Shown: positions 1 to 45,556 of the stretch, in pieces | Position numbering within the stretch: the stretch's first letter is position 1 | How the letters are laid out: every line of letters begins with the position of its first letter | Notes under the pieces: generated by a model | The model's input: only the letters and a program-made list of their open reading frames with translations | Database searches by the model: none | Told to the model about the DNA's origin: nothing | Assembly (NCBI GenBank): GCA_025350145.1 | Contig: JANXYH010000042.1 | Location: 1-45,556 of the forward strand | DNA from: Burkholderiales bacterium | GTDB lineage: Bacteria; Pseudomonadota; Gammaproteobacteria; Burkholderiales; Burkholderiaceae_C | Direction of reading: 5' to 3' | Length of the DNA stretch: 45,556 nucleotides | Translations under genes and position numbers: made by a program

Positions 1-1
1 T

Positions 2-715
2 GTCATCAACCTCGACATCGCGCGCTCGTCCACGGCCAAGGGCGAGAGCCTGCTGGACACCATCGCCAACCTCTCGGCGATGCATGCCGACATGTTCGTG
101 GTGCGCCACAGCGAGAGCGGCGCGCCCTACCTGATCGCCCAGCACTGTGCGCCGCATGTCCATGTCGTCAATGCCGGCGATGGCCGCCATGCCCACCCGA
201 CCCAGGGGCTGCTGGACATGTACACGATCCGGCACTTCAAGCACGATTTCCGCCAGCTCTCGGTGGCCATCGTCGGCGACATCGTCCACTCGCGCGTGGC
301 CCGCTCCGACATCCATGCCCTGACCACCCTGGGCGTGCCTGACATCCGCGCGGTCGGCCCCAAGACGCTGGTGCCAGGTGACCTGGGCGCGATGGGGGTG
401 CGCGTCTGCCACGACATGGCCGAGGGCATCCGCGGCGCCGACGTGGTCATCATGCTGCGGCTGCAGAACGAGCGCATGAGCGGCGGCATGCTGCCCAGCG
501 CGGGTGAATTCTTCAAGCACTACGGGCTGACGGCCGACAAGCTGGCGCTGGCCAAGCCGGACGCGATCGTGATGCACCCCGGGCCGATCAACCGCGGCGT
601 CGAGATTGCCTCGAATGTGGCCGATGGCTCGCGCAGCGTGATCCTGCCGCAGGTGACCTTTGGCATCGCGGTGCGGATGGCCGTGATGTCGATCATTGCG
701 GGGAACGAGGCATGA
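2..715 (+). CDS. pyrB: Aspartate carbamoyltransferase catalytic chain, 3' part
   Basis: The C-terminal 237 residues of PyrB; the start lies left of the window. The enzyme joins carbamoyl phosphate and aspartate in the first committed step of pyrimidine synthesis. The frame is open from base 2. The family signatures HPTQGLLD (substrate-binding loop) and [10 protein letters not shown] near the C-terminus are intact. Its TGA overlaps the ATG of the next gene (ATGA at 712-715), so the two are probably translationally coupled. That partner is a dihydroorotase-like protein, an arrangement known from Pseudomonas, where the ATCase holoenzyme needs an inactive PyrC-like subunit. Nothing in the visible part looks degenerate. 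Confidence 0.96.
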
Positions 716-2019
716 AGATCCTGATCCACGGCGGCCGCGTGATCGATCCGGCCTCGGGCCACGACGCGCTTGGCGATGTCGCCATCGCCGACGGCTGCAT
801 CGTCGCCATCGGCGCGGTGCCGCTCGACTTCGCTGCCGAGCGCCGGGTCGATGCGCGTGGCCTGGTGGTCGCGCCCGGGCTGGTCGATCTCGCGGCCAGG
901 CTGCGCGAGCCGGGGCATGAACACGAGGGCATGCTTGAGAGTGAGCTCAACGCGGCGGCCGCCGGTGGTGTCACCAGCCTGGTCTGCCCACCCGACACCG
1001 ATCCGCCGCTGGACGAGCCGGGGCTGGTCGACATGCTCAAGTTCCGCGCCCGCAAGCTCTCGCTGTGCCGGCTGTTTCCGCTCGGCGCGCTGACCCGTGG
1101 TCTGGCCGGCGAGGTGCTGACCGAGATGGCCGAGCTGAGCGAGAGCGGCTGCGTTGGTTTTTCGCAGGCCGAGGCCGGCCTGGCCGACACCCAATTGCTG
1201 ATGCGGGCGCTGCAGTACGCCGCCACGTTCGGCTACAGCGTCTGGCTGCGGCCCCAGGATGTCTGGCTGGGCAAGGGCGTGGCCGCCAGCGGCGCGGTCG
1301 CGACCCGGCTGGGGTTGTCGGGCGTGCCGGTGGTGGCCGAGACGATCGCGCTGCACACCCTGATCGAGCTGGTCCGCGTGACCGGCGCGCGGGTCCACCT
1401 GTGCCGGCTCTCCAGCGCCGCCGGCGTTGCCCTGTTGCGCCGCGCCAAGGCCGAGGGCCTGCCGATCACCGCCGACGTGAGCATCAACTCCCTGCACCTG
1501 ACGGATGTCGACATCGGCTACTTCAATGCCGCCATGCGCCTGACGCCGCCGCTGCGCCAGGGTGGCGACCGTGCTGCCCTGCGCGCGGCGCTGGCCGACG
1601 GCACCCTGGACGCGCTGGTGTCGGACCACACGCCCGTGGACAGCGACGCCAAGACCCTGCCCTTCGGTGAGGCCGAGCCCGGTGCCACCGGCCTGGAGTT
1701 GTTGCTCAGCCTGGCCCTGAAATGGGGCGCCGACAGCGGCCTGAGCCTGCCCGCGACGCTGGCCAAGGTCACCTGCGATCCGTTGCGTGTACTGGGCAAC
1801 GCGCTCGGATCGCTGTCCGACAGCGCCGGGCAACTGGTGGTGGGCGGCGTCGCCGATGTCTGCGTCTTCGACCCCGAGGCGGTCTGGCGCGTCACGCCCG
1901 GCGTGCTGCGCAGCCAGGGCAAGCACACGCCGTTCGCCTTTGATGCCACCGCCACGGCGCTGCCGGGGCAGGTGCGCATGACCCTGGTCGCGGGCACGGT
2001 CGCGTTCGACGCCACCTGA
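712..2019 (+). CDS. pyrX: Dihydroorotase-like protein, probably non-catalytic (PyrX/PyrC')
   Basis: 435 residues with the length and layout of type I dihydroorotase (amidohydrolase fold). The N-terminal motif normally reading D-x-H-x-H-x-R-E-P-G is [10 protein letters not shown] here, so both metal-binding histidines (positions 61 and 63) are Ala and Arg. Other expected ligands also look changed: GFSQAEAG where an Asp is expected near 153, WLRPQD where a His is expected near 180, and HLCRLSS where HVS is usual near 232. Only Asp305 in SDHTP remains. By analogy with Pseudomonas PyrC', I infer a structural partner of ATCase rather than an active enzyme. A working pyrC would then lie elsewhere. 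The start ATG overlaps the pyrB stop. Confidence 0.88.
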
Positions 2020-2021
2020 GC

Positions 2022-2768
2022 ATGTTGCGCTGGCTGCCGGCGGTATGGCGCGTGGCGGCCACGCTGCTGCACCTGCTGCACGGCGTGGCGGTGGTGGCCC
2101 TGAGCTGGCGCTGGCGCGATGCGGCCAGCCGCCAGCGGCGCATCGCCTGGTGGGCGCGCGGCCTGCTGTTCAGGCTGGGTTTGCGCCTGCAAGTCCAGGG
2201 CCTGGCCGCGCCAGGGGCGGTGTTGGTGGTGTCCAACCATGTCTCGTGGCTGGACATCCTGGCGATTCACGCGGTGCTGCCGCGTGCCCGCTTCGTCGCC
2301 AAGTCCGACGTTCGCCAATGGCCGGTGCTGGGTTGGCTGATCGCTGCGGTCGACACGCTGTTCATCGAGCGCCGGCACAAACGCGACGCGGTCCGGGTGC
2401 TGCACAGCATGGCGCAGGCGCTGGCGCAGGGCCAGACGGTGGCGGTTTTTCCCGAAGGCACGACCGGCGATGGCCCGGTGCCGCTGCCCTTTCATGCCAA
2501 TTTGCTGCAATCGGCCCTGACCAGCGGCGTGCCGATACAAGCCGTGGTGCTGCGCTACAGCGAGCCCGGGCGGGGCTTCAGCCGCACCGCCGCCTGGATC
2601 GGCGACGACAGCCTGGGCGGCAGCATCTGGGGGCTGGCGCTGGCGCGCGGGCTCTGCGTCCACCTGACCTTGCTGCCGCTGATCGATCCAGCCGGGATGG
2701 ACCGGCGCAGCCTGGCCCGCCAACTCCAGCAACGCCTGGCGGCCGTGCTGAGCGAGGTGGTGCCCTGA
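2022..2768 (+). CDS. plsC: 1-acyl-sn-glycerol-3-phosphate acyltransferase
   Basis: 248 residues of the PlsC/LPLAT family, which acylates lysophosphatidic acid to phosphatidic acid at the inner membrane. The catalytic motif NHVSWLD (NHx4D) lies near residue 74 and the substrate-binding motif FPEGTT near 146. A hydrophobic N-terminal stretch with VVALSWRW fits membrane attachment. The gene starts two bases after the pyrX stop, so it probably shares its transcript. The chain is of normal length and no motif is missing. Specificity for sn-2 acylation is inferred from the family; an ornithine-lipid acyltransferase (OlsA-like) cannot be excluded. Confidence 0.9.
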   Translation: MLRWLPAVWRVAATLLHLLHGVAVVALSWRWRDAASRQRRIAWWARGLLFRLGLRLQVQGLAAPGAVLVVSNHVSWLDILAIHAVLPRARFVAKSDVRQWPVLGWLIAAVDTLFIERRHKRDAVRVLHSMAQALAQGQTVAVFPEGTTGDGPVPLPFHANLLQSALTSGVPIQAVVLRYSEPGRGFSRTAAWIGDDSLGGSIWGLALARGLCVHLTLLPLIDPAGMDRRSLARQLQQRLAAVLSEVVP

Positions 2769-2977
2769 AGCCGCAGCAGTCAGGCCTTAGGCCCGCTATT
2801 CCAGCGAATGGATGTTTTCGGCAGGGTGCACAGTCGGCAACCGGCGCTCGACCCTGGCGCCAAGGACAGCGGAATTGACATCGTCGGCCATCCTCATCGC
2901 GGCCAACCACAACCCGGCCATTGCCAAGGCCGGCGCCGGCCTGCGCGGACTGCGCCCGCCTGTCAACGGTGGCGACG

Positions 2978-4102
2978 ATGGCCATTGAGCTGCTGCGCCT
3001 GGTCACGTCCCAGGTCAAGGTTGGCGCGCCATTGCCGTTCAGCGTGCGCGACGAGGGCGGGAAATTGCTGCTGGCGCGCGGCCAGATGATCGACAGCAAC
3101 AACCAACTGGCCAGCCTGCTGGCGCGTGGCCTGTACGTTGATGTCGAGGAAATCCAGGCGATCAGGGACGGCCGCAGCGCCGATGTCGAGCGGCATAAGG
3201 TTTCCCTGTTCGACCTCTGGGAGCAGGCGATATGGCGCCTGGAGCGGCTGTACAAGAGCATCGACGAGCCCGGCTTTGGTGACCGCTGCCATGCCTTTGC
3301 GCTGCAGTTGATCGGGCTGATCCAGCGTGATCCGGACATCGCCATCTACATCTCGGTGCGCCAGGATCCGCGCCGGCTGCACCTCTACGGTCTGACCCAC
3401 TCACTGCATGTGGCGCTGCTGTGCCAACTGCTGGCGGCGCGGCTGGACTGGCCCGCGCCACGCACCGCCATGCTGGTCAAGTCGGCGCTGACCATGAACC
3501 TGGCGATCGTCGACATCCAGGGCCGCTTTGCCGCCCTGGGCCGTTTGACGGAAGCCCAGCTCGAGCTCATCCGCGGCCATCCGCAGCAGGCCCATGACCG
3601 GCTGGTGGCAGCCGGCGTGACCGATCCGGACTGGTTGCAGGCGGTGCTGGAGCACCATGAACAGCCCGGCGGTGGTGGCTATCCGCAGAACCTCAGCGAA
3701 CTCGGCGAGCCCGCTGCCGTGCTGCGCATGGCTGACGTCTTCATGGCCAAAATCAGCCCGCGCGCCGAACGTGCCAGCCTGTCTATCCAGGAGGCGGCGC
3801 GGCAGATGTTCAACGACTCCAAGGGCAGCCCGGCGGCGGCGGCGATCATCAAGGAATACGGCATTTACCCGCCGGGCAACTTCGTCCGCCTGGCCTCGGG
3901 CGAGCAGGCAGTGGTGATCCGCCGCGGCAGCACCGCCCACACCCCCTTGGCCGCCGCTCTCACCGACCGCAAGGGGATGCCGGTGCTGCAGACCCCGCGC
4001 CGCGACACCGCCCAGGCGAGCTATGCGATCAAGGCGATGCTGCCGGTGTCCGACCTGCTGTTGCGGCTGCCGCCCGAGCGGGTTTACGGCCTGGCGCTGT
4101 AG
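2978..4102 (+). CDS. HD-GYP-like domain protein with degenerate HD motif
   Basis: 374 residues from the ATG at 2978; an in-frame start at 2921 exists, but the added residues look like non-coding sequence. Residues 1-60 resemble the small N-terminal module often found before HD-GYP domains. The C-terminal half aligns with HD-GYP cyclic-di-GMP phosphodiesterases: a first His in HSLHVALL (about 141-148), His201 of GHP, HHE at 226-228, GYP at 234-236 and Asp253 in MADVF. The metal-binding HD pair is replaced by Met-Asn (LTMN, 171-174), and the usual IGK after it is absent. I infer a protein that may bind c-di-GMP but has lost or changed hydrolysis. It sits alone between plsC and the convergent gpmA, with about 210 bases upstream in which I see no gene. 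Confidence 0.8.
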   Translation: MAIELLRLVTSQVKVGAPLPFSVRDEGGKLLLARGQMIDSNNQLASLLARGLYVDVEEIQAIRDGRSADVERHKVSLFDLWEQAIWRLERLYKSIDEPGFGDRCHAFALQLIGLIQRDPDIAIYISVRQDPRRLHLYGLTHSLHVALLCQLLAARLDWPAPRTAMLVKSALTMNLAIVDIQGRFAALGRLTEAQLELIRGHPQQAHDRLVAAGVTDPDWLQAVLEHHEQPGGGGYPQNLSELGEPAAVLRMADVFMAKISPRAERASLSIQEAARQMFNDSKGSPAAAAIIKEYGIYPPGNFVRLASGEQAVVIRRGSTAHTPLAAALTDRKGMPVLQTPRRDTAQASYAIKAMLPVSDLLLRLPPERVYGLAL

Positions 4103-4150
4103 CTGCCGGTTCGGCTTCGGGCCAGGCCGGGCCGTGGCTGTGGCGCCCGC

Positions 4151-4894
4151 TCAGGCCTTGCCCTGGTTAGCGACCGCTGCCGCTGCGCGGGCGATCGACT
4201 CGGCGTCGCCCAGGTAGTCGCGGCGGATCGGTCTCAACCCTGAGTCCAGCTCGTAGACCAGCGGCACGCCGTTGGGAATGTTCAGGCCGACGATGTCGGC
4301 GTCGGCGATCCCGTCGAGGTGCTTGACCAGGGCGCGGATCGAATTGCCATGCGCGGCCACCAGCAGGCGCTGGCCGCTGCGGATCGCCGGCGCCAGCACC
4401 TGGTCCCACATCGGCAGCACCCGCTCGACCGTGTCTTTCAGGCACTCGGCCAGCGGCACCTGCCCCGGCGCCAGCGCGGCGTAGCGCGGGTCGCTGCGCT
4501 CGCTGCGTGGATCGTCGCGGTCCAGCGGTGGCGGCGGCGTGTCGTAGCTGCGGCGCCAGACCAGCACCTGCGCGTCGCCATATTGGCGCGCCATGTCGGC
4601 CTTGTTCAGACCCTGCAGGGCGCCATAGTGGCGCTCGTTCAGACGCCAGTCGTTGACCACGGGCACCCAGGTCCGATCCAGGGCGTCCAGGCAGTGCCAG
4701 AGCGTCCAGATCGAGCGCTTGAGCACCGAGCTGTAGGCGCAGTCGAATTCCATCCCGGCGGCCTTAAGCAGGCGGCCGGCCTGCTGGGCCTGGGCCACGC
4801 CGGTGGCGGTCAGCTCGACATCGGTCCAGCCGGTGAAGCGGTTTTCCAGGTTCCAGGTTGATTCGCCATGGCGGATCAGAACGAGTTTGTGCAT
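4151..4894 (-). CDS. gpmA: 2,3-bisphosphoglycerate-dependent phosphoglycerate mutase
   Basis: 247 residues. It interconverts 3- and 2-phosphoglycerate in glycolysis and gluconeogenesis in the cytoplasm. The start at 4894 gives the standard N-terminus [15 protein letters not shown], with the phospho-accepting His in RHGE. Other family marks are [22 protein letters not shown] and the second catalytic His in [10 protein letters not shown]. The frame stays open upstream to 4981, but the extra residues match nothing in the family. The gene is divergent from the rhodanese gene, with 76 bases between the two starts, and convergent with the HD-GYP-like gene. Confidence 0.96.
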
Positions 4895-4929
4895 GGCGAA
4901 TCCAGGCCGGGCAGGCAAAGGGCAAATTC

Positions 4930-4935
4930 TATAAT
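4930..4935 (+). promoter_or_regulatory. Candidate -10 element (TATAAT) for the rhodanese-grxC run
   Basis: A perfect TATAAT at 4930-4935 lies in the 76-base divergent gap between gpmA and the rhodanese gene, 35 bases before the GTG start at 4971. No convincing TTGACA-like -35 is present at the proper distance, so strength and factor are uncertain. The same AT-rich patch read on the other strand gives TATAGA and could serve gpmA. Confidence 0.45.
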
Positions 4936-4970
4936 TCGCGGATTTGGTCTCCGGCCGTCGAAAGCAGCGC

Positions 4971-5390
4971 GTGAATTTCATCCTCGAGAACTACAACTGG
5001 GCGCTGATCCTGATCGCGCTGGCCTCGGGCACCGGCCTGTTCTGGCAGGCGCAGCAGAAGACCCGCGGCGGCGGCGTCGGCACCGCCGAAGCGGTGCGCA
5101 TGATCAACCGCGAGAAGGGCGTGCTGATCGATGTCAGCGAAGCCGCCGAATTTGCCGCCGGCCATGCCGTCGGGGCACGCCACATCCCGCTGGACACGCT
5201 GGGTGCGGCCAAGGGTCTGCCGAGCAACAAGACCCTGCCGCTGCTGCTGCTCTGCCCCAACGGCGCGCGCGCCGGCCGAGCGGCGGCGCAGTTGCGCAAG
5301 GCCGGCTACGACGCCGCCACGGCGGTGGCTGGCGGAACCAAGGCCTGGCGCGAGGCCGGCCTGCCGGTCGAGCGCAGCCAGGCCGCGTGA
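4971..5390 (+). CDS. Membrane-anchored rhodanese-like protein
   Basis: 139 residues from the GTG at 4971. A TTG at 4944 is in frame, but starting at 4971 places a hydrophobic segment ([15 protein letters not shown]) immediately at the N-terminus, as in homologues. Residues about 35-135 form a single rhodanese domain: [22 protein letters not shown], active-site Cys in [11 protein letters not shown], and the C-terminal [13 protein letters not shown]. Sulfur-transfer activity is possible since the Cys is present; the loop differs from the CRxGxR type. The gene order rhodanese, grxC, secB, gpsA is well conserved in Burkholderiales and suggests a role in redox or protein quality control. Confidence 0.85.
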
Positions 5391-5470
5391 CCCAGTTCAT
5401 GGCCTGATCGGGGCAAGGCTTTCGGCCGCTTGTCACAATCCGGTCACAGCCCAATCTCGAGCCGAGATCC

Positions 5471-5740
5471 ATGACCGCCATGTCTGCCGTACGCATGTAC
5501 ACCACCTTGGTCTGTCCGTTTTGCCTGCGCGCCAAGGCCTTGCTCAAACAACGCGGCGTGGCACAAATTGACGAGGTGCGGATCGATCTGGACCCGGTCG
5601 AGCGTGACCGCATGGTCGAGTTGACCGGGCGCCGCACCGTGCCGCAGATCTTCATCGGCCAGACTTATGTCGGCGGTTGCGATGACCTGATTGCCCTCGA
5701 CCGAAGCGGTGGCCTGACGCCGCTGCTGGCCGCAGCCTGA
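5471..5740 (+). CDS. grxC: Glutaredoxin 3
   Basis: 89 residues. A small cytoplasmic glutathione-dependent disulfide reductase. The redox motif CPFC is at about 15-18, followed by the glutathione-site residues TVPQIFI (cis-Pro) and the GGCDDL motif near 70. CPFC in place of the commoner CPYC is a mild variant. The start may be 5471 or 5480, since both ATGs are in frame and no strong ribosome-binding site decides between them. It lies between the rhodanese gene and secB. Confidence 0.95.
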   Translation: MTAMSAVRMYTTLVCPFCLRAKALLKQRGVAQIDEVRIDLDPVERDRMVELTGRRTVPQIFIGQTYVGGCDDLIALDRSGGLTPLLAAA

Positions 5741-5815
5741 GTCCGCCGCTGGCGGCGTTACTGGCTTGAGGTCGGCGGCGCCATAATCCGGCCCGCACGA
5801 TCCGACGACCATCCC

Positions 5816-5845
5816 GCAGCCCGCTGACCCGAGCGGGCTGCGTGC
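5816..5845 (+). terminator. Perfect 10-bp hairpin before secB
   Basis: GCAGCCCGCT at 5816-5825 and AGCGGGCTGC at 5832-5841 are exact reverse complements around the six-base loop GACCCG. GTGCTTTTC follows, a short T-rich tail. It may be a factor-independent terminator after grxC. If secB transcription starts at the CATAAT around 5782, it would instead be a leader hairpin of secB. Confidence 0.55.
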
Positions 5846-5881
5846 TTTTCGCACCGCCCACAATCAACCGCAAGACCTGCC

Positions 5882-6340
5882 ATGGCCGACCAAGACCAAA
5901 GCCCCATCTTCCAGATCCAGCGCATGTACCTCAAGGACTTGTCGCTGGAGCAGCCCAATTCGCCCGCGATCCTGCTGGAGCAGCAGCAGCCACAGGTCGA
6001 CATCAATCTGGCGATGGCTGCCGGCGGCGTCTCCGAGGGCATCTTCGAGGTCAGCGTAACCGCCACCGTCACCACCAAGGTCGGCGACCGCACCCTGTTC
6101 CTGATCGAGGCCAAGCAGGCCGGCATCTTCGAGATCCGCAATGTGCCGCAGGAGCAACTGCAGGGCATCCTCAGCATCGTCTGCCCGCAGATGATCTACC
6201 CCTACCTGCGGGCCATCGTTTCCGATGTCTGCACCCGTGCCGGCTTCCCGCCGATCATGTTGACCGAGGTCAATTTCCAGGCCATGTTCGAGGCCCAGCA
6301 GGCGCAACAGGCTGGCAACGGTTCAGTCGCGGTCAACTGA
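5882..6340 (+). CDS. secB: Protein-export chaperone SecB
   Basis: 152 residues, the usual length. SecB is a tetrameric cytoplasmic chaperone that keeps secretory precursors unfolded and passes them to SecA. Family marks include [17 protein letters not shown] at the N-terminus, the beta-sheet segment [10 protein letters not shown], the acidic SecA-contact segment [13 protein letters not shown], and the [24 protein letters not shown] stretch read in parts. It ends with a Gln-rich tail. It precedes gpsA by 36 bases and probably forms an operon with it. Confidence 0.97.
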
Positions 6341-6376
6341 GCGCAGACGGGTCCGCGTCAGCACCGGCCGCAGGCC

Positions 6377-7369
6377 ATGCGCATCGCGGTACTTGGTGCA
6401 GGCGCCTGGGGCACGGCCCTGGCTGCGGCCGCCGCCAGGCGCCACGAGGTGCTGCTTTGGGCGCGCGATCCGGCGCAGGCGAGCGCGATCCAGGCTGAGC
6501 GGCGCAACCGCCGCTACCTGGCCGAGCTGGCCCTGCCCGAGGCCCTGAGGGTCAGCGCCGACCATGCCCAGGCCCTGGCCTGGGTGGGCCAGGCCGAGAA
6601 CCCGGGCCTGCTGGTCATCGCCTCGACCATGGGCGGACTGGCGCAGCGGCTGCGGGCCCTGCCCGCCCAGGCCAGCGTGGTCTGGCTGTGCAAGGGCATG
6701 GACACGGACGGCGGCGAGTTTGGCCATGAGCTGGCGGCCCGGCTCCTGCCCCATGGCCGCGTCGGTGTGCTCTGTGGCCCGAGCTTTGCGCTCGAAGTCG
6801 CCCAGGGCCTGCCGACCGCGCTGGTGGCTGCCAGCCTCGACCCGGCTCTGGCGGCGCTGGCGGTGCAGGCCTTCCACAGCGACAACCTGCGCATCTACAC
6901 CAGCGCCGACCCGGTCGGCGTCGAGGTCGGCGGCGCGGTCAAGAACGTGATGGCGATCGCTACCGGCATTGCCGACGGCCTGGGCCTTGGCTTGAATGCC
7001 CGCGCCGCCTTGATCACCCGCGGTCTGGCCGAGATCAGCCGACTCGGTCTGGCACTGGGGGCGCGGGCCGAAACCTTCATGGGCCTGTCGGGACTCGGTG
7101 ATCTGGTGCTGACGACCACCGGCAACCTGTCGCGCAACCGCCAGGTCGGGCTGCAACTGGCGGCGGGCCACGACCTGCCGAGCATCCTGCTGCGCCTGGG
7201 CCATGTCGCCGAGGGTGTGCATACCGCGCCGCTGCTGGCCAGCCGCGCGCAGCGGCTGGGCGTGGAGATGCCGATCACGGCGGCGGTGGTGGCGGTGCTC
7301 GATGGCCGAATGACGCCGCAGCAGGCCGTGCCGCAGTTGATGGGGCGGCAGGCAAGGCCGGAGCGCTAG
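6377..7369 (+). CDS. gpsA: Glycerol-3-phosphate dehydrogenase [NAD(P)+]
   Basis: 330 residues. Reduces dihydroxyacetone phosphate to sn-glycerol-3-phosphate for phospholipid synthesis. The Rossmann motif is [10 protein letters not shown] at 7-16. The [10 protein letters not shown] segment and the catalytic Lys in [12 protein letters not shown] follow, with [11 protein letters not shown] and N-R-Q (NLSRNRQVG) in the helical C-terminal domain. It lies directly after secB and ends convergent to trmL. All key motifs are present. Confidence 0.96.
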
Positions 7370-7390
7370 GCCGGCAGCGCGTGGCCGGCC
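7369..7390. terminator. GC hairpin between convergent gpsA and trmL
   Basis: GGCCGGC (7369-7375) pairs exactly with GCCGGCC (7384-7390) around an eight-base loop. It starts on the last base of the gpsA stop. No T-run follows on either strand, so a role in bidirectional termination is only suggested by position. Confidence 0.3.
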
Positions 7391-7412
7391 GGGGACCGAG
7401 AGTCGGCACGGC

Positions 7413-7883
7413 TCAGGCGCCGCCGGCGTAACCCTGTTGCCGCCAAGCCTCGAACACCGCGACCGCCACGGCGTTGCTCAGGTTCAGGCTGCGCTGCTGC
7501 GGCAGCATCGGCAGCCGTACCCGTTGTTGCGGCGCAAACTCGTCCAGCACCTGCGGCGGCAGGCCGGCTGTTTCGTTGCCGAACACCAGCCAGTCGCCGG
7601 CCTGGAAGGCCAGCGCCGAGAGTGGCTGCGCGCTGCGCGTGCTGAAGGCCAGCATCCTGCCGCCAATGGCCTGCTGGGCAGCGCGCAAGGCCGGCCAGTC
7701 GGCGTGGCGGCGCACGGCGGTGAACTCGTGGTAATCGAGTCCGGCGCGGCGCAAGAGCTTGTCCTGCATCGCGAAGCCGAGTGGCTCGACCAGGTGCAAC
7801 TGGCAGCCGGTGTTGGCCGCCAGGCGGATCACGTTGCCGGTGTTCGGCGGAATCTCGGGGTACACCAGCACGATCTGGAACAT
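7413..7883 (-). CDS. trmL: tRNA (cytidine(34)-2'-O)-methyltransferase
   Basis: 156 residues of the SPOUT superfamily. TrmL methylates the wobble ribose of tRNA-Leu isoacceptors using S-adenosylmethionine. Motifs are PEIPPNTGNVIRL at the N-terminus, LVFGNETAGLP in the middle, and the trefoil-knot C-terminus RSLNLSNAVAVAVFE. Length and motif spacing are normal. It lies 34 bases downstream of comF on the same strand, so the two may share a transcript. Confidence 0.95.
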   Translation of the reverse strand: MFQIVLVYPEIPPNTGNVIRLAANTGCQLHLVEPLGFAMQDKLLRRAGLDYHEFTAVRRHADWPALRAAQQAIGGRMLAFSTRSAQPLSALAFQAGDWLVFGNETAGLPPQVLDEFAPQQRVRLPMLPQQRSLNLSNAVAVAVFEAWRQQGYAGGA

Positions 7884-7917
7884 GGTGCGGTGGATTGTCG
7901 TGGCGCCCGGGCCGGCG

Positions 7918-8685
7918 TCATCCGCCGGCCGGCAGGGTCCGCGCCAGCACCCAGAACCGGACCGAACGGGCGCCGGCCTGGCGCAGCGCCAGCGTCACCG
8001 CCTCGGCCGTCATGCCGGTGGTCATTACGTCGTCGACCACGATGATTTCCTGGCCGGCAATCGACTTCAGCTTGTCCGGGTTGGCCAGCAGGGCCTGGCG
8101 CAGGTTGCGCTGGCGGGCTTTGCGATCCAGCCCGACCTGGTGCGGGGTGTCGCGGCAGCGCAGCAGCAATGCCGGATCGGCGCTCATGCCAACCGCTTGG
8201 GCGACCCGCCGTGCCAGCTCCCAGGCCTGGTTGTAGCCGCGCTCGGCCAGGCGTTGTTCGCTCAGCGGGACCGCGGTCACCAGCGCCCCGGCCGTCCCGG
8301 TCGTCCTGACTTGAGGCAAGGCCCGGCGCAGGACGCCGGCCAGGGGCACGGCCAAGTCACTGCGCTGGCCGAACTTGAAGCGTCCTATCAGTCCGTCCCA
8401 AGGAAAACCATAGTCGACGGCGGCAATGCAGCCATCCCAAGGCGGCGCTTGGCGCAGGCAGGCGCCACAACGCAGGTCGCCGGCTGACTGGCCATTCCAT
8501 GGCAAGGCACAGCCACCGCAGCGCAGGGTCGCAGGCACGAAGCGCTGCAGGCAGTCGCCACACAGGCTGGTGGCCGACCAGGCGAGGCAGATTTCGCACT
8601 GGCGCGGCAGTGGCGTGGTGCTGCGCTCGCGGATCGCGACGGCCGCGCGTTGCCAAGCCGCGCCAAACTTCATCGCCCAGGCCAT
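7918..8685 (-). CDS. comF: ComF-family phosphoribosyltransferase-like protein
   Basis: 255 residues from the ATG at 8685; starts at 8673 or 8736 are also in frame. The N-terminal third carries paired cysteines (CEIC, CGDC, CGGC, CGAC) typical of the ComF zinc-ribbon-like region. The C-terminal part is a type I phosphoribosyltransferase fold with the PRPP loop VVDDVMTTGMTAEA and the LAERGYNQAWELAR motif. ComF proteins act in DNA uptake during natural transformation in several bacteria; here that is family inference only. Its start is divergent from, and very close to, the BioC-like gene. A TATATT at 8692-8697 read on this strand could be its -10, which would make the leader extremely short. 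Confidence 0.9.
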   Translation of the reverse strand: MAWAMKFGAAWQRAAVAIRERSTTPLPRQCEICLAWSATSLCGDCLQRFVPATLRCGGCALPWNGQSAGDLRCGACLRQAPPWDGCIAAVDYGFPWDGLIGRFKFGQRSDLAVPLAGVLRRALPQVRTTGTAGALVTAVPLSEQRLAERGYNQAWELARRVAQAVGMSADPALLLRCRDTPHQVGLDRKARQRNLRQALLANPDKLKSIAGQEIIVVDDVMTTGMTAEAVTLALRQAGARSVRFWVLARTLPAGG

Positions 8686-8691
8686 CGGCTC

Positions 8692-8699
8692 AATATACT
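8692..8699. promoter_or_regulatory. Overlapping divergent -10 boxes
   Basis: The run AATATACT at 8692-8699 contains TATACT on the + strand (8694-8699, 9 bases before the ATG at 8709) and TATATT on the - strand (8697-8692, 6 bases before the ATG at 8685). No good -35 hexamer is seen for either. If used, the two divergent genes compete for one AT-rich patch and have almost no leader. Confidence 0.4.
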
Positions 8700-8708
8700 G
8701 CCGCGCCC

Positions 8709-9668
8709 ATGCCGGACCCGCCGCCGCTACCGTCATCGCTTACGCCGCCCGCGCCACGTAAGGATGCCCGGGCCATCACCCGGCATCTGGACCGCCTGGC
8801 GCGCGCCGAGAGTGCGCCCTGGCTGCACCAGGAGGTGGCGCGGCGGATGGCCCAGCGCTTGGCCGTGATCCGGCAGGCGCCACAGCGCTGGCTAGACTGG
8901 TGGGGATTTCTTGGCGGTGGCGGGGAATCCGTCCGGGCGGTCTGGCCCGACGCCATCCGCCTGGTGGCCGAACCCACGCCCGCACTGCGTGCCCGCAGCG
9001 CCGCGCCGGCTGGCGCGGGCTGGTGGTCGCAGGCCAAGGCGCGTCTGCGCGGCAGGGCCGGCGGCGCCCAGGTGCTGGCCTTGTCCGAGGTGCAGGACGG
9101 CAGCGCGCAGATGGTCTGGGCGAACATGATGTTGCACGCCGTGCCGGACGAGACCGCAACCCTGGCGCGCTGGCACCGGGTCCTGGCTGGCGATGGCTTT
9201 GTGATGTTTTCCAGCCTCGGCCCGGACACCTTGCGTGGCCTGCGCGAGGTCTATGCCGATCTCGGCGCGCCGCCGCCGCACCCGCCGTTCACCGACATGC
9301 ACGACCTCGGCGACATGCTGGTGCAGGCGGGTTTTGCCGATCCGGTGATGGACCAGGAGACGATCCAACTGCATTGGTCGTCGCCCGAGGCCGTCTTGGC
9401 CGAACTGCGCAGCCTCGGCGGGCACATCGGCCTGGACCGTTTCACCGGGCTGCGCACGCCGCGCTGGCGGGCGCGCTTGTTGGCGGCGCTGGCCCGCCGA
9501 CGCGGCGCCGACGGCCGAATCACGCTCGGCTTCGAGCTTGTCTACGGCCATGCCTTCAAAGCCTTGCCCAAGCCGGATCGGCATGGCCAGACCGTGATTC
9601 CGCTGCAATCGGTGCGCGAATCGCTGGGCCTGACAGCCGCTCGCAGGCCGAAGCCGGATTCGGCTTGA
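8709..9668 (+). CDS. BioC-like methyltransferase with altered SAM motif
   Basis: 319 residues from the ATG at 8709; longer in-frame starts run into comF. The central and C-terminal parts match malonyl-ACP methyltransferase BioC and relatives: ANMMLHAVPD, a strand ending VMFSSLGPDTLRGLREVYAD, PFTDMHDLGDML, and the terminal ITLGFELVYGHAFK. The glycine-rich SAM-binding motif I, usually D-x-G-x-G-x-G, appears instead as WLDWWGFLGGGG (61-72). Activity as a methyltransferase, and a role in biotin synthesis, are therefore uncertain. No other biotin gene is nearby. It is followed by a DUF2244 gene and the oxidase locus. Confidence 0.8.
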   Translation: MPDPPPLPSSLTPPAPRKDARAITRHLDRLARAESAPWLHQEVARRMAQRLAVIRQAPQRWLDWWGFLGGGGESVRAVWPDAIRLVAEPTPALRARSAAPAGAGWWSQAKARLRGRAGGAQVLALSEVQDGSAQMVWANMMLHAVPDETATLARWHRVLAGDGFVMFSSLGPDTLRGLREVYADLGAPPPHPPFTDMHDLGDMLVQAGFADPVMDQETIQLHWSSPEAVLAELRSLGGHIGLDRFTGLRTPRWRARLLAALARRRGADGRITLGFELVYGHAFKALPKPDRHGQTVIPLQSVRESLGLTAARRPKPDSA

Positions 9669-9757
9669 GTGCCGGTCCGGTAGAATCAGAGGTTGATTTT
9701 GCTGCGGTGCGGCGAGCGCGTTCAGCACCGCCACGCCCGGTTTCAGCCATCCCAACC

Positions 9758-10297
9758 ATGACCGCGACATTTGTCCCCAGCCCCTGGCCGCAACCCGCGT
9801 ACCCGAACGCGGCCGCGCGGCATGAGGCTGGCTGGCGTTTTGCCCGCGAATTGGCCCTGGATGGCGGGCTGAACTTTGATTTGCGGCGCAATGTCAGCCT
9901 GACCCCGCGCCAACTGTTGCTGGCCTATGGCCTGGTCTGCGCGCTGTCGCTGGCGGTGGCGGCCGGATTCTGGTGGCAGGGCGTGCGTGTCGTCGGCCTG
10001 TTCACCGGACTGGAGCTGCTGGCCGTGGGCCTGGCGATGGTGGTGGTGGCGCGGCATGCCACCGACCGCGAAAGCATTACCCTGCTTGGCCGCGAGCTGG
10101 CGGTCGAGCAGTTTGTCGGCCCGACGGTGGAGCGGATTGCCTTTCGTGCCGAGTGGGTACGGGTCGAGCCGGCGGCGGGTGTCGGCTCGCTGGTGGAGTT
10201 GTCCGGCCAGGGGCGCAGCGTCCGCGTCGGCCGCCATGTGCGGCCGGAGTTGCGCGCCGCACTGGCTGACGAATTGCGCCGGGCACTGCGCAGTTGA
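9758..10297 (+). CDS. DUF2244 membrane protein
   Basis: 179 residues from the ATG at 9758. After a hydrophilic N-terminus with NVSLTPRQL, two close transmembrane helices follow (LLAYGLVCALSLAVAAGFWW and VVGLFTGLELLAVGLAMVVV). The cytoplasmic tail has RHATDRESITL and RAEWVRVE, as in DUF2244 proteins. The function is unknown. In Burkholderiales this family is usually encoded just before coxB, as here, which suggests a link to oxidase assembly or expression. A TAGAAT at 9681-9686 could be its -10, but no clear -35 was found. Confidence 0.85.
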   Translation: MTATFVPSPWPQPAYPNAAARHEAGWRFARELALDGGLNFDLRRNVSLTPRQLLLAYGLVCALSLAVAAGFWWQGVRVVGLFTGLELLAVGLAMVVVARHATDRESITLLGRELAVEQFVGPTVERIAFRAEWVRVEPAAGVGSLVELSGQGRSVRVGRHVRPELRAALADELRRALRS

Positions 10298-10350
10298 CGG
10301 CGGATCCACCCCGGCCCATGAATCAGATCACTGAACACGAACTTCAAAGC

Positions 10351-11532
10351 ATGACGACGATGACGACGAAAACACAGCATGGGCGCAGCATGGCGGGCGT
10401 GGTCCTGGCTCTGGCGGCCACGTTCGCGGCACCCGCCGCCTGGGCGCTGAAGGATTTGCCCGGTGGCCCGGCGATCAACCAGCTCGACCTGCACCCCGCA
10501 GCCTCGAAGATGGCCAGCGATGTGCAGTGGCTGCACAACATCATGCTGGTGATCTGCCTGGTGATCTTCATCGCAGTGTTTGGCGTGATGTTTTATTCGA
10601 TCCTCAAGCACCGCAAGTCCAAGGGTTTCAAAGCGGCCAATTTCCACGAGAGTGTCGGCGTCGAAATTGCCTGGACCGTGGTGCCCCTGGTGATCGTGAT
10701 GGGGATGGGGCTGCTGGCCACCAAGTCGGTGGTGGCGATGAAGGACACGACCAACGCCGACCTGACGATCAAGACCACGGGTTACCAGTGGAAGTGGGGC
10801 TACGACTACATCAAGGGCGAGGGCGAGGGCATCGCCATCCTCTCGACCCTGGACGTCAAGCAGCGGCAGATGTCCGATGCCGGCAAGCCCGAGGGCGACG
10901 ACTATCTGCTCAAGGTCGACTACCCGCTGGTCGTGCCGGTGGACAAAAAGGTGCGGATCGTGCTGACCGCTGCCGACGTGATCCATTCGTGGATGGTGCC
11001 GGCTTTCGCCGTCAAGCAGGACGCGATCCCGGGATTCGTTCGTGACACCTGGTTCCGCGCCAACCAGACCGGCGACTTCTACGGCCAATGCGTCGAGCTC
11101 TGCGGCAAGGAGCACGCCTACATGCCGATTCACGTCAAGGTGCTGTCGGCCAAGGACTACAGCGCCTGGGTCGAGGGCAAGAAGAAAGAAATGGCCGCCA
11201 AGGCCGACGATCCGGCCAAGGTCTGGACCCTGCCCGACCTGGTGGCGCGTGGCGAGAAGGGCTACAACACCAATTGCGCGGTCTGCCACAAGCCAGACGG
11301 CAAGGGTGCCGGCCCGATCAAGGCGCTGGACGGCTCGGCCGTGGTGCAGGACGCCGACAAGGCCAAGCAGATCGAGGTGCTGCTCAACGGCCGCCTGAAC
11401 GGGGCGATGCCGTCGTGGAAGACGCTGTCAGATACCGAGATCGCGGCCATCGTCACCTATACCAAGAACACCTGGTCGAACAAGACCGGGCAGCTTGTGC
11501 AGCCGTCCGACGTGGTCGCGGCGCGCAAGTGA
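10351..11532 (+). CDS. coxB: Cytochrome c oxidase subunit II with fused cytochrome c domain
   Basis: 393 residues from the ATG at 10351; an ATG at 10318 adds 11 residues. A signal peptide ends near AAPAAWA. Two transmembrane helices follow (MLVICLVIFIAVFGVMFY and IAWTVVPLVIVMGMGLLA), then the periplasmic cupredoxin domain with the CuA ligands in HSW and CVELCGKEHAYMPIH (first Cys near 247). A C-terminal class I cytochrome c domain carries heme motif CAVCH (from about 309) and likely Met ligand in GAMPSW. This fusion makes the enzyme caa3-like: electrons pass from heme c to CuA to subunit I. The start region holds a 9-bp tandem duplication (ATGACGACG twice, 10351-10368), so the true start is ambiguous. 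Confidence 0.96.
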   Translation: MTTMTTKTQHGRSMAGVVLALAATFAAPAAWALKDLPGGPAINQLDLHPAASKMASDVQWLHNIMLVICLVIFIAVFGVMFYSILKHRKSKGFKAANFHESVGVEIAWTVVPLVIVMGMGLLATKSVVAMKDTTNADLTIKTTGYQWKWGYDYIKGEGEGIAILSTLDVKQRQMSDAGKPEGDDYLLKVDYPLVVPVDKKVRIVLTAADVIHSWMVPAFAVKQDAIPGFVRDTWFRANQTGDFYGQCVELCGKEHAYMPIHVKVLSAKDYSAWVEGKKKEMAAKADDPAKVWTLPDLVARGEKGYNTNCAVCHKPDGKGAGPIKALDGSAVVQDADKAKQIEVLLNGRLNGAMPSWKTLSDTEIAAIVTYTKNTWSNKTGQLVQPSDVVAARK

Positions 11533-11578
11533 TTCTTGACTCCCACTCGTTTGAATTGATCGCTGCAAAGGCAAGTCC

Positions 11579-13222
11579 ATGAGCGCTGTCCTCGACTCCC
11601 ACGGCCACGCCGGCCACGGTGGCCATGATGCCCACGACGACCACCACGACCACGGCCCGGTCAAGGGCTGGCGGCGCTGGTTGTTCGCCACCAACCACAA
11701 GGACATCGGCACGATGTACTTGTTGTTCTCGTTCACCATGCTGATGATCGGCGGGGTGCTGGCGCTGTGCATCCGCGCCGAGTTGTTCCAGCCCGGGCTG
11801 CAGTTCTTCAACCCCGAGCTGTTCAATTCGTTCACCACGATGCACGGCCTGATCATGGTCTTCGGCGCGATCATGCCGGCCTTCGTCGGTTTCGCGAACT
11901 GGTTGATCCCGCTCCAGGTCGGCGCCGCCGACATGGCGTTTGCGCGGATGAACAACCTCAGCTTTTGGCTGCTGATCCCGGCCGCCACCATGCTGGTGGC
12001 GTCGTTCTTCTTCCCCGGTGGCGCGCCGGCTGCGGGCTGGACTCTGTACGCCCCGCTGACCCTGCAGATGGGCGCGTCGATGGACGCCGGCATCTTCTCG
12101 CTGCACATCATGGGCGCCTCGTCCATCATGGGCTCGATCAACATCATCGTCACCATCCTGAACATGCGCGCCCCTGGCATGACGCTGATGAAGATGCCGC
12201 TGTTCGCCTGGACCTGGCTGATCACGGCCTACCTGCTGATCGCGGTCATGCCGGTGCTGGCCGGCGCGATCACGATGACGCTGACGGATCGCCATTTCGG
12301 CACCAGCTTCTTCACCCCCTCGGGCGGCGGTGACCCAGTGATGTACCAGCACATCTTCTGGTTCTTCGGCCACCCCGAGGTCTACATCATGATCTTGCCG
12401 GCGTTCGGCATCGTCAGCGCGATCGTGCCGACCTTCGCCCGCAAGCGCCTGTTCGGCTACACCTCGATGGTCTATGCCACCGCGTCGATCGCGATCCTCT
12501 CGTTCATCGTCTGGGCCCACCACATGTACACCACCGGCATGCCGGTGACGGGGCAGTTGTTCTTCATGTACTCGACCATGCTGATCGCGGTGCCGACCGG
12601 GGTCAAGGTGTTCAACTGGATTGCCACGATGTGGCGCGGTTCGATGACCTTCGAGACGCCAATGCTCTGGGCGGTCGGCTTCATCTTCGTCTTCACCATG
12701 GGCGGCTTCACCGGCCTGATCCTGGCGATGGCGCCGATCGACATGCAGCTCCAGGACACCTACTACGTCGTGGCCCACTTCCACTACGTGCTGGTCGCCG
12801 GTTCGCTCTACGCGCTGTTCGCCGGAATCTATTTCTGGGGCCCGAAGTGGACCGGGGTGATGTACTCCGAGACCCGCGGCAAGATCCATTTTTGGCTGTC
12901 GCTGATCTTCTTCAACGTCACCTTCTTCCCGATGCACTTCCTCGGCCTGGCCGGCATGCCGCGGCGCTACGCCGACTACCCGATGCAGTTCGCCGATTTC
13001 AATGCGCTGGCGACCGTAGGCGCGTTCGGCTTCGGCCTGATGCAGGTCTACTTCTTCGTCTTCGTGGTCGTGCCGATGATGCGTGGCCAGGGCGCGCCGG
13101 CGCCGCAGCGGCCCTGGGAATCGGCCGAAGGACTGGAGTGGGAATTGCCCTCGCCGGTGCCATACCACACCTTCGAGAACCCGCCCAAGCTTGATGCCAG
13201 CGCCACCCGCGTGCTGGCCTGA
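11579..13222 (+). CDS. coxA: Cytochrome c oxidase subunit I
   Basis: 547 residues; the catalytic subunit of the aa3-type oxidase in the inner membrane, reducing O2 to water and pumping protons. All landmark motifs are present: NHKDIGTMY before helix 1, MHGLIMVF with a heme a ligand, [12 protein letters not shown] in the D-channel loop, [12 protein letters not shown] with the cross-linked His-Tyr and conserved Glu, HHMYTTG (CuB histidines), and VAHFHYVL (heme ligands). The first 26 residues are unusually rich in His, Asp and Gly ([19 protein letters not shown]), a possible metal-binding tail. It follows coxB by 46 bases with a weak purine-rich site before the ATG. Confidence 0.98.
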
Positions 13223-13245
13223 ACTTGCAAGCCGCGACAAGCACC

Positions 13246-13362
13246 ATGGCGCTGGACGAACGTCAACGCAAGGCCAATCTCAGGCTGGGCCTGATCCTGG
13301 CCTCGGTGGCGCTGGTGTTCGCGCTCGGGCTGGTTGCCAAGTTGATGGTCCTGGGCGGCTGA
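13246..13362 (+). CDS. Short single-helix protein of the oxidase operon
   Basis: 38 residues: a charged N-terminus (MALDERQRKANLR) followed by one transmembrane helix (LGLILASVALVFALGLVAKLMVL) and a two-Gly tail. It fits between coxA (ends 13222) and ctaG (starts 13376), in the same direction. Burkholderiales genomes often have a 'cytochrome oxidase small assembly protein' of this size and place, so I assign it there by position and topology. Its exact role is unknown. Confidence 0.75.
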   Translation: MALDERQRKANLRLGLILASVALVFALGLVAKLMVLGG

Positions 13363-13375
13363 GCAGCCGACTGCC

Positions 13376-13981
13376 ATGGTCGCCAATCCACTGCGTCTGG
13401 CCCTGAGCCTGGACAACCGCCGCATGACGGTCAAGCTGGCCGTGGTGGTGCTGGCGATGTTCGGTTTCGGCTATGCGCTGGTGCCGCTGTACCGCACGAT
13501 CTGTCAAGCCCTGGGCATCAACGTGCTGGCACTCAGTGATGTGCGGACCGGCGCGGGCGTGGCCGCCAAGCACAACGCCAACACCCAGGTCGACCTGAGC
13601 CGCAGCATCACCATCGAGTTCGACGCCAACGGGCGCGGGCCGTTCGAGTTCAAGCCGGCGGTGCGGTCGATGCAGGTCCACCCGGGCGAACTGACGACCG
13701 TGATGTACGAGTTCCAGAACGTGCAGAACCGCAGCCTGTCGGCGCAGGCCATTCCGAGCTACGCGCCGATGCAGGCAATGGCGCACTTCAACAAGCTGGA
13801 GTGCTTCTGCTTCAACGAATACACCCTCAAGCCGGGCGAGCGCAAGCAGTGGCCGGTGGTGTTTTACGTCGACGTCAAGTTGCCAAGGGACGTGACCACG
13901 ATCACGCTGTCCTACACCTTCTTCGAGGTCGCCGGCAAGGGTGCGGGCGCGGTCAATGCAGGCAGGGCGAAGGCATCGTGA
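13376..13981 (+). CDS. ctaG: Cytochrome c oxidase assembly protein CtaG/Cox11
   Basis: 201 residues. A membrane-anchored periplasmic copper chaperone that supplies the CuB site of subunit I. One N-terminal transmembrane helix (LAVVVLAMFGFGYALVPLY) is followed by RTICQALGIN and an immunoglobulin-like domain with the copper-binding CFCF motif (KLECFCFNEYTLKPGE) and a terminal LSYTFFEV strand. All expected cysteines are there. The stop overlaps the GTG of the next gene (GTGA at 13978-13981). Confidence 0.96.
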   Translation: MVANPLRLALSLDNRRMTVKLAVVVLAMFGFGYALVPLYRTICQALGINVLALSDVRTGAGVAAKHNANTQVDLSRSITIEFDANGRGPFEFKPAVRSMQVHPGELTTVMYEFQNVQNRSLSAQAIPSYAPMQAMAHFNKLECFCFNEYTLKPGERKQWPVVFYVDVKLPRDVTTITLSYTFFEVAGKGAGAVNAGRAKAS

Positions 13982-14199
13982 GCGAATCCGCAGTGCAGCG
14001 CAAAGGCTCGTTCGTGCAGACCATGCGCGCCGTGGCCTGGTCGTTCTTCGGTATCCGCCGCTCGGCCGGCTCGCAGCAGGACATGATCCAGCTCAACCCC
14101 TTGCATGTCGTGATTGCCGGCCTGATCGGCGCCGCCGTGTTTGTCGCTGCGCTGCTCATGCTGGTGTCCTGGGTCGTCAGCTCGGGCGTGGCCGCTTGA
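13978..14199 (+). CDS. DUF2970 small membrane protein
   Basis: 73 residues from a GTG that overlaps the ctaG stop. The pattern WSFFGIRRSAGSQQDM followed by NPLHVVIAGLIGAAVFVAALLMLV is that of DUF2970, a small one-helix protein regularly encoded in cox operons of betaproteobacteria. The function is unknown. Translational coupling to ctaG is likely from the 4-base overlap. Confidence 0.85.
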   Translation: MSESAVQRKGSFVQTMRAVAWSFFGIRRSAGSQQDMIQLNPLHVVIAGLIGAAVFVAALLMLVSWVVSSGVAA

Positions 14200-14256
14200 G
14201 CCGCGCCGCCCAGCAAGTCCATTCCAATACTTAAGTCTTCGAGGAGCAACACGCAG

Positions 14257-15141
14257 ATGTCCGCCGCAGCGCCCACCGGGGCCACCCCGTACTACTTCAT
14301 CCCCGCACCGTCGCGCCATCCGGCGATGGCTGCACTCGGCCTGTTCTTCGTGGTGCTGGGTGCCGGTCAATGGGTCAACGGCCATGGCTGGGGCAAGTGG
14401 TCGCTGCTGTTGGGCACGCTGATCTGGCTGTCGACCTTGTTCGTCTGGTTCCGCGATGCGATCGCCGAGAGCGAAAGCGGCATGTACTCCGAGCGGGTCG
14501 ATGTCTCGTTCCGCTGGAGCATGAGTTGGTTCATCTTTTCCGAGGTGATGTTCTTCGCCGGCTTCTTCGGCGCGCTGTACTGGGCCCGGGCCCATGCCTT
14601 GCCGATGCTCGGCAATCTCGACCACCAACTGCTCTGGCCCGACTTCAAGGCGGTCTGGCCGACCGGTGGTGTCGGGCTGACGGCGTCGCCGGCGGACACG
14701 GTAGAGCCGTTCACCACGATGGGCCCCTGGCCGATCCCGACGATCAACACCGCGATCCTGCTGACCTCGGGCCTGACGCTGACGATTGCCCACCATGCGC
14801 TGCTGGCCGGCAACCGCGCCAAGACGATTGGCTGGATGTGGATCACGGTCGTGCTGGGCATCACCTTCGTCGGTTTCCAGGCCTACGAGTACATCCATGC
14901 CTACCACGAGCTCAACCTCAAGCTCAGCTCGGGCATTTACGGCTCGACCTTCTTCATGCTCACCGGTTTCCACGGTTTCCATGTGTTCCTGGGCATGCTG
15001 ATGCTGACCTTCATCACCCTGCGCCTGCACTCCGGCCACTTCAGCCCCGAGCGCCATTTCGGCTTCGAGGGCGCGGCCTGGTACTGGCACTTCGTCGACG
15101 TGGTCTGGCTGGGTCTGTACTTCCTGGTGTATTGGCTCTGA
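14257..15141 (+). CDS. coxC: Cytochrome c oxidase subunit III
   Basis: 294 residues with seven predicted transmembrane helices, normal for subunit III, which stabilises the catalytic core and proton uptake. Family marks are YYFIPAPSRHP at the start, RDAIAESE, FRWSMSWFIFSEVMFFAGFF read in parts, GFQAYEYIHA, FYMLTGFHGFHV-like FFMLTGFHGFHV, and the ending WYWHFVDVVWLGLYFLVY. A good ribosome-binding site (GAGGAG, from 14239) precedes the ATG. Confidence 0.97.
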   Translation: MSAAAPTGATPYYFIPAPSRHPAMAALGLFFVVLGAGQWVNGHGWGKWSLLLGTLIWLSTLFVWFRDAIAESESGMYSERVDVSFRWSMSWFIFSEVMFFAGFFGALYWARAHALPMLGNLDHQLLWPDFKAVWPTGGVGLTASPADTVEPFTTMGPWPIPTINTAILLTSGLTLTIAHHALLAGNRAKTIGWMWITVVLGITFVGFQAYEYIHAYHELNLKLSSGIYGSTFFMLTGFHGFHVFLGMLMLTFITLRLHSGHFSPERHFGFEGAAWYWHFVDVVWLGLYFLVYWL

Positions 15142-15170
15142 GGCCAAACCGGCAGCGCCGCTGAACCTGG

Positions 15171-15186
15171 CGCCGCAGAGGCGGCG
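15171..15186. terminator. GC hairpin between convergent coxC and the DUF2909 gene
   Basis: CGCCGC (15171-15176) pairs with GCGGCG (15181-15186) around the loop AGAG, in the 67-base gap between convergent genes. There is no T-run, so termination is inferred from position only. Confidence 0.3.
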
Positions 15187-15208
15187 GCTGGTCAATGGAG
15201 CGCAGCCG

Positions 15209-15430
15209 TCAGCGCCCGGTCGGCAGGCCGGTCGGCGCGATCCAGCCCATTTTCCAGCTCAGCATGATCAGCAGGAACAGGCCAATGCTCAGCGCCACCC
15301 GGATCGCCAGCGCGCGCGCCATGCGGGCGTCGCGCTCCTTCGGGTTGCTGCCCTTGCGCAACATGAACAAGCCGCCGCTGGCCAGCGCCACCAACACCAG
15401 GATCAACAACACGACCAGGACAATTTTCAT
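15209..15430 (-). CDS. DUF2909 twin transmembrane protein
   Basis: 73 residues: two helices (VLVVLLILVLVALASGGLFML and ALAIRVALSIGLFLLIMLSW) joined by a short basic loop with MLRKGSNPKERDARMARAL. This matches the DUF2909 'twin TM' family found beside SURF1 in oxidase loci. It is the only reverse-strand gene inside the oxidase block and starts 24 bases from the divergent SURF1 gene. The function is unknown. Confidence 0.8.
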   Translation of the reverse strand: MKIVLVVLLILVLVALASGGLFMLRKGSNPKERDARMARALAIRVALSIGLFLLIMLSWKMGWIAPTGLPTGR

Positions 15431-15454
15431 GGGCCGGGATTATCGGCCGGGACC

Positions 15455-16195
15455 GTGGCTACGCTGACCGCGCGCCGGGCGACGGTGTGGCTGGCGGCAG
15501 TTCTGGCAGCGGCCCTGACGGCGCGCCTGGGCTTTTGGCAACTCGACCGGGCGGGGCAGAAGACCGCGCTGCAAGAGCGCATCCTGGCCCGCGCGGCGCT
15601 GCCGCCATTGCCCCAGGCCGAGATTGCCCGCGACGAGGTTATCGCCCAAGCTCAGCACTACCGCCGGGTCCAATTGCATGGCCGCTGGCTGGCCGAGCGC
15701 AGCGTCTACCTCGACAACCGGGCGATGAATGGTCGCGCCGGTTTCATCGTCGTCACCCCGCTGCTGCTGGCCGAGGGTGACGCGCTGCTGGTGCAACGCG
15801 GTTGGTCGCCACGCCACCAGATCGACCGGACCCTGCTGGCGCCGCTGGACACGCCGGTGGGTGAAGTCAGCGTCGACGGCCGGATCGCGCCACCGCCGTC
15901 CAAGCTCTACGAATTCGACGCGGTGGGCGGCGGTCTGATCCGGCAAAATCTCGACATCGCCAGCTTCGCGCGCGAGATCCGGGTGCCATTGCGGCCGCTG
16001 TCGGTGCAACTGACCGCTGCCGGGGCTGCCAGTGACGGCCTGGTGCGCGATTGGCCGGTGCCGGCGCTGGACGTCGGCAAGCACAATGGCTATGCCTTCC
16101 AATGGTTCGCGCTCTGCGCCCTGGTGATCGGCCTGGCCGTCTGGTTTCAACTGATCCGCCCTTACCGTTCCCACCGCCGTGACCGCCGACGCTGA
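15455..16195 (+). CDS. SURF1-family oxidase assembly protein
   Basis: 246 residues from the GTG at 15455. SURF1 aids insertion of heme A into subunit I. The protein has an N-terminal helix followed by LGFWQLDRAGQKTAL, the conserved HGRWLAERSVYLDNR and QRGWSPR segments, and a C-terminal helix ending WFALCALVIGLAVWFQL. The PALDVGKHNGYAFQWF motif before the last helix is typical. Its 3' end overlaps the next gene by 17 bases. Confidence 0.93.
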   Translation: MATLTARRATVWLAAVLAAALTARLGFWQLDRAGQKTALQERILARAALPPLPQAEIARDEVIAQAQHYRRVQLHGRWLAERSVYLDNRAMNGRAGFIVVTPLLLAEGDALLVQRGWSPRHQIDRTLLAPLDTPVGEVSVDGRIAPPPSKLYEFDAVGGGLIRQNLDIASFAREIRVPLRPLSVQLTAAGAASDGLVRDWPVPALDVGKHNGYAFQWFALCALVIGLAVWFQLIRPYRSHRRDRRR

Positions 16196-16907
16196 ACCGC
16201 TGAGCCTGACCGTGCATGAGTTGCCCGCGCCGCGCCTGGACGTGGCCGAGGCCACGGTCGACGGGCGGGCGGCACAGCGCACCCGCGGCGGTCGCTGGCG
16301 CATGCTGCTGGTGGCGGCGGTCTGCTTTGCGCCGGTGCTGGCCAGCTACCTCACCTACTTCGTCTGGCGACCGGGCGGCAGCACCGCCTATTCGAGCCTG
16401 ATCCAGCCCAGCCAGGCGCTGCCGGCGCTGTCGGCCAAGCGCCTTGATGGCACGACCGTAGCGCTGCGCTCGCTGACCGGCCAATGGCTGCTGGTGCTGG
16501 CCCATGGTGGCATCTGCGACAGCGCCTGCGAGCGGCTGCTGTACACCCAGCGCCAGTTGCGCGACATGCTGGGCCGCGAGCGCGACCGCCTCGACAAGGT
16601 TTGGCTGGTGTTGGACGACGCAGCGCTGGCGCCGGCCTTGCAAGCCGCGCTGCTGGCCAGCCCGGGCATGCTGATCCTGCGCCTGCCGCGCGAGCAGGTG
16701 GCCGCCTGGTTGAAACCGGCCCAGGGCCAGCGCCTGGAGGATCACCTCTACATCGTCGATCCGCTCGGCGAATGGATGATGCGTGCGCCCGCCAACGCCG
16801 ATCCGTCCAAGCTCAAGCGCGACCTGGAACGGCTGCTGCGCGCCTCGGCTGGCTGGGACCTGCCCGGCCGAGGCGCGTCGGCGTCGCCGGGCGCCAGCGC
16901 GCCATGA
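16179..16907 (+). CDS. SCO-like membrane-anchored thioredoxin-fold protein
   Basis: 242 residues from a GTG inside the SURF1 3' end. A cytoplasmic N-terminal tail and one helix (LLVAAVCFAPVLASYLTYFVW) precede a periplasmic domain. That domain carries CDSAC (Cys113, Cys117) and a later EDHLYIVDP with His189. The CxxxC plus distal His spacing matches the copper site of SCO proteins, although overall similarity to classical SCO is weak. I infer copper handling or thiol reduction for CuA assembly. It lies between SURF1 and ctaA, and a classical sco follows ctaB. Confidence 0.7.
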   Translation: MTADAEPLSLTVHELPAPRLDVAEATVDGRAAQRTRGGRWRMLLVAAVCFAPVLASYLTYFVWRPGGSTAYSSLIQPSQALPALSAKRLDGTTVALRSLTGQWLLVLAHGGICDSACERLLYTQRQLRDMLGRERDRLDKVWLVLDDAALAPALQAALLASPGMLILRLPREQVAAWLKPAQGQRLEDHLYIVDPLGEWMMRAPANADPSKLKRDLERLLRASAGWDLPGRGASASPGASAP

Positions 16908-18082
16908 GCATGGCCGAGGCCGCAGACCCTTTGCTGCCCTTGCTGCGGATGGCGCTGGCGGTGCTGCTGCTGGCGCTGCTGCCGCTGGCCTGGTGGTGGC
17001 TGCGCCAGCGCGGGGCGGATCAGCGCAGGCGCTTGGCCGCATTGCTGGCGCTGACCCTTTTTCTGACCTTTGACCTGATCGTCTTCGGCGCCTACACCCG
17101 GCTGTCGGATTCCGGCCTGGGCTGCCCCGACTGGCCCGGCTGCTACAGCCAGGCCAGCCCGATGGCGGCGCACGCCGACATCGCCCGGGCCCAGGCTGCC
17201 TTGCCCAGCGGCCCGGTCAGCCACACCAAGGCCTGGATCGAGATGGTCCACCGCTACCTGGCGATGACCGTCGGCGTCTTGATCGCGGTGCTGGCGGCGG
17301 TTTGCTGGCGGGCGCGGCGCTGGCTGCCGCATTCACCTTGGTGGGCCGTCGCCACGCTGGGCTGGGTCATCGTGCAGGGCCTGTTCGGTCGCTACACCGT
17401 CACGCTGAAGCTGTACCCGGCGGTTGTCAGCGCCCACCTGCTGGGCGCCATGCTGCTGTTGGCGCTGCTGGCCCTGCAGTACAGCAGCCTGCGCGGGCGG
17501 CCCCTGCTGGCGACGGCTGTCTCGGGCCGGGCGATTTGGGCGGTGCTGGCCCTGGTGCTGGGGCAAATTGCCCTGGGCGGCTGGGTCAGCAGCAACAACG
17601 CGGTGCTGGCCTGTCAGGGCTTTCCGCGCTGCAATGGCCAATGGTGGCCGGCGATGGACGCGGCGCAGGGCTTCAGCTTGCTGCGCGAGCTGGGGCGCAG
17701 CGGCGAGGGCGGTTTCCTGCCGGCCCAAGCGCTGGTAGCGATCCATCTGGCGCACCGGGGCGCCGCCCTGGTGGTGCTGCTGGCGCTGGCCTGGTTGGCC
17801 TGGGCGCTGCGCCGTGGCGCTGATGCCCAGGCGCGGCGGGCTGGCGCAATCCTGGCCGCTTTGCTGCTGCTGCAACTCGCCAGCGGCGTCTCCAACGTGG
17901 TGCTGGGCTGGCCGCTGGCGGCGGCGCTGGGCCACAGCGCAGGTGCTGCTGCGTTGGTCGGCCTGCTGACCAGCCTGGCCTGGCGCCGCCGCATCGCTGG
18001 GCAAGCTTGGGGCCCGTCCGTGCAGGCGCACACTCCCGGGCCCGGCCGCGTCGCCCCATGGCCAGCGGCGACCCAGCCATGA
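16904..18082 (+). CDS. ctaA: Heme A synthase (COX15/CtaA)
   Basis: 392 residues from the ATG at 16904, which overlaps the stop of the upstream gene. CtaA oxidises the C8 methyl of heme O to the formyl group of heme A in the inner membrane. It has about eight helices and the signatures [29 protein letters not shown], and later [19 protein letters not shown] and [10 protein letters not shown]. The conserved His residues (MVHR, SAHL, LAHR, LGHS) are the expected heme ligands. The stop overlaps the ctaB start. Confidence 0.95.
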
Positions 18083-18993
18083 CCACGACCACGACCATCG
18101 TCGCCCCGTCACCCCGCAGCAGCCGCTGGCGGCAATACAGCGCGCTGACCAAGCCGCGGGTGGTGCAGTTGATCGTGTTCTGCGCCGTGATCGGCATGCT
18201 GCTGGCCGTGCCCGGCCTGCCGGACCTTGGCCTGACGGCCGCCGCCACCGTCGGCATCTGGTTGGTGGCGAGCGCGGCGGCGGCGTTCAACTGCCTGGTC
18301 GAGCAGCAGATTGACCGCAAGATGGCCCGCACTGCCTGGCGGCCGACCGCCAAAGGCGAGCTCAACACGCGCCAGGCGCTGGTGTTCTCGGCCCTGCTCG
18401 CCGGCGCCGGTGGCATGCTGCTGTGGTGGTGGGTCAACCCGCTGACGATGTGGCTGACCATTGCCACCTTTGTCGGCTACGCCGTCGTCTACACCGTGAT
18501 CCTGAAGCCGCTGACGCCACAGAACATCGTCATCGGTGGCGCCTCGGGGGCGATGCCGCCGGTACTGGGCTGGGCGGCGATGCGCGGCGAGGTCGGGCCC
18601 GAGGCGCTGATGATGTTCCTGATCATCTTCCTCTGGACACCGCCGCACTTCTGGGCACTGGCGCTGTACCGGGTCGAGGATTACCGCCGCTCCGGCCTGC
18701 CGATGCTGCCCGTCACCCATGGCAATGAATTCACCCGGCTCAACGTGCTGCTCTACACCCTGGTGCTGTTCGCTGCCGGCTTGCTGCCGTTCATCACCGG
18801 CATGAGCGGCTGGCCCTACCTGCTGGCGGCGGTGCTGCTCGGCGCCGGTTTCATCGGCTACGGCTTCGCGCTGTGGCGTTCGTACAGCGACGCGCTGGCG
18901 CGCAAGACCTTCCGCTTCTCGCTCTACTACCTGGCGCTGTTGTTCACTGCGCTGCTGCTGGACCACTACCTGACACCATGGCTGCCACTGTGA
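18079..18993 (+). CDS. ctaB: Protoheme IX farnesyltransferase (heme O synthase)
   Basis: 304 residues from the ATG at 18079, which shares ATGA with the ctaA stop. It attaches a farnesyl group to heme B, the step before CtaA. The UbiA-family signature [10 protein letters not shown] is followed by [15 protein letters not shown] (first Asp-rich site), [20 protein letters not shown], and [10 protein letters not shown] with [14 protein letters not shown]. Seven to nine helices are expected. The first codons are an ACGACC-type hexamer repeat giving a Thr-rich N-terminus. Its 3' end overlaps the sco gene by 16 bases. Confidence 0.96.
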
Positions 18994-19598
18994 ATTGGCT
19001 TCGACGGCGCTGGCTGATGGGCGCCGCCTTGTCCGCACTCAGCGCCTGCGACATGAGCCGACCGGGCGTCGAGAAGCCGTCCTTCCACAGCGTCGACATC
19101 ACCGGCGCCGAGTACGCCCGCACCCTGAACTTGCCTGACTTCAACGGCCAGGCGCGCACCCTGGCCGACTTCAAAGGCAAGCTGCCGGTGGTGTTCTTCG
19201 GCTACACCCAGTGCCCCGACGCCTGCCCGACCACCATGGCCGAATTGGCCGAGGTCAAGCGCGCGCTGGGCGCAGACGGCGCGCGCGTGGTCGCTGTCTT
19301 CGTCAGCGTTGACCCCGAGCGCGACACGGCCGAGTTGCTCAAGGCCTACATGGCCAATTTCGGCGCCGACTTCGTCGGCCTGCGCGGCACACCCGAGCAG
19401 GTTCAGGCCGCCGCCAAGGAGTTCAAGGTCTTCTACGCCAAGGTGCCCGGCAAGACCGAGAACAGCTACACCGTCGACCACACGGCGGGCAGCTACATCT
19501 TCGATGCCCAGGGCAAGGTGCGCCTGTTCAGCCGCTATGGCAGCGGCGCCAAGTTCCTTGCCGAGGACCTGAAGATCCTGCTGGCCGAGAAGGCCTGA
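18978..19598 (+). CDS. SCO1/SenC family copper chaperone, lipoprotein
   Basis: 206 residues from the ATG at 18978. The N-terminus has a lipobox (LSAC, Cys24), so the protein is probably a membrane-anchored periplasmic lipoprotein. The thioredoxin-like domain has the copper ligands CPDAC (Cys79, Cys83) and His168 in TVDHTA, plus [10 protein letters not shown] and VSVDPERDT signatures. It delivers copper to the CuA site of CoxB. It is the last gene of the oxidase block; a strong hairpin that serves rpoH follows on the opposite strand. Confidence 0.94.
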
Positions 19599-19604
19599 GC
19601 GCAC

Positions 19605-19632
19605 CCGCAAAAACGGCGCCCGCAGGCGCCGT
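19605..19632 (-). terminator. Rho-independent terminator of rpoH
   Basis: Read on the - strand, ACGGCGCC, loop TGCG, GGCGCCGT, then TTTTG: an exact 8-bp stem followed by a run of five Ts counting the last stem base. It lies 24 bases past the rpoH stop. On the + strand no T-run follows the stem. Confidence 0.8.
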
Positions 19633-19655
19633 CGATGAGGGCGGCTGAAAAACGC

Positions 19656-20582
19656 TCAGGCGGCCGCTGCCTCCATCGCCTTGCGCATCTTCTTCATCGC
19701 CGCCACCTCGATCTGGCGGATGCGCTCGGCGCTGACGCCGTATTCGGCCGCCAGATCGTGTAGCGTCATGCCGCCGGAGTTGTCGTCGTTAACCTTGAGC
19801 CAGCGCTCCTCGACGATCCGCCGGCTGCGGCTGTCCAGCACTTCCAGCGCCTGCAGCAGGCCTTCGCCGGCCAGCGCGTCGCGGCGCCGCGACTCCAGCA
19901 CCTGAGTCGGCTCGCCGCGGTCGTCGGCCAGGTAGGCGATCGGTGCGAACGACTCTTCGCCGTCGTCGGTCTGCGGCTCCAGCGCCACATCTCCGCCCGA
20001 CAGCCGGGTCTCCATCTCGATCACCTCGTCGGGCTTGACGTTCAGCGTCCGCGCCACATGCTCGACTTCGCCGGGCGAGAGGGTGTTGCGGTGCGCGTCG
20101 GCGTCGCTGGCGTCGCGCTTGAGGCGCTGCTTCATCGAGCGCAGGTTGAAGAACAGTTTGCGCTGCGCCTTGGTCGTGGCCAGCTTGACCATGCGCCAGT
20201 TGCGCAGGATGTACTCGTGGATCTCGGCCTTGATCCAGTACAGCGCGTAGCTCACCAGGCGCACGCCCTGGTCCGGGTCGAAGCGCTTGACGGCCTTCAT
20301 CAGCCCGACATTGCCCTCCTGGATCAGGTCGCCGTGCGGCAGGCCATAGCCCAGGTACTGGCGCGACACCGATACCACCAGGCGCAGGTGCGAGAGCACC
20401 AGCCGGCCGGCGGCGGAAAGGTCGCCCGCGTCGCGCAGCCGCCGGGCGTAGGAGGATTCTTCGTCCTGCGTCAGCATCGGCAGCCGGTTGACCGACGAGA
20501 TGTAGGCGTCGAGATTGCCCAGCGAGGGCACCATCGCCCAGGGGTCACGCAAAGACAGCGAGGTGGAAGTTGACAGGTTCAT
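19656..20582 (-). CDS. rpoH: RNA polymerase heat-shock sigma factor (sigma-32)
   Basis: 308 residues from the ATG at 20582. A GTG at 20609 is in frame but lies only about six bases from the probable transcription start. The RpoH box QRKLFFNLR is present, as are region 2 (GDLIQEGNVGLMKAVKRFDPDQG, in parts; YALYWIKAEIHEYILRNW) and the region 4 helix-turn-helix ending GVSAERIRQIEVAAMKKMR. This identifies sigma-32 rather than another group. Its promoter overlaps a CIRCE-type inverted repeat, so HrcA repression is likely. It lies downstream of ychF on the same strand but probably has its own promoter and a strong terminator. Confidence 0.95.
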   Translation of the reverse strand: MNLSTSTSLSLRDPWAMVPSLGNLDAYISSVNRLPMLTQDEESSYARRLRDAGDLSAAGRLVLSHLRLVVSVSRQYLGYGLPHGDLIQEGNVGLMKAVKRFDPDQGVRLVSYALYWIKAEIHEYILRNWRMVKLATTKAQRKLFFNLRSMKQRLKRDASDADAHRNTLSPGEVEHVARTLNVKPDEVIEMETRLSGGDVALEPQTDDGEESFAPIAYLADDRGEPTQVLESRRRDALAGEGLLQALEVLDSRSRRIVEERWLKVNDDNSGGMTLHDLAAEYGVSAERIRQIEVAAMKKMRKAMEAAAA

Positions 20583-20621
20583 GGCGTACTGGGAGTAACC
20601 CGAGGTCACTTGGTTCCCGAA

Positions 20622-20651
20622 ATATTAGCACTCCTGGGTTGGGAGTGCCAA
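20622..20651 (-). promoter_or_regulatory. rpoH: Probable promoter of rpoH
   Basis: On the - strand TTGGCA (20651-20646) matches the -35 consensus at five of six bases. TAATAT (20627-20622) matches the -10 at four of six, with an 18-base spacer. Transcription would begin near 20615, about 33 bases before the ATG at 20582. The element lies in the 63-base gap after ychF. Confidence 0.6.
20625..20651 (-). promoter_or_regulatory. CIRCE-type inverted repeat (putative HrcA operator)
   Basis: TTAGCACTC, nine bases, GAGTGCCAA at 20625-20651. The CIRCE consensus is TTAGCACTC-N9-GAGTGCTAA; the left arm is perfect, the right arm has one mismatch, and the spacer is exactly nine. The repeat covers the -35 and spacer of the predicted rpoH promoter. 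CIRCE is the binding site of the heat-shock repressor HrcA, usually found before groESL or hrcA. Confidence 0.85.
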
Positions 20652-20672
20652 ACCGGCGCCGCCGGCTGGCAG

Positions 20673-21767
20673 TCAACTGCTGAACAGGAAGTTCATCACG
20701 TCGCCGTCCTTGACGACGTAGTCCTTGCCCTCGGCGCGCATCTTGCCGGCGTCCTTGGCACCTTGCTCGCCCTTGCAGGCGATGTAGTCGTCGAAGGCGA
20801 TGGTCTGGGCGCGGATGTAGCCCTTCTCGAAATCGGTGTGGATCACGCCGGCCGCCTTGGGGCCGGTGTCGCCGATGTGGATGGTCCAGGCGCGCACCTC
20901 CTTGACCCCGGCGGTGAAGTAGGTCTGCAGGCCCAGCAGCTTGAAGCCGGCGCGGATCAAGCGGTTCAGCCCGGGTTCGTCCTGGCCCATCTCCTGCAAG
21001 AACAGCAGCCGGTCGGCGTCGTCCATGTCGGCCAATTCGGCCTCGGTCTTGGCACAGATCGCCACCACCGGGGCGTTCTGCGCCGCAGCGTATTCGGCCA
21101 GCCGGTCGAGGAAGGGGTTGTCGCTGAAACCGTCCTCGGCGACGTTGGCGACGAACATCGCCGGCTTGGCCGTGATCAGGCACAGCGGCTTGAGGATCAG
21201 CCACTCCTCCTTGCTGAAATCGATGCCGCGCACCGGCCTGGCCTGGTCCAGCGCCGCCTGGCATTTCTCCAGCACCTTGACCAGGGCAGCGGCCTCCTTG
21301 TCGTTGCCAGAGCGCGCGGCCTTGACGTAGCGGTGCAGGCTTTTCTCGACCGTGGCCAGGTCGGCCAGGCAGAGCTCGGTCTGGATCACCTCGATGTCGT
21401 TGATCGGGTCGATCTTGCCGGCGACGTGGATGACGTTGTCGTCCTCGAAGCAGCGCACCACGTTGACGATCGCGTCGGTCTCGCGGATGTGGCTGAGGAA
21501 CTGGTTGCCCAGGCCCTCGCCCTTGCTCGCGCCCGCCACCAGGCCGGCGATATCGACGAACTCGACGATCGCCGGGACGACCCGTTCGGGCTTGACGATC
21601 TCGGCCAGGCGGGCCAGCCGCAGGTCGGGCAGCTCGACCACGCCGACATTGGGCTCGATCGTGCAGAACGGGTAGTTCTCGGCCGCGATCCCGGCCTGGG
21701 TCAAGGCATTGAAAAGGGTGGACTTGCCGACATTGGGCAAGCCCACGATGCCGCACTGGAGGCTCAT
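20673..21767 (-). CDS. ychF: Redox-regulated ATPase/GTPase YchF
   Basis: 364 residues from the ATG at 21767, giving the standard start [20 protein letters not shown]. It is a universally conserved Obg-related P-loop NTPase that prefers ATP and is linked to ribosomes and oxidative stress. The P-loop is [29 protein letters not shown] is the G3 region, and the C-terminal TGS domain contains [17 protein letters not shown], read in parts. The end MNFLFSS is as in homologues. In-frame codons upstream to 21905 do not resemble the family. Confidence 0.96.
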
Positions 21768-21903
21768 GGCGTGTCTTCTTTGGGAGGGGCTGGCCGGGGC
21801 GCCAGGGAAAGGGGTGATCGGCGCGTGCAGCGCAGCAGCCGAGCGCTGACGGTGAGCGATTTTATCGGCCCGGCCGGCGCAGCGATTCCTACAATGCCGG
21901 CCC

Positions 21904-23034
21904 ATGGCACAGGTTCAAGTCGCAGTTCGCGGCACAGGCGTGGTCGGCATGACCCTGGCGCTGGCGCTGTCACGCCAGGGCTTGCGCGTGGGCCTGCCGG
22001 GCGACGCGCTGCGGGCCAGCGCCGAAGGTGGGCGCGGCGACGTCCGGGCCTACGCCCTCAACAGCGCCTCACGGTCGCTGCTGACGGCGCTCAAGGTCTG
22101 GGACGCCTTGCCGGCGGACGCGGTCACGGCGGTCGACGACATGTGCGTGGTCGGTGACGCGGCATCGGGGCGGATCGATTTCTCGGCCTGGCAGCAAGGC
22201 GTGGCGGCGCTGGCCTGGATCGTCGACGCCGCTGAGCTCGACAACGCCTTGCGCACCGTGCTGCGCTTTGCGCCGCATGTCCAGGCCCTGGCCGAGGCCG
22301 ACGGCGAAACTGCCGACGCCGAATTGACGGTGCTGGCCGAGGGCCGGGATTCGGCCGGCCGGCGCGCCCATGGCGTGGCCTGGCAGCCGCAGGCCTATGG
22401 CCACAGCGCCTTGGCGGCGCGGCTGGTGGCTGGCCAGCCCCACGCCAACACCGCCTGCCAGTGGTTTGCGTCGCCCGCCGTGCTGGCCTTGCTGCCGCTG
22501 GACCGGCCCGCGCCGGACACCAGCTACGCCCTGGTCTGGTCGATGCCCAGCGAGCGCGCCGAGCAACTGCGGCAACAGCCCCAGGCCGAATTCGAGGCAG
22601 CGCTGAACGCCGTCTGCGGTGCTGGCTTCGGCGGGCTGAGGCTGGCCAGCGAGCGCAGCGCCTGGCCGTTGGCGCTGGCCCGGGCCGAGCCGGTCTGCGG
22701 CCCCGGCTGGGCGCTGGTCGGCGACGCGGCGCACACCATCCACCCGCTGGCCGGTCAGGGGCTGAACCTGGGGCTGGCCGATGTTGCGGCGCTGAGCCGG
22801 GTGATCGCCGAGCGCGAGCCCTGGCGCGCCCTGGGCGACGAGACACTGCTGCGCCGCTATGCCCGCGCCCGGGCGTTGCCGACCCAGGCCATGGCCTGGG
22901 TCACGGATTCGCTCCTGCACCTGTTCGCCGCCGAGCAGCCGCTGGTGCGGGAACTTCGCAACCGCGGCATGACTCTGCTCAACCGATTGGCGCCGCTCAA
23001 GCGCGCCTTGACCGCCAGGGCGATGGACGCCTGA
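21904..23034 (+). CDS. UbiH/UbiF/VisC/COQ6-family FAD monooxygenase
   Basis: 376 residues of the ubiquinone-biosynthesis hydroxylase family, aromatic-ring hydroxylases that use FAD and NADPH at the membrane surface. The N-terminal dinucleotide site is [18 protein letters not shown], slightly unusual because the usual GxGxxG starts with an Arg before it. The second FAD motif [22 protein letters not shown] is intact, read in parts. Which ring position it hydroxylates cannot be told from sequence alone. A TACAAT at 21890-21895 sits only 8 bases before the ATG, suggesting a very short leader. The next gene, dsbC, follows by 40 bases. Confidence 0.9.
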
Positions 23035-23074
23035 GCCCACCTCTACCTACCCACGTTCTGCCTGAAAGCTACCC

Positions 23075-23839
23075 ATGACCGAGCGATCCAACCTGCGCCG
23101 TGGCGCCCTCTGCCTGGCCCAGGCTGCCGCACTGGCGACCGTGCTGGCGACTGCACTCGGCGCCGGCAGCGTGCGGGCCGACGAGGCGGTGATCCGCAAG
23201 GTGCTGGCCGAGAGGCTGCCCAACTTCCCCAAGATCGACGAGGTCAGCAAGACCGCTATCCCGGGCATCTTCGAGGTCCGCGTCGGCAGCGATCTGTTCT
23301 ACGCCGACGAGGCCGGCAACCACCTGATCCAGGGCGCGATCATCGACACCCGCACCCGCACCGACCTGACCCAGGCGCGCATTGACAAGCTCACGGCGGT
23401 GGACTTTGCCGCCCTGCCGTTGAAGGACGCGATGCTGATCAAGCAGGGCACCGGCGTGCGCAAACTGGTGGTCTTCGCCGACCCGAACTGCGGCTACTGC
23501 AAACGCATCGAGCGCGACCTGCTGACGCTCAAAGATGTCTCGATCTACACCTTCCTCTACCCCATCCTCGGGCCGGACTCGGGCGTCAAATCCAAGGACA
23601 TCTGGTGCGCCAAGGACCCGGGCAAGGCCTGGCGCAACTGGATGGTCGACGGCCTGATGCCGGCCAAGGCGGTGGCCGGGTGCGACACCACGGTGCTGGA
23701 GCGCAACGTCGCGCTGGGGCAGAAGTACAAGGTCCAGGGCACGCCTGCGGTGGTGTTCGAGGACGGCACGCGCGCCCCCGGGGCGATCCCGGCGGCGCAG
23801 ATCGAGCAGCGCATCAGCGCAGCGACCAAGCGCAGTTGA
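23075..23839 (+). CDS. dsbC: Thiol:disulfide interchange protein DsbC
   Basis: 254 residues. A periplasmic disulfide isomerase. A signal peptide ends near GAGSVRA-DEA. The N-terminal dimerisation domain (VLAERLPNFPKIDEV, in parts) is followed by a thioredoxin domain with redox motif CGYC in FADPNCGYCK, a second Cys pair (WCAK, AGCD) and the cis-Pro loop GTPAVVFEDG. The length is close to E. coli DsbC with signal peptide. It lies downstream of the UbiH-type gene, perhaps on one transcript. Confidence 0.94.
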   Translation: MTERSNLRRGALCLAQAAALATVLATALGAGSVRADEAVIRKVLAERLPNFPKIDEVSKTAIPGIFEVRVGSDLFYADEAGNHLIQGAIIDTRTRTDLTQARIDKLTAVDFAALPLKDAMLIKQGTGVRKLVVFADPNCGYCKRIERDLLTLKDVSIYTFLYPILGPDSGVKSKDIWCAKDPGKAWRNWMVDGLMPAKAVAGCDTTVLERNVALGQKYKVQGTPAVVFEDGTRAPGAIPAAQIEQRISAATKRS

Positions 23840-23876
23840 GCCTGCCGGCGCAGTGCCGCAGCGACAATCTGCGGCC

Positions 23877-24395
23877 ATGCCCGAGCCTCCAGAACCCCTT
23901 GCCGCGCCGCAGACCGCTGCGCCGCCTGCATTGCCGCCCGCATTACCGCTGTCCCTGCCGCTGACAGTCCCGCCCGCAGTCCCCGAGATCGCCCGCCGCC
24001 TGGCCAACGCCGGCCTGCTGCCCTTCGTCGTCGGCGCGGCCCTGGTCTGGATCGTCAACCCGCAGGCCCACCCCTATGTCAGCCTGGCCCTGGCGGCCTA
24101 CGCGGCCTTGGTGATCTCGTTCCTGGGCGGCATCCATTGGGGCCTGGCGATGCGCCGCAGCACGCCGCCCGAGGCGATGCTGGTCTGGGGCGTGGTGCCG
24201 GCACTGCTGGCCTGGTTCGCGGTGATGATGCCGGCCCACGCCGGGCTGGTGATCGATGCGTTGCTGCTGCTGGCCTGCTACTTGGTCGACCGCAAGGTCT
24301 ATCCGGCGCAGGGCCAGGCGCATTGGCTGACGCTGCGCTTTCGCATGACCGGGGTGGCGATGTTGAGCTGTTTCCTCGGTGCCGCCGGGGCTTGA
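23877..24395 (+). CDS. DUF3429 membrane protein
   Basis: 172 residues from the ATG at 23877; a GTG at 23853 would add eight. The first 40 residues are rich in Pro and Ala and look disordered. About five hydrophobic segments follow, with FLGGIHWGLAMR, LVWGVVPALLAWFAVMM and LACYLVDRKVYP, the pattern of DUF3429 inner-membrane proteins. The function is unknown. GACAAT at 23863-23868, 8 bases before the ATG, could be a -10. The M61 peptidase gene starts 13 bases after its stop. Confidence 0.85.
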   Translation: MPEPPEPLAAPQTAAPPALPPALPLSLPLTVPPAVPEIARRLANAGLLPFVVGAALVWIVNPQAHPYVSLALAAYAALVISFLGGIHWGLAMRRSTPPEAMLVWGVVPALLAWFAVMMPAHAGLVIDALLLLACYLVDRKVYPAQGQAHWLTLRFRMTGVAMLSCFLGAAGA

Positions 24396-24408
24396 GGGCA
24401 GGACCAGG

Positions 24409-26157
24409 ATGATTCGCTACCGCGTCGATATCGCCGACCTGCACAGCCACCACTTTGAGGTCACGGTCACGGTCCTGCAGCCGGACGGGCAGCAGACCGT
24501 GTCCTTGCCGGTCTGGATTCCCGGCAGCTACATGGTGCGTGAGTTCGCCCGCCACCTCAGCGGCCTGCAGGCCAGCCAGGGCGGCCGGCCAATCCAACCC
24601 AGGCAACTCGACAAGACCCGCTGGCTGCTGGACTGCCAGGGCGCCCGGGCGCTGACCCTGCGCTACCGCGTCTATGCCTTCGACCCCTCGGTGCGGGCGG
24701 CCTTCCTCGACAGCCGGCGCGGCTTCTTCAACGGCACCAGCCTGCTGCTGCGGGTGCATGGCCGCGAGGCCCAGGTCCAGCGGCTGAGGATAGGCAAGCT
24801 GCCAGCGCAGTGGCAGATCGCCACGGCGATGGCGCCCCGGGCCGGCAGCGCGGTCGAGTTCGAGGCCGCCGACTACGACGAACTGGTCGACCATCCGGTT
24901 GAGCTGGGCGCGTTCTGGCGCGGCCAATTTCAGGCCGGCGGCGTGCCCCACCAGTTTGTCGTTGCCGGCGCCCTGCCGGGGTTCGACGGGCAGCGCCTGC
25001 TGGCCGACAGCCAACGCATTTGCGAGGCGGCGATCGCGTTCTGGCATGGCCAGGCCGGCGGCCCGCCGCCGATGTCGCGTTACCTGTTTTTGCTCAACGC
25101 GGTCGAGGACGGCTACGGCGGGCTGGAGCACCGCGCCAGCACCGCCCTGATCGCGGCCCGGCGCGATCTGCCGCGGCTGGCCGGCGACGCCAAGCCCCAG
25201 GCCATGAGCGACAGCCAGGCGACGCTGCTGGGCCTGATCTGCCACGAGTACTTCCACAGTTGGAACGTCAAGCGGCTAAAGCCGGCGGAGTTCACCCGGA
25301 TCGACTACAGCGGCGAGAACTACACCGCGCTGTTGTGGTTCTTCGAGGGTTTCACCAGCTACTACGACGACCTGCTGCTGCGCCGCGCCGGGCTGATCGA
25401 TGCGCCGCGCTACCTCAAGCTGTTGGCCAAGGCCATGGCGGCGGTCGCGGCCACGCCAGGGCGGCAGTTGCAGAGCGTCGCCGAGGCCAGTTTCGACGCC
25501 TGGAACAAGTACTACCGGGCCGACGAGAACACGCCCAACGCCACCGTCAGCTACTACCAAAAGGGCAGCCTGGTGGCCTTGGCACTGGACCTGAGCCTGC
25601 GCCGCGCGGGCGGCAGCCTGGACGAGGTGATGCGCGCACTCTGGCAGCAGACCGGCGGCGGGCCGATCAGCGAAGCCGATATCGCGGCAGCGCTGCAGGC
25701 TGCCGGCAAGCGCTCGTTCGCGCCCGAGCTGGCCGCCTGGGTGCATGGCCGGGGCGAATTGCCGCTGGCCGGCCTGCTGGCCGAGTTCGGCGTGGTCTGC
25801 GGCCAGGAGCGTGCCGGACTGGCCGCCAGCCTGGGCCTGCGCCTGGCAGAAGGGCCGGTCAGCGGCATCACGGTGCGCGGCGTGCTGGCCGGCAGCGCGG
25901 CGGCGGTGGCGGGCGTTTCGGCCGGCGACGAGTTGCTGGCGATCGACGGTTGGCGGCTGCGGCGCCTTGACGATGCGCTGGCCTGGCTGCGCCCCGGGGC
26001 CAGCTTCGAACTGCTGGCGGTGCGCGACCAGCGCATCACCCATTTGCGCATCCAGCCCCAACCGGCCGGCGCGCTGGCCCAACTGCCGACGCTGAGTCTT
26101 TTGGACCGGCCGGGCAAGGCGATGCGCGACCGCCGCATGGCCTGGATCGCGGCCTGA
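24409..26157 (+). CDS. M61 family (glycyl aminopeptidase-like) metallopeptidase with PDZ domain
   Basis: 582 residues from the ATG at 24409. The N-terminal domain starts MIRYRVDIADLHSHHFEV and has the family's VWIPGSYMVREFARHL segment. The zinc motif is HEYFH in ICHEYFHSWNVKRLKP, and the third ligand Glu lies in the downstream WFFEGFTSYYDDLLL. A C-terminal PDZ domain covers about residues 480-560 (GVLAGSAAAVAGVSAGDELLAIDGW, in parts). No signal peptide is evident, so the enzyme is probably cytoplasmic, as annotated for many homologues. The substrate is unknown. The region after its stop has an imperfect 11-12 bp repeat (26142-26175). Confidence 0.93.
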   Translation: MIRYRVDIADLHSHHFEVTVTVLQPDGQQTVSLPVWIPGSYMVREFARHLSGLQASQGGRPIQPRQLDKTRWLLDCQGARALTLRYRVYAFDPSVRAAFLDSRRGFFNGTSLLLRVHGREAQVQRLRIGKLPAQWQIATAMAPRAGSAVEFEAADYDELVDHPVELGAFWRGQFQAGGVPHQFVVAGALPGFDGQRLLADSQRICEAAIAFWHGQAGGPPPMSRYLFLLNAVEDGYGGLEHRASTALIAARRDLPRLAGDAKPQAMSDSQATLLGLICHEYFHSWNVKRLKPAEFTRIDYSGENYTALLWFFEGFTSYYDDLLLRRAGLIDAPRYLKLLAKAMAAVAATPGRQLQSVAEASFDAWNKYYRADENTPNATVSYYQKGSLVALALDLSLRRAGGSLDEVMRALWQQTGGGPISEADIAAALQAAGKRSFAPELAAWVHGRGELPLAGLLAEFGVVCGQERAGLAASLGLRLAEGPVSGITVRGVLAGSAAAVAGVSAGDELLAIDGWRLRRLDDALAWLRPGASFELLAVRDQRITHLRIQPQPAGALAQLPTLSLLDRPGKAMRDRRMAWIAA

Positions 26158-26194
26158 TCGCGGCTGGATCGCTGCATCGCTCTGCAAGCTGGCC

Positions 26195-27391
26195 ATGCGC
26201 CCGCTGATCGCCCACCCGCCGGCCCAGCCACCGACCCAGTCCTGGCCGCGCCGGCCGGTCGCCCGCCGTGCGGCGTGGCTGGCGCTGACCCTTGCCGTGA
26301 TGCTGCTGCACGGGCTGGCGATGGAGCAGTTGGGCGAGGCGCAAATCGGCTGGGGCATGGGCACGCAGGCGCCGCCGCGGATCGCCGTCAGCTTCGTCAA
26401 AGAGCTGGCCCAGGCAGCGCCAACGCCGCCGCCAGCCCCAGCCCAGCGCCGCCACAGCGGCCGATCCGCCCTGCCGGCCGGCCCGGCCGCGTCCGCGCCG
26501 GGGCCGCAGCCCTTGCCGGCCGCGCCGACGCCGGCCGAGCCTGCCGAGCCTGCGGCCGAAGCTGCCGCCGTCGCCCAGGTCGAGCTGGCCCAGGCTGCGC
26601 CGGTGGCGACTGAGCTGGCGCCGGCAGCGCCGCTGGCGGCCCCGCCTGCGGCCACACTGCCCCAGCCAGCGCTGCCACCGGTGGCTGGTTCAGCCGGGGC
26701 AAGCAGCCCAACGGAGTCAAGCGCGGCGGCCGATTTCAGTTGGCCGCCGTCGACCCGCTTGCGCTTCAAGCTGCTCGGCCATTACCGCGGTCCGCTGCAT
26801 GGCTCGGCCCAGGTCGATTGGTTGCTCGACGGCAGCCGCTACCAGGTGCACCTGGAGACCTCACTGGGGCCGGTGCTGTCGCGCCACATCACCAGCCAGG
26901 GCCTGTTGACGCCGCAGGGCCTGGCGCCGCAACGCTTCGACGGCGAGCAAAGCCTGCTGTTCCGCGCCACCCGGCGCTGGGGCCAGCGCTTCACCCCCGA
27001 GCGCATCACGCTGGCCGATGGCAGGGATGTCGCCGCCTTGCCCGGCACCCAGGACGAGGCCAGCCAGTTTGTCCAACTGACCTGGCTGTTCACCACCCAG
27101 CCCGAGTTGTTGCAGGTGGGCAAATCGGTCGAACTGCCGCTGGCGCTGAACCGGCGGGTGGACCTCTGGACCTACGATGTCGTCGGCCTGGAGACGCTGC
27201 AGTTGCCGTTCGGCCAGGTCAGCACCTTCCATGTCAAGCCGCGGCGCGAGGCCGGCAACGGCGTGATGACGGCCGAAATCTGGTTCGCCCCGTCGCTGCA
27301 GACCCTGCCGGTGCGCATCCTGGTACGCCAGGACGCCGACAGTTGGATCGACCTGACACTTGACAAGCCGCCACTCCAGGCCGAGCGCTGA
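26195..27391 (+). CDS. DUF3108 protein with N-terminal membrane anchor and Pro/Ala-rich linker
   Basis: 398 residues. One transmembrane helix near residues 28-47 ([18 protein letters not shown]) is followed by about 130 residues dominated by Ala, Pro and Glu, a likely extended periplasmic linker like that of TonB. The C-terminal 210 residues (from about [19 protein letters not shown]) form the DUF3108 domain, with [24 protein letters not shown] and a final [17 protein letters not shown]. The domain's function is unknown; beta-rich structure and envelope location are inferred. It lies between the M61 peptidase and an enoyl-CoA hydratase. Confidence 0.87.
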
Positions 27392-27420
27392 TTGCCCTGA
27401 CCACTCCACCGAAAGCCGCC

Positions 27421-28212
27421 ATGACTTACGAAACCATCCTCACCGACACCCTTGGCGACGCCAGCGCCCTGCGCACCGGCCTGATCACGCTCCACCGGCC
27501 GAAGCAGCTCAACGCCCTCAACGACCAGTTGATGGACGAACTCGGCGCCGCGCTGGCCGGCTTCGACGCCGACGACGCCATCGGCTGCATCGTCATCACC
27601 GGCAGCGACAAGGCCTTTGCGGCCGGCGCCGACATCGGGGCGATGAAGGACTACGGTTTCATGGATGTCTACAAGCGCGGCTACGTCAGCCGCAACTGGG
27701 AGCACATCCGCCAGATCCGCAAGCCGGTGATCGCGGCGGTGGCCGGTTTTGCCCTGGGCGGCGGCTGCGAGCTGGCGATGATGTGCGACATCGTGATCGC
27801 CGCCGACAACGCCAAGTTCGGCCAGCCCGAGATCAAGCTCGGCCTGATCCCCGGTGCCGGCGGCACCCAGCGCCTGCCGCGCGCCATCGGCAAGGCCAAG
27901 GCGATGGACATGGTCCTGACCTCACGCCTGGTCGGCGCGGTCGAGGCCGAGGCCTCGGGCCTGGTCTCGCGGGTGGTGCCGGCGGCCAGCCTGATGGACG
28001 AGGCCCTGAGCGTGGCTGCCGCGATCTGCGCCCTCAGCCTGCCGATCGCGATGATGGCCAAGGAAAGCGTCAACCGCGCCTTCGAGACCGGCCTGTCGGA
28101 CGGCGTGCTGTTCGAGCGCCGGCTGTTCCACGCCGCCTTTGCCAGCGAGGACAGCAAGGAAGGCATGGACGCCTTCGTGCACAAGCGCAAGCCGGCCTTC
28201 AAGCACCGCTGA
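27421..28212 (+). CDS. Enoyl-CoA hydratase
   Basis: 263 residues of the crotonase superfamily. It hydrates trans-2-enoyl-CoA to 3-hydroxyacyl-CoA in fatty-acid or amino-acid degradation. The oxyanion-hole segments [13 protein letters not shown] and [13 protein letters not shown] are present, and both catalytic glutamates are in place (GGGCELA and [20 protein letters not shown]). These two Glu residues make hydratase more likely than isomerase. There are no other beta-oxidation genes beside it, so the pathway cannot be fixed. It is convergent with lysS. Confidence 0.93.
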
Positions 28213-28237
28213 AGCCGCAGCCGGCGATGCCTTTCAG

Positions 28238-28261
28238 CCCTGGTGTCAGCCCTGGTGTCAG
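28238..28261. repeat. 12-bp perfect tandem repeat over the lysS stop codon
   Basis: CCCTGGTGTCAG occurs twice without mismatch (28238-28249, 28250-28261). The lysS stop (TCA at 28258-28260 on this strand) lies in the second copy. The first copy supplies another TGA in the same frame, 12 bases downstream for lysS. Confidence 0.85.
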
Positions 28262-29790
28262 GCCTCGTGGCGCAGCGCTGGAAACAAGATCACGTCGCGG
28301 ATGCTGGGGCTGTCGGTCAGCAGCATGGTCAGCCGGTCGATGCCGATGCCGCAGCCGCCGGTCGGCGGCATGCCGTATTCGAGCGCGCGGATGAAGTCGG
28401 CGTCGTAGTACATCGCCTCCTCATCGCCAGCCTCCTTGTTCGCCGCCTGGGCGCGAAAGCGTGCGGCCTGGTCCTCGGCGTCGTTGAGCTCGGAGAAACC
28501 ATTGGCGTACTCGCGGCCGGTGATGAACAGCTCGAAGCGCTCGGTGACCTGCGGGTTGGCGTCCGAGGCGCGCGCCAGCGGGCTGACCTCGACGGGATAG
28601 TCGACGATATAGGTCGGGTCCCAGAGCTGGGCCTCGACCACCGCCTCGAACAGCCCGAACTGCAACTCGGCCAGCGTCCAGTGCGCCGGCACCGGCTGGC
28701 CGGCGGCCAGGATGCGCTCGCGCAGGACCACAGCGTCGTCGGCCTGGGGCTCGCTCAGGCCGGCATAGCGCAGCAGCGACTGGCGCACCGAGAGGCGGGC
28801 AAAGGGCTGGTCCAGGGCGACCGGCCGGCCGGCGTAGCTGAGTTGCGCCGAGCCGGTGGCGATGCGCGCGGCGTGGCGCAGCACCGTCTCGGTGAAGTCC
28901 ATCAGGTCGTGGTAGTTCCAGTAGGCGGCATAGAACTCCATCATCGTGAACTCGGGGTTGTGGCGAACCGAAATCCCCTCGTTGCGAAAACTGCGGTTGA
29001 TCTCGAACACCCGCTCAAAGCCGCCGACGATCAGCCGCTTGAGGTAAAGCTCGGGCGCGATCCGCAGGAACATCTGCTGGTCGAGCGCGTTGTGGTGGGT
29101 GCTGAAGGGCTTGGCGTTGGCGCCGCCGGGGATCGGGTGCAGCATCGGCGTCTCGACCTCAAGAAACGCATGCTCGACCATGAAGCTGCGGATCGCGCTC
29201 AAGACCTTGCTGCGGGCGACGAAGCGGCTGCGTGCGGCGTCGTCGGTGATCAGGTCGACATAGCGCTGACGGTACTTCTGCTCCTGGTCGGCCAGGCCGT
29301 GGAACTTGTCGGGCAAGGGGCGCAGGCTCTTGGTCAACAGCCGCAGTTGGCTGACCCGCAGCGACAGCTCGCCGGTCTTGGTCTTGAACAGCGCGCCGCT
29401 GGCGGCGACGATATCGCCCAGGTCCCAGCGCTTGAAGGCCTCGTAGACCGCCTGCCCGACCAGTTCCTTGCTGATGAAGAGCTGGATCCGGCCATGGGTC
29501 TTGCCCAATGAACCGTCCTGCAGGGTGGCGAAGCTGGCCTTGCCCATCACCCGCTTGAGCATCATCCGCCCGGCCAGCGCGACGCTGATCTGCTGCGGCT
29601 CCAACTCGGCGTTGTCGGTCTCGGCGTAGCGGTGCTGCAGGTCGGCGGCGTGGTGGCTGGGCTTGAAGTCGTTGGGAAATGCCGGGCCCTGGGCACGGAT
29701 CGCGGCGAGCTTGTCGCGCCGCTCGGCGACCAGCTTGTGGTCGTCGGCCGCAGGGGCGGGGCTGGGGGTGTCGGTGGGGTGGGCGGTCAT
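28258..29790 (-). CDS. lysS: Lysyl-tRNA synthetase, class II
   Basis: 510 residues, normal for bacterial LysRS. It charges tRNA-Lys. The N-terminal OB-fold anticodon domain includes [18 protein letters not shown]. Class II motif 2 is seen in [20 protein letters not shown], and motif 3 in [16 protein letters not shown] followed by IRDVILFP. The ending LFPALRHEA is intact. The ATG at 29790 is the first in a good position, preceded on this strand by an AT-richer gap with TACAAT at 29841-29836. A 12-bp tandem repeat overlaps the stop codon. Confidence 0.97.
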
Positions 29791-29835
29791 CTCAGGGGCG
29801 CAGCCACAGGCCAGCGCTGCGGCGGCAAACCGCGA

Positions 29836-29861
29836 ATTGTAGGCAGGGCTTGGCCGATAAT
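29836..29861. promoter_or_regulatory. Divergent promoter region, lysS and the polysaccharide locus
   Basis: In the 115-base gap between lysS and the wbpB-like gene, TACAAT (29841-29836, - strand) could be the lysS -10. GATAAT (29856-29861, + strand) could be that of the polysaccharide genes. Neither has a good -35 at 16-18 bases, so this is a tentative call. Confidence 0.35.
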
Positions 29862-29905
29862 TCGGCCTCGACTCGGCCTTGCCCTTCCACCTTCCGCACC
29901 GCTCT

Positions 29906-30979
29906 ATGTACCTGCGTCACGCCCCCGTCATCGACCGCAAGCTGCGCTTCGCCCTGGCCGGATGCGGGCGCATCGCAACGAACCATTGGCAGGCGATGGT
30001 CGAGCATGCCGAGAACGTCGAACTGGTCGCCGCCTGCGACCCCGATCCGGTGGCGCTGGCGGCCATGACCGAGCGCAGCGGCGCCAGCGGTTTCGCCGCC
30101 TACGGCCAGATGCTGGCCGCCGCCGCCGATCTGGGCGGCATCGACTGCGTGGTCCTGACCACGCCCAGCGGCCTGCACCCCCAGCAAGCGATAGACGCGG
30201 CCGGCGCCGGTCTGCATGTCATGACTGAAAAGCCCATGGCCACGCGCTGGGCCGACGGCCTGGCGATGGTCAAGGCCTGCGACGAGGCCGGGGTGCGGCT
30301 GTTCGTGGTCAAGCAGAACCGCCACAACCGCAGCTTGCAGTTGCTGCGCCGGGCGATCCAGGCCGGGCGCTTCGGCCGCATCTACATGGTCACGGTGAAT
30401 GTTTTCTGGGCCCGGCCGCAGAGCTACTACGACTCGGCCGCCTGGCGTGGCACCTGGGAGTTCGACGGCGGCGCGTTCATGAACCAGGCCAGCCACTACA
30501 TCGACCTGCTGGACTGGCTGATCGGCCCGGTCGAGAGCGTGATGGCCTACACCGGCACGCTGGCCCGGCACATCGAGGTCGAGGACACCGGGGTGGCGGC
30601 GCTGCGCTGGCGCAACGGCGCGATGGGCTCGGTCAACGTCACCATGCTGGCCCACCCGAAGAACTTCGAAGGCTCGATCACGGTGCTGGGCGAGCAGGGC
30701 ACGGTGCGCATAGCCGGCGTCGCGGTCAACCGCATCGAGCACTGGGAGTTTGCCCAGGGCCATGCGATGGACGCCGAGCGCGACGCCGCCAGTTACGCCA
30801 CCGCCTCGGTCTACGGCCACGGCCACCCGCTGTACTACGACAACGTGCTGCGCACCCTGCGCGGCCAGTGCGAGCCCGACACCGATGGCCGCGAGGGCCT
30901 GAAAAGCCTGGAGCTGCTGGTGGCGATGTACCGCTCCGCGCGCGATGGCGCCAAGGTCAACCTGCCGCTGGACTATTGA
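29906..30979 (+). CDS. wbpB: Gfo/Idh/MocA-family oxidoreductase, WbpB-like UDP-GlcNAcA 3-dehydrogenase
   Basis: 357 residues from the ATG at 29906. A Rossmann motif, [16 protein letters not shown], is followed by the catalytic EKP ([13 protein letters not shown]) and the C-terminal [28 protein letters not shown] segment, read in parts. Being first in an uninterrupted series with a WbpD-like acetyltransferase and a WbpE-like aminotransferase, it fits the NAD-dependent oxidation of the C3 hydroxyl of UDP-GlcNAc uronic acid. The WbpB assignment rests on that context as well as on sequence. It begins the surface polysaccharide locus, just after lysS on the other strand. Confidence 0.88.
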
Positions 30980-30981
30980 GC

Positions 30982-31560
30982 GTGGGCGCCAGCATCCACC
31001 CCTCGGCCATCGTCGACGCAGGCGCGCAGCTCGGCGACGGCTGCCGGGTCTGGCACTTCGCCCACATCAGCGCCGGTGCCCGCATCGGCCCGGGCTGCTC
31101 CTTCGGCCAGGGCGTGTACGTCGGCAACGACGTGCAGATCGGCGCCAACGTCAAGGTCCAGAACAACGTCTCGGTCTACGACGCGGTGACGCTCGAAGAC
31201 GACGTGTTCTGCGGCCCGAGCATGGTCTTCACCAATGTCCACAACCCGCGTGCGGCGGTGCTGCGCAAGGCCGAATACCGGCGCACCCTGGTGCGCCGCG
31301 GGGCGACGCTGGGCGCCAACTGCACCATCGTCTGCGGCAGCACCGTCGGTGAATACGCCTTCGTCGGTGCCGGCGCGGTCGTCAGCCGCGATGTGCCGGC
31401 CTTCGCCCTGGTGCTGGGCGTGCCGGCGCGGCGGGTCGGCTGGATGAGCCGGCATGGCCAGCGCCTGGCCCTGCCCGCGTCTGGCCAGGCCGAGGCGGTC
31501 TGCCCGGCCACCGCCGAGCGTTACCGCTTGAGCGGCGACCGCCTCAGCCTGCTCGACTGA
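30982..31560 (+). CDS. wbpD: WbpD-like UDP-2-acetamido-3-amino-glucuronate N-acetyltransferase
   Basis: 192 residues from the GTG at 30982, two bases after the upstream stop. The protein is a left-handed beta-helix of hexapeptide repeats ([39 protein letters not shown] and similar), with [18 protein letters not shown] in a loop and the end [16 protein letters not shown]. This is the WbpD/WlbB arrangement. It would acetylate the 3-amino group made by the neighbouring WbpB/WbpE pair. The last 30 residues are a less conserved tail. Confidence 0.9.
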
Positions 31561-31565
31561 AGCCC

Positions 31566-32693
31566 ATGCAATTCACCGACTTGAAGGCCCAGTACGCGGC
31601 GCTGAAGACCGCCATCGACGCCCGCATCCAGCGTGTCCTCGACCATGGCCAGTACATCATGGGCCCCGAGGTCGCCGAGATGGAATCGGCGCTGGCGGGC
31701 TTGACCGGCGCGCCGCACTGCGTGGCCGTGGCCAGCGGCACCGAGGCCTTGCTGATCGCGCTGCTGGCGATTGGCCTGAAGCCCGGCGACGAGGTCATCA
31801 CCACGCCCTTCACCTTCGCCGCCACCGCCGAAGTCATCGCCCTGCTCGGCGGCGTGCCGGTGTACGTGGACATCGAGCCCGACACCTGCAACATCGACGC
31901 CAGCCTGGTCGAGGCGGCAATCAGCCCGCGCACCCGGGCGATCATGCCGGTCAGCCTCTACGGCCAGGTCGCCGACATGGCCGAGCTCAATGCCATCGCC
32001 GGTCGCCACGGCCTGATCGTGGTCGAAGACGCGGCGCAGAGCCTGGGCGCCAGCTACCAGGGTCGGCGCAGCGGCAACCTCTCGACCCTCGCCTGCACCA
32101 GCTTCTTCCCGAGCAAGCCGCTGGGCTGCTATGGCGACGGCGGGGCGCTGTTCACCGCCGACTCGGGCCTGGCCCGGGCGGCGCGCGAGATCCGTGTCCA
32201 CGGCCAATCGGGCCGCTACCACCACACCCGCATCGGCGTCGGCGGGCGCATGGACACCCTGCAATGCGCGGTGGTGCTGGCCAAGCTGCAACGCTTTGAC
32301 TGGGAGCTGGAGCGGCGACGGGCGCTGGGCACGCGCTATGGCCAATTGATCGCCGCCAGTGGCGCGCCGATCGAATTGCTGGGGCTGCGGCCCGACCGCG
32401 ATTGCGTCTGGGCCCAGTACACCGTGGTGCTCGACCACCGGGCGGCGGTGCAGCAAGCGCTGCACGCCGCCGCCATCCCCAGCGCCGTGCATTACCCCAA
32501 GCCGCTGCACCACCAGCCGGCATTTGCCGCCGGCCACGACCCGGCCGCTCACCCGCACAGCATCCGCGCTGCGCAGCGGGTGCTGAGCCTGCCGATGAGC
32601 GCCGACCTGAGCGAGGCCGACCAGGACCGGGTGGTGGCCGCCTTGGTCGCGGCGGTCGAATCTGCCGCCAGCGCCCAGCCCGTGACGGTCTGA
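31566..32693 (+). CDS. wbpE: WbpE-like sugar aminotransferase (DegT/DnrJ/EryC1/StrS)
   Basis: 375 residues. A PLP-dependent aminotransferase that puts an amino group on the 3-keto sugar produced by WbpB. Marks: MQFTDLKAQYAALK, GQYIMGPEVAEME, VASGTEALLIALLA, VVEDAAQSLGA, the PLP-binding Lys in SFFPSKPLGCYGDGGAL, and the end LHHQPAF with LSLPMSADLSEADQ. It starts five bases after wbpD. WbpA (makes the uronic acid) and WbpI (2-epimerase) are not in the window. Confidence 0.92.
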   Translation: MQFTDLKAQYAALKTAIDARIQRVLDHGQYIMGPEVAEMESALAGLTGAPHCVAVASGTEALLIALLAIGLKPGDEVITTPFTFAATAEVIALLGGVPVYVDIEPDTCNIDASLVEAAISPRTRAIMPVSLYGQVADMAELNAIAGRHGLIVVEDAAQSLGASYQGRRSGNLSTLACTSFFPSKPLGCYGDGGALFTADSGLARAAREIRVHGQSGRYHHTRIGVGGRMDTLQCAVVLAKLQRFDWELERRRALGTRYGQLIAASGAPIELLGLRPDRDCVWAQYTVVLDHRAAVQQALHAAAIPSAVHYPKPLHHQPAFAAGHDPAAHPHSIRAAQRVLSLPMSADLSEADQDRVVAALVAAVESAASAQPVTV

Positions 32694-32712
32694 GCCCGGC
32701 GGCCCGTCACGC

Positions 32713-33990
32713 ATGGCCGCCGCCAAGCTCAGGCCCAACCCCGCCCCCACCGGCGGGCTGCTGCGCGCCACCCTGACCTTGCTCGGCGGCGGCGCACTGG
32801 CGCAGGCCCTGCCGCTGCTGCTCGGGCCTTGGCTGACGCGGCTGTACAGCCCGGCCGAGTTCGGCCAATACCACCTCTTTGCTGCGGTCGCGGCCAATCT
32901 CGGTGTGGTCGCCTGCGCGCGCTACGAGTTCGCCCTGCCGCTGGCCGCCGATGGCCACGAGGCGGACCTGCTGCGCCGCCTGTGCCTGCGCATCCTGGCC
33001 CTGGCGGTGGGCCTGAGCGCCTGCGCCGGATTGGCCTGGTCGCTGCTGTCAGGCCAGCGCTGGCCGCTGTGGCTGCCGCTGGCCGTGGGCGTGCTCGGCG
33101 GGCTGTCATTGGCCACGCTGCAGGCCACCCGCGCCCAAGCCTTTGCCGCACTGGCCGGTGCCCGCGTCGCCCAGCACGGCGGCGCGGCGGTGGCGCAGGT
33201 GCTGGCCGGGCTGTCGCAACTGGGCCTGCATGGCCTGATCGCCGCGCCCATCGCCGCCGCCGCCGCCGCCTGGGCCCTGCTGCGCACCGCACCCAGCCCG
33301 GCGGCCCACGCTAGCGCCGGTGATTTGATCGCCACCGCCCGGCGCTGGCGCGAATTCCCGCTGCTCAACACCCCCCACGCCTTTTTGGGCGCGCTCCAGG
33401 ACAGCCTGACGCTGGCGCTGGTGGCGGCCAGCCTGGGCGCGGGCGCGGCCGGCGCCTGGGGCCTGGCGATGCGCTACCTCAAGGCGCCGGCCACGCTGGT
33501 CGGGGGCGCCCTGTCGCAGGCGCTGTACCCGAGCCTGGCGCAATCCGGCGCCGGCCCGACCGCGGCCTCGCGCGCCGTCGTCCGCCGCGCCATGCTGAGC
33601 CTGGCCCTGATCGCCGCCCCGCTGGTGGCGCTGCTGCTGGGCTGGGCGCCCGAGGCCTTCGCCTGGGCCTTCGGCGCGGCTTGGCGCGACGCCGGTGAAC
33701 TGGCCCGGGCGCTGGCGCTGTACGTCGGCCTGCATTTCGTCGCCTCGCCGCTGGCGGTGGTGACCATGGCCTGGCAGGCGCAGGCCTGGGCGCTGCGCCT
33801 GGCCCTGGTCGGGCAGATCGGCTTCGTCGCCGCGCTGGCGCTGGGCCTGAGCCTGGGCGACCTGGCCGCCGCCGGCTGGGCGGTCTCGGCCGCGACCGCG
33901 CTGTACTTCGGCTACTACTTCTGGAAACTGGCGACCTGGCCGCTGGCTGCGGGGCCGAGCACCACGCCAGCGGCGGAGCCCGCCGCATGA
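32713..33990 (+). CDS. Wzx-like polysaccharide flippase / lipopolysaccharide biosynthesis protein
   Basis: 425 residues, very hydrophobic, about twelve predicted helices. The N-terminus (LGGGALAQALPLLLGPWLTRLYSPAEFGQY) and CARYEFALPLA are typical of the MATE/MOP polysaccharide exporter family. It probably flips an undecaprenyl-linked repeat unit to the periplasm. No Wzy polymerase or Wzz was recognised here, so the later steps are encoded elsewhere or are not Wzy-dependent. Its stop overlaps the next start (ATGA at 33987-33990). Confidence 0.88.
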   Translation: MAAAKLRPNPAPTGGLLRATLTLLGGGALAQALPLLLGPWLTRLYSPAEFGQYHLFAAVAANLGVVACARYEFALPLAADGHEADLLRRLCLRILALAVGLSACAGLAWSLLSGQRWPLWLPLAVGVLGGLSLATLQATRAQAFAALAGARVAQHGGAAVAQVLAGLSQLGLHGLIAAPIAAAAAAWALLRTAPSPAAHASAGDLIATARRWREFPLLNTPHAFLGALQDSLTLALVAASLGAGAAGAWGLAMRYLKAPATLVGGALSQALYPSLAQSGAGPTAASRAVVRRAMLSLALIAAPLVALLLGWAPEAFAWAFGAAWRDAGELARALALYVGLHFVASPLAVVTMAWQAQAWALRLALVGQIGFVAALALGLSLGDLAAAGWAVSAATALYFGYYFWKLATWPLAAGPSTTPAAEPAA

Positions 33991-34589
33991 GCCTGGCCCT
34001 GCGCGCCGCCGTCAACCGCCTGCGCCGCTGGTTGGCCCGGCTGCTCTGGCACCGCATGCTGTTCGGCGAGCGTTCGCAGGGCCGCTGGCGGCCGCACAGC
34101 CGGATCGCGCCCTCGACCTGCATCGAGCATGAAGACCGGCTGGAGCTGGGCGACCATGTCTTCATCGGCCCGTACAACTTCATCGAGGCCAGCGCCGGGG
34201 TGCGCCTGGGCGAGGGCGTGCAGATCAGCCACCACGCCAGCATCGTCAGCCACAGCTCGCACCGGGCGCAGCGCCTGCTCGGGCCGCGCTATGTCGACTG
34301 GCAAGGGCCGCGCCCGGGCTGGGTCAGCGCGCCGGTGGTGGTGGGCGCCTACAGCTTCATCGGCCCGCACAGCCTGATCGAGGCCGGCAGCGTGCTTGGC
34401 AAGGGCAGCCTGGTGCGCGCCGGCAGCGTGGTGCGCGGCCAGTTCCCCGACCACGCGGTGCTGGCCGGCAACCCGGCGGTGGTGGTCGGCGACGCGCGAG
34501 CAGCCGACGCCGCTTGGCTGGCGCGCTACCCCGAGTTGCGCGCCGGCTATGACGCCTGGGCCGGCCAGCTTGCCGCGCCGGAGCGGTGA
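33987..34589 (+). CDS. Hexapeptide-repeat (LbH) acyltransferase
   Basis: 200 residues. After a basic, amphipathic N-terminus (RLRRWLARLLWHRMLFG), hexapeptide repeats form a left-handed beta-helix: IAPSTCIEHEDRLELGDHVFIG, VRLGEGVQISHHASIVSHSS and VVVGAYSFIGPHSLIEAGSV, each read in parts. The conserved NPAVVVGD closes the domain. It is a probable O- or N-acetyltransferase of a sugar in the polysaccharide, but the acceptor is unknown. It overlaps the flippase gene by four bases and the next gene by one. Confidence 0.87.
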   Translation: MSLALRAAVNRLRRWLARLLWHRMLFGERSQGRWRPHSRIAPSTCIEHEDRLELGDHVFIGPYNFIEASAGVRLGEGVQISHHASIVSHSSHRAQRLLGPRYVDWQGPRPGWVSAPVVVGAYSFIGPHSLIEAGSVLGKGSLVRAGSVVRGQFPDHAVLAGNPAVVVGDARAADAAWLARYPELRAGYDAWAGQLAAPER

Positions 34590-35665
34590 TGAAGCTGGTG
34601 CTGATCGGCGACGGCGACAGCCCGCATCTGCTCAAGTGGGCGCTGGCGCTGGCGCCCAGGGTCAGCCTCTACGCGGTCTCGTCGCGTGGCTTTCTGCCCG
34701 GCTTCGACGCCGCCGTGCCGGCCGCGCGGCGCCTGGCGCTGAACACCGCGCCGCGCTTTGCCGGCGGCAACGCGGCGCTGCTGCGCTGCCTGCCGCGCGT
34801 CGCCGCCTGGCTGGACGCGGTCCAGCCGGATTGGCTGCATGCCCACTACCTCAGCTCGCACGGCAGCCTGGCCTGGCTGGCGCGCCGGCTGTGGCGGCTG
34901 CCGGCGCGCATCGTCGGCTCGGCCTGGGGCTCGGACATCCTGGTCACGCCCGAGCGCAGCCTGGCGATGCGCTGGCTGACCCGGCGGGTGCTGCGCGCCT
35001 GTGCCCTGACCACCAGCGATTCGCAGCACATGGCGCAGCGCATGCGTGCCCTGGGCGCGGGCGAGGTGATGTGCTTTCCCTTCGGCCTGGAGGCACTGCC
35101 CGAGCGGACGACTCAAGCACTGCCCTACCGCTTCTTTGCCAACCGCGGCCTGGAGCCCATCTACGCGCCGCAGCGGGTGCTGGCGGCCTTTGGCGCGATG
35201 GCCCGGGCCTGGCCCGTGGCCGAACTGGTGGTCGCCCACCAGGGCTCGCTGCTGCCGGCGCTGCAGGCCCAGGCGGCGGCGGCCGGGCTGGCGCGGCGGG
35301 TGCGCTTCGTCGGCCGGCTCGACGCCCAGGCGCAGGCCCGGGAATATGCCCAGGCGCGCTGGTACCTGAGCCTGCCGGCCAGCGATTCGGTCTCGGTCTC
35401 GGTGCTGGAGGCGATGGCCCACGGCTGCATTCCGATCCTGTCCGATCTGCCGGCCAACCGCGAGCTGGTGCGCGACGGCGATAACGGCCTGATCCTGGCC
35501 GACGCCGCCCTGCCCAGCGCGGACATGCTGGCGCCGCTGGCCGACCGCGCCGAGGCCATTGCCCGCGCCAACCGCGCCTGGGTCGCCGAACATGCGCTGT
35601 TCGGGCCGGCGGTCGAGCGTTTCGTCGCACGGCTGGCCGAACTGCAAGGCCAGCGCCGGCCATGA
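34589..35665 (+). CDS. Glycosyltransferase family 4
   Basis: 358 residues from the ATG at 34589 (TGATG overlap with the upstream stop). GT-B fold: the N-terminal half begins MKLVLIGDGDSPHLLKWALAL and has WLHAHYLSSHGSLAWLA. The C-terminal half has the nucleotide-sugar site SLPASDSVSVSVLEAMAHGCIPILSD, read in parts, with the E-x7-E-like spacing around SVSVLEAMAHG. It transfers a sugar of unknown type during assembly of the repeat unit. Cytoplasmic or membrane-associated; no transmembrane helix. Confidence 0.88.
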   Translation: MKLVLIGDGDSPHLLKWALALAPRVSLYAVSSRGFLPGFDAAVPAARRLALNTAPRFAGGNAALLRCLPRVAAWLDAVQPDWLHAHYLSSHGSLAWLARRLWRLPARIVGSAWGSDILVTPERSLAMRWLTRRVLRACALTTSDSQHMAQRMRALGAGEVMCFPFGLEALPERTTQALPYRFFANRGLEPIYAPQRVLAAFGAMARAWPVAELVVAHQGSLLPALQAQAAAAGLARRVRFVGRLDAQAQAREYAQARWYLSLPASDSVSVSVLEAMAHGCIPILSDLPANRELVRDGDNGLILADAALPSADMLAPLADRAEAIARANRAWVAEHALFGPAVERFVARLAELQGQRRP

Positions 35666-36879
35666 ACATCCTGCTGATCAACCATTACGCCGGCAGCCCG
35701 GCGCTGGGCATGGAGTTCCGGCCCTACTTCCTGGCGCGCGAGTGGCTGCGGCTGGGCCACCGGGTGCAAATCGTCGGCGCGACGTTCTCGCATGTGCGCG
35801 CGCACCAGCCCGAGCCGGGCGACGAGCGGGTCGCCGGCATCGCCTACCGCTGGCTGGCCACGCCGGCCTACCGCGGCAACGGCCTGGGCCGGGTCTGGAA
35901 CATCTGGCGATTTTTGAGCCAGCTCTGGCGCCAGGCGCGGCGGCTGGCGACCGAGTTCCAGCCCGACGCGGTGATCGCCTCGTCCACCTACCCGATGGAC
36001 ATCTGGGTCGCCCGGCGCATCGCCAGGCTGGCCGGCGCCAAGCTGGTCTACGAGGTCCACGACCTCTGGCCGCTGTCGCCCATCGAGCTCTCGGGCATGT
36101 CGCCGCGCCACCCCTTCATCCGCCTCTGCCAATGGGCCGAGGACACCGCCTACCGCGACGCCGACGCGGTGGTGTCGATGCTGCCCAAGGTGCAGCAGCA
36201 CATGGCCGGGCGTGGCCTGGATTTGCGCCGGCTGTCGGTCGTGCCCAACGGCATCGCCCCCGACGACTGGCTGGCCAGCCCGCCAGCGCTGCGCCCCGAC
36301 CTCGCCCAGGCGCTGGCCGAACAGCGCGCCGCCGGCCACACCCTCGTCGGCTACGCGGGCTCGATGGGCCTGCCGAACGCGCTGGACGTGCTGCTGGACG
36401 CGGTCAAACGGCTGGGCTCGGCCAAGATTGCGCTGCTGCTGGTCGGCGATGGCCATGAGCGGGCGCGGCTGGCGCAACGCATCGCCGACGAGCGGCTGAC
36501 CCAGGTCAGGCTGCTGCCGCCCATCCCCAAGGCGCAGGTGCAGTCCTTTTTGGCGCAAATCGACATCGCCTACATCGGCTGGCTGCGGGTGCCGATCTAC
36601 CGCTTCGGCATCGCCCCGAACAAGCTCATGGACTACATGATGGCCGGCTGCGCGGTGCTGCACTCGGTCGAGGCCGGCAACGACCCGGTCGCCGACAGCG
36701 GCTGCGGCCTGAGTGTGGCGCCCGAATCCGCGCAGGCGGTGGCCGACGGCCTGCTGGCGCTGGCCGCGCTGACGCCCGAGCAGCGCCGCGCCATGGGCCA
36801 GCGCGGCCGCGCCTATGTGCTGGCGCAGCACAGCTACCCGGTGCTGGCGCAGCGCTTCATCCAGGCGCTGAGCGCATGA
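35662..36879 (+). CDS. Glycosyltransferase family 4, WbuB-like
   Basis: 405 residues. The start MNILLINHYAGSPALGMEFRPYFLAREW and YEVHDLWPLSPIELSGMSPRHPF, each read in parts, are typical of WbuB-type GT4 enzymes that add amino sugars such as FucNAc. VVPNGI and the C-terminal GIAPNKLMDYMMAGCAVL with SVEAGNDPV complete the GT-B nucleotide-binding half. It overlaps the previous gene by four bases and the following methyltransferase by four, so these genes are tightly coupled. Sugar specificity is not determinable here. Confidence 0.9.
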   Translation: MNILLINHYAGSPALGMEFRPYFLAREWLRLGHRVQIVGATFSHVRAHQPEPGDERVAGIAYRWLATPAYRGNGLGRVWNIWRFLSQLWRQARRLATEFQPDAVIASSTYPMDIWVARRIARLAGAKLVYEVHDLWPLSPIELSGMSPRHPFIRLCQWAEDTAYRDADAVVSMLPKVQQHMAGRGLDLRRLSVVPNGIAPDDWLASPPALRPDLAQALAEQRAAGHTLVGYAGSMGLPNALDVLLDAVKRLGSAKIALLLVGDGHERARLAQRIADERLTQVRLLPPIPKAQVQSFLAQIDIAYIGWLRVPIYRFGIAPNKLMDYMMAGCAVLHSVEAGNDPVADSGCGLSVAPESAQAVADGLLALAALTPEQRRAMGQRGRAYVLAQHSYPVLAQRFIQALSA

Positions 36880-37622
36880 ACGAGCCTGACGCCGTCGGTC
36901 AACACGAGCCCGACGCCGTCGGTCGACACGAGCCCGACGCCGTCGGTCAGCGCTACGCCCGCCGCGCCGCCGCGCAGGCCGGCCGGCCCGACCGCTACAG
37001 CATGCTCCAGCCCGATGTCTGGCAATCGGTGCAGGAGCGCCAGCGGGCGATGCTGGCCTTGTTCAACCGCCTGGGCTGGACGGACTTGTCGGCCATGGAC
37101 GCGCTGGAAGTGGGCTGCGGCGCCGGCGGCAATCTGCTGGAGTTGCTGCGCCTGGGCTTTGCGCCGCAGCGTTTGTGCGGCATCGAGCTGCTGCCCGAGC
37201 GCCTGGCCCAGGCCCGCGCGGTGCTGCCGTCCAGCGTCAGCCTGCTGGCCGGCGACGCCTGCGCCGCGCCCATCGCCCCGGCCAGCCGCCAACTGGTGCT
37301 GCAATCGACGGTTTTCTCATCGCTGCTGGACGACGCCTTCCAGCAGCGCCTGGCCGAGGCGATGTGGTCCTGGGTGGCGCCCGGCGGCGGGGTGCTGTGG
37401 TACGACATGCGGTACAACAACCCGCGCAATCCCGATGTGCGCGGCCTGCCGCTGCGGCGCATCCGGGCGCTGTTCCCGCAGGCGCAGCTTGTAGCCCGGC
37501 GGCTGACCCTGGCGCCGCCGCTGGCGCGTCTGGCCTGCCGGTTGACGCCGGCGCTGTACCCCTGGCTCAACGCCCTGCTGCCGCTGCGCACCCATTTGCT
37601 GGTCTGGCTGGCCAAGCCCTGA
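36876..37622 (+). CDS. SAM-dependent methyltransferase with repeated N-terminus
   Basis: 248 residues. The first 25 residues are three copies of an eight-residue unit, EPDAVGQ/RH, encoded by a 24-bp tandem repeat. The class I methyltransferase domain follows, with motif I ALEVGCGAGGNLLELL, IELLPERLAQAR, and a later WVAPGGGVLWYDMRYNNPRNPDV. This last pattern is common in methyltransferases of polysaccharide loci. It probably methylates a sugar or a terminal residue. It overlaps the upstream glycosyltransferase and ends convergent to the first Uma2 gene. Confidence 0.88.
   Translation: MNEPDAVGQHEPDAVGRHEPDAVGQRYARRAAAQAGRPDRYSMLQPDVWQSVQERQRAMLALFNRLGWTDLSAMDALEVGCGAGGNLLELLRLGFAPQRLCGIELLPERLAQARAVLPSSVSLLAGDACAAPIAPASRQLVLQSTVFSSLLDDAFQQRLAEAMWSWVAPGGGVLWYDMRYNNPRNPDVRGLPLRRIRALFPQAQLVARRLTLAPPLARLACRLTPALYPWLNALLPLRTHLLVWLAKP
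36880..36951 (+). repeat. 24-bp in-frame tandem repeat, three copies
   Basis: Units at 36880-36903, 36904-36927 and 36928-36951 share the core ACGAGCCCGACGCCGTCGGT with only one to three differences between copies. Each unit encodes eight residues at the N-terminus of the methyltransferase. Copy-number change would keep the frame. Confidence 0.92.
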
Positions 37623-37644
37623 GCGCAGGCCGGCCGGGCGCGGG

Positions 37645-38232
37645 TCAGGCCGGCACTGGCGGTTCGGCTTGTTCTGGCGCCGGGTCCATGCCCTCAAACA
37701 CCTGGGCCAGCGGGATGCTCAAGTCCAGGCAGGCCACCCGCATCACCGGGTCCTGGCTCATGTCATGGAACAGCCATTGGTCGTCGGCATTGCGCTGGAA
37801 AGACTCGACCCGGCGCGTCTCCGGGTCGACCAGGATGTATTCCCGGAGCGACGCCAATTGGCGGTAGAGCGCGAACTTCTGGCTGCGGTCGTAAGCCTGG
37901 GTGCTGGGCGAGAGCACCTCGACCACCAGGCTGGGCGAGCGGAACACCATCTCGGTGGCCAGATCGGCCCGGTCGCAGGTGACGAAGACATCGGGATAAA
38001 GGATGGTGTCCTGGCCGATCTGGATCTTCATCGATTCGGTGAAGACCTGGCAGCGCGAACCGGCCAGCCGCGACTTCAACTCGAACGCCAGATTGACAAC
38101 CGCCCGGCCATGGGTGCGCCGGCCGCCGGTCATCGCGAACACCTCGCCACGGTAGAACTCGTGCCTGTCCGGCTGGGCGTTCTCCCAGGCCAGAAAATCG
38201 TCCAGGCCCAGCAACTGCAAGGGCATGCCCAT
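37645..38232 (-). CDS. Uma2 family (DUF820) putative nuclease, copy 1
   Basis: 195 residues. The Uma2 family has a PD-(D/E)xK restriction-endonuclease-like fold. The core residues are visible: Glu in [14 protein letters not shown], Asp in LYPDVFVTCD, and Glu and Lys in [22 protein letters not shown], with EYILVDPE after it. The biological role is not established. It is a near duplicate of the gene at 38304-38891: by hand count about 159 of 195 residues are the same. Most differences cluster at residues 44-59. Both lie on the reverse strand inside the polysaccharide locus, suggesting insertion and tandem duplication. Confidence 0.9.
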   Translation of the reverse strand: MGMPLQLLGLDDFLAWENAQPDRHEFYRGEVFAMTGGRRTHGRAVVNLAFELKSRLAGSRCQVFTESMKIQIGQDTILYPDVFVTCDRADLATEMVFRSPSLVVEVLSPSTQAYDRSQKFALYRQLASLREYILVDPETRRVESFQRNADDQWLFHDMSQDPVMRVACLDLSIPLAQVFEGMDPAPEQAEPPVPA

Positions 38233-38303
38233 GGCGCTTACCTCCGGGCTGGGATTGTCAACCGGCCCTGTCGGAAAAATGTCGGGCCAAGCGGGTTCGC
38301 AGC

Positions 38304-38891
38304 TCAGGCCAGCGTCGGCTGCTCGGCTGGTTCGGCCGCCGGGTCCATGCCCTCAAACACCTGGGCCAGCGGGATGCTCAAGTCCAGGCAGGCCACGGTC
38401 ATTGCCTGATCCTGGCTCATGTCATGGAACAGCCATTGGTCGTCGGCGCTGCGCCTGAACGACTCAATCCGCCGCGTCTCTGGGTCGACCAGGATGTATT
38501 CCTGCAGGGACGCCAGTCGGCGGTAGAGCGCGAACTTCTGGCTGCGGTCATAGGCCTGGGTGCTGGGCGACAACACCTCGACCACGAGGCGGGGCGCGCG
38601 GAACACCATGTCGGTGGCCAGATCGGCCTTGTCGCAGGTGACGAAGATGTCGGGGTAGAGGATGGTGTCCCTGCCGACTTGGATCTTCATCGACTCGGCG
38701 AAGACCTGGCAGGGCGAGCCGTCCAGCCTCTCGCCGATGCGCCGGTTCAGGTTGGAAACCGTCCGGCCATGCGTTCGCCGGCCGCCAGTCATGGCGAACA
38801 CCTCACCCCGGTAGAACTCGTGCCGTTCCGGCTGGGCGTTTTCCCAGGCCAGAAAATCTTCGAGGCTCATCAGTTGCAGTGGCAGACCCAT
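38304..38891 (-). CDS. Uma2 family (DUF820) putative nuclease, copy 2
   Basis: 195 residues from the ATG at 38891; codons farther upstream to 39305 are open but antisense to the aminotransferase. It has the same fold residues as copy 1 ([42 protein letters not shown]). The about 25 bases before its start also resemble those before copy 1, so the duplication included upstream DNA. Its start is divergent from the aminotransferase gene with 94 bases between. The function is unknown; the retained catalytic residues argue against decay. Confidence 0.9.
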
Positions 38892-38933
38892 GGCGCGTAC
38901 CTTCAGGCTGCGATTGTCGGCCACCTCGGCCGG

Positions 38934-38939
38934 TAAAAT
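38934..38939 (+). promoter_or_regulatory. Candidate -10 for the second half of the polysaccharide locus
   Basis: TAAAAT at 38934-38939, 46 bases before the aminotransferase ATG, in the divergent gap after the Uma2 genes. No matching -35 is visible. Some promoter is expected here because the genes before it read in the opposite direction. Confidence 0.35.
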
Positions 38940-38985
38940 TGACAGATTGCCTGGCCCGGCGGCCGTGGCCGCAGAGCCGATCCCC

Positions 38986-40194
38986 ATGTCCACCCCAGCG
39001 CCCGACCTGCCTTTCCTGCCCTTCCTGCCATTTGCCCTGCCCGACATCGGCGAGGAAGAGATCGCCGAGGTGGTGGACACGCTGCGCAGCGGCTGGGTCA
39101 CCACCGGGCCCAAGGCCAAGCGCTTCGAGGCCGACTTCGCCGCCTGGCTGGCCGACGCTGCGGGCGGCCCATCGGCCGTGGCCAGCAGCGAGCTGCACTG
39201 CATCGCCGTCAATTCCGCCACCGCCGGCCTGCACCTGGCGCTGGAGGCGCTGGGCATAGGCCCGGGCGACGAGGTCATCACCACCACCCACACCTTCACC
39301 GCCACCGCCGAGGTGGTGCGCTACCTGGGTGCCGAGGTGCGGCTGGTGGACATTGATCCGGCCACGCTCAACCTCGATCCGGCCCTAGTCGAGGCGGCGA
39401 TCACGCCCCGGACCAAGGCGATCCTGCCGGTGCACTACGGCGGTCTGGCGGCCGACATGCCGGCGATCCTGGCGATTGCCCGTCGGCATGGCCTGAAGGT
39501 GGTCGAGGACGCCGCCCACGCCCTGCCCAGCAGCAGCGCGGGTCGGCTGGTCGGCACGCTCGACAGCGACGCCACGGTGTTCAGCTTCTACGCCAACAAG
39601 ACCATGACCACCGGCGAGGGCGGCATGCTGGTCTGCCGCGATCCGGCGCTGGCCAGCCGGGCCCGGGTGATGCGCCTGCACGGCATGAGCCGCGACGCTT
39701 TCGACCGCTTCACCGCCACGGTGCCGAGCTGGTACTACGAGATCGTCGCCCCGGGCTTCAAGTACAACCTGACCGACATCGCCGCCGCGCTGGGCATCCA
39801 CCAGCTCCGCAAGGCGCACCGCTTTGCCGCGCAGCGCGCCGTCATTGCCGCCCGCTACCGCGCCGAGCTGGCCGACTTGCCATTGACCACCGCGCCGCAG
39901 CCGCCGGCCGGCCAGCAGCATGCCTGGCACCTCTTTCCCGTCCGCCTGAGCGACGCCGCAGCGATCCACCGCGACAGCCTGATCGAGCGCTTGTTCGCCG
40001 CCGGCATAGGCGTCAGCGTGCACTACATCCCGCTGCACCAGCAGCCCTATTGGCGCGACCGCCATGGCCTGCGCGCCGAGGATTTTCCGCACAGCCAGCG
40101 CGCCTACGAGCGCATGCTCAGCCTGCCGATCTACACCCGCATGACCGAGGCCGACGTGAGCCGGGTGGTCGACGCGCTGCGCCGGTTGATGTGA
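38986..40194 (+). CDS. DegT/DnrJ/EryC1/StrS family sugar aminotransferase
   Basis: 402 residues from the ATG at 38986. PLP-dependent sugar aminotransferase: [31 protein letters not shown] in parts, the conserved [29 protein letters not shown] and PLP-Lys in [17 protein letters not shown]. The sequence is distinct from the WbpE-like enzyme at 31566. With the 4,6-dehydratase at 41603, it probably aminates a 4-keto-6-deoxy-HexNAc nucleotide, as PglE/PseC/ArnB-type enzymes do; C4 specificity is inferred from context. A TA promoter candidate overlaps its 3' end. Confidence 0.92.
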
Positions 40195-40224
40195 TGATGC
40201 GCTGATGCTACGATGCGACGCGTC
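40186..40224 (+). promoter_or_regulatory. Candidate promoter and operator of the toxin-antitoxin pair
   Basis: TTGATG at 40186-40191 and TACGAT at 40209-40214 are 17 bases apart, a proper sigma-70 layout with four of six matches each. The palindrome GACGCGTC follows at 40217-40224, just past the -10, a plausible antitoxin-binding site. The -35 overlaps the aminotransferase's last codons. Confidence 0.5.
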
Positions 40225-40244
40225 AATTACCGACAACGGTCCCC

Positions 40245-40496
40245 ATGCGAACCACCCTAGACATTGACGAAGACGTGCTCGCAGCGGCCAAGGAATTGGC
40301 GCGCAGCGAACGCAGTTCTGCCGGTGGAGTGCTGTCGCGGTTGGCTCGGCAGGCGCTTACCGGTCTGCAACCAGGCGCTGTGGGAGATCAAGTGGTGGTG
40401 GCGGCCGCAGTGGGAGGCTTCCGGCCCTTCGCCAGCCGTGGCGTCGTCGTGACCGACGCCTTGATCGACGCACTGCGTGACCGCGACGGGGTTTGA
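40245..40496 (+). CDS. VapB-like (ribbon-helix-helix) antitoxin
   Basis: 83 residues. The N-terminus MRTTLDIDEDVLAAAKELARSE and the following SAGGVLSRLARQAL have the ribbon-helix-helix pattern of VapB/CopG antitoxins, which bind DNA and neutralise a partner toxin through the C-terminal tail. It lies 10 bases before a PIN-domain gene. This pair interrupts the series of polysaccharide genes. Confidence 0.85.
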   Translation: MRTTLDIDEDVLAAAKELARSERSSAGGVLSRLARQALTGLQPGAVGDQVVVAAAVGGFRPFASRGVVVTDALIDALRDRDGV

Positions 40497-40506
40497 ACCT
40501 AGTTTC

Positions 40507-40938
40507 ATGCGCGCCCTGCTCGACGTCAACGTGCTGATCGCCTTGCTGGATGCTGCGCATGTGCACCATGGATTGGCACTCCACTGGCTGACTGAGCACA
40601 TCGGCGACGGCTGGTCGTCATCGCCGATGACGCAAAACGGCTGTATCCGCATCCTCTCGCAACCACGCTATCCGAGCCCGCTGCCAGCGGTCGAAGTTGC
40701 CCAACGGCTGGCCGAGGCGGCTGCGCAGCCCGTGCATGAGTTCTGGGCCGATGACATCAGCCTCTTGGATGCCCGGCACGTCCAATGGTCGGCCGTGCTG
40801 GGTCATCGCCAAGTCACCGACGCCTACTTGCTCGCGCTTGCGGTGGCCCACGGCGGGCGATTTGTAACGTTTGACCGACGGGTGGAACTGCGCTGCGTTC
40901 CGGGAGCGACCGCGCAGCACATGGTCACTTTGGTGTGA
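40507..40938 (+). CDS. VapC-like PIN-domain toxin
   Basis: 143 residues from the ATG at 40507; a GTG at 40477 is in frame and overlaps the antitoxin. PIN-domain RNases hold Mg2+ with a set of acidic residues. Here they are Asp in LLDVNVLIALLD, Glu in PAVEVAQ, Asp in VTDAYLLALA, and Asp in FVTFDRR. The TQNGCIRILSQPRYPSP segment is typical of this VapC subgroup. The cleavage target is unknown. The set appears intact, so the module is probably active. Confidence 0.88.
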   Translation: MRALLDVNVLIALLDAAHVHHGLALHWLTEHIGDGWSSSPMTQNGCIRILSQPRYPSPLPAVEVAQRLAEAAAQPVHEFWADDISLLDARHVQWSAVLGHRQVTDAYLLALAVAHGGRFVTFDRRVELRCVPGATAQHMVTLV

Positions 40939-40947
40939 ACCCGGCGC

Positions 40948-41568
40948 ATGGCCAAGCGCAGCTTCGACCTCTGCGCCGCGGCGCTGGCATTGCTGCTGCT
41001 GTGGCCGCTGCTGCTGGCGCTGGCGCTGTGGATCAAGCTCGACTCCGCAGGGCCGGTGCTGTTCCGCCAGGCCCGCGTCGGCCGCCACGGGGTGCTGTTC
41101 CGGATCCGCAAATTTCGCAGCATGGTGGACGACCCGGCCGCCGCCGGGCCGAAGCTCACCCTGGCCGACGACGCCCGCGTCACCCGCTGCGGCCGGCTCC
41201 TGCGCCGCTGCCGGCTCGATGAACTGCCGCAGTTGCTCGACGTGCTGCAGGGCCACATGAGCCTGGTCGGCCCGAGGCCGGAGCTGCCGCGATTCGTCGC
41301 CCACTACCCCGAGGCGCTGCGCGCCGCCGTGCTCTCGGTGCGGCCCGGGCTGACCGACCCCGCCGCTATCGCCCACCTTGACGAGGCGGCGCTGCTGGCC
41401 GGCGCCGCCGACCCCGAGCAGGCCTACATCGAGCGCATCCTGCCCACCAAGCTGCGCCTGCAGGCCGACTACGCGGCGCGGGCCACCCTCTGGTCTGACC
41501 TGGGCGTGCTGCTGCGCACCCTGCGTGCCCTGCTGGGCCGGCGCCGCCGCGCCGCGCAGCGGGCCTGA
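40948..41568 (+). CDS. Initiating sugar-phosphate transferase (WcaJ/PglC type)
   Basis: 206 residues. It places the first sugar-1-phosphate on undecaprenyl phosphate. One N-terminal hydrophobic segment (LCAAALALLLLWPLLLALAL) anchors the protein; GPVLFRQARVGRHGVLFRIRKFRSM read in parts, TRCGRLLRRCRLDELPQLLDVL and MSLVGPRPELP are the family signatures. The short, single-segment form without an extra N-terminal multi-helix domain is like PglC, whose usual substrate is UDP-diNAc-bacillosamine. It lies just after the TA pair and before the dehydratase. Confidence 0.93.
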   Translation: MAKRSFDLCAAALALLLLWPLLLALALWIKLDSAGPVLFRQARVGRHGVLFRIRKFRSMVDDPAAAGPKLTLADDARVTRCGRLLRRCRLDELPQLLDVLQGHMSLVGPRPELPRFVAHYPEALRAAVLSVRPGLTDPAAIAHLDEAALLAGAADPEQAYIERILPTKLRLQADYAARATLWSDLGVLLRTLRALLGRRRRAAQRA

Positions 41569-41574
41569 GGCAGA

Positions 41575-41598
41575 GACGCCGACACCGACGCCGACACC
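41575..41598 (+). repeat. 12-bp perfect tandem repeat before the 4,6-dehydratase
   Basis: GACGCCGACACC occurs twice without mismatch (41575-41586, 41587-41598), ending four bases before the ATG at 41603. Confidence 0.85.
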
Positions 41599-41602
41599 GA
41601 CC

Positions 41603-43483
41603 ATGTTGACCATCTGGCACCGCCTCGACCGCTTCCTGGCGCGCCTGCGGCCGCAGCGCGAGCCGCTGTCGCTGGCCATCGATTGCGCCATCGTCGCCCT
41701 GGCCTGGAACACCACCTACCTGTTCCGCCTGGGCTTCGAGCGCTGGCTCAGCGCCCGGCCGGACTATGACGCCTGGGTGATGGCCGGCGTGGTGCTGGTC
41801 TACGGCCTGGCCTTTGCGGCGCTGCGCGTGCCGCAGGGGATGTGGCGCTTCACCGGCTTTGGCGAGGTGCAGCGCATCGCCATCGCCTGTGGCCTGGCCG
41901 GCCTGGGCAGCGCCGTGGCCGTGCTGATGCTGCAACTCGCCCAGGTGCCGCGGGCGGTGCTGGCCCTGCACCCGTTTGTCGCGCTGATGGGCCTGGCGCT
42001 GGTGCGGCTGGCCTACCGCATGGTCTACGAGCATGCCCGCTCGCGCATCACCGGCGGCGACACCGAGATCCGCCGCGCCATCGTCATGGGCGCCGGCCAG
42101 GCCGCCAGGCGGCTGCTGGCCGGCATCCACCAGCAGGGCTGGACGGTGCTGGGCCTGCTCGACGACAACCCCGCCAAGCATGGCGCGCGGATTGCCGGCG
42201 TGCCGGTGCTGGGGCCGCTGGCGGCGATTGCCGACAAGGCGGTGCGCGGCGCCGCCAGCCATGTCATCGTCGCCCTGCCGGCGGCCAGTCCGGCGCAGCG
42301 TCGGCGGGCGCTGGACTTGGCCGCGCCTTTCGGCCTGCCGGTGCTGACCGTGCCCTCGGCCGACGAACTGCGCGAGGCCGGCGGCGCGGTCGAGCGGCTG
42401 CGCGACATCGAACCCGAGGACCTGCTGGGCCGCGAGCCGGTGCAATTGGACGAGACCGGCATCGCCGAATCGTTGGCCGGCAAGACCGTGCTGATCACCG
42501 GCGCCGGTGGCTCGATCGGCAGCGAGCTGTGCCGCCAGGTGGCGCGCTACCTGCCGGCGCGGATCGTGCTCTACGAGGCCAGCGAGTTCAACCTCTACAG
42601 CATCGACCAGGACCTGGGCCTGCGCTTTCCGGCGCTGCCCCTGGTCCGATTGATCGGCGATGTCAAAGACCTGGCCCACCTGCAACAGGCCTGCGCCCGC
42701 TGGCGGCCGCAGGTGGTCTTCCATGCCGCAGCGTTCAAGCATGTGCCGCTGATGGAGGAAGACGCCAACGCCTGGGCGGCGCTGCGCAACAACACCCTCG
42801 GCACCTGGCATGCGGCGCGGGCTGCGGCCGAGGTCGGCGCCGAGCGCTTCGTGCTGATCAGCACCGACAAGGCGGTCAACCCGACCAGCGTGATGGGTGC
42901 CAGCAAGCGCGCCGCCGAGATGGTGGTCTCGGCCATGGCTGCCGAGCATCCCGCCACCCGCTTCATGGCGGTGCGCTTTGGCAACGTGCTGGGCTCCAGC
43001 GGCAGCGTCATCCCCAAGTTCAAGGAGCAGATCGCCCGTGGCGGCCCGGTCACCGTCACCCACCCCGAGATCATTCGCTACTTCATGACCATCCCCGAGG
43101 CCGCCAGGCTGGTGCTGCAGGCGGCCGCCATCGGCCAGAGCGGCCAGGTGCTGGTGCTGGACATGGGCGAGCCGGTGCGCATCGTCGACCTGGCGCGCGA
43201 CCTGATTCGGCTGTCGGGCCACCACCAGGACGACATCGCGATCGTGTTCTCGGGCCTGCGGGCGGGCGAGAAGCTGTTCGAGGAGTTGCTCGCCGACACC
43301 GACGCGACCTTGCCGACGGCAGTTCCTCGGCTGCGCGTGGCCAGGCTGGACAGCCGGGCCGACGCTTTGCCCGCACTGCTGGCCTGCGCCCGCGAGGCTG
43401 CGGCCCAATCGGGCAAGGAAGTGCGCGCACGCTTGGCCGACGCGGTCGGCGAATACCGGCCCGCCCTTCCAGATTCGAACTGA
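41603..43483 (+). CDS. Nucleotide-sugar 4,6-dehydratase, WbpM/PglF/CapD family
   Basis: 626 residues from the ATG at 41603. The N-terminal part has about four membrane helices and a CoA-binding-like domain (AIVMGAGQAARRLLAGI). The C-terminal SDR domain starts near residue 295 with TGAGGSIGSELCRQV. STDKAVNPTSVMGASKRAAE shows MxxxK (Met431, Lys435) in place of the usual YxxxK. This Ser-Met-Lys form is known for WbpM-type enzymes. It converts UDP-GlcNAc to the 4-keto-6-deoxy intermediate. Together with the aminotransferase and transferase nearby, it fits a bacillosamine- or QuiNAc4N-type first sugar. Confidence 0.95.
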   Translation: MLTIWHRLDRFLARLRPQREPLSLAIDCAIVALAWNTTYLFRLGFERWLSARPDYDAWVMAGVVLVYGLAFAALRVPQGMWRFTGFGEVQRIAIACGLAGLGSAVAVLMLQLAQVPRAVLALHPFVALMGLALVRLAYRMVYEHARSRITGGDTEIRRAIVMGAGQAARRLLAGIHQQGWTVLGLLDDNPAKHGARIAGVPVLGPLAAIADKAVRGAASHVIVALPAASPAQRRRALDLAAPFGLPVLTVPSADELREAGGAVERLRDIEPEDLLGREPVQLDETGIAESLAGKTVLITGAGGSIGSELCRQVARYLPARIVLYEASEFNLYSIDQDLGLRFPALPLVRLIGDVKDLAHLQQACARWRPQVVFHAAAFKHVPLMEEDANAWAALRNNTLGTWHAARAAAEVGAERFVLISTDKAVNPTSVMGASKRAAEMVVSAMAAEHPATRFMAVRFGNVLGSSGSVIPKFKEQIARGGPVTVTHPEIIRYFMTIPEAARLVLQAAAIGQSGQVLVLDMGEPVRIVDLARDLIRLSGHHQDDIAIVFSGLRAGEKLFEELLADTDATLPTAVPRLRVARLDSRADALPALLACAREAAAQSGKEVRARLADAVGEYRPALPDSN

Positions 43484-43497
43484 CGAGAGCGAAGCTG

Positions 43498-44484
43498 ATG
43501 ATCTATCGTCGAGAGGTGGACGGGCTCAGGGCCGTCGCAGTTGTGTCGGTGATCCTGTTCCATGCCGGCTTCACCTGGATTCCGGGCGGTTACGTCGGCG
43601 TCGATGTCTTCTTCGTCATCAGCGGCTACTTGATCACGACGATCCTCGTCACTGAGCAGATGCAGGGCCGCGGCTCGCTTCTGCGCTTCTACGAGCGGCG
43701 CGCCCGGCGCATCCTGCCGGCGCTGTTCGTCGTGCTCGCGGCCTGCCTGCCGCTGGCCTGGCATTTGATGCTGCCGTACCAGTTCAAGGACTTCGCGAAA
43801 AGCGTGCTGGCGGTGCTGACGTTTTCGTCAAACATCCTGTTCTGGCGGGAGTCGGGCTACTTCGCCGCCGCGACCGAGCTCAAGCCGCTGTTGCATACCT
43901 GGAGCCTGGCGATCGAGGAGCAGTTCTACGTCGTTCTGCCGCTGGTCATCATGGCAGTCTGGCGCTTCGGGCTGCGGCCCTTGACTGCGCTGCTGGTGAT
44001 CGTCGCGACCGCCAGCCTGGGACTGGCCGAATGGGCCTCCTTCAAGGGCATCGTCGTTGCCAATTTCTACCTGATGCCCACGCGCGCCTGGGAGCTGCTG
44101 ATCGGCGCGTTGGTTGGCATCTGGTTGCTGCAGCGTCCGGCGCCGGTCGGCCGCGCGGCCGCAGCCGCGTCTGTGCTGGGCCTGGGCCTGATCCTGTACG
44201 GTGTGTTCCGCTTCGACCGCAGCACGCCGTTTCCCGGGCTGCTGGCGCTGGTGCCTACGCTCGGCACGGCACTTGTGATCCTGTGCGGCAGTGCGCCGGG
44301 CGGCGCGCGCCGCCTGTTGTCCTTGAGGCCCGTGGTTGCGATCGGTCTGATCAGCTACAGCGCCTACCTGTGGCACCAGCCGCTGTACGCGTTCGCGCGC
44401 CTGGCCAAGCCCGAGCCGTCGCAGCGCCAACTGCTGTTTTGCGGCCTGATCGTTGCCACGCTGGTGCTGGGCTGGCTGACCTGA
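43498..44484 (+). CDS. Acyltransferase-3 (OafA/YrhL type) domain, cut by an in-frame TGA
   Basis: 328 residues, multi-spanning: MIYRREVDGLRAVAVVSVILFHAGF, GGYVGVDVFFVISGYLIT, RFYERRARRILPAL, HTWSLAIEEQFYVVLP and AYLWHQPLYAF are acyltransferase-3 family motifs, read in parts. These proteins O-acetylate cell-surface sugars using a cytoplasmic acyl donor. The frame ends at TGA 44482-44484, exactly where homologues have Trp in the W-R-Y-V-E-Q-P-F-R motif. The same frame continues as the SGNH half at 44491. Joined, the gene would be about 627 residues, the usual length of the two-domain family. Confidence 0.9.
   Translation: MIYRREVDGLRAVAVVSVILFHAGFTWIPGGYVGVDVFFVISGYLITTILVTEQMQGRGSLLRFYERRARRILPALFVVLAACLPLAWHLMLPYQFKDFAKSVLAVLTFSSNILFWRESGYFAAATELKPLLHTWSLAIEEQFYVVLPLVIMAVWRFGLRPLTALLVIVATASLGLAEWASFKGIVVANFYLMPTRAWELLIGALVGIWLLQRPAPVGRAAAAASVLGLGLILYGVFRFDRSTPFPGLLALVPTLGTALVILCGSAPGGARRLLSLRPVVAIGLISYSAYLWHQPLYAFARLAKPEPSQRQLLFCGLIVATLVLGWLT
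44482..44484 (+). other. Premature TGA within the acyltransferase frame
   Basis: The codons around it read L-T-TGA-R-Y-V-E-Q-P-F-R with no frame change on either side. A single base (TGG to TGA) would account for it. Confidence 0.85.
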
Positions 44485-44490
44485 CGGTAT

Positions 44491-45381
44491 GTGGAGCAGC
44501 CTTTCCGGGACCGCGCAGTCGTCAGCCGCCGACAGGTGCTGGTCTGCGCTGTCGTGGCCAGCTTGGCGGCGTCGCTGCTGGCAATACCGATAGTGATCAC
44601 GGACGGATTCTTCAGCCGCTTCCCAGCCAAAGACCAGTACCTACTGTCGGTCAATCCGACCGAACTGGGGCGCTACACCGAGCGCCGGTTCCGCGCACTG
44701 GAAGGCAGGCGTTTCGACCCCGCCGGACCGCAGCTCCGTGTCGCGATCATCGGTGACAGCTATGCCCAGGATATCGCCAACATGATCGGGGAAAACGGCT
44801 ATCTGAAGTCGGCCCAGATCGTCACCTACGGGCTCGCTGCGCGCTGTCCAAAGTACATCGGCACGGCCGACGTCGCAAGGCTCTATGCCCTGGACGTGGA
44901 GCGACTCGACGCCGAGTACTGCCGCAGCCAGAGCAACCTGCGCGATGCGATCCCGCTGATGCGCGCAGCCGACGTCGTGATCCTGGCCAGCCAGTGGCGC
45001 GCCTGGGAGGCCGAGCGAATCGGCGAGACGCTGGAGGCGCTGGGTCTCGCGCCCTCGCAAACCTTGGTGGTCGTCGGCCGCAAGGATTTCGGCCCCGTCG
45101 CGCCGATGGCTTACCTTGAAATGAGCGAGGCCCAGCGCCGCGAGTTCGAGAACGCCGTCCCGGCCGGGAACGCCCTGGTCAACGACGCGCTGCGCAAGGT
45201 CTTGCCGGCAGGGACGTTTGTCGACATGCAGCCGATGCTGTGCGCCGGGCGCGGTCGCTGCCGCATCTTCACGCCCGCTGGCGAACTGCTGACTTTCGAC
45301 GGCGAGCACTTCACGCCCGAGGGCGCCCGCCGCGCCGGCGCTCTGGTGTTCGAGCACCCGGTGCTGGCGCGCCTGAAGTGA
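44491..45381 (+). CDS. SGNH-hydrolase half of the split OafA-type acyltransferase
   Basis: 296 residues from a GTG, in the same frame as the upstream acyltransferase half and only two codons beyond its TGA. It starts EQPFRDR, the normal end of the acyltransferase-3 domain, then one helix (LVCAVVASLAASLLAIPIVI). A periplasmic SGNH domain follows, with GDSYAQD (catalytic Ser) and a C-terminal D-x-x-H (FDGEHFTPEGA). In intact relatives this domain moves the acyl group to the sugar in the periplasm. Separate translation from the GTG is possible; no clear ribosome-binding site is seen. Confidence 0.85.
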   Translation: MEQPFRDRAVVSRRQVLVCAVVASLAASLLAIPIVITDGFFSRFPAKDQYLLSVNPTELGRYTERRFRALEGRRFDPAGPQLRVAIIGDSYAQDIANMIGENGYLKSAQIVTYGLAARCPKYIGTADVARLYALDVERLDAEYCRSQSNLRDAIPLMRAADVVILASQWRAWEAERIGETLEALGLAPSQTLVVVGRKDFGPVAPMAYLEMSEAQRREFENAVPAGNALVNDALRKVLPAGTFVDMQPMLCAGRGRCRIFTPAGELLTFDGEHFTPEGARRAGALVFEHPVLARLK

Positions 45382-45421
45382 CGCGCGCCCACCTGCGGCG
45401 CCCGCTGCGGCGGTTCTGCCG

Positions 45422-45445
45422 CCTCGGGGTCAGCCTCGGGGTCAG
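45422..45445. repeat. 12-bp perfect tandem repeat over the PIN-gene stop codon
   Basis: CCTCGGGGTCAG occurs twice without mismatch (45422-45433, 45434-45445). The stop of the reverse-strand PIN gene (TCA at 45442-45444) lies in the second copy, and an in-frame second stop in the first. The downstream GTCTTGCTTCTTGC also resembles dispersed intergenic repeats of related genomes, which I cannot check. Confidence 0.8.
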
Positions 45446-45555
45446 GTCTTGCTTCTTGCATCCTCGACGCACCGCACAGCCTCGGCCGCGTTGACGATAC
45501 CTATGCCCTGGTGGCCGCCCATCGACAGCAAATGCCGATCCCCGGAGACGACGAT
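45442..45555 (-). CDS. PIN-domain toxin, C-terminal fragment
   Basis: The last 37 residues of a reverse-strand gene that continues past the right edge. Translation gives IVVSGDRHLLSMGGHQGIGIVNAAEAVR in parts, the typical C-terminal end of the 'putative toxin component, PIN family' (last acidic residue in SGDRHLL). It is unlike the VapC at 40507. An antitoxin gene would be expected just outside the window. Its stop lies in a 12-bp tandem repeat. Confidence 0.75.
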   Translation of the reverse strand: MVVSGDRHLLSMGGHQGIGIVNAAEAVRCVEDARSKT

Positions 45556-45556
45556 C

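Follow-up and report, generated by a model that had tools for sequence, protein, structure and literature searches.

A CIRCE-type HrcA operator predicted to double as the housekeeping promoter of rpoH in Burkholderiales, with a sigma-E-like promoter beside it

The sigma-32 gene rpoH in the stretch of DNA analyzed here (45,556 nucleotides of a Burkholderiales genome, further called the window) is preceded by a CIRCE-type inverted repeat. Our reading, to which we give a probability of roughly 0.8 on the sequence evidence, is that this repeat would act as a working HrcA operator and at the same time constitute the housekeeping promoter of rpoH, and that a second, sigma-E-like promoter also serves the gene. 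The coupling of HrcA to rpoH appears ordinary for the order; the geometry of the promoters and the place of the second one in the branch of the window are the less expected part. The elements are as follows.

20673 to 21767, minus strand: ychF, the upstream neighbor (TIGR00092, 491.6 bits, cut-off 279.2)
20625 to 20651, no strand assigned: CIRCE, the predicted HrcA operator, one mismatch, kept along with hrcA in the order sample
20646 to 20651, minus strand: sigma-70-like -35, TTGGCA, within the left arm of the operator (rpoH sense)
20622 to 20630, minus strand: extended -10, TG-C-TAATAT, the right arm of the operator plus TAT
20611 to 20617, minus strand: sigma-E-like -35, GGAACCA, downstream of the operator (GGAAC in 18 of 20 same-genus genomes)
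20590 to 20594, minus strand: sigma-E-like -10, TCCCA, 16 nt after the -35
19656 to 20582, minus strand: rpoH (sigma-32), start ATG 20582 (TIGR02392, 388.6 bits, cut-off 323.1)

The repeat reads TTAGCACTC-N9-GAGTGCCAA on the plus strand at 20625-20651, one mismatch away from CIRCE (membership was defined by the pattern TTAGCACTC-N9-GAGTGCTAA with few mismatches), and in the sense of rpoH TTGGCACTC-N9-GAGTGCTAA followed by TAT. It stands 21 bases from the ychF stop, ahead of rpoH, both genes lying on the minus strand. With up to 3 mismatches allowed, the window contains no second match, and no match arose in 100 dinucleotide shuffles. When the 4.56-Mb assembly to which the window belongs was scanned at up to 3 mismatches, CIRCE was found in two places, before groES (0 mismatches) and before rpoH (1 mismatch), and the reversed control pattern had no match. 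The shuffles and this controlled genome-wide scan rule out a chance repeat. The preliminary description of the region had recognized a CIRCE-type repeat with a one-base departure and a nine-base spacer and judged chance unlikely, both rightly; its span of 20622-20651 has to be divided, the operator occupying 20625-20651 and the extra three bases being the last three of the -10. It also placed the sigma-32 gene under HrcA and named a CIRCE before groES and an hrcA gene in the genome as things to look for. The former is the exact site just mentioned and the latter is present (PF01628, 216.7 bits, no internal stop); the hrcA frame is still open where the contig stops, so its 5′ end lies outside the assembly's view. 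Together with the conservation and co-loss described below these finds support the placement under HrcA, and 20625-20651 is very probably an HrcA operator.

Conservation was followed in an order sample of 120 genomes from 51 families, of which 117 carry rpoH above the cut-off, 108 have a match to the HrcA family (one of them, in G085, a 41.6-bit piece with an internal stop) and 105 contain CIRCE somewhere at up to 3 mismatches. Joined by coordinates, CIRCE stands no more than 500 nt ahead of the RpoH domain in 102 of the 117 rpoH genomes: in 101 of the 104 which also have hrcA and in 1 of the 13 which lack hrcA or keep only the G085 remnant (Fisher 7.5e-13, on counts that ignore relatedness). 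The three misses with hrcA (G009, G026 and G073) have a 4-mismatch copy before rpoH. The contrary case, G052, has the rpoH CIRCE and no hrcA match in an assembly that is 84% complete and divided into 520 contigs. Three genomes without hrcA (G034, G053 and G115) are also without the site, and other sampled members of their families have both. On these counts the predicted rpoH operator disappears along with hrcA in the order sample.

Among near relatives, taken as the best 80 titled loci from one scan, the comparison of the ychF-rpoH gap proposed in the preliminary description gave CIRCE before rpoH, at 0-2 mismatches, in 79 of the 79 loci long enough to be tested. In the class, CIRCE at up to 2 mismatches was found in 108 of 143 genomes. 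It precedes rpoH, at up to 3 mismatches, in 28 of the best-scoring 30 rpoH loci and in 29 of the 30 genomes with matches listed for both CIRCE and rpoH; these sets of 30 overlap, consist of the best-scoring matches listed, include two genomes of the order and are not a random sample. The order, near-relative and class counts rule out an operator peculiar to this genome. The sequence comparisons thus give good support to the view that the predicted HrcA-rpoH coupling is ordinary, close to universal in the order sample and common in that of the class; the joining of the two heat shock circuits that had been proposed for the window is supported as such and is usual in the order.

Between 20500 and 20760 the sole sigma-70-like site on either strand is TTGGCA-18-TAATAT, running on the minus strand from 20651 to 20622, with TG preceding its -10. 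The repeat hence extends over the -35 and the spacer, both noticed before, and reaches to the middle of the -10. The sigma-70 -35 consensus is TTGACA, and by our comparison with this consensus the one base by which the operator departs from CIRCE brings the -35 nearer to it. For the order, 105 of 106 rpoH sites with at most 4 mismatches were used (one too near a contig end was left out) and compared with other CIRCE sites, of which there are 124; 73 were taken from the 98 that have 1 mismatch or none, and 71 of these 73 stand before groES. The -10 ends in a T that is the third base after the operator; this position has T in 104 of 105 rpoH sites vs 5 of 71 groES sites, giving an extended -10 of the form TGCTAAnAT in the operator-promoter. 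In 61 of 71 groES sites a TA..[AT]T hexamer starts 5 bases ahead of the operator, which indicates that the groES operator follows its promoter, whereas at rpoH, in the same genomes and with the same operator and regulator, the operator is the promoter. Operator bases without a role in the hexamers are as invariant at rpoH as at groES. We consider it highly likely that the rpoH operator and the sigma-70 promoter are one and the same element.

Promoters for sigma-E have a GGAACTT-like -35 and a TCNNA-like -10 about 16 nt apart. The order set contains 80 GGAAC, TGAAC or GAAAC strings before the operator, with TCNNA at a spacing of 16 in 45, of 17 in 15 and of any other single length in at most 6 of the 80; the near set contains 52, with TCNNA at spacing 16 in 36 and at any other single spacing in at most 4. 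In the order set most strings lie between -17 and -14, in the near set 37 of the 52 lie at -12, and the sigma-E-like -10 shifts along with them, so that the pair occurs in several registers relative to the operator. In the commonest order registers the TC coincides with operator bases that are invariant, hence the -35 and the final A alone carry information there. By a fixed rule (GGAAC-N15-17-TCNNA) the pattern overlaps the operator in 58 of 105 order sites and is missing from the other 47; in the order and near sets together it was found in 99 of 184, vs 35.1 on average and 47 at most when the upstream halves were exchanged in 500 swaps, a test that ignores relatedness. The free spacer of the operator begins with T-N-A in 56 of 105 rpoH sites vs 1 of 71 groES sites, an excess that an overlapping sigma-E-like promoter would explain. 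The genome of the window has rpoE (256.8 bits, cut-off 236.15); no sigma-E-like pattern was seen before this rpoE, which is not a required feature. Two hrcA-less genomes, natural knock-outs, keep the pattern before rpoH: G034 has GGAACTT-N16-TCATA with the palindrome at 5 mismatches and retains the extended -10, TGATAAAAT, and G115 has TGAACTT-N16-TCTTA with the palindrome at 6. No such pattern was found within 260 nt of rpoH in 10 of the 12 genomes that have no site and either no hrcA or only its remnant. From these patterns the second rpoH promoter is probably of the sigma-E type. The preliminary regulatory reading is supported as to the operator over the promoter and missed this second promoter, which changes the reading.

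In the window the pattern is GGAACCA-N16-TCCCA, an imperfect match to the sigma-E consensus, and stands downstream of the operator. The genus set comprises 21 genomes, own included, and no rpoH was found in one of them (G277); the remaining 20 all have the operator at 0-1 mismatch and all have the downstream pattern. Its GGAAC-type block starts 8 or 9 bases after the operator (GGAAC in 18 genomes, one-base variants in 2), TC follows at spacing 16 in 17 genomes or 17 in 3 (the script required 16 or 17), the final A of the -10 is present in 18, and the distance from the -10 to the ATG is 7 nt in 16 genomes and 6 nt in 4. This geometry agrees with the earlier choice of ATG 20582 as the start; a GTG at the place of 20609 occurs in the window alone (1 of 20) and is rejected as the rpoH start. 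A sigma-E start site usually lies about 7 nt after the -10, which here falls on the A of the ATG and predicts a leaderless rpoH message, and no Shine-Dalgarno-like core precedes the ATG in 18 of the 20 genomes. We regard a leaderless message in the genus of the window as a tentative prediction from this spacing. All 40 near-set loci with the upstream pattern only show a Shine-Dalgarno-like string no more than 50 nt from the operator; those with the downstream pattern have one within 50 nt after the operator in 6 of 13 and none in 7, and in those 6 it speaks against a leaderless message. Of the 110 rows in an RpoH tree, 109 were typed by the position of the sigma-E-like pattern; the 34 downstream-type loci fall in one 48-row branch (SH-aLRT 96) together with 11 untyped and 3 upstream ones; one locus with both patterns stands outside it, and the position label needs at least 4 changes over the tree.

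The blocks GGAAC-N16-TC-N6/7-ATG of the genus could also be a translation signal or leader element, in which case HrcA would control rpoH and the operator-promoter alone would read it. They end 6-7 nt before the ATG, the place of a ribosome signal, which in 18 of 20 members has no Shine-Dalgarno-like core. Against this, the same blocks with the same spacing stand upstream in relatives, in several registers to the operator, and the leader of the window shows nothing unusual in folding (z 0.74) and matches no Rfam family at threshold (best E 0.22), results that rule out a known RNA or a strong fold. We consider such a leader element rather unlikely, and a second promoter of the sigma-E type remains our preferred reading of the blocks.

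From the presence of the operator we infer that HrcA binds and represses at rpoH. Bound there it would hide the -35 and the extended -10. In other bacteria GroE keeps HrcA active; here sigma-32 synthesis would be held down as long as it does so, and GroE occupied by unfolded protein would let HrcA release groES and rpoH together. The second, presumptive sigma-E promoter would also feed rpoH. Where the operator covers it, as in roughly half of the order sites, HrcA would gate both inputs; in the genus of the window, where it lies downstream, envelope stress would probably bypass HrcA and the sigma-E-like message would begin on the AUG or beside it. It is conceivable, at somewhat below even odds, that in the branch of the window the envelope-stress promoter moved from under the operator to just downstream of it, giving rpoH an HrcA-vetoed, GroE-sensing entrance with a short leader and an HrcA-free, envelope-sensing entrance with a leaderless message. 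If so, one sigma factor would be translated via two initiation routes, depending on the stress, and the shifted promoter would be a case of promoter rewiring.

HrcA might have little physiological effect at rpoH if, as in E. coli, sigma-32 were set chiefly at the levels of translation, stability and chaperones, and a gonococcal paper calls transcriptional control of rpoH relatively minor (PMC3032703); conservation across 51 families and repeated joint absence with hrcA speak for a selected effect and make this unlikely. That the palindrome is kept solely because its right arm is a -10 and its left arm a -35, with HrcA inactive at rpoH, is very improbable, as the site goes with hrcA (1/13 vs 101/104), the hrcA-less G034 retains its extended -10 in a palindrome at 5 mismatches, and the non-hexamer bases are as invariant as at groES.

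Escherichia coli rpoH has several promoters, one of them sigma-E-dependent, and resembles the window in that housekeeping and sigma-E-type promoters feed the gene; it differs in that E. coli, where the PF01628 control gave no HrcA match, lacks the repressor whose gene is present in the genome of the window. A 2003 paper on HrcA/CIRCE regulons of beta-, gamma- and epsilon-proteobacteria, which deals with the same regulator in probably overlapping bacteria, may already list rpoH. In Geobacter sulfurreducens an exact CIRCE has been predicted at -51 before rpoH, besides those of groESL and hrcA-grpE-dnaKJ (PMC545781). The coupling is thus of a known kind, the Geobacter genome having CIRCE ahead of rpoH like that of the window. 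The former case is an exact, predicted site in one delta-proteobacterium, whereas the site of the window has one mismatch, belongs to a set of groES and rpoH only, coincides with a promoter and was traced across the order. In the sections available, one Cupriavidus start-site paper gives several starts for rpoH (PMC7563307) and the passages of a second do not treat the rpoH promoter (PMC9045368). Four gonococcal, plant-pathogen and Xylella papers gave no lead: the term CIRCE is absent from the main text of the first three, and the fourth was looked through for HrcA and rpoH. Among the sources covered, with most subscription journals outside the search, we recognized no report of an rpoH operator or a leaderless rpoH message in this order.

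The textbook heat shock response is that of E. coli, where HrcA is absent. In the bacteria studied here a single circuit seems to join sigma-32 and HrcA, and its near-universal occurrence in the order sample and frequent occurrence in the class sample suggest that the E. coli state may be derived.

Several further observations were made in the genomes scanned. G085, a genome without CIRCE at up to 3 mismatches, contains a short fragment that resembles hrcA and is interrupted by an in-frame stop (G085:C49:23722-24117); it looks like a decaying hrcA. G047 has two rpoH genes above the cut-off, each with its own CIRCE, and some genomes have a third CIRCE-like site at 2-3 mismatches (e.g. G072:C1:1203814 and G010:C23:12323). 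One genome of the class, G145, has two listed CIRCE sites, neither ahead of rpoH. In the window itself the translations, judged by eye, show heme A synthase-, heme O synthase (CtaB)- and SCO-type-like neighbors at 16484-19598 and a UbiH-like oxygenase and a DsbC-like protein at 21904-23839.
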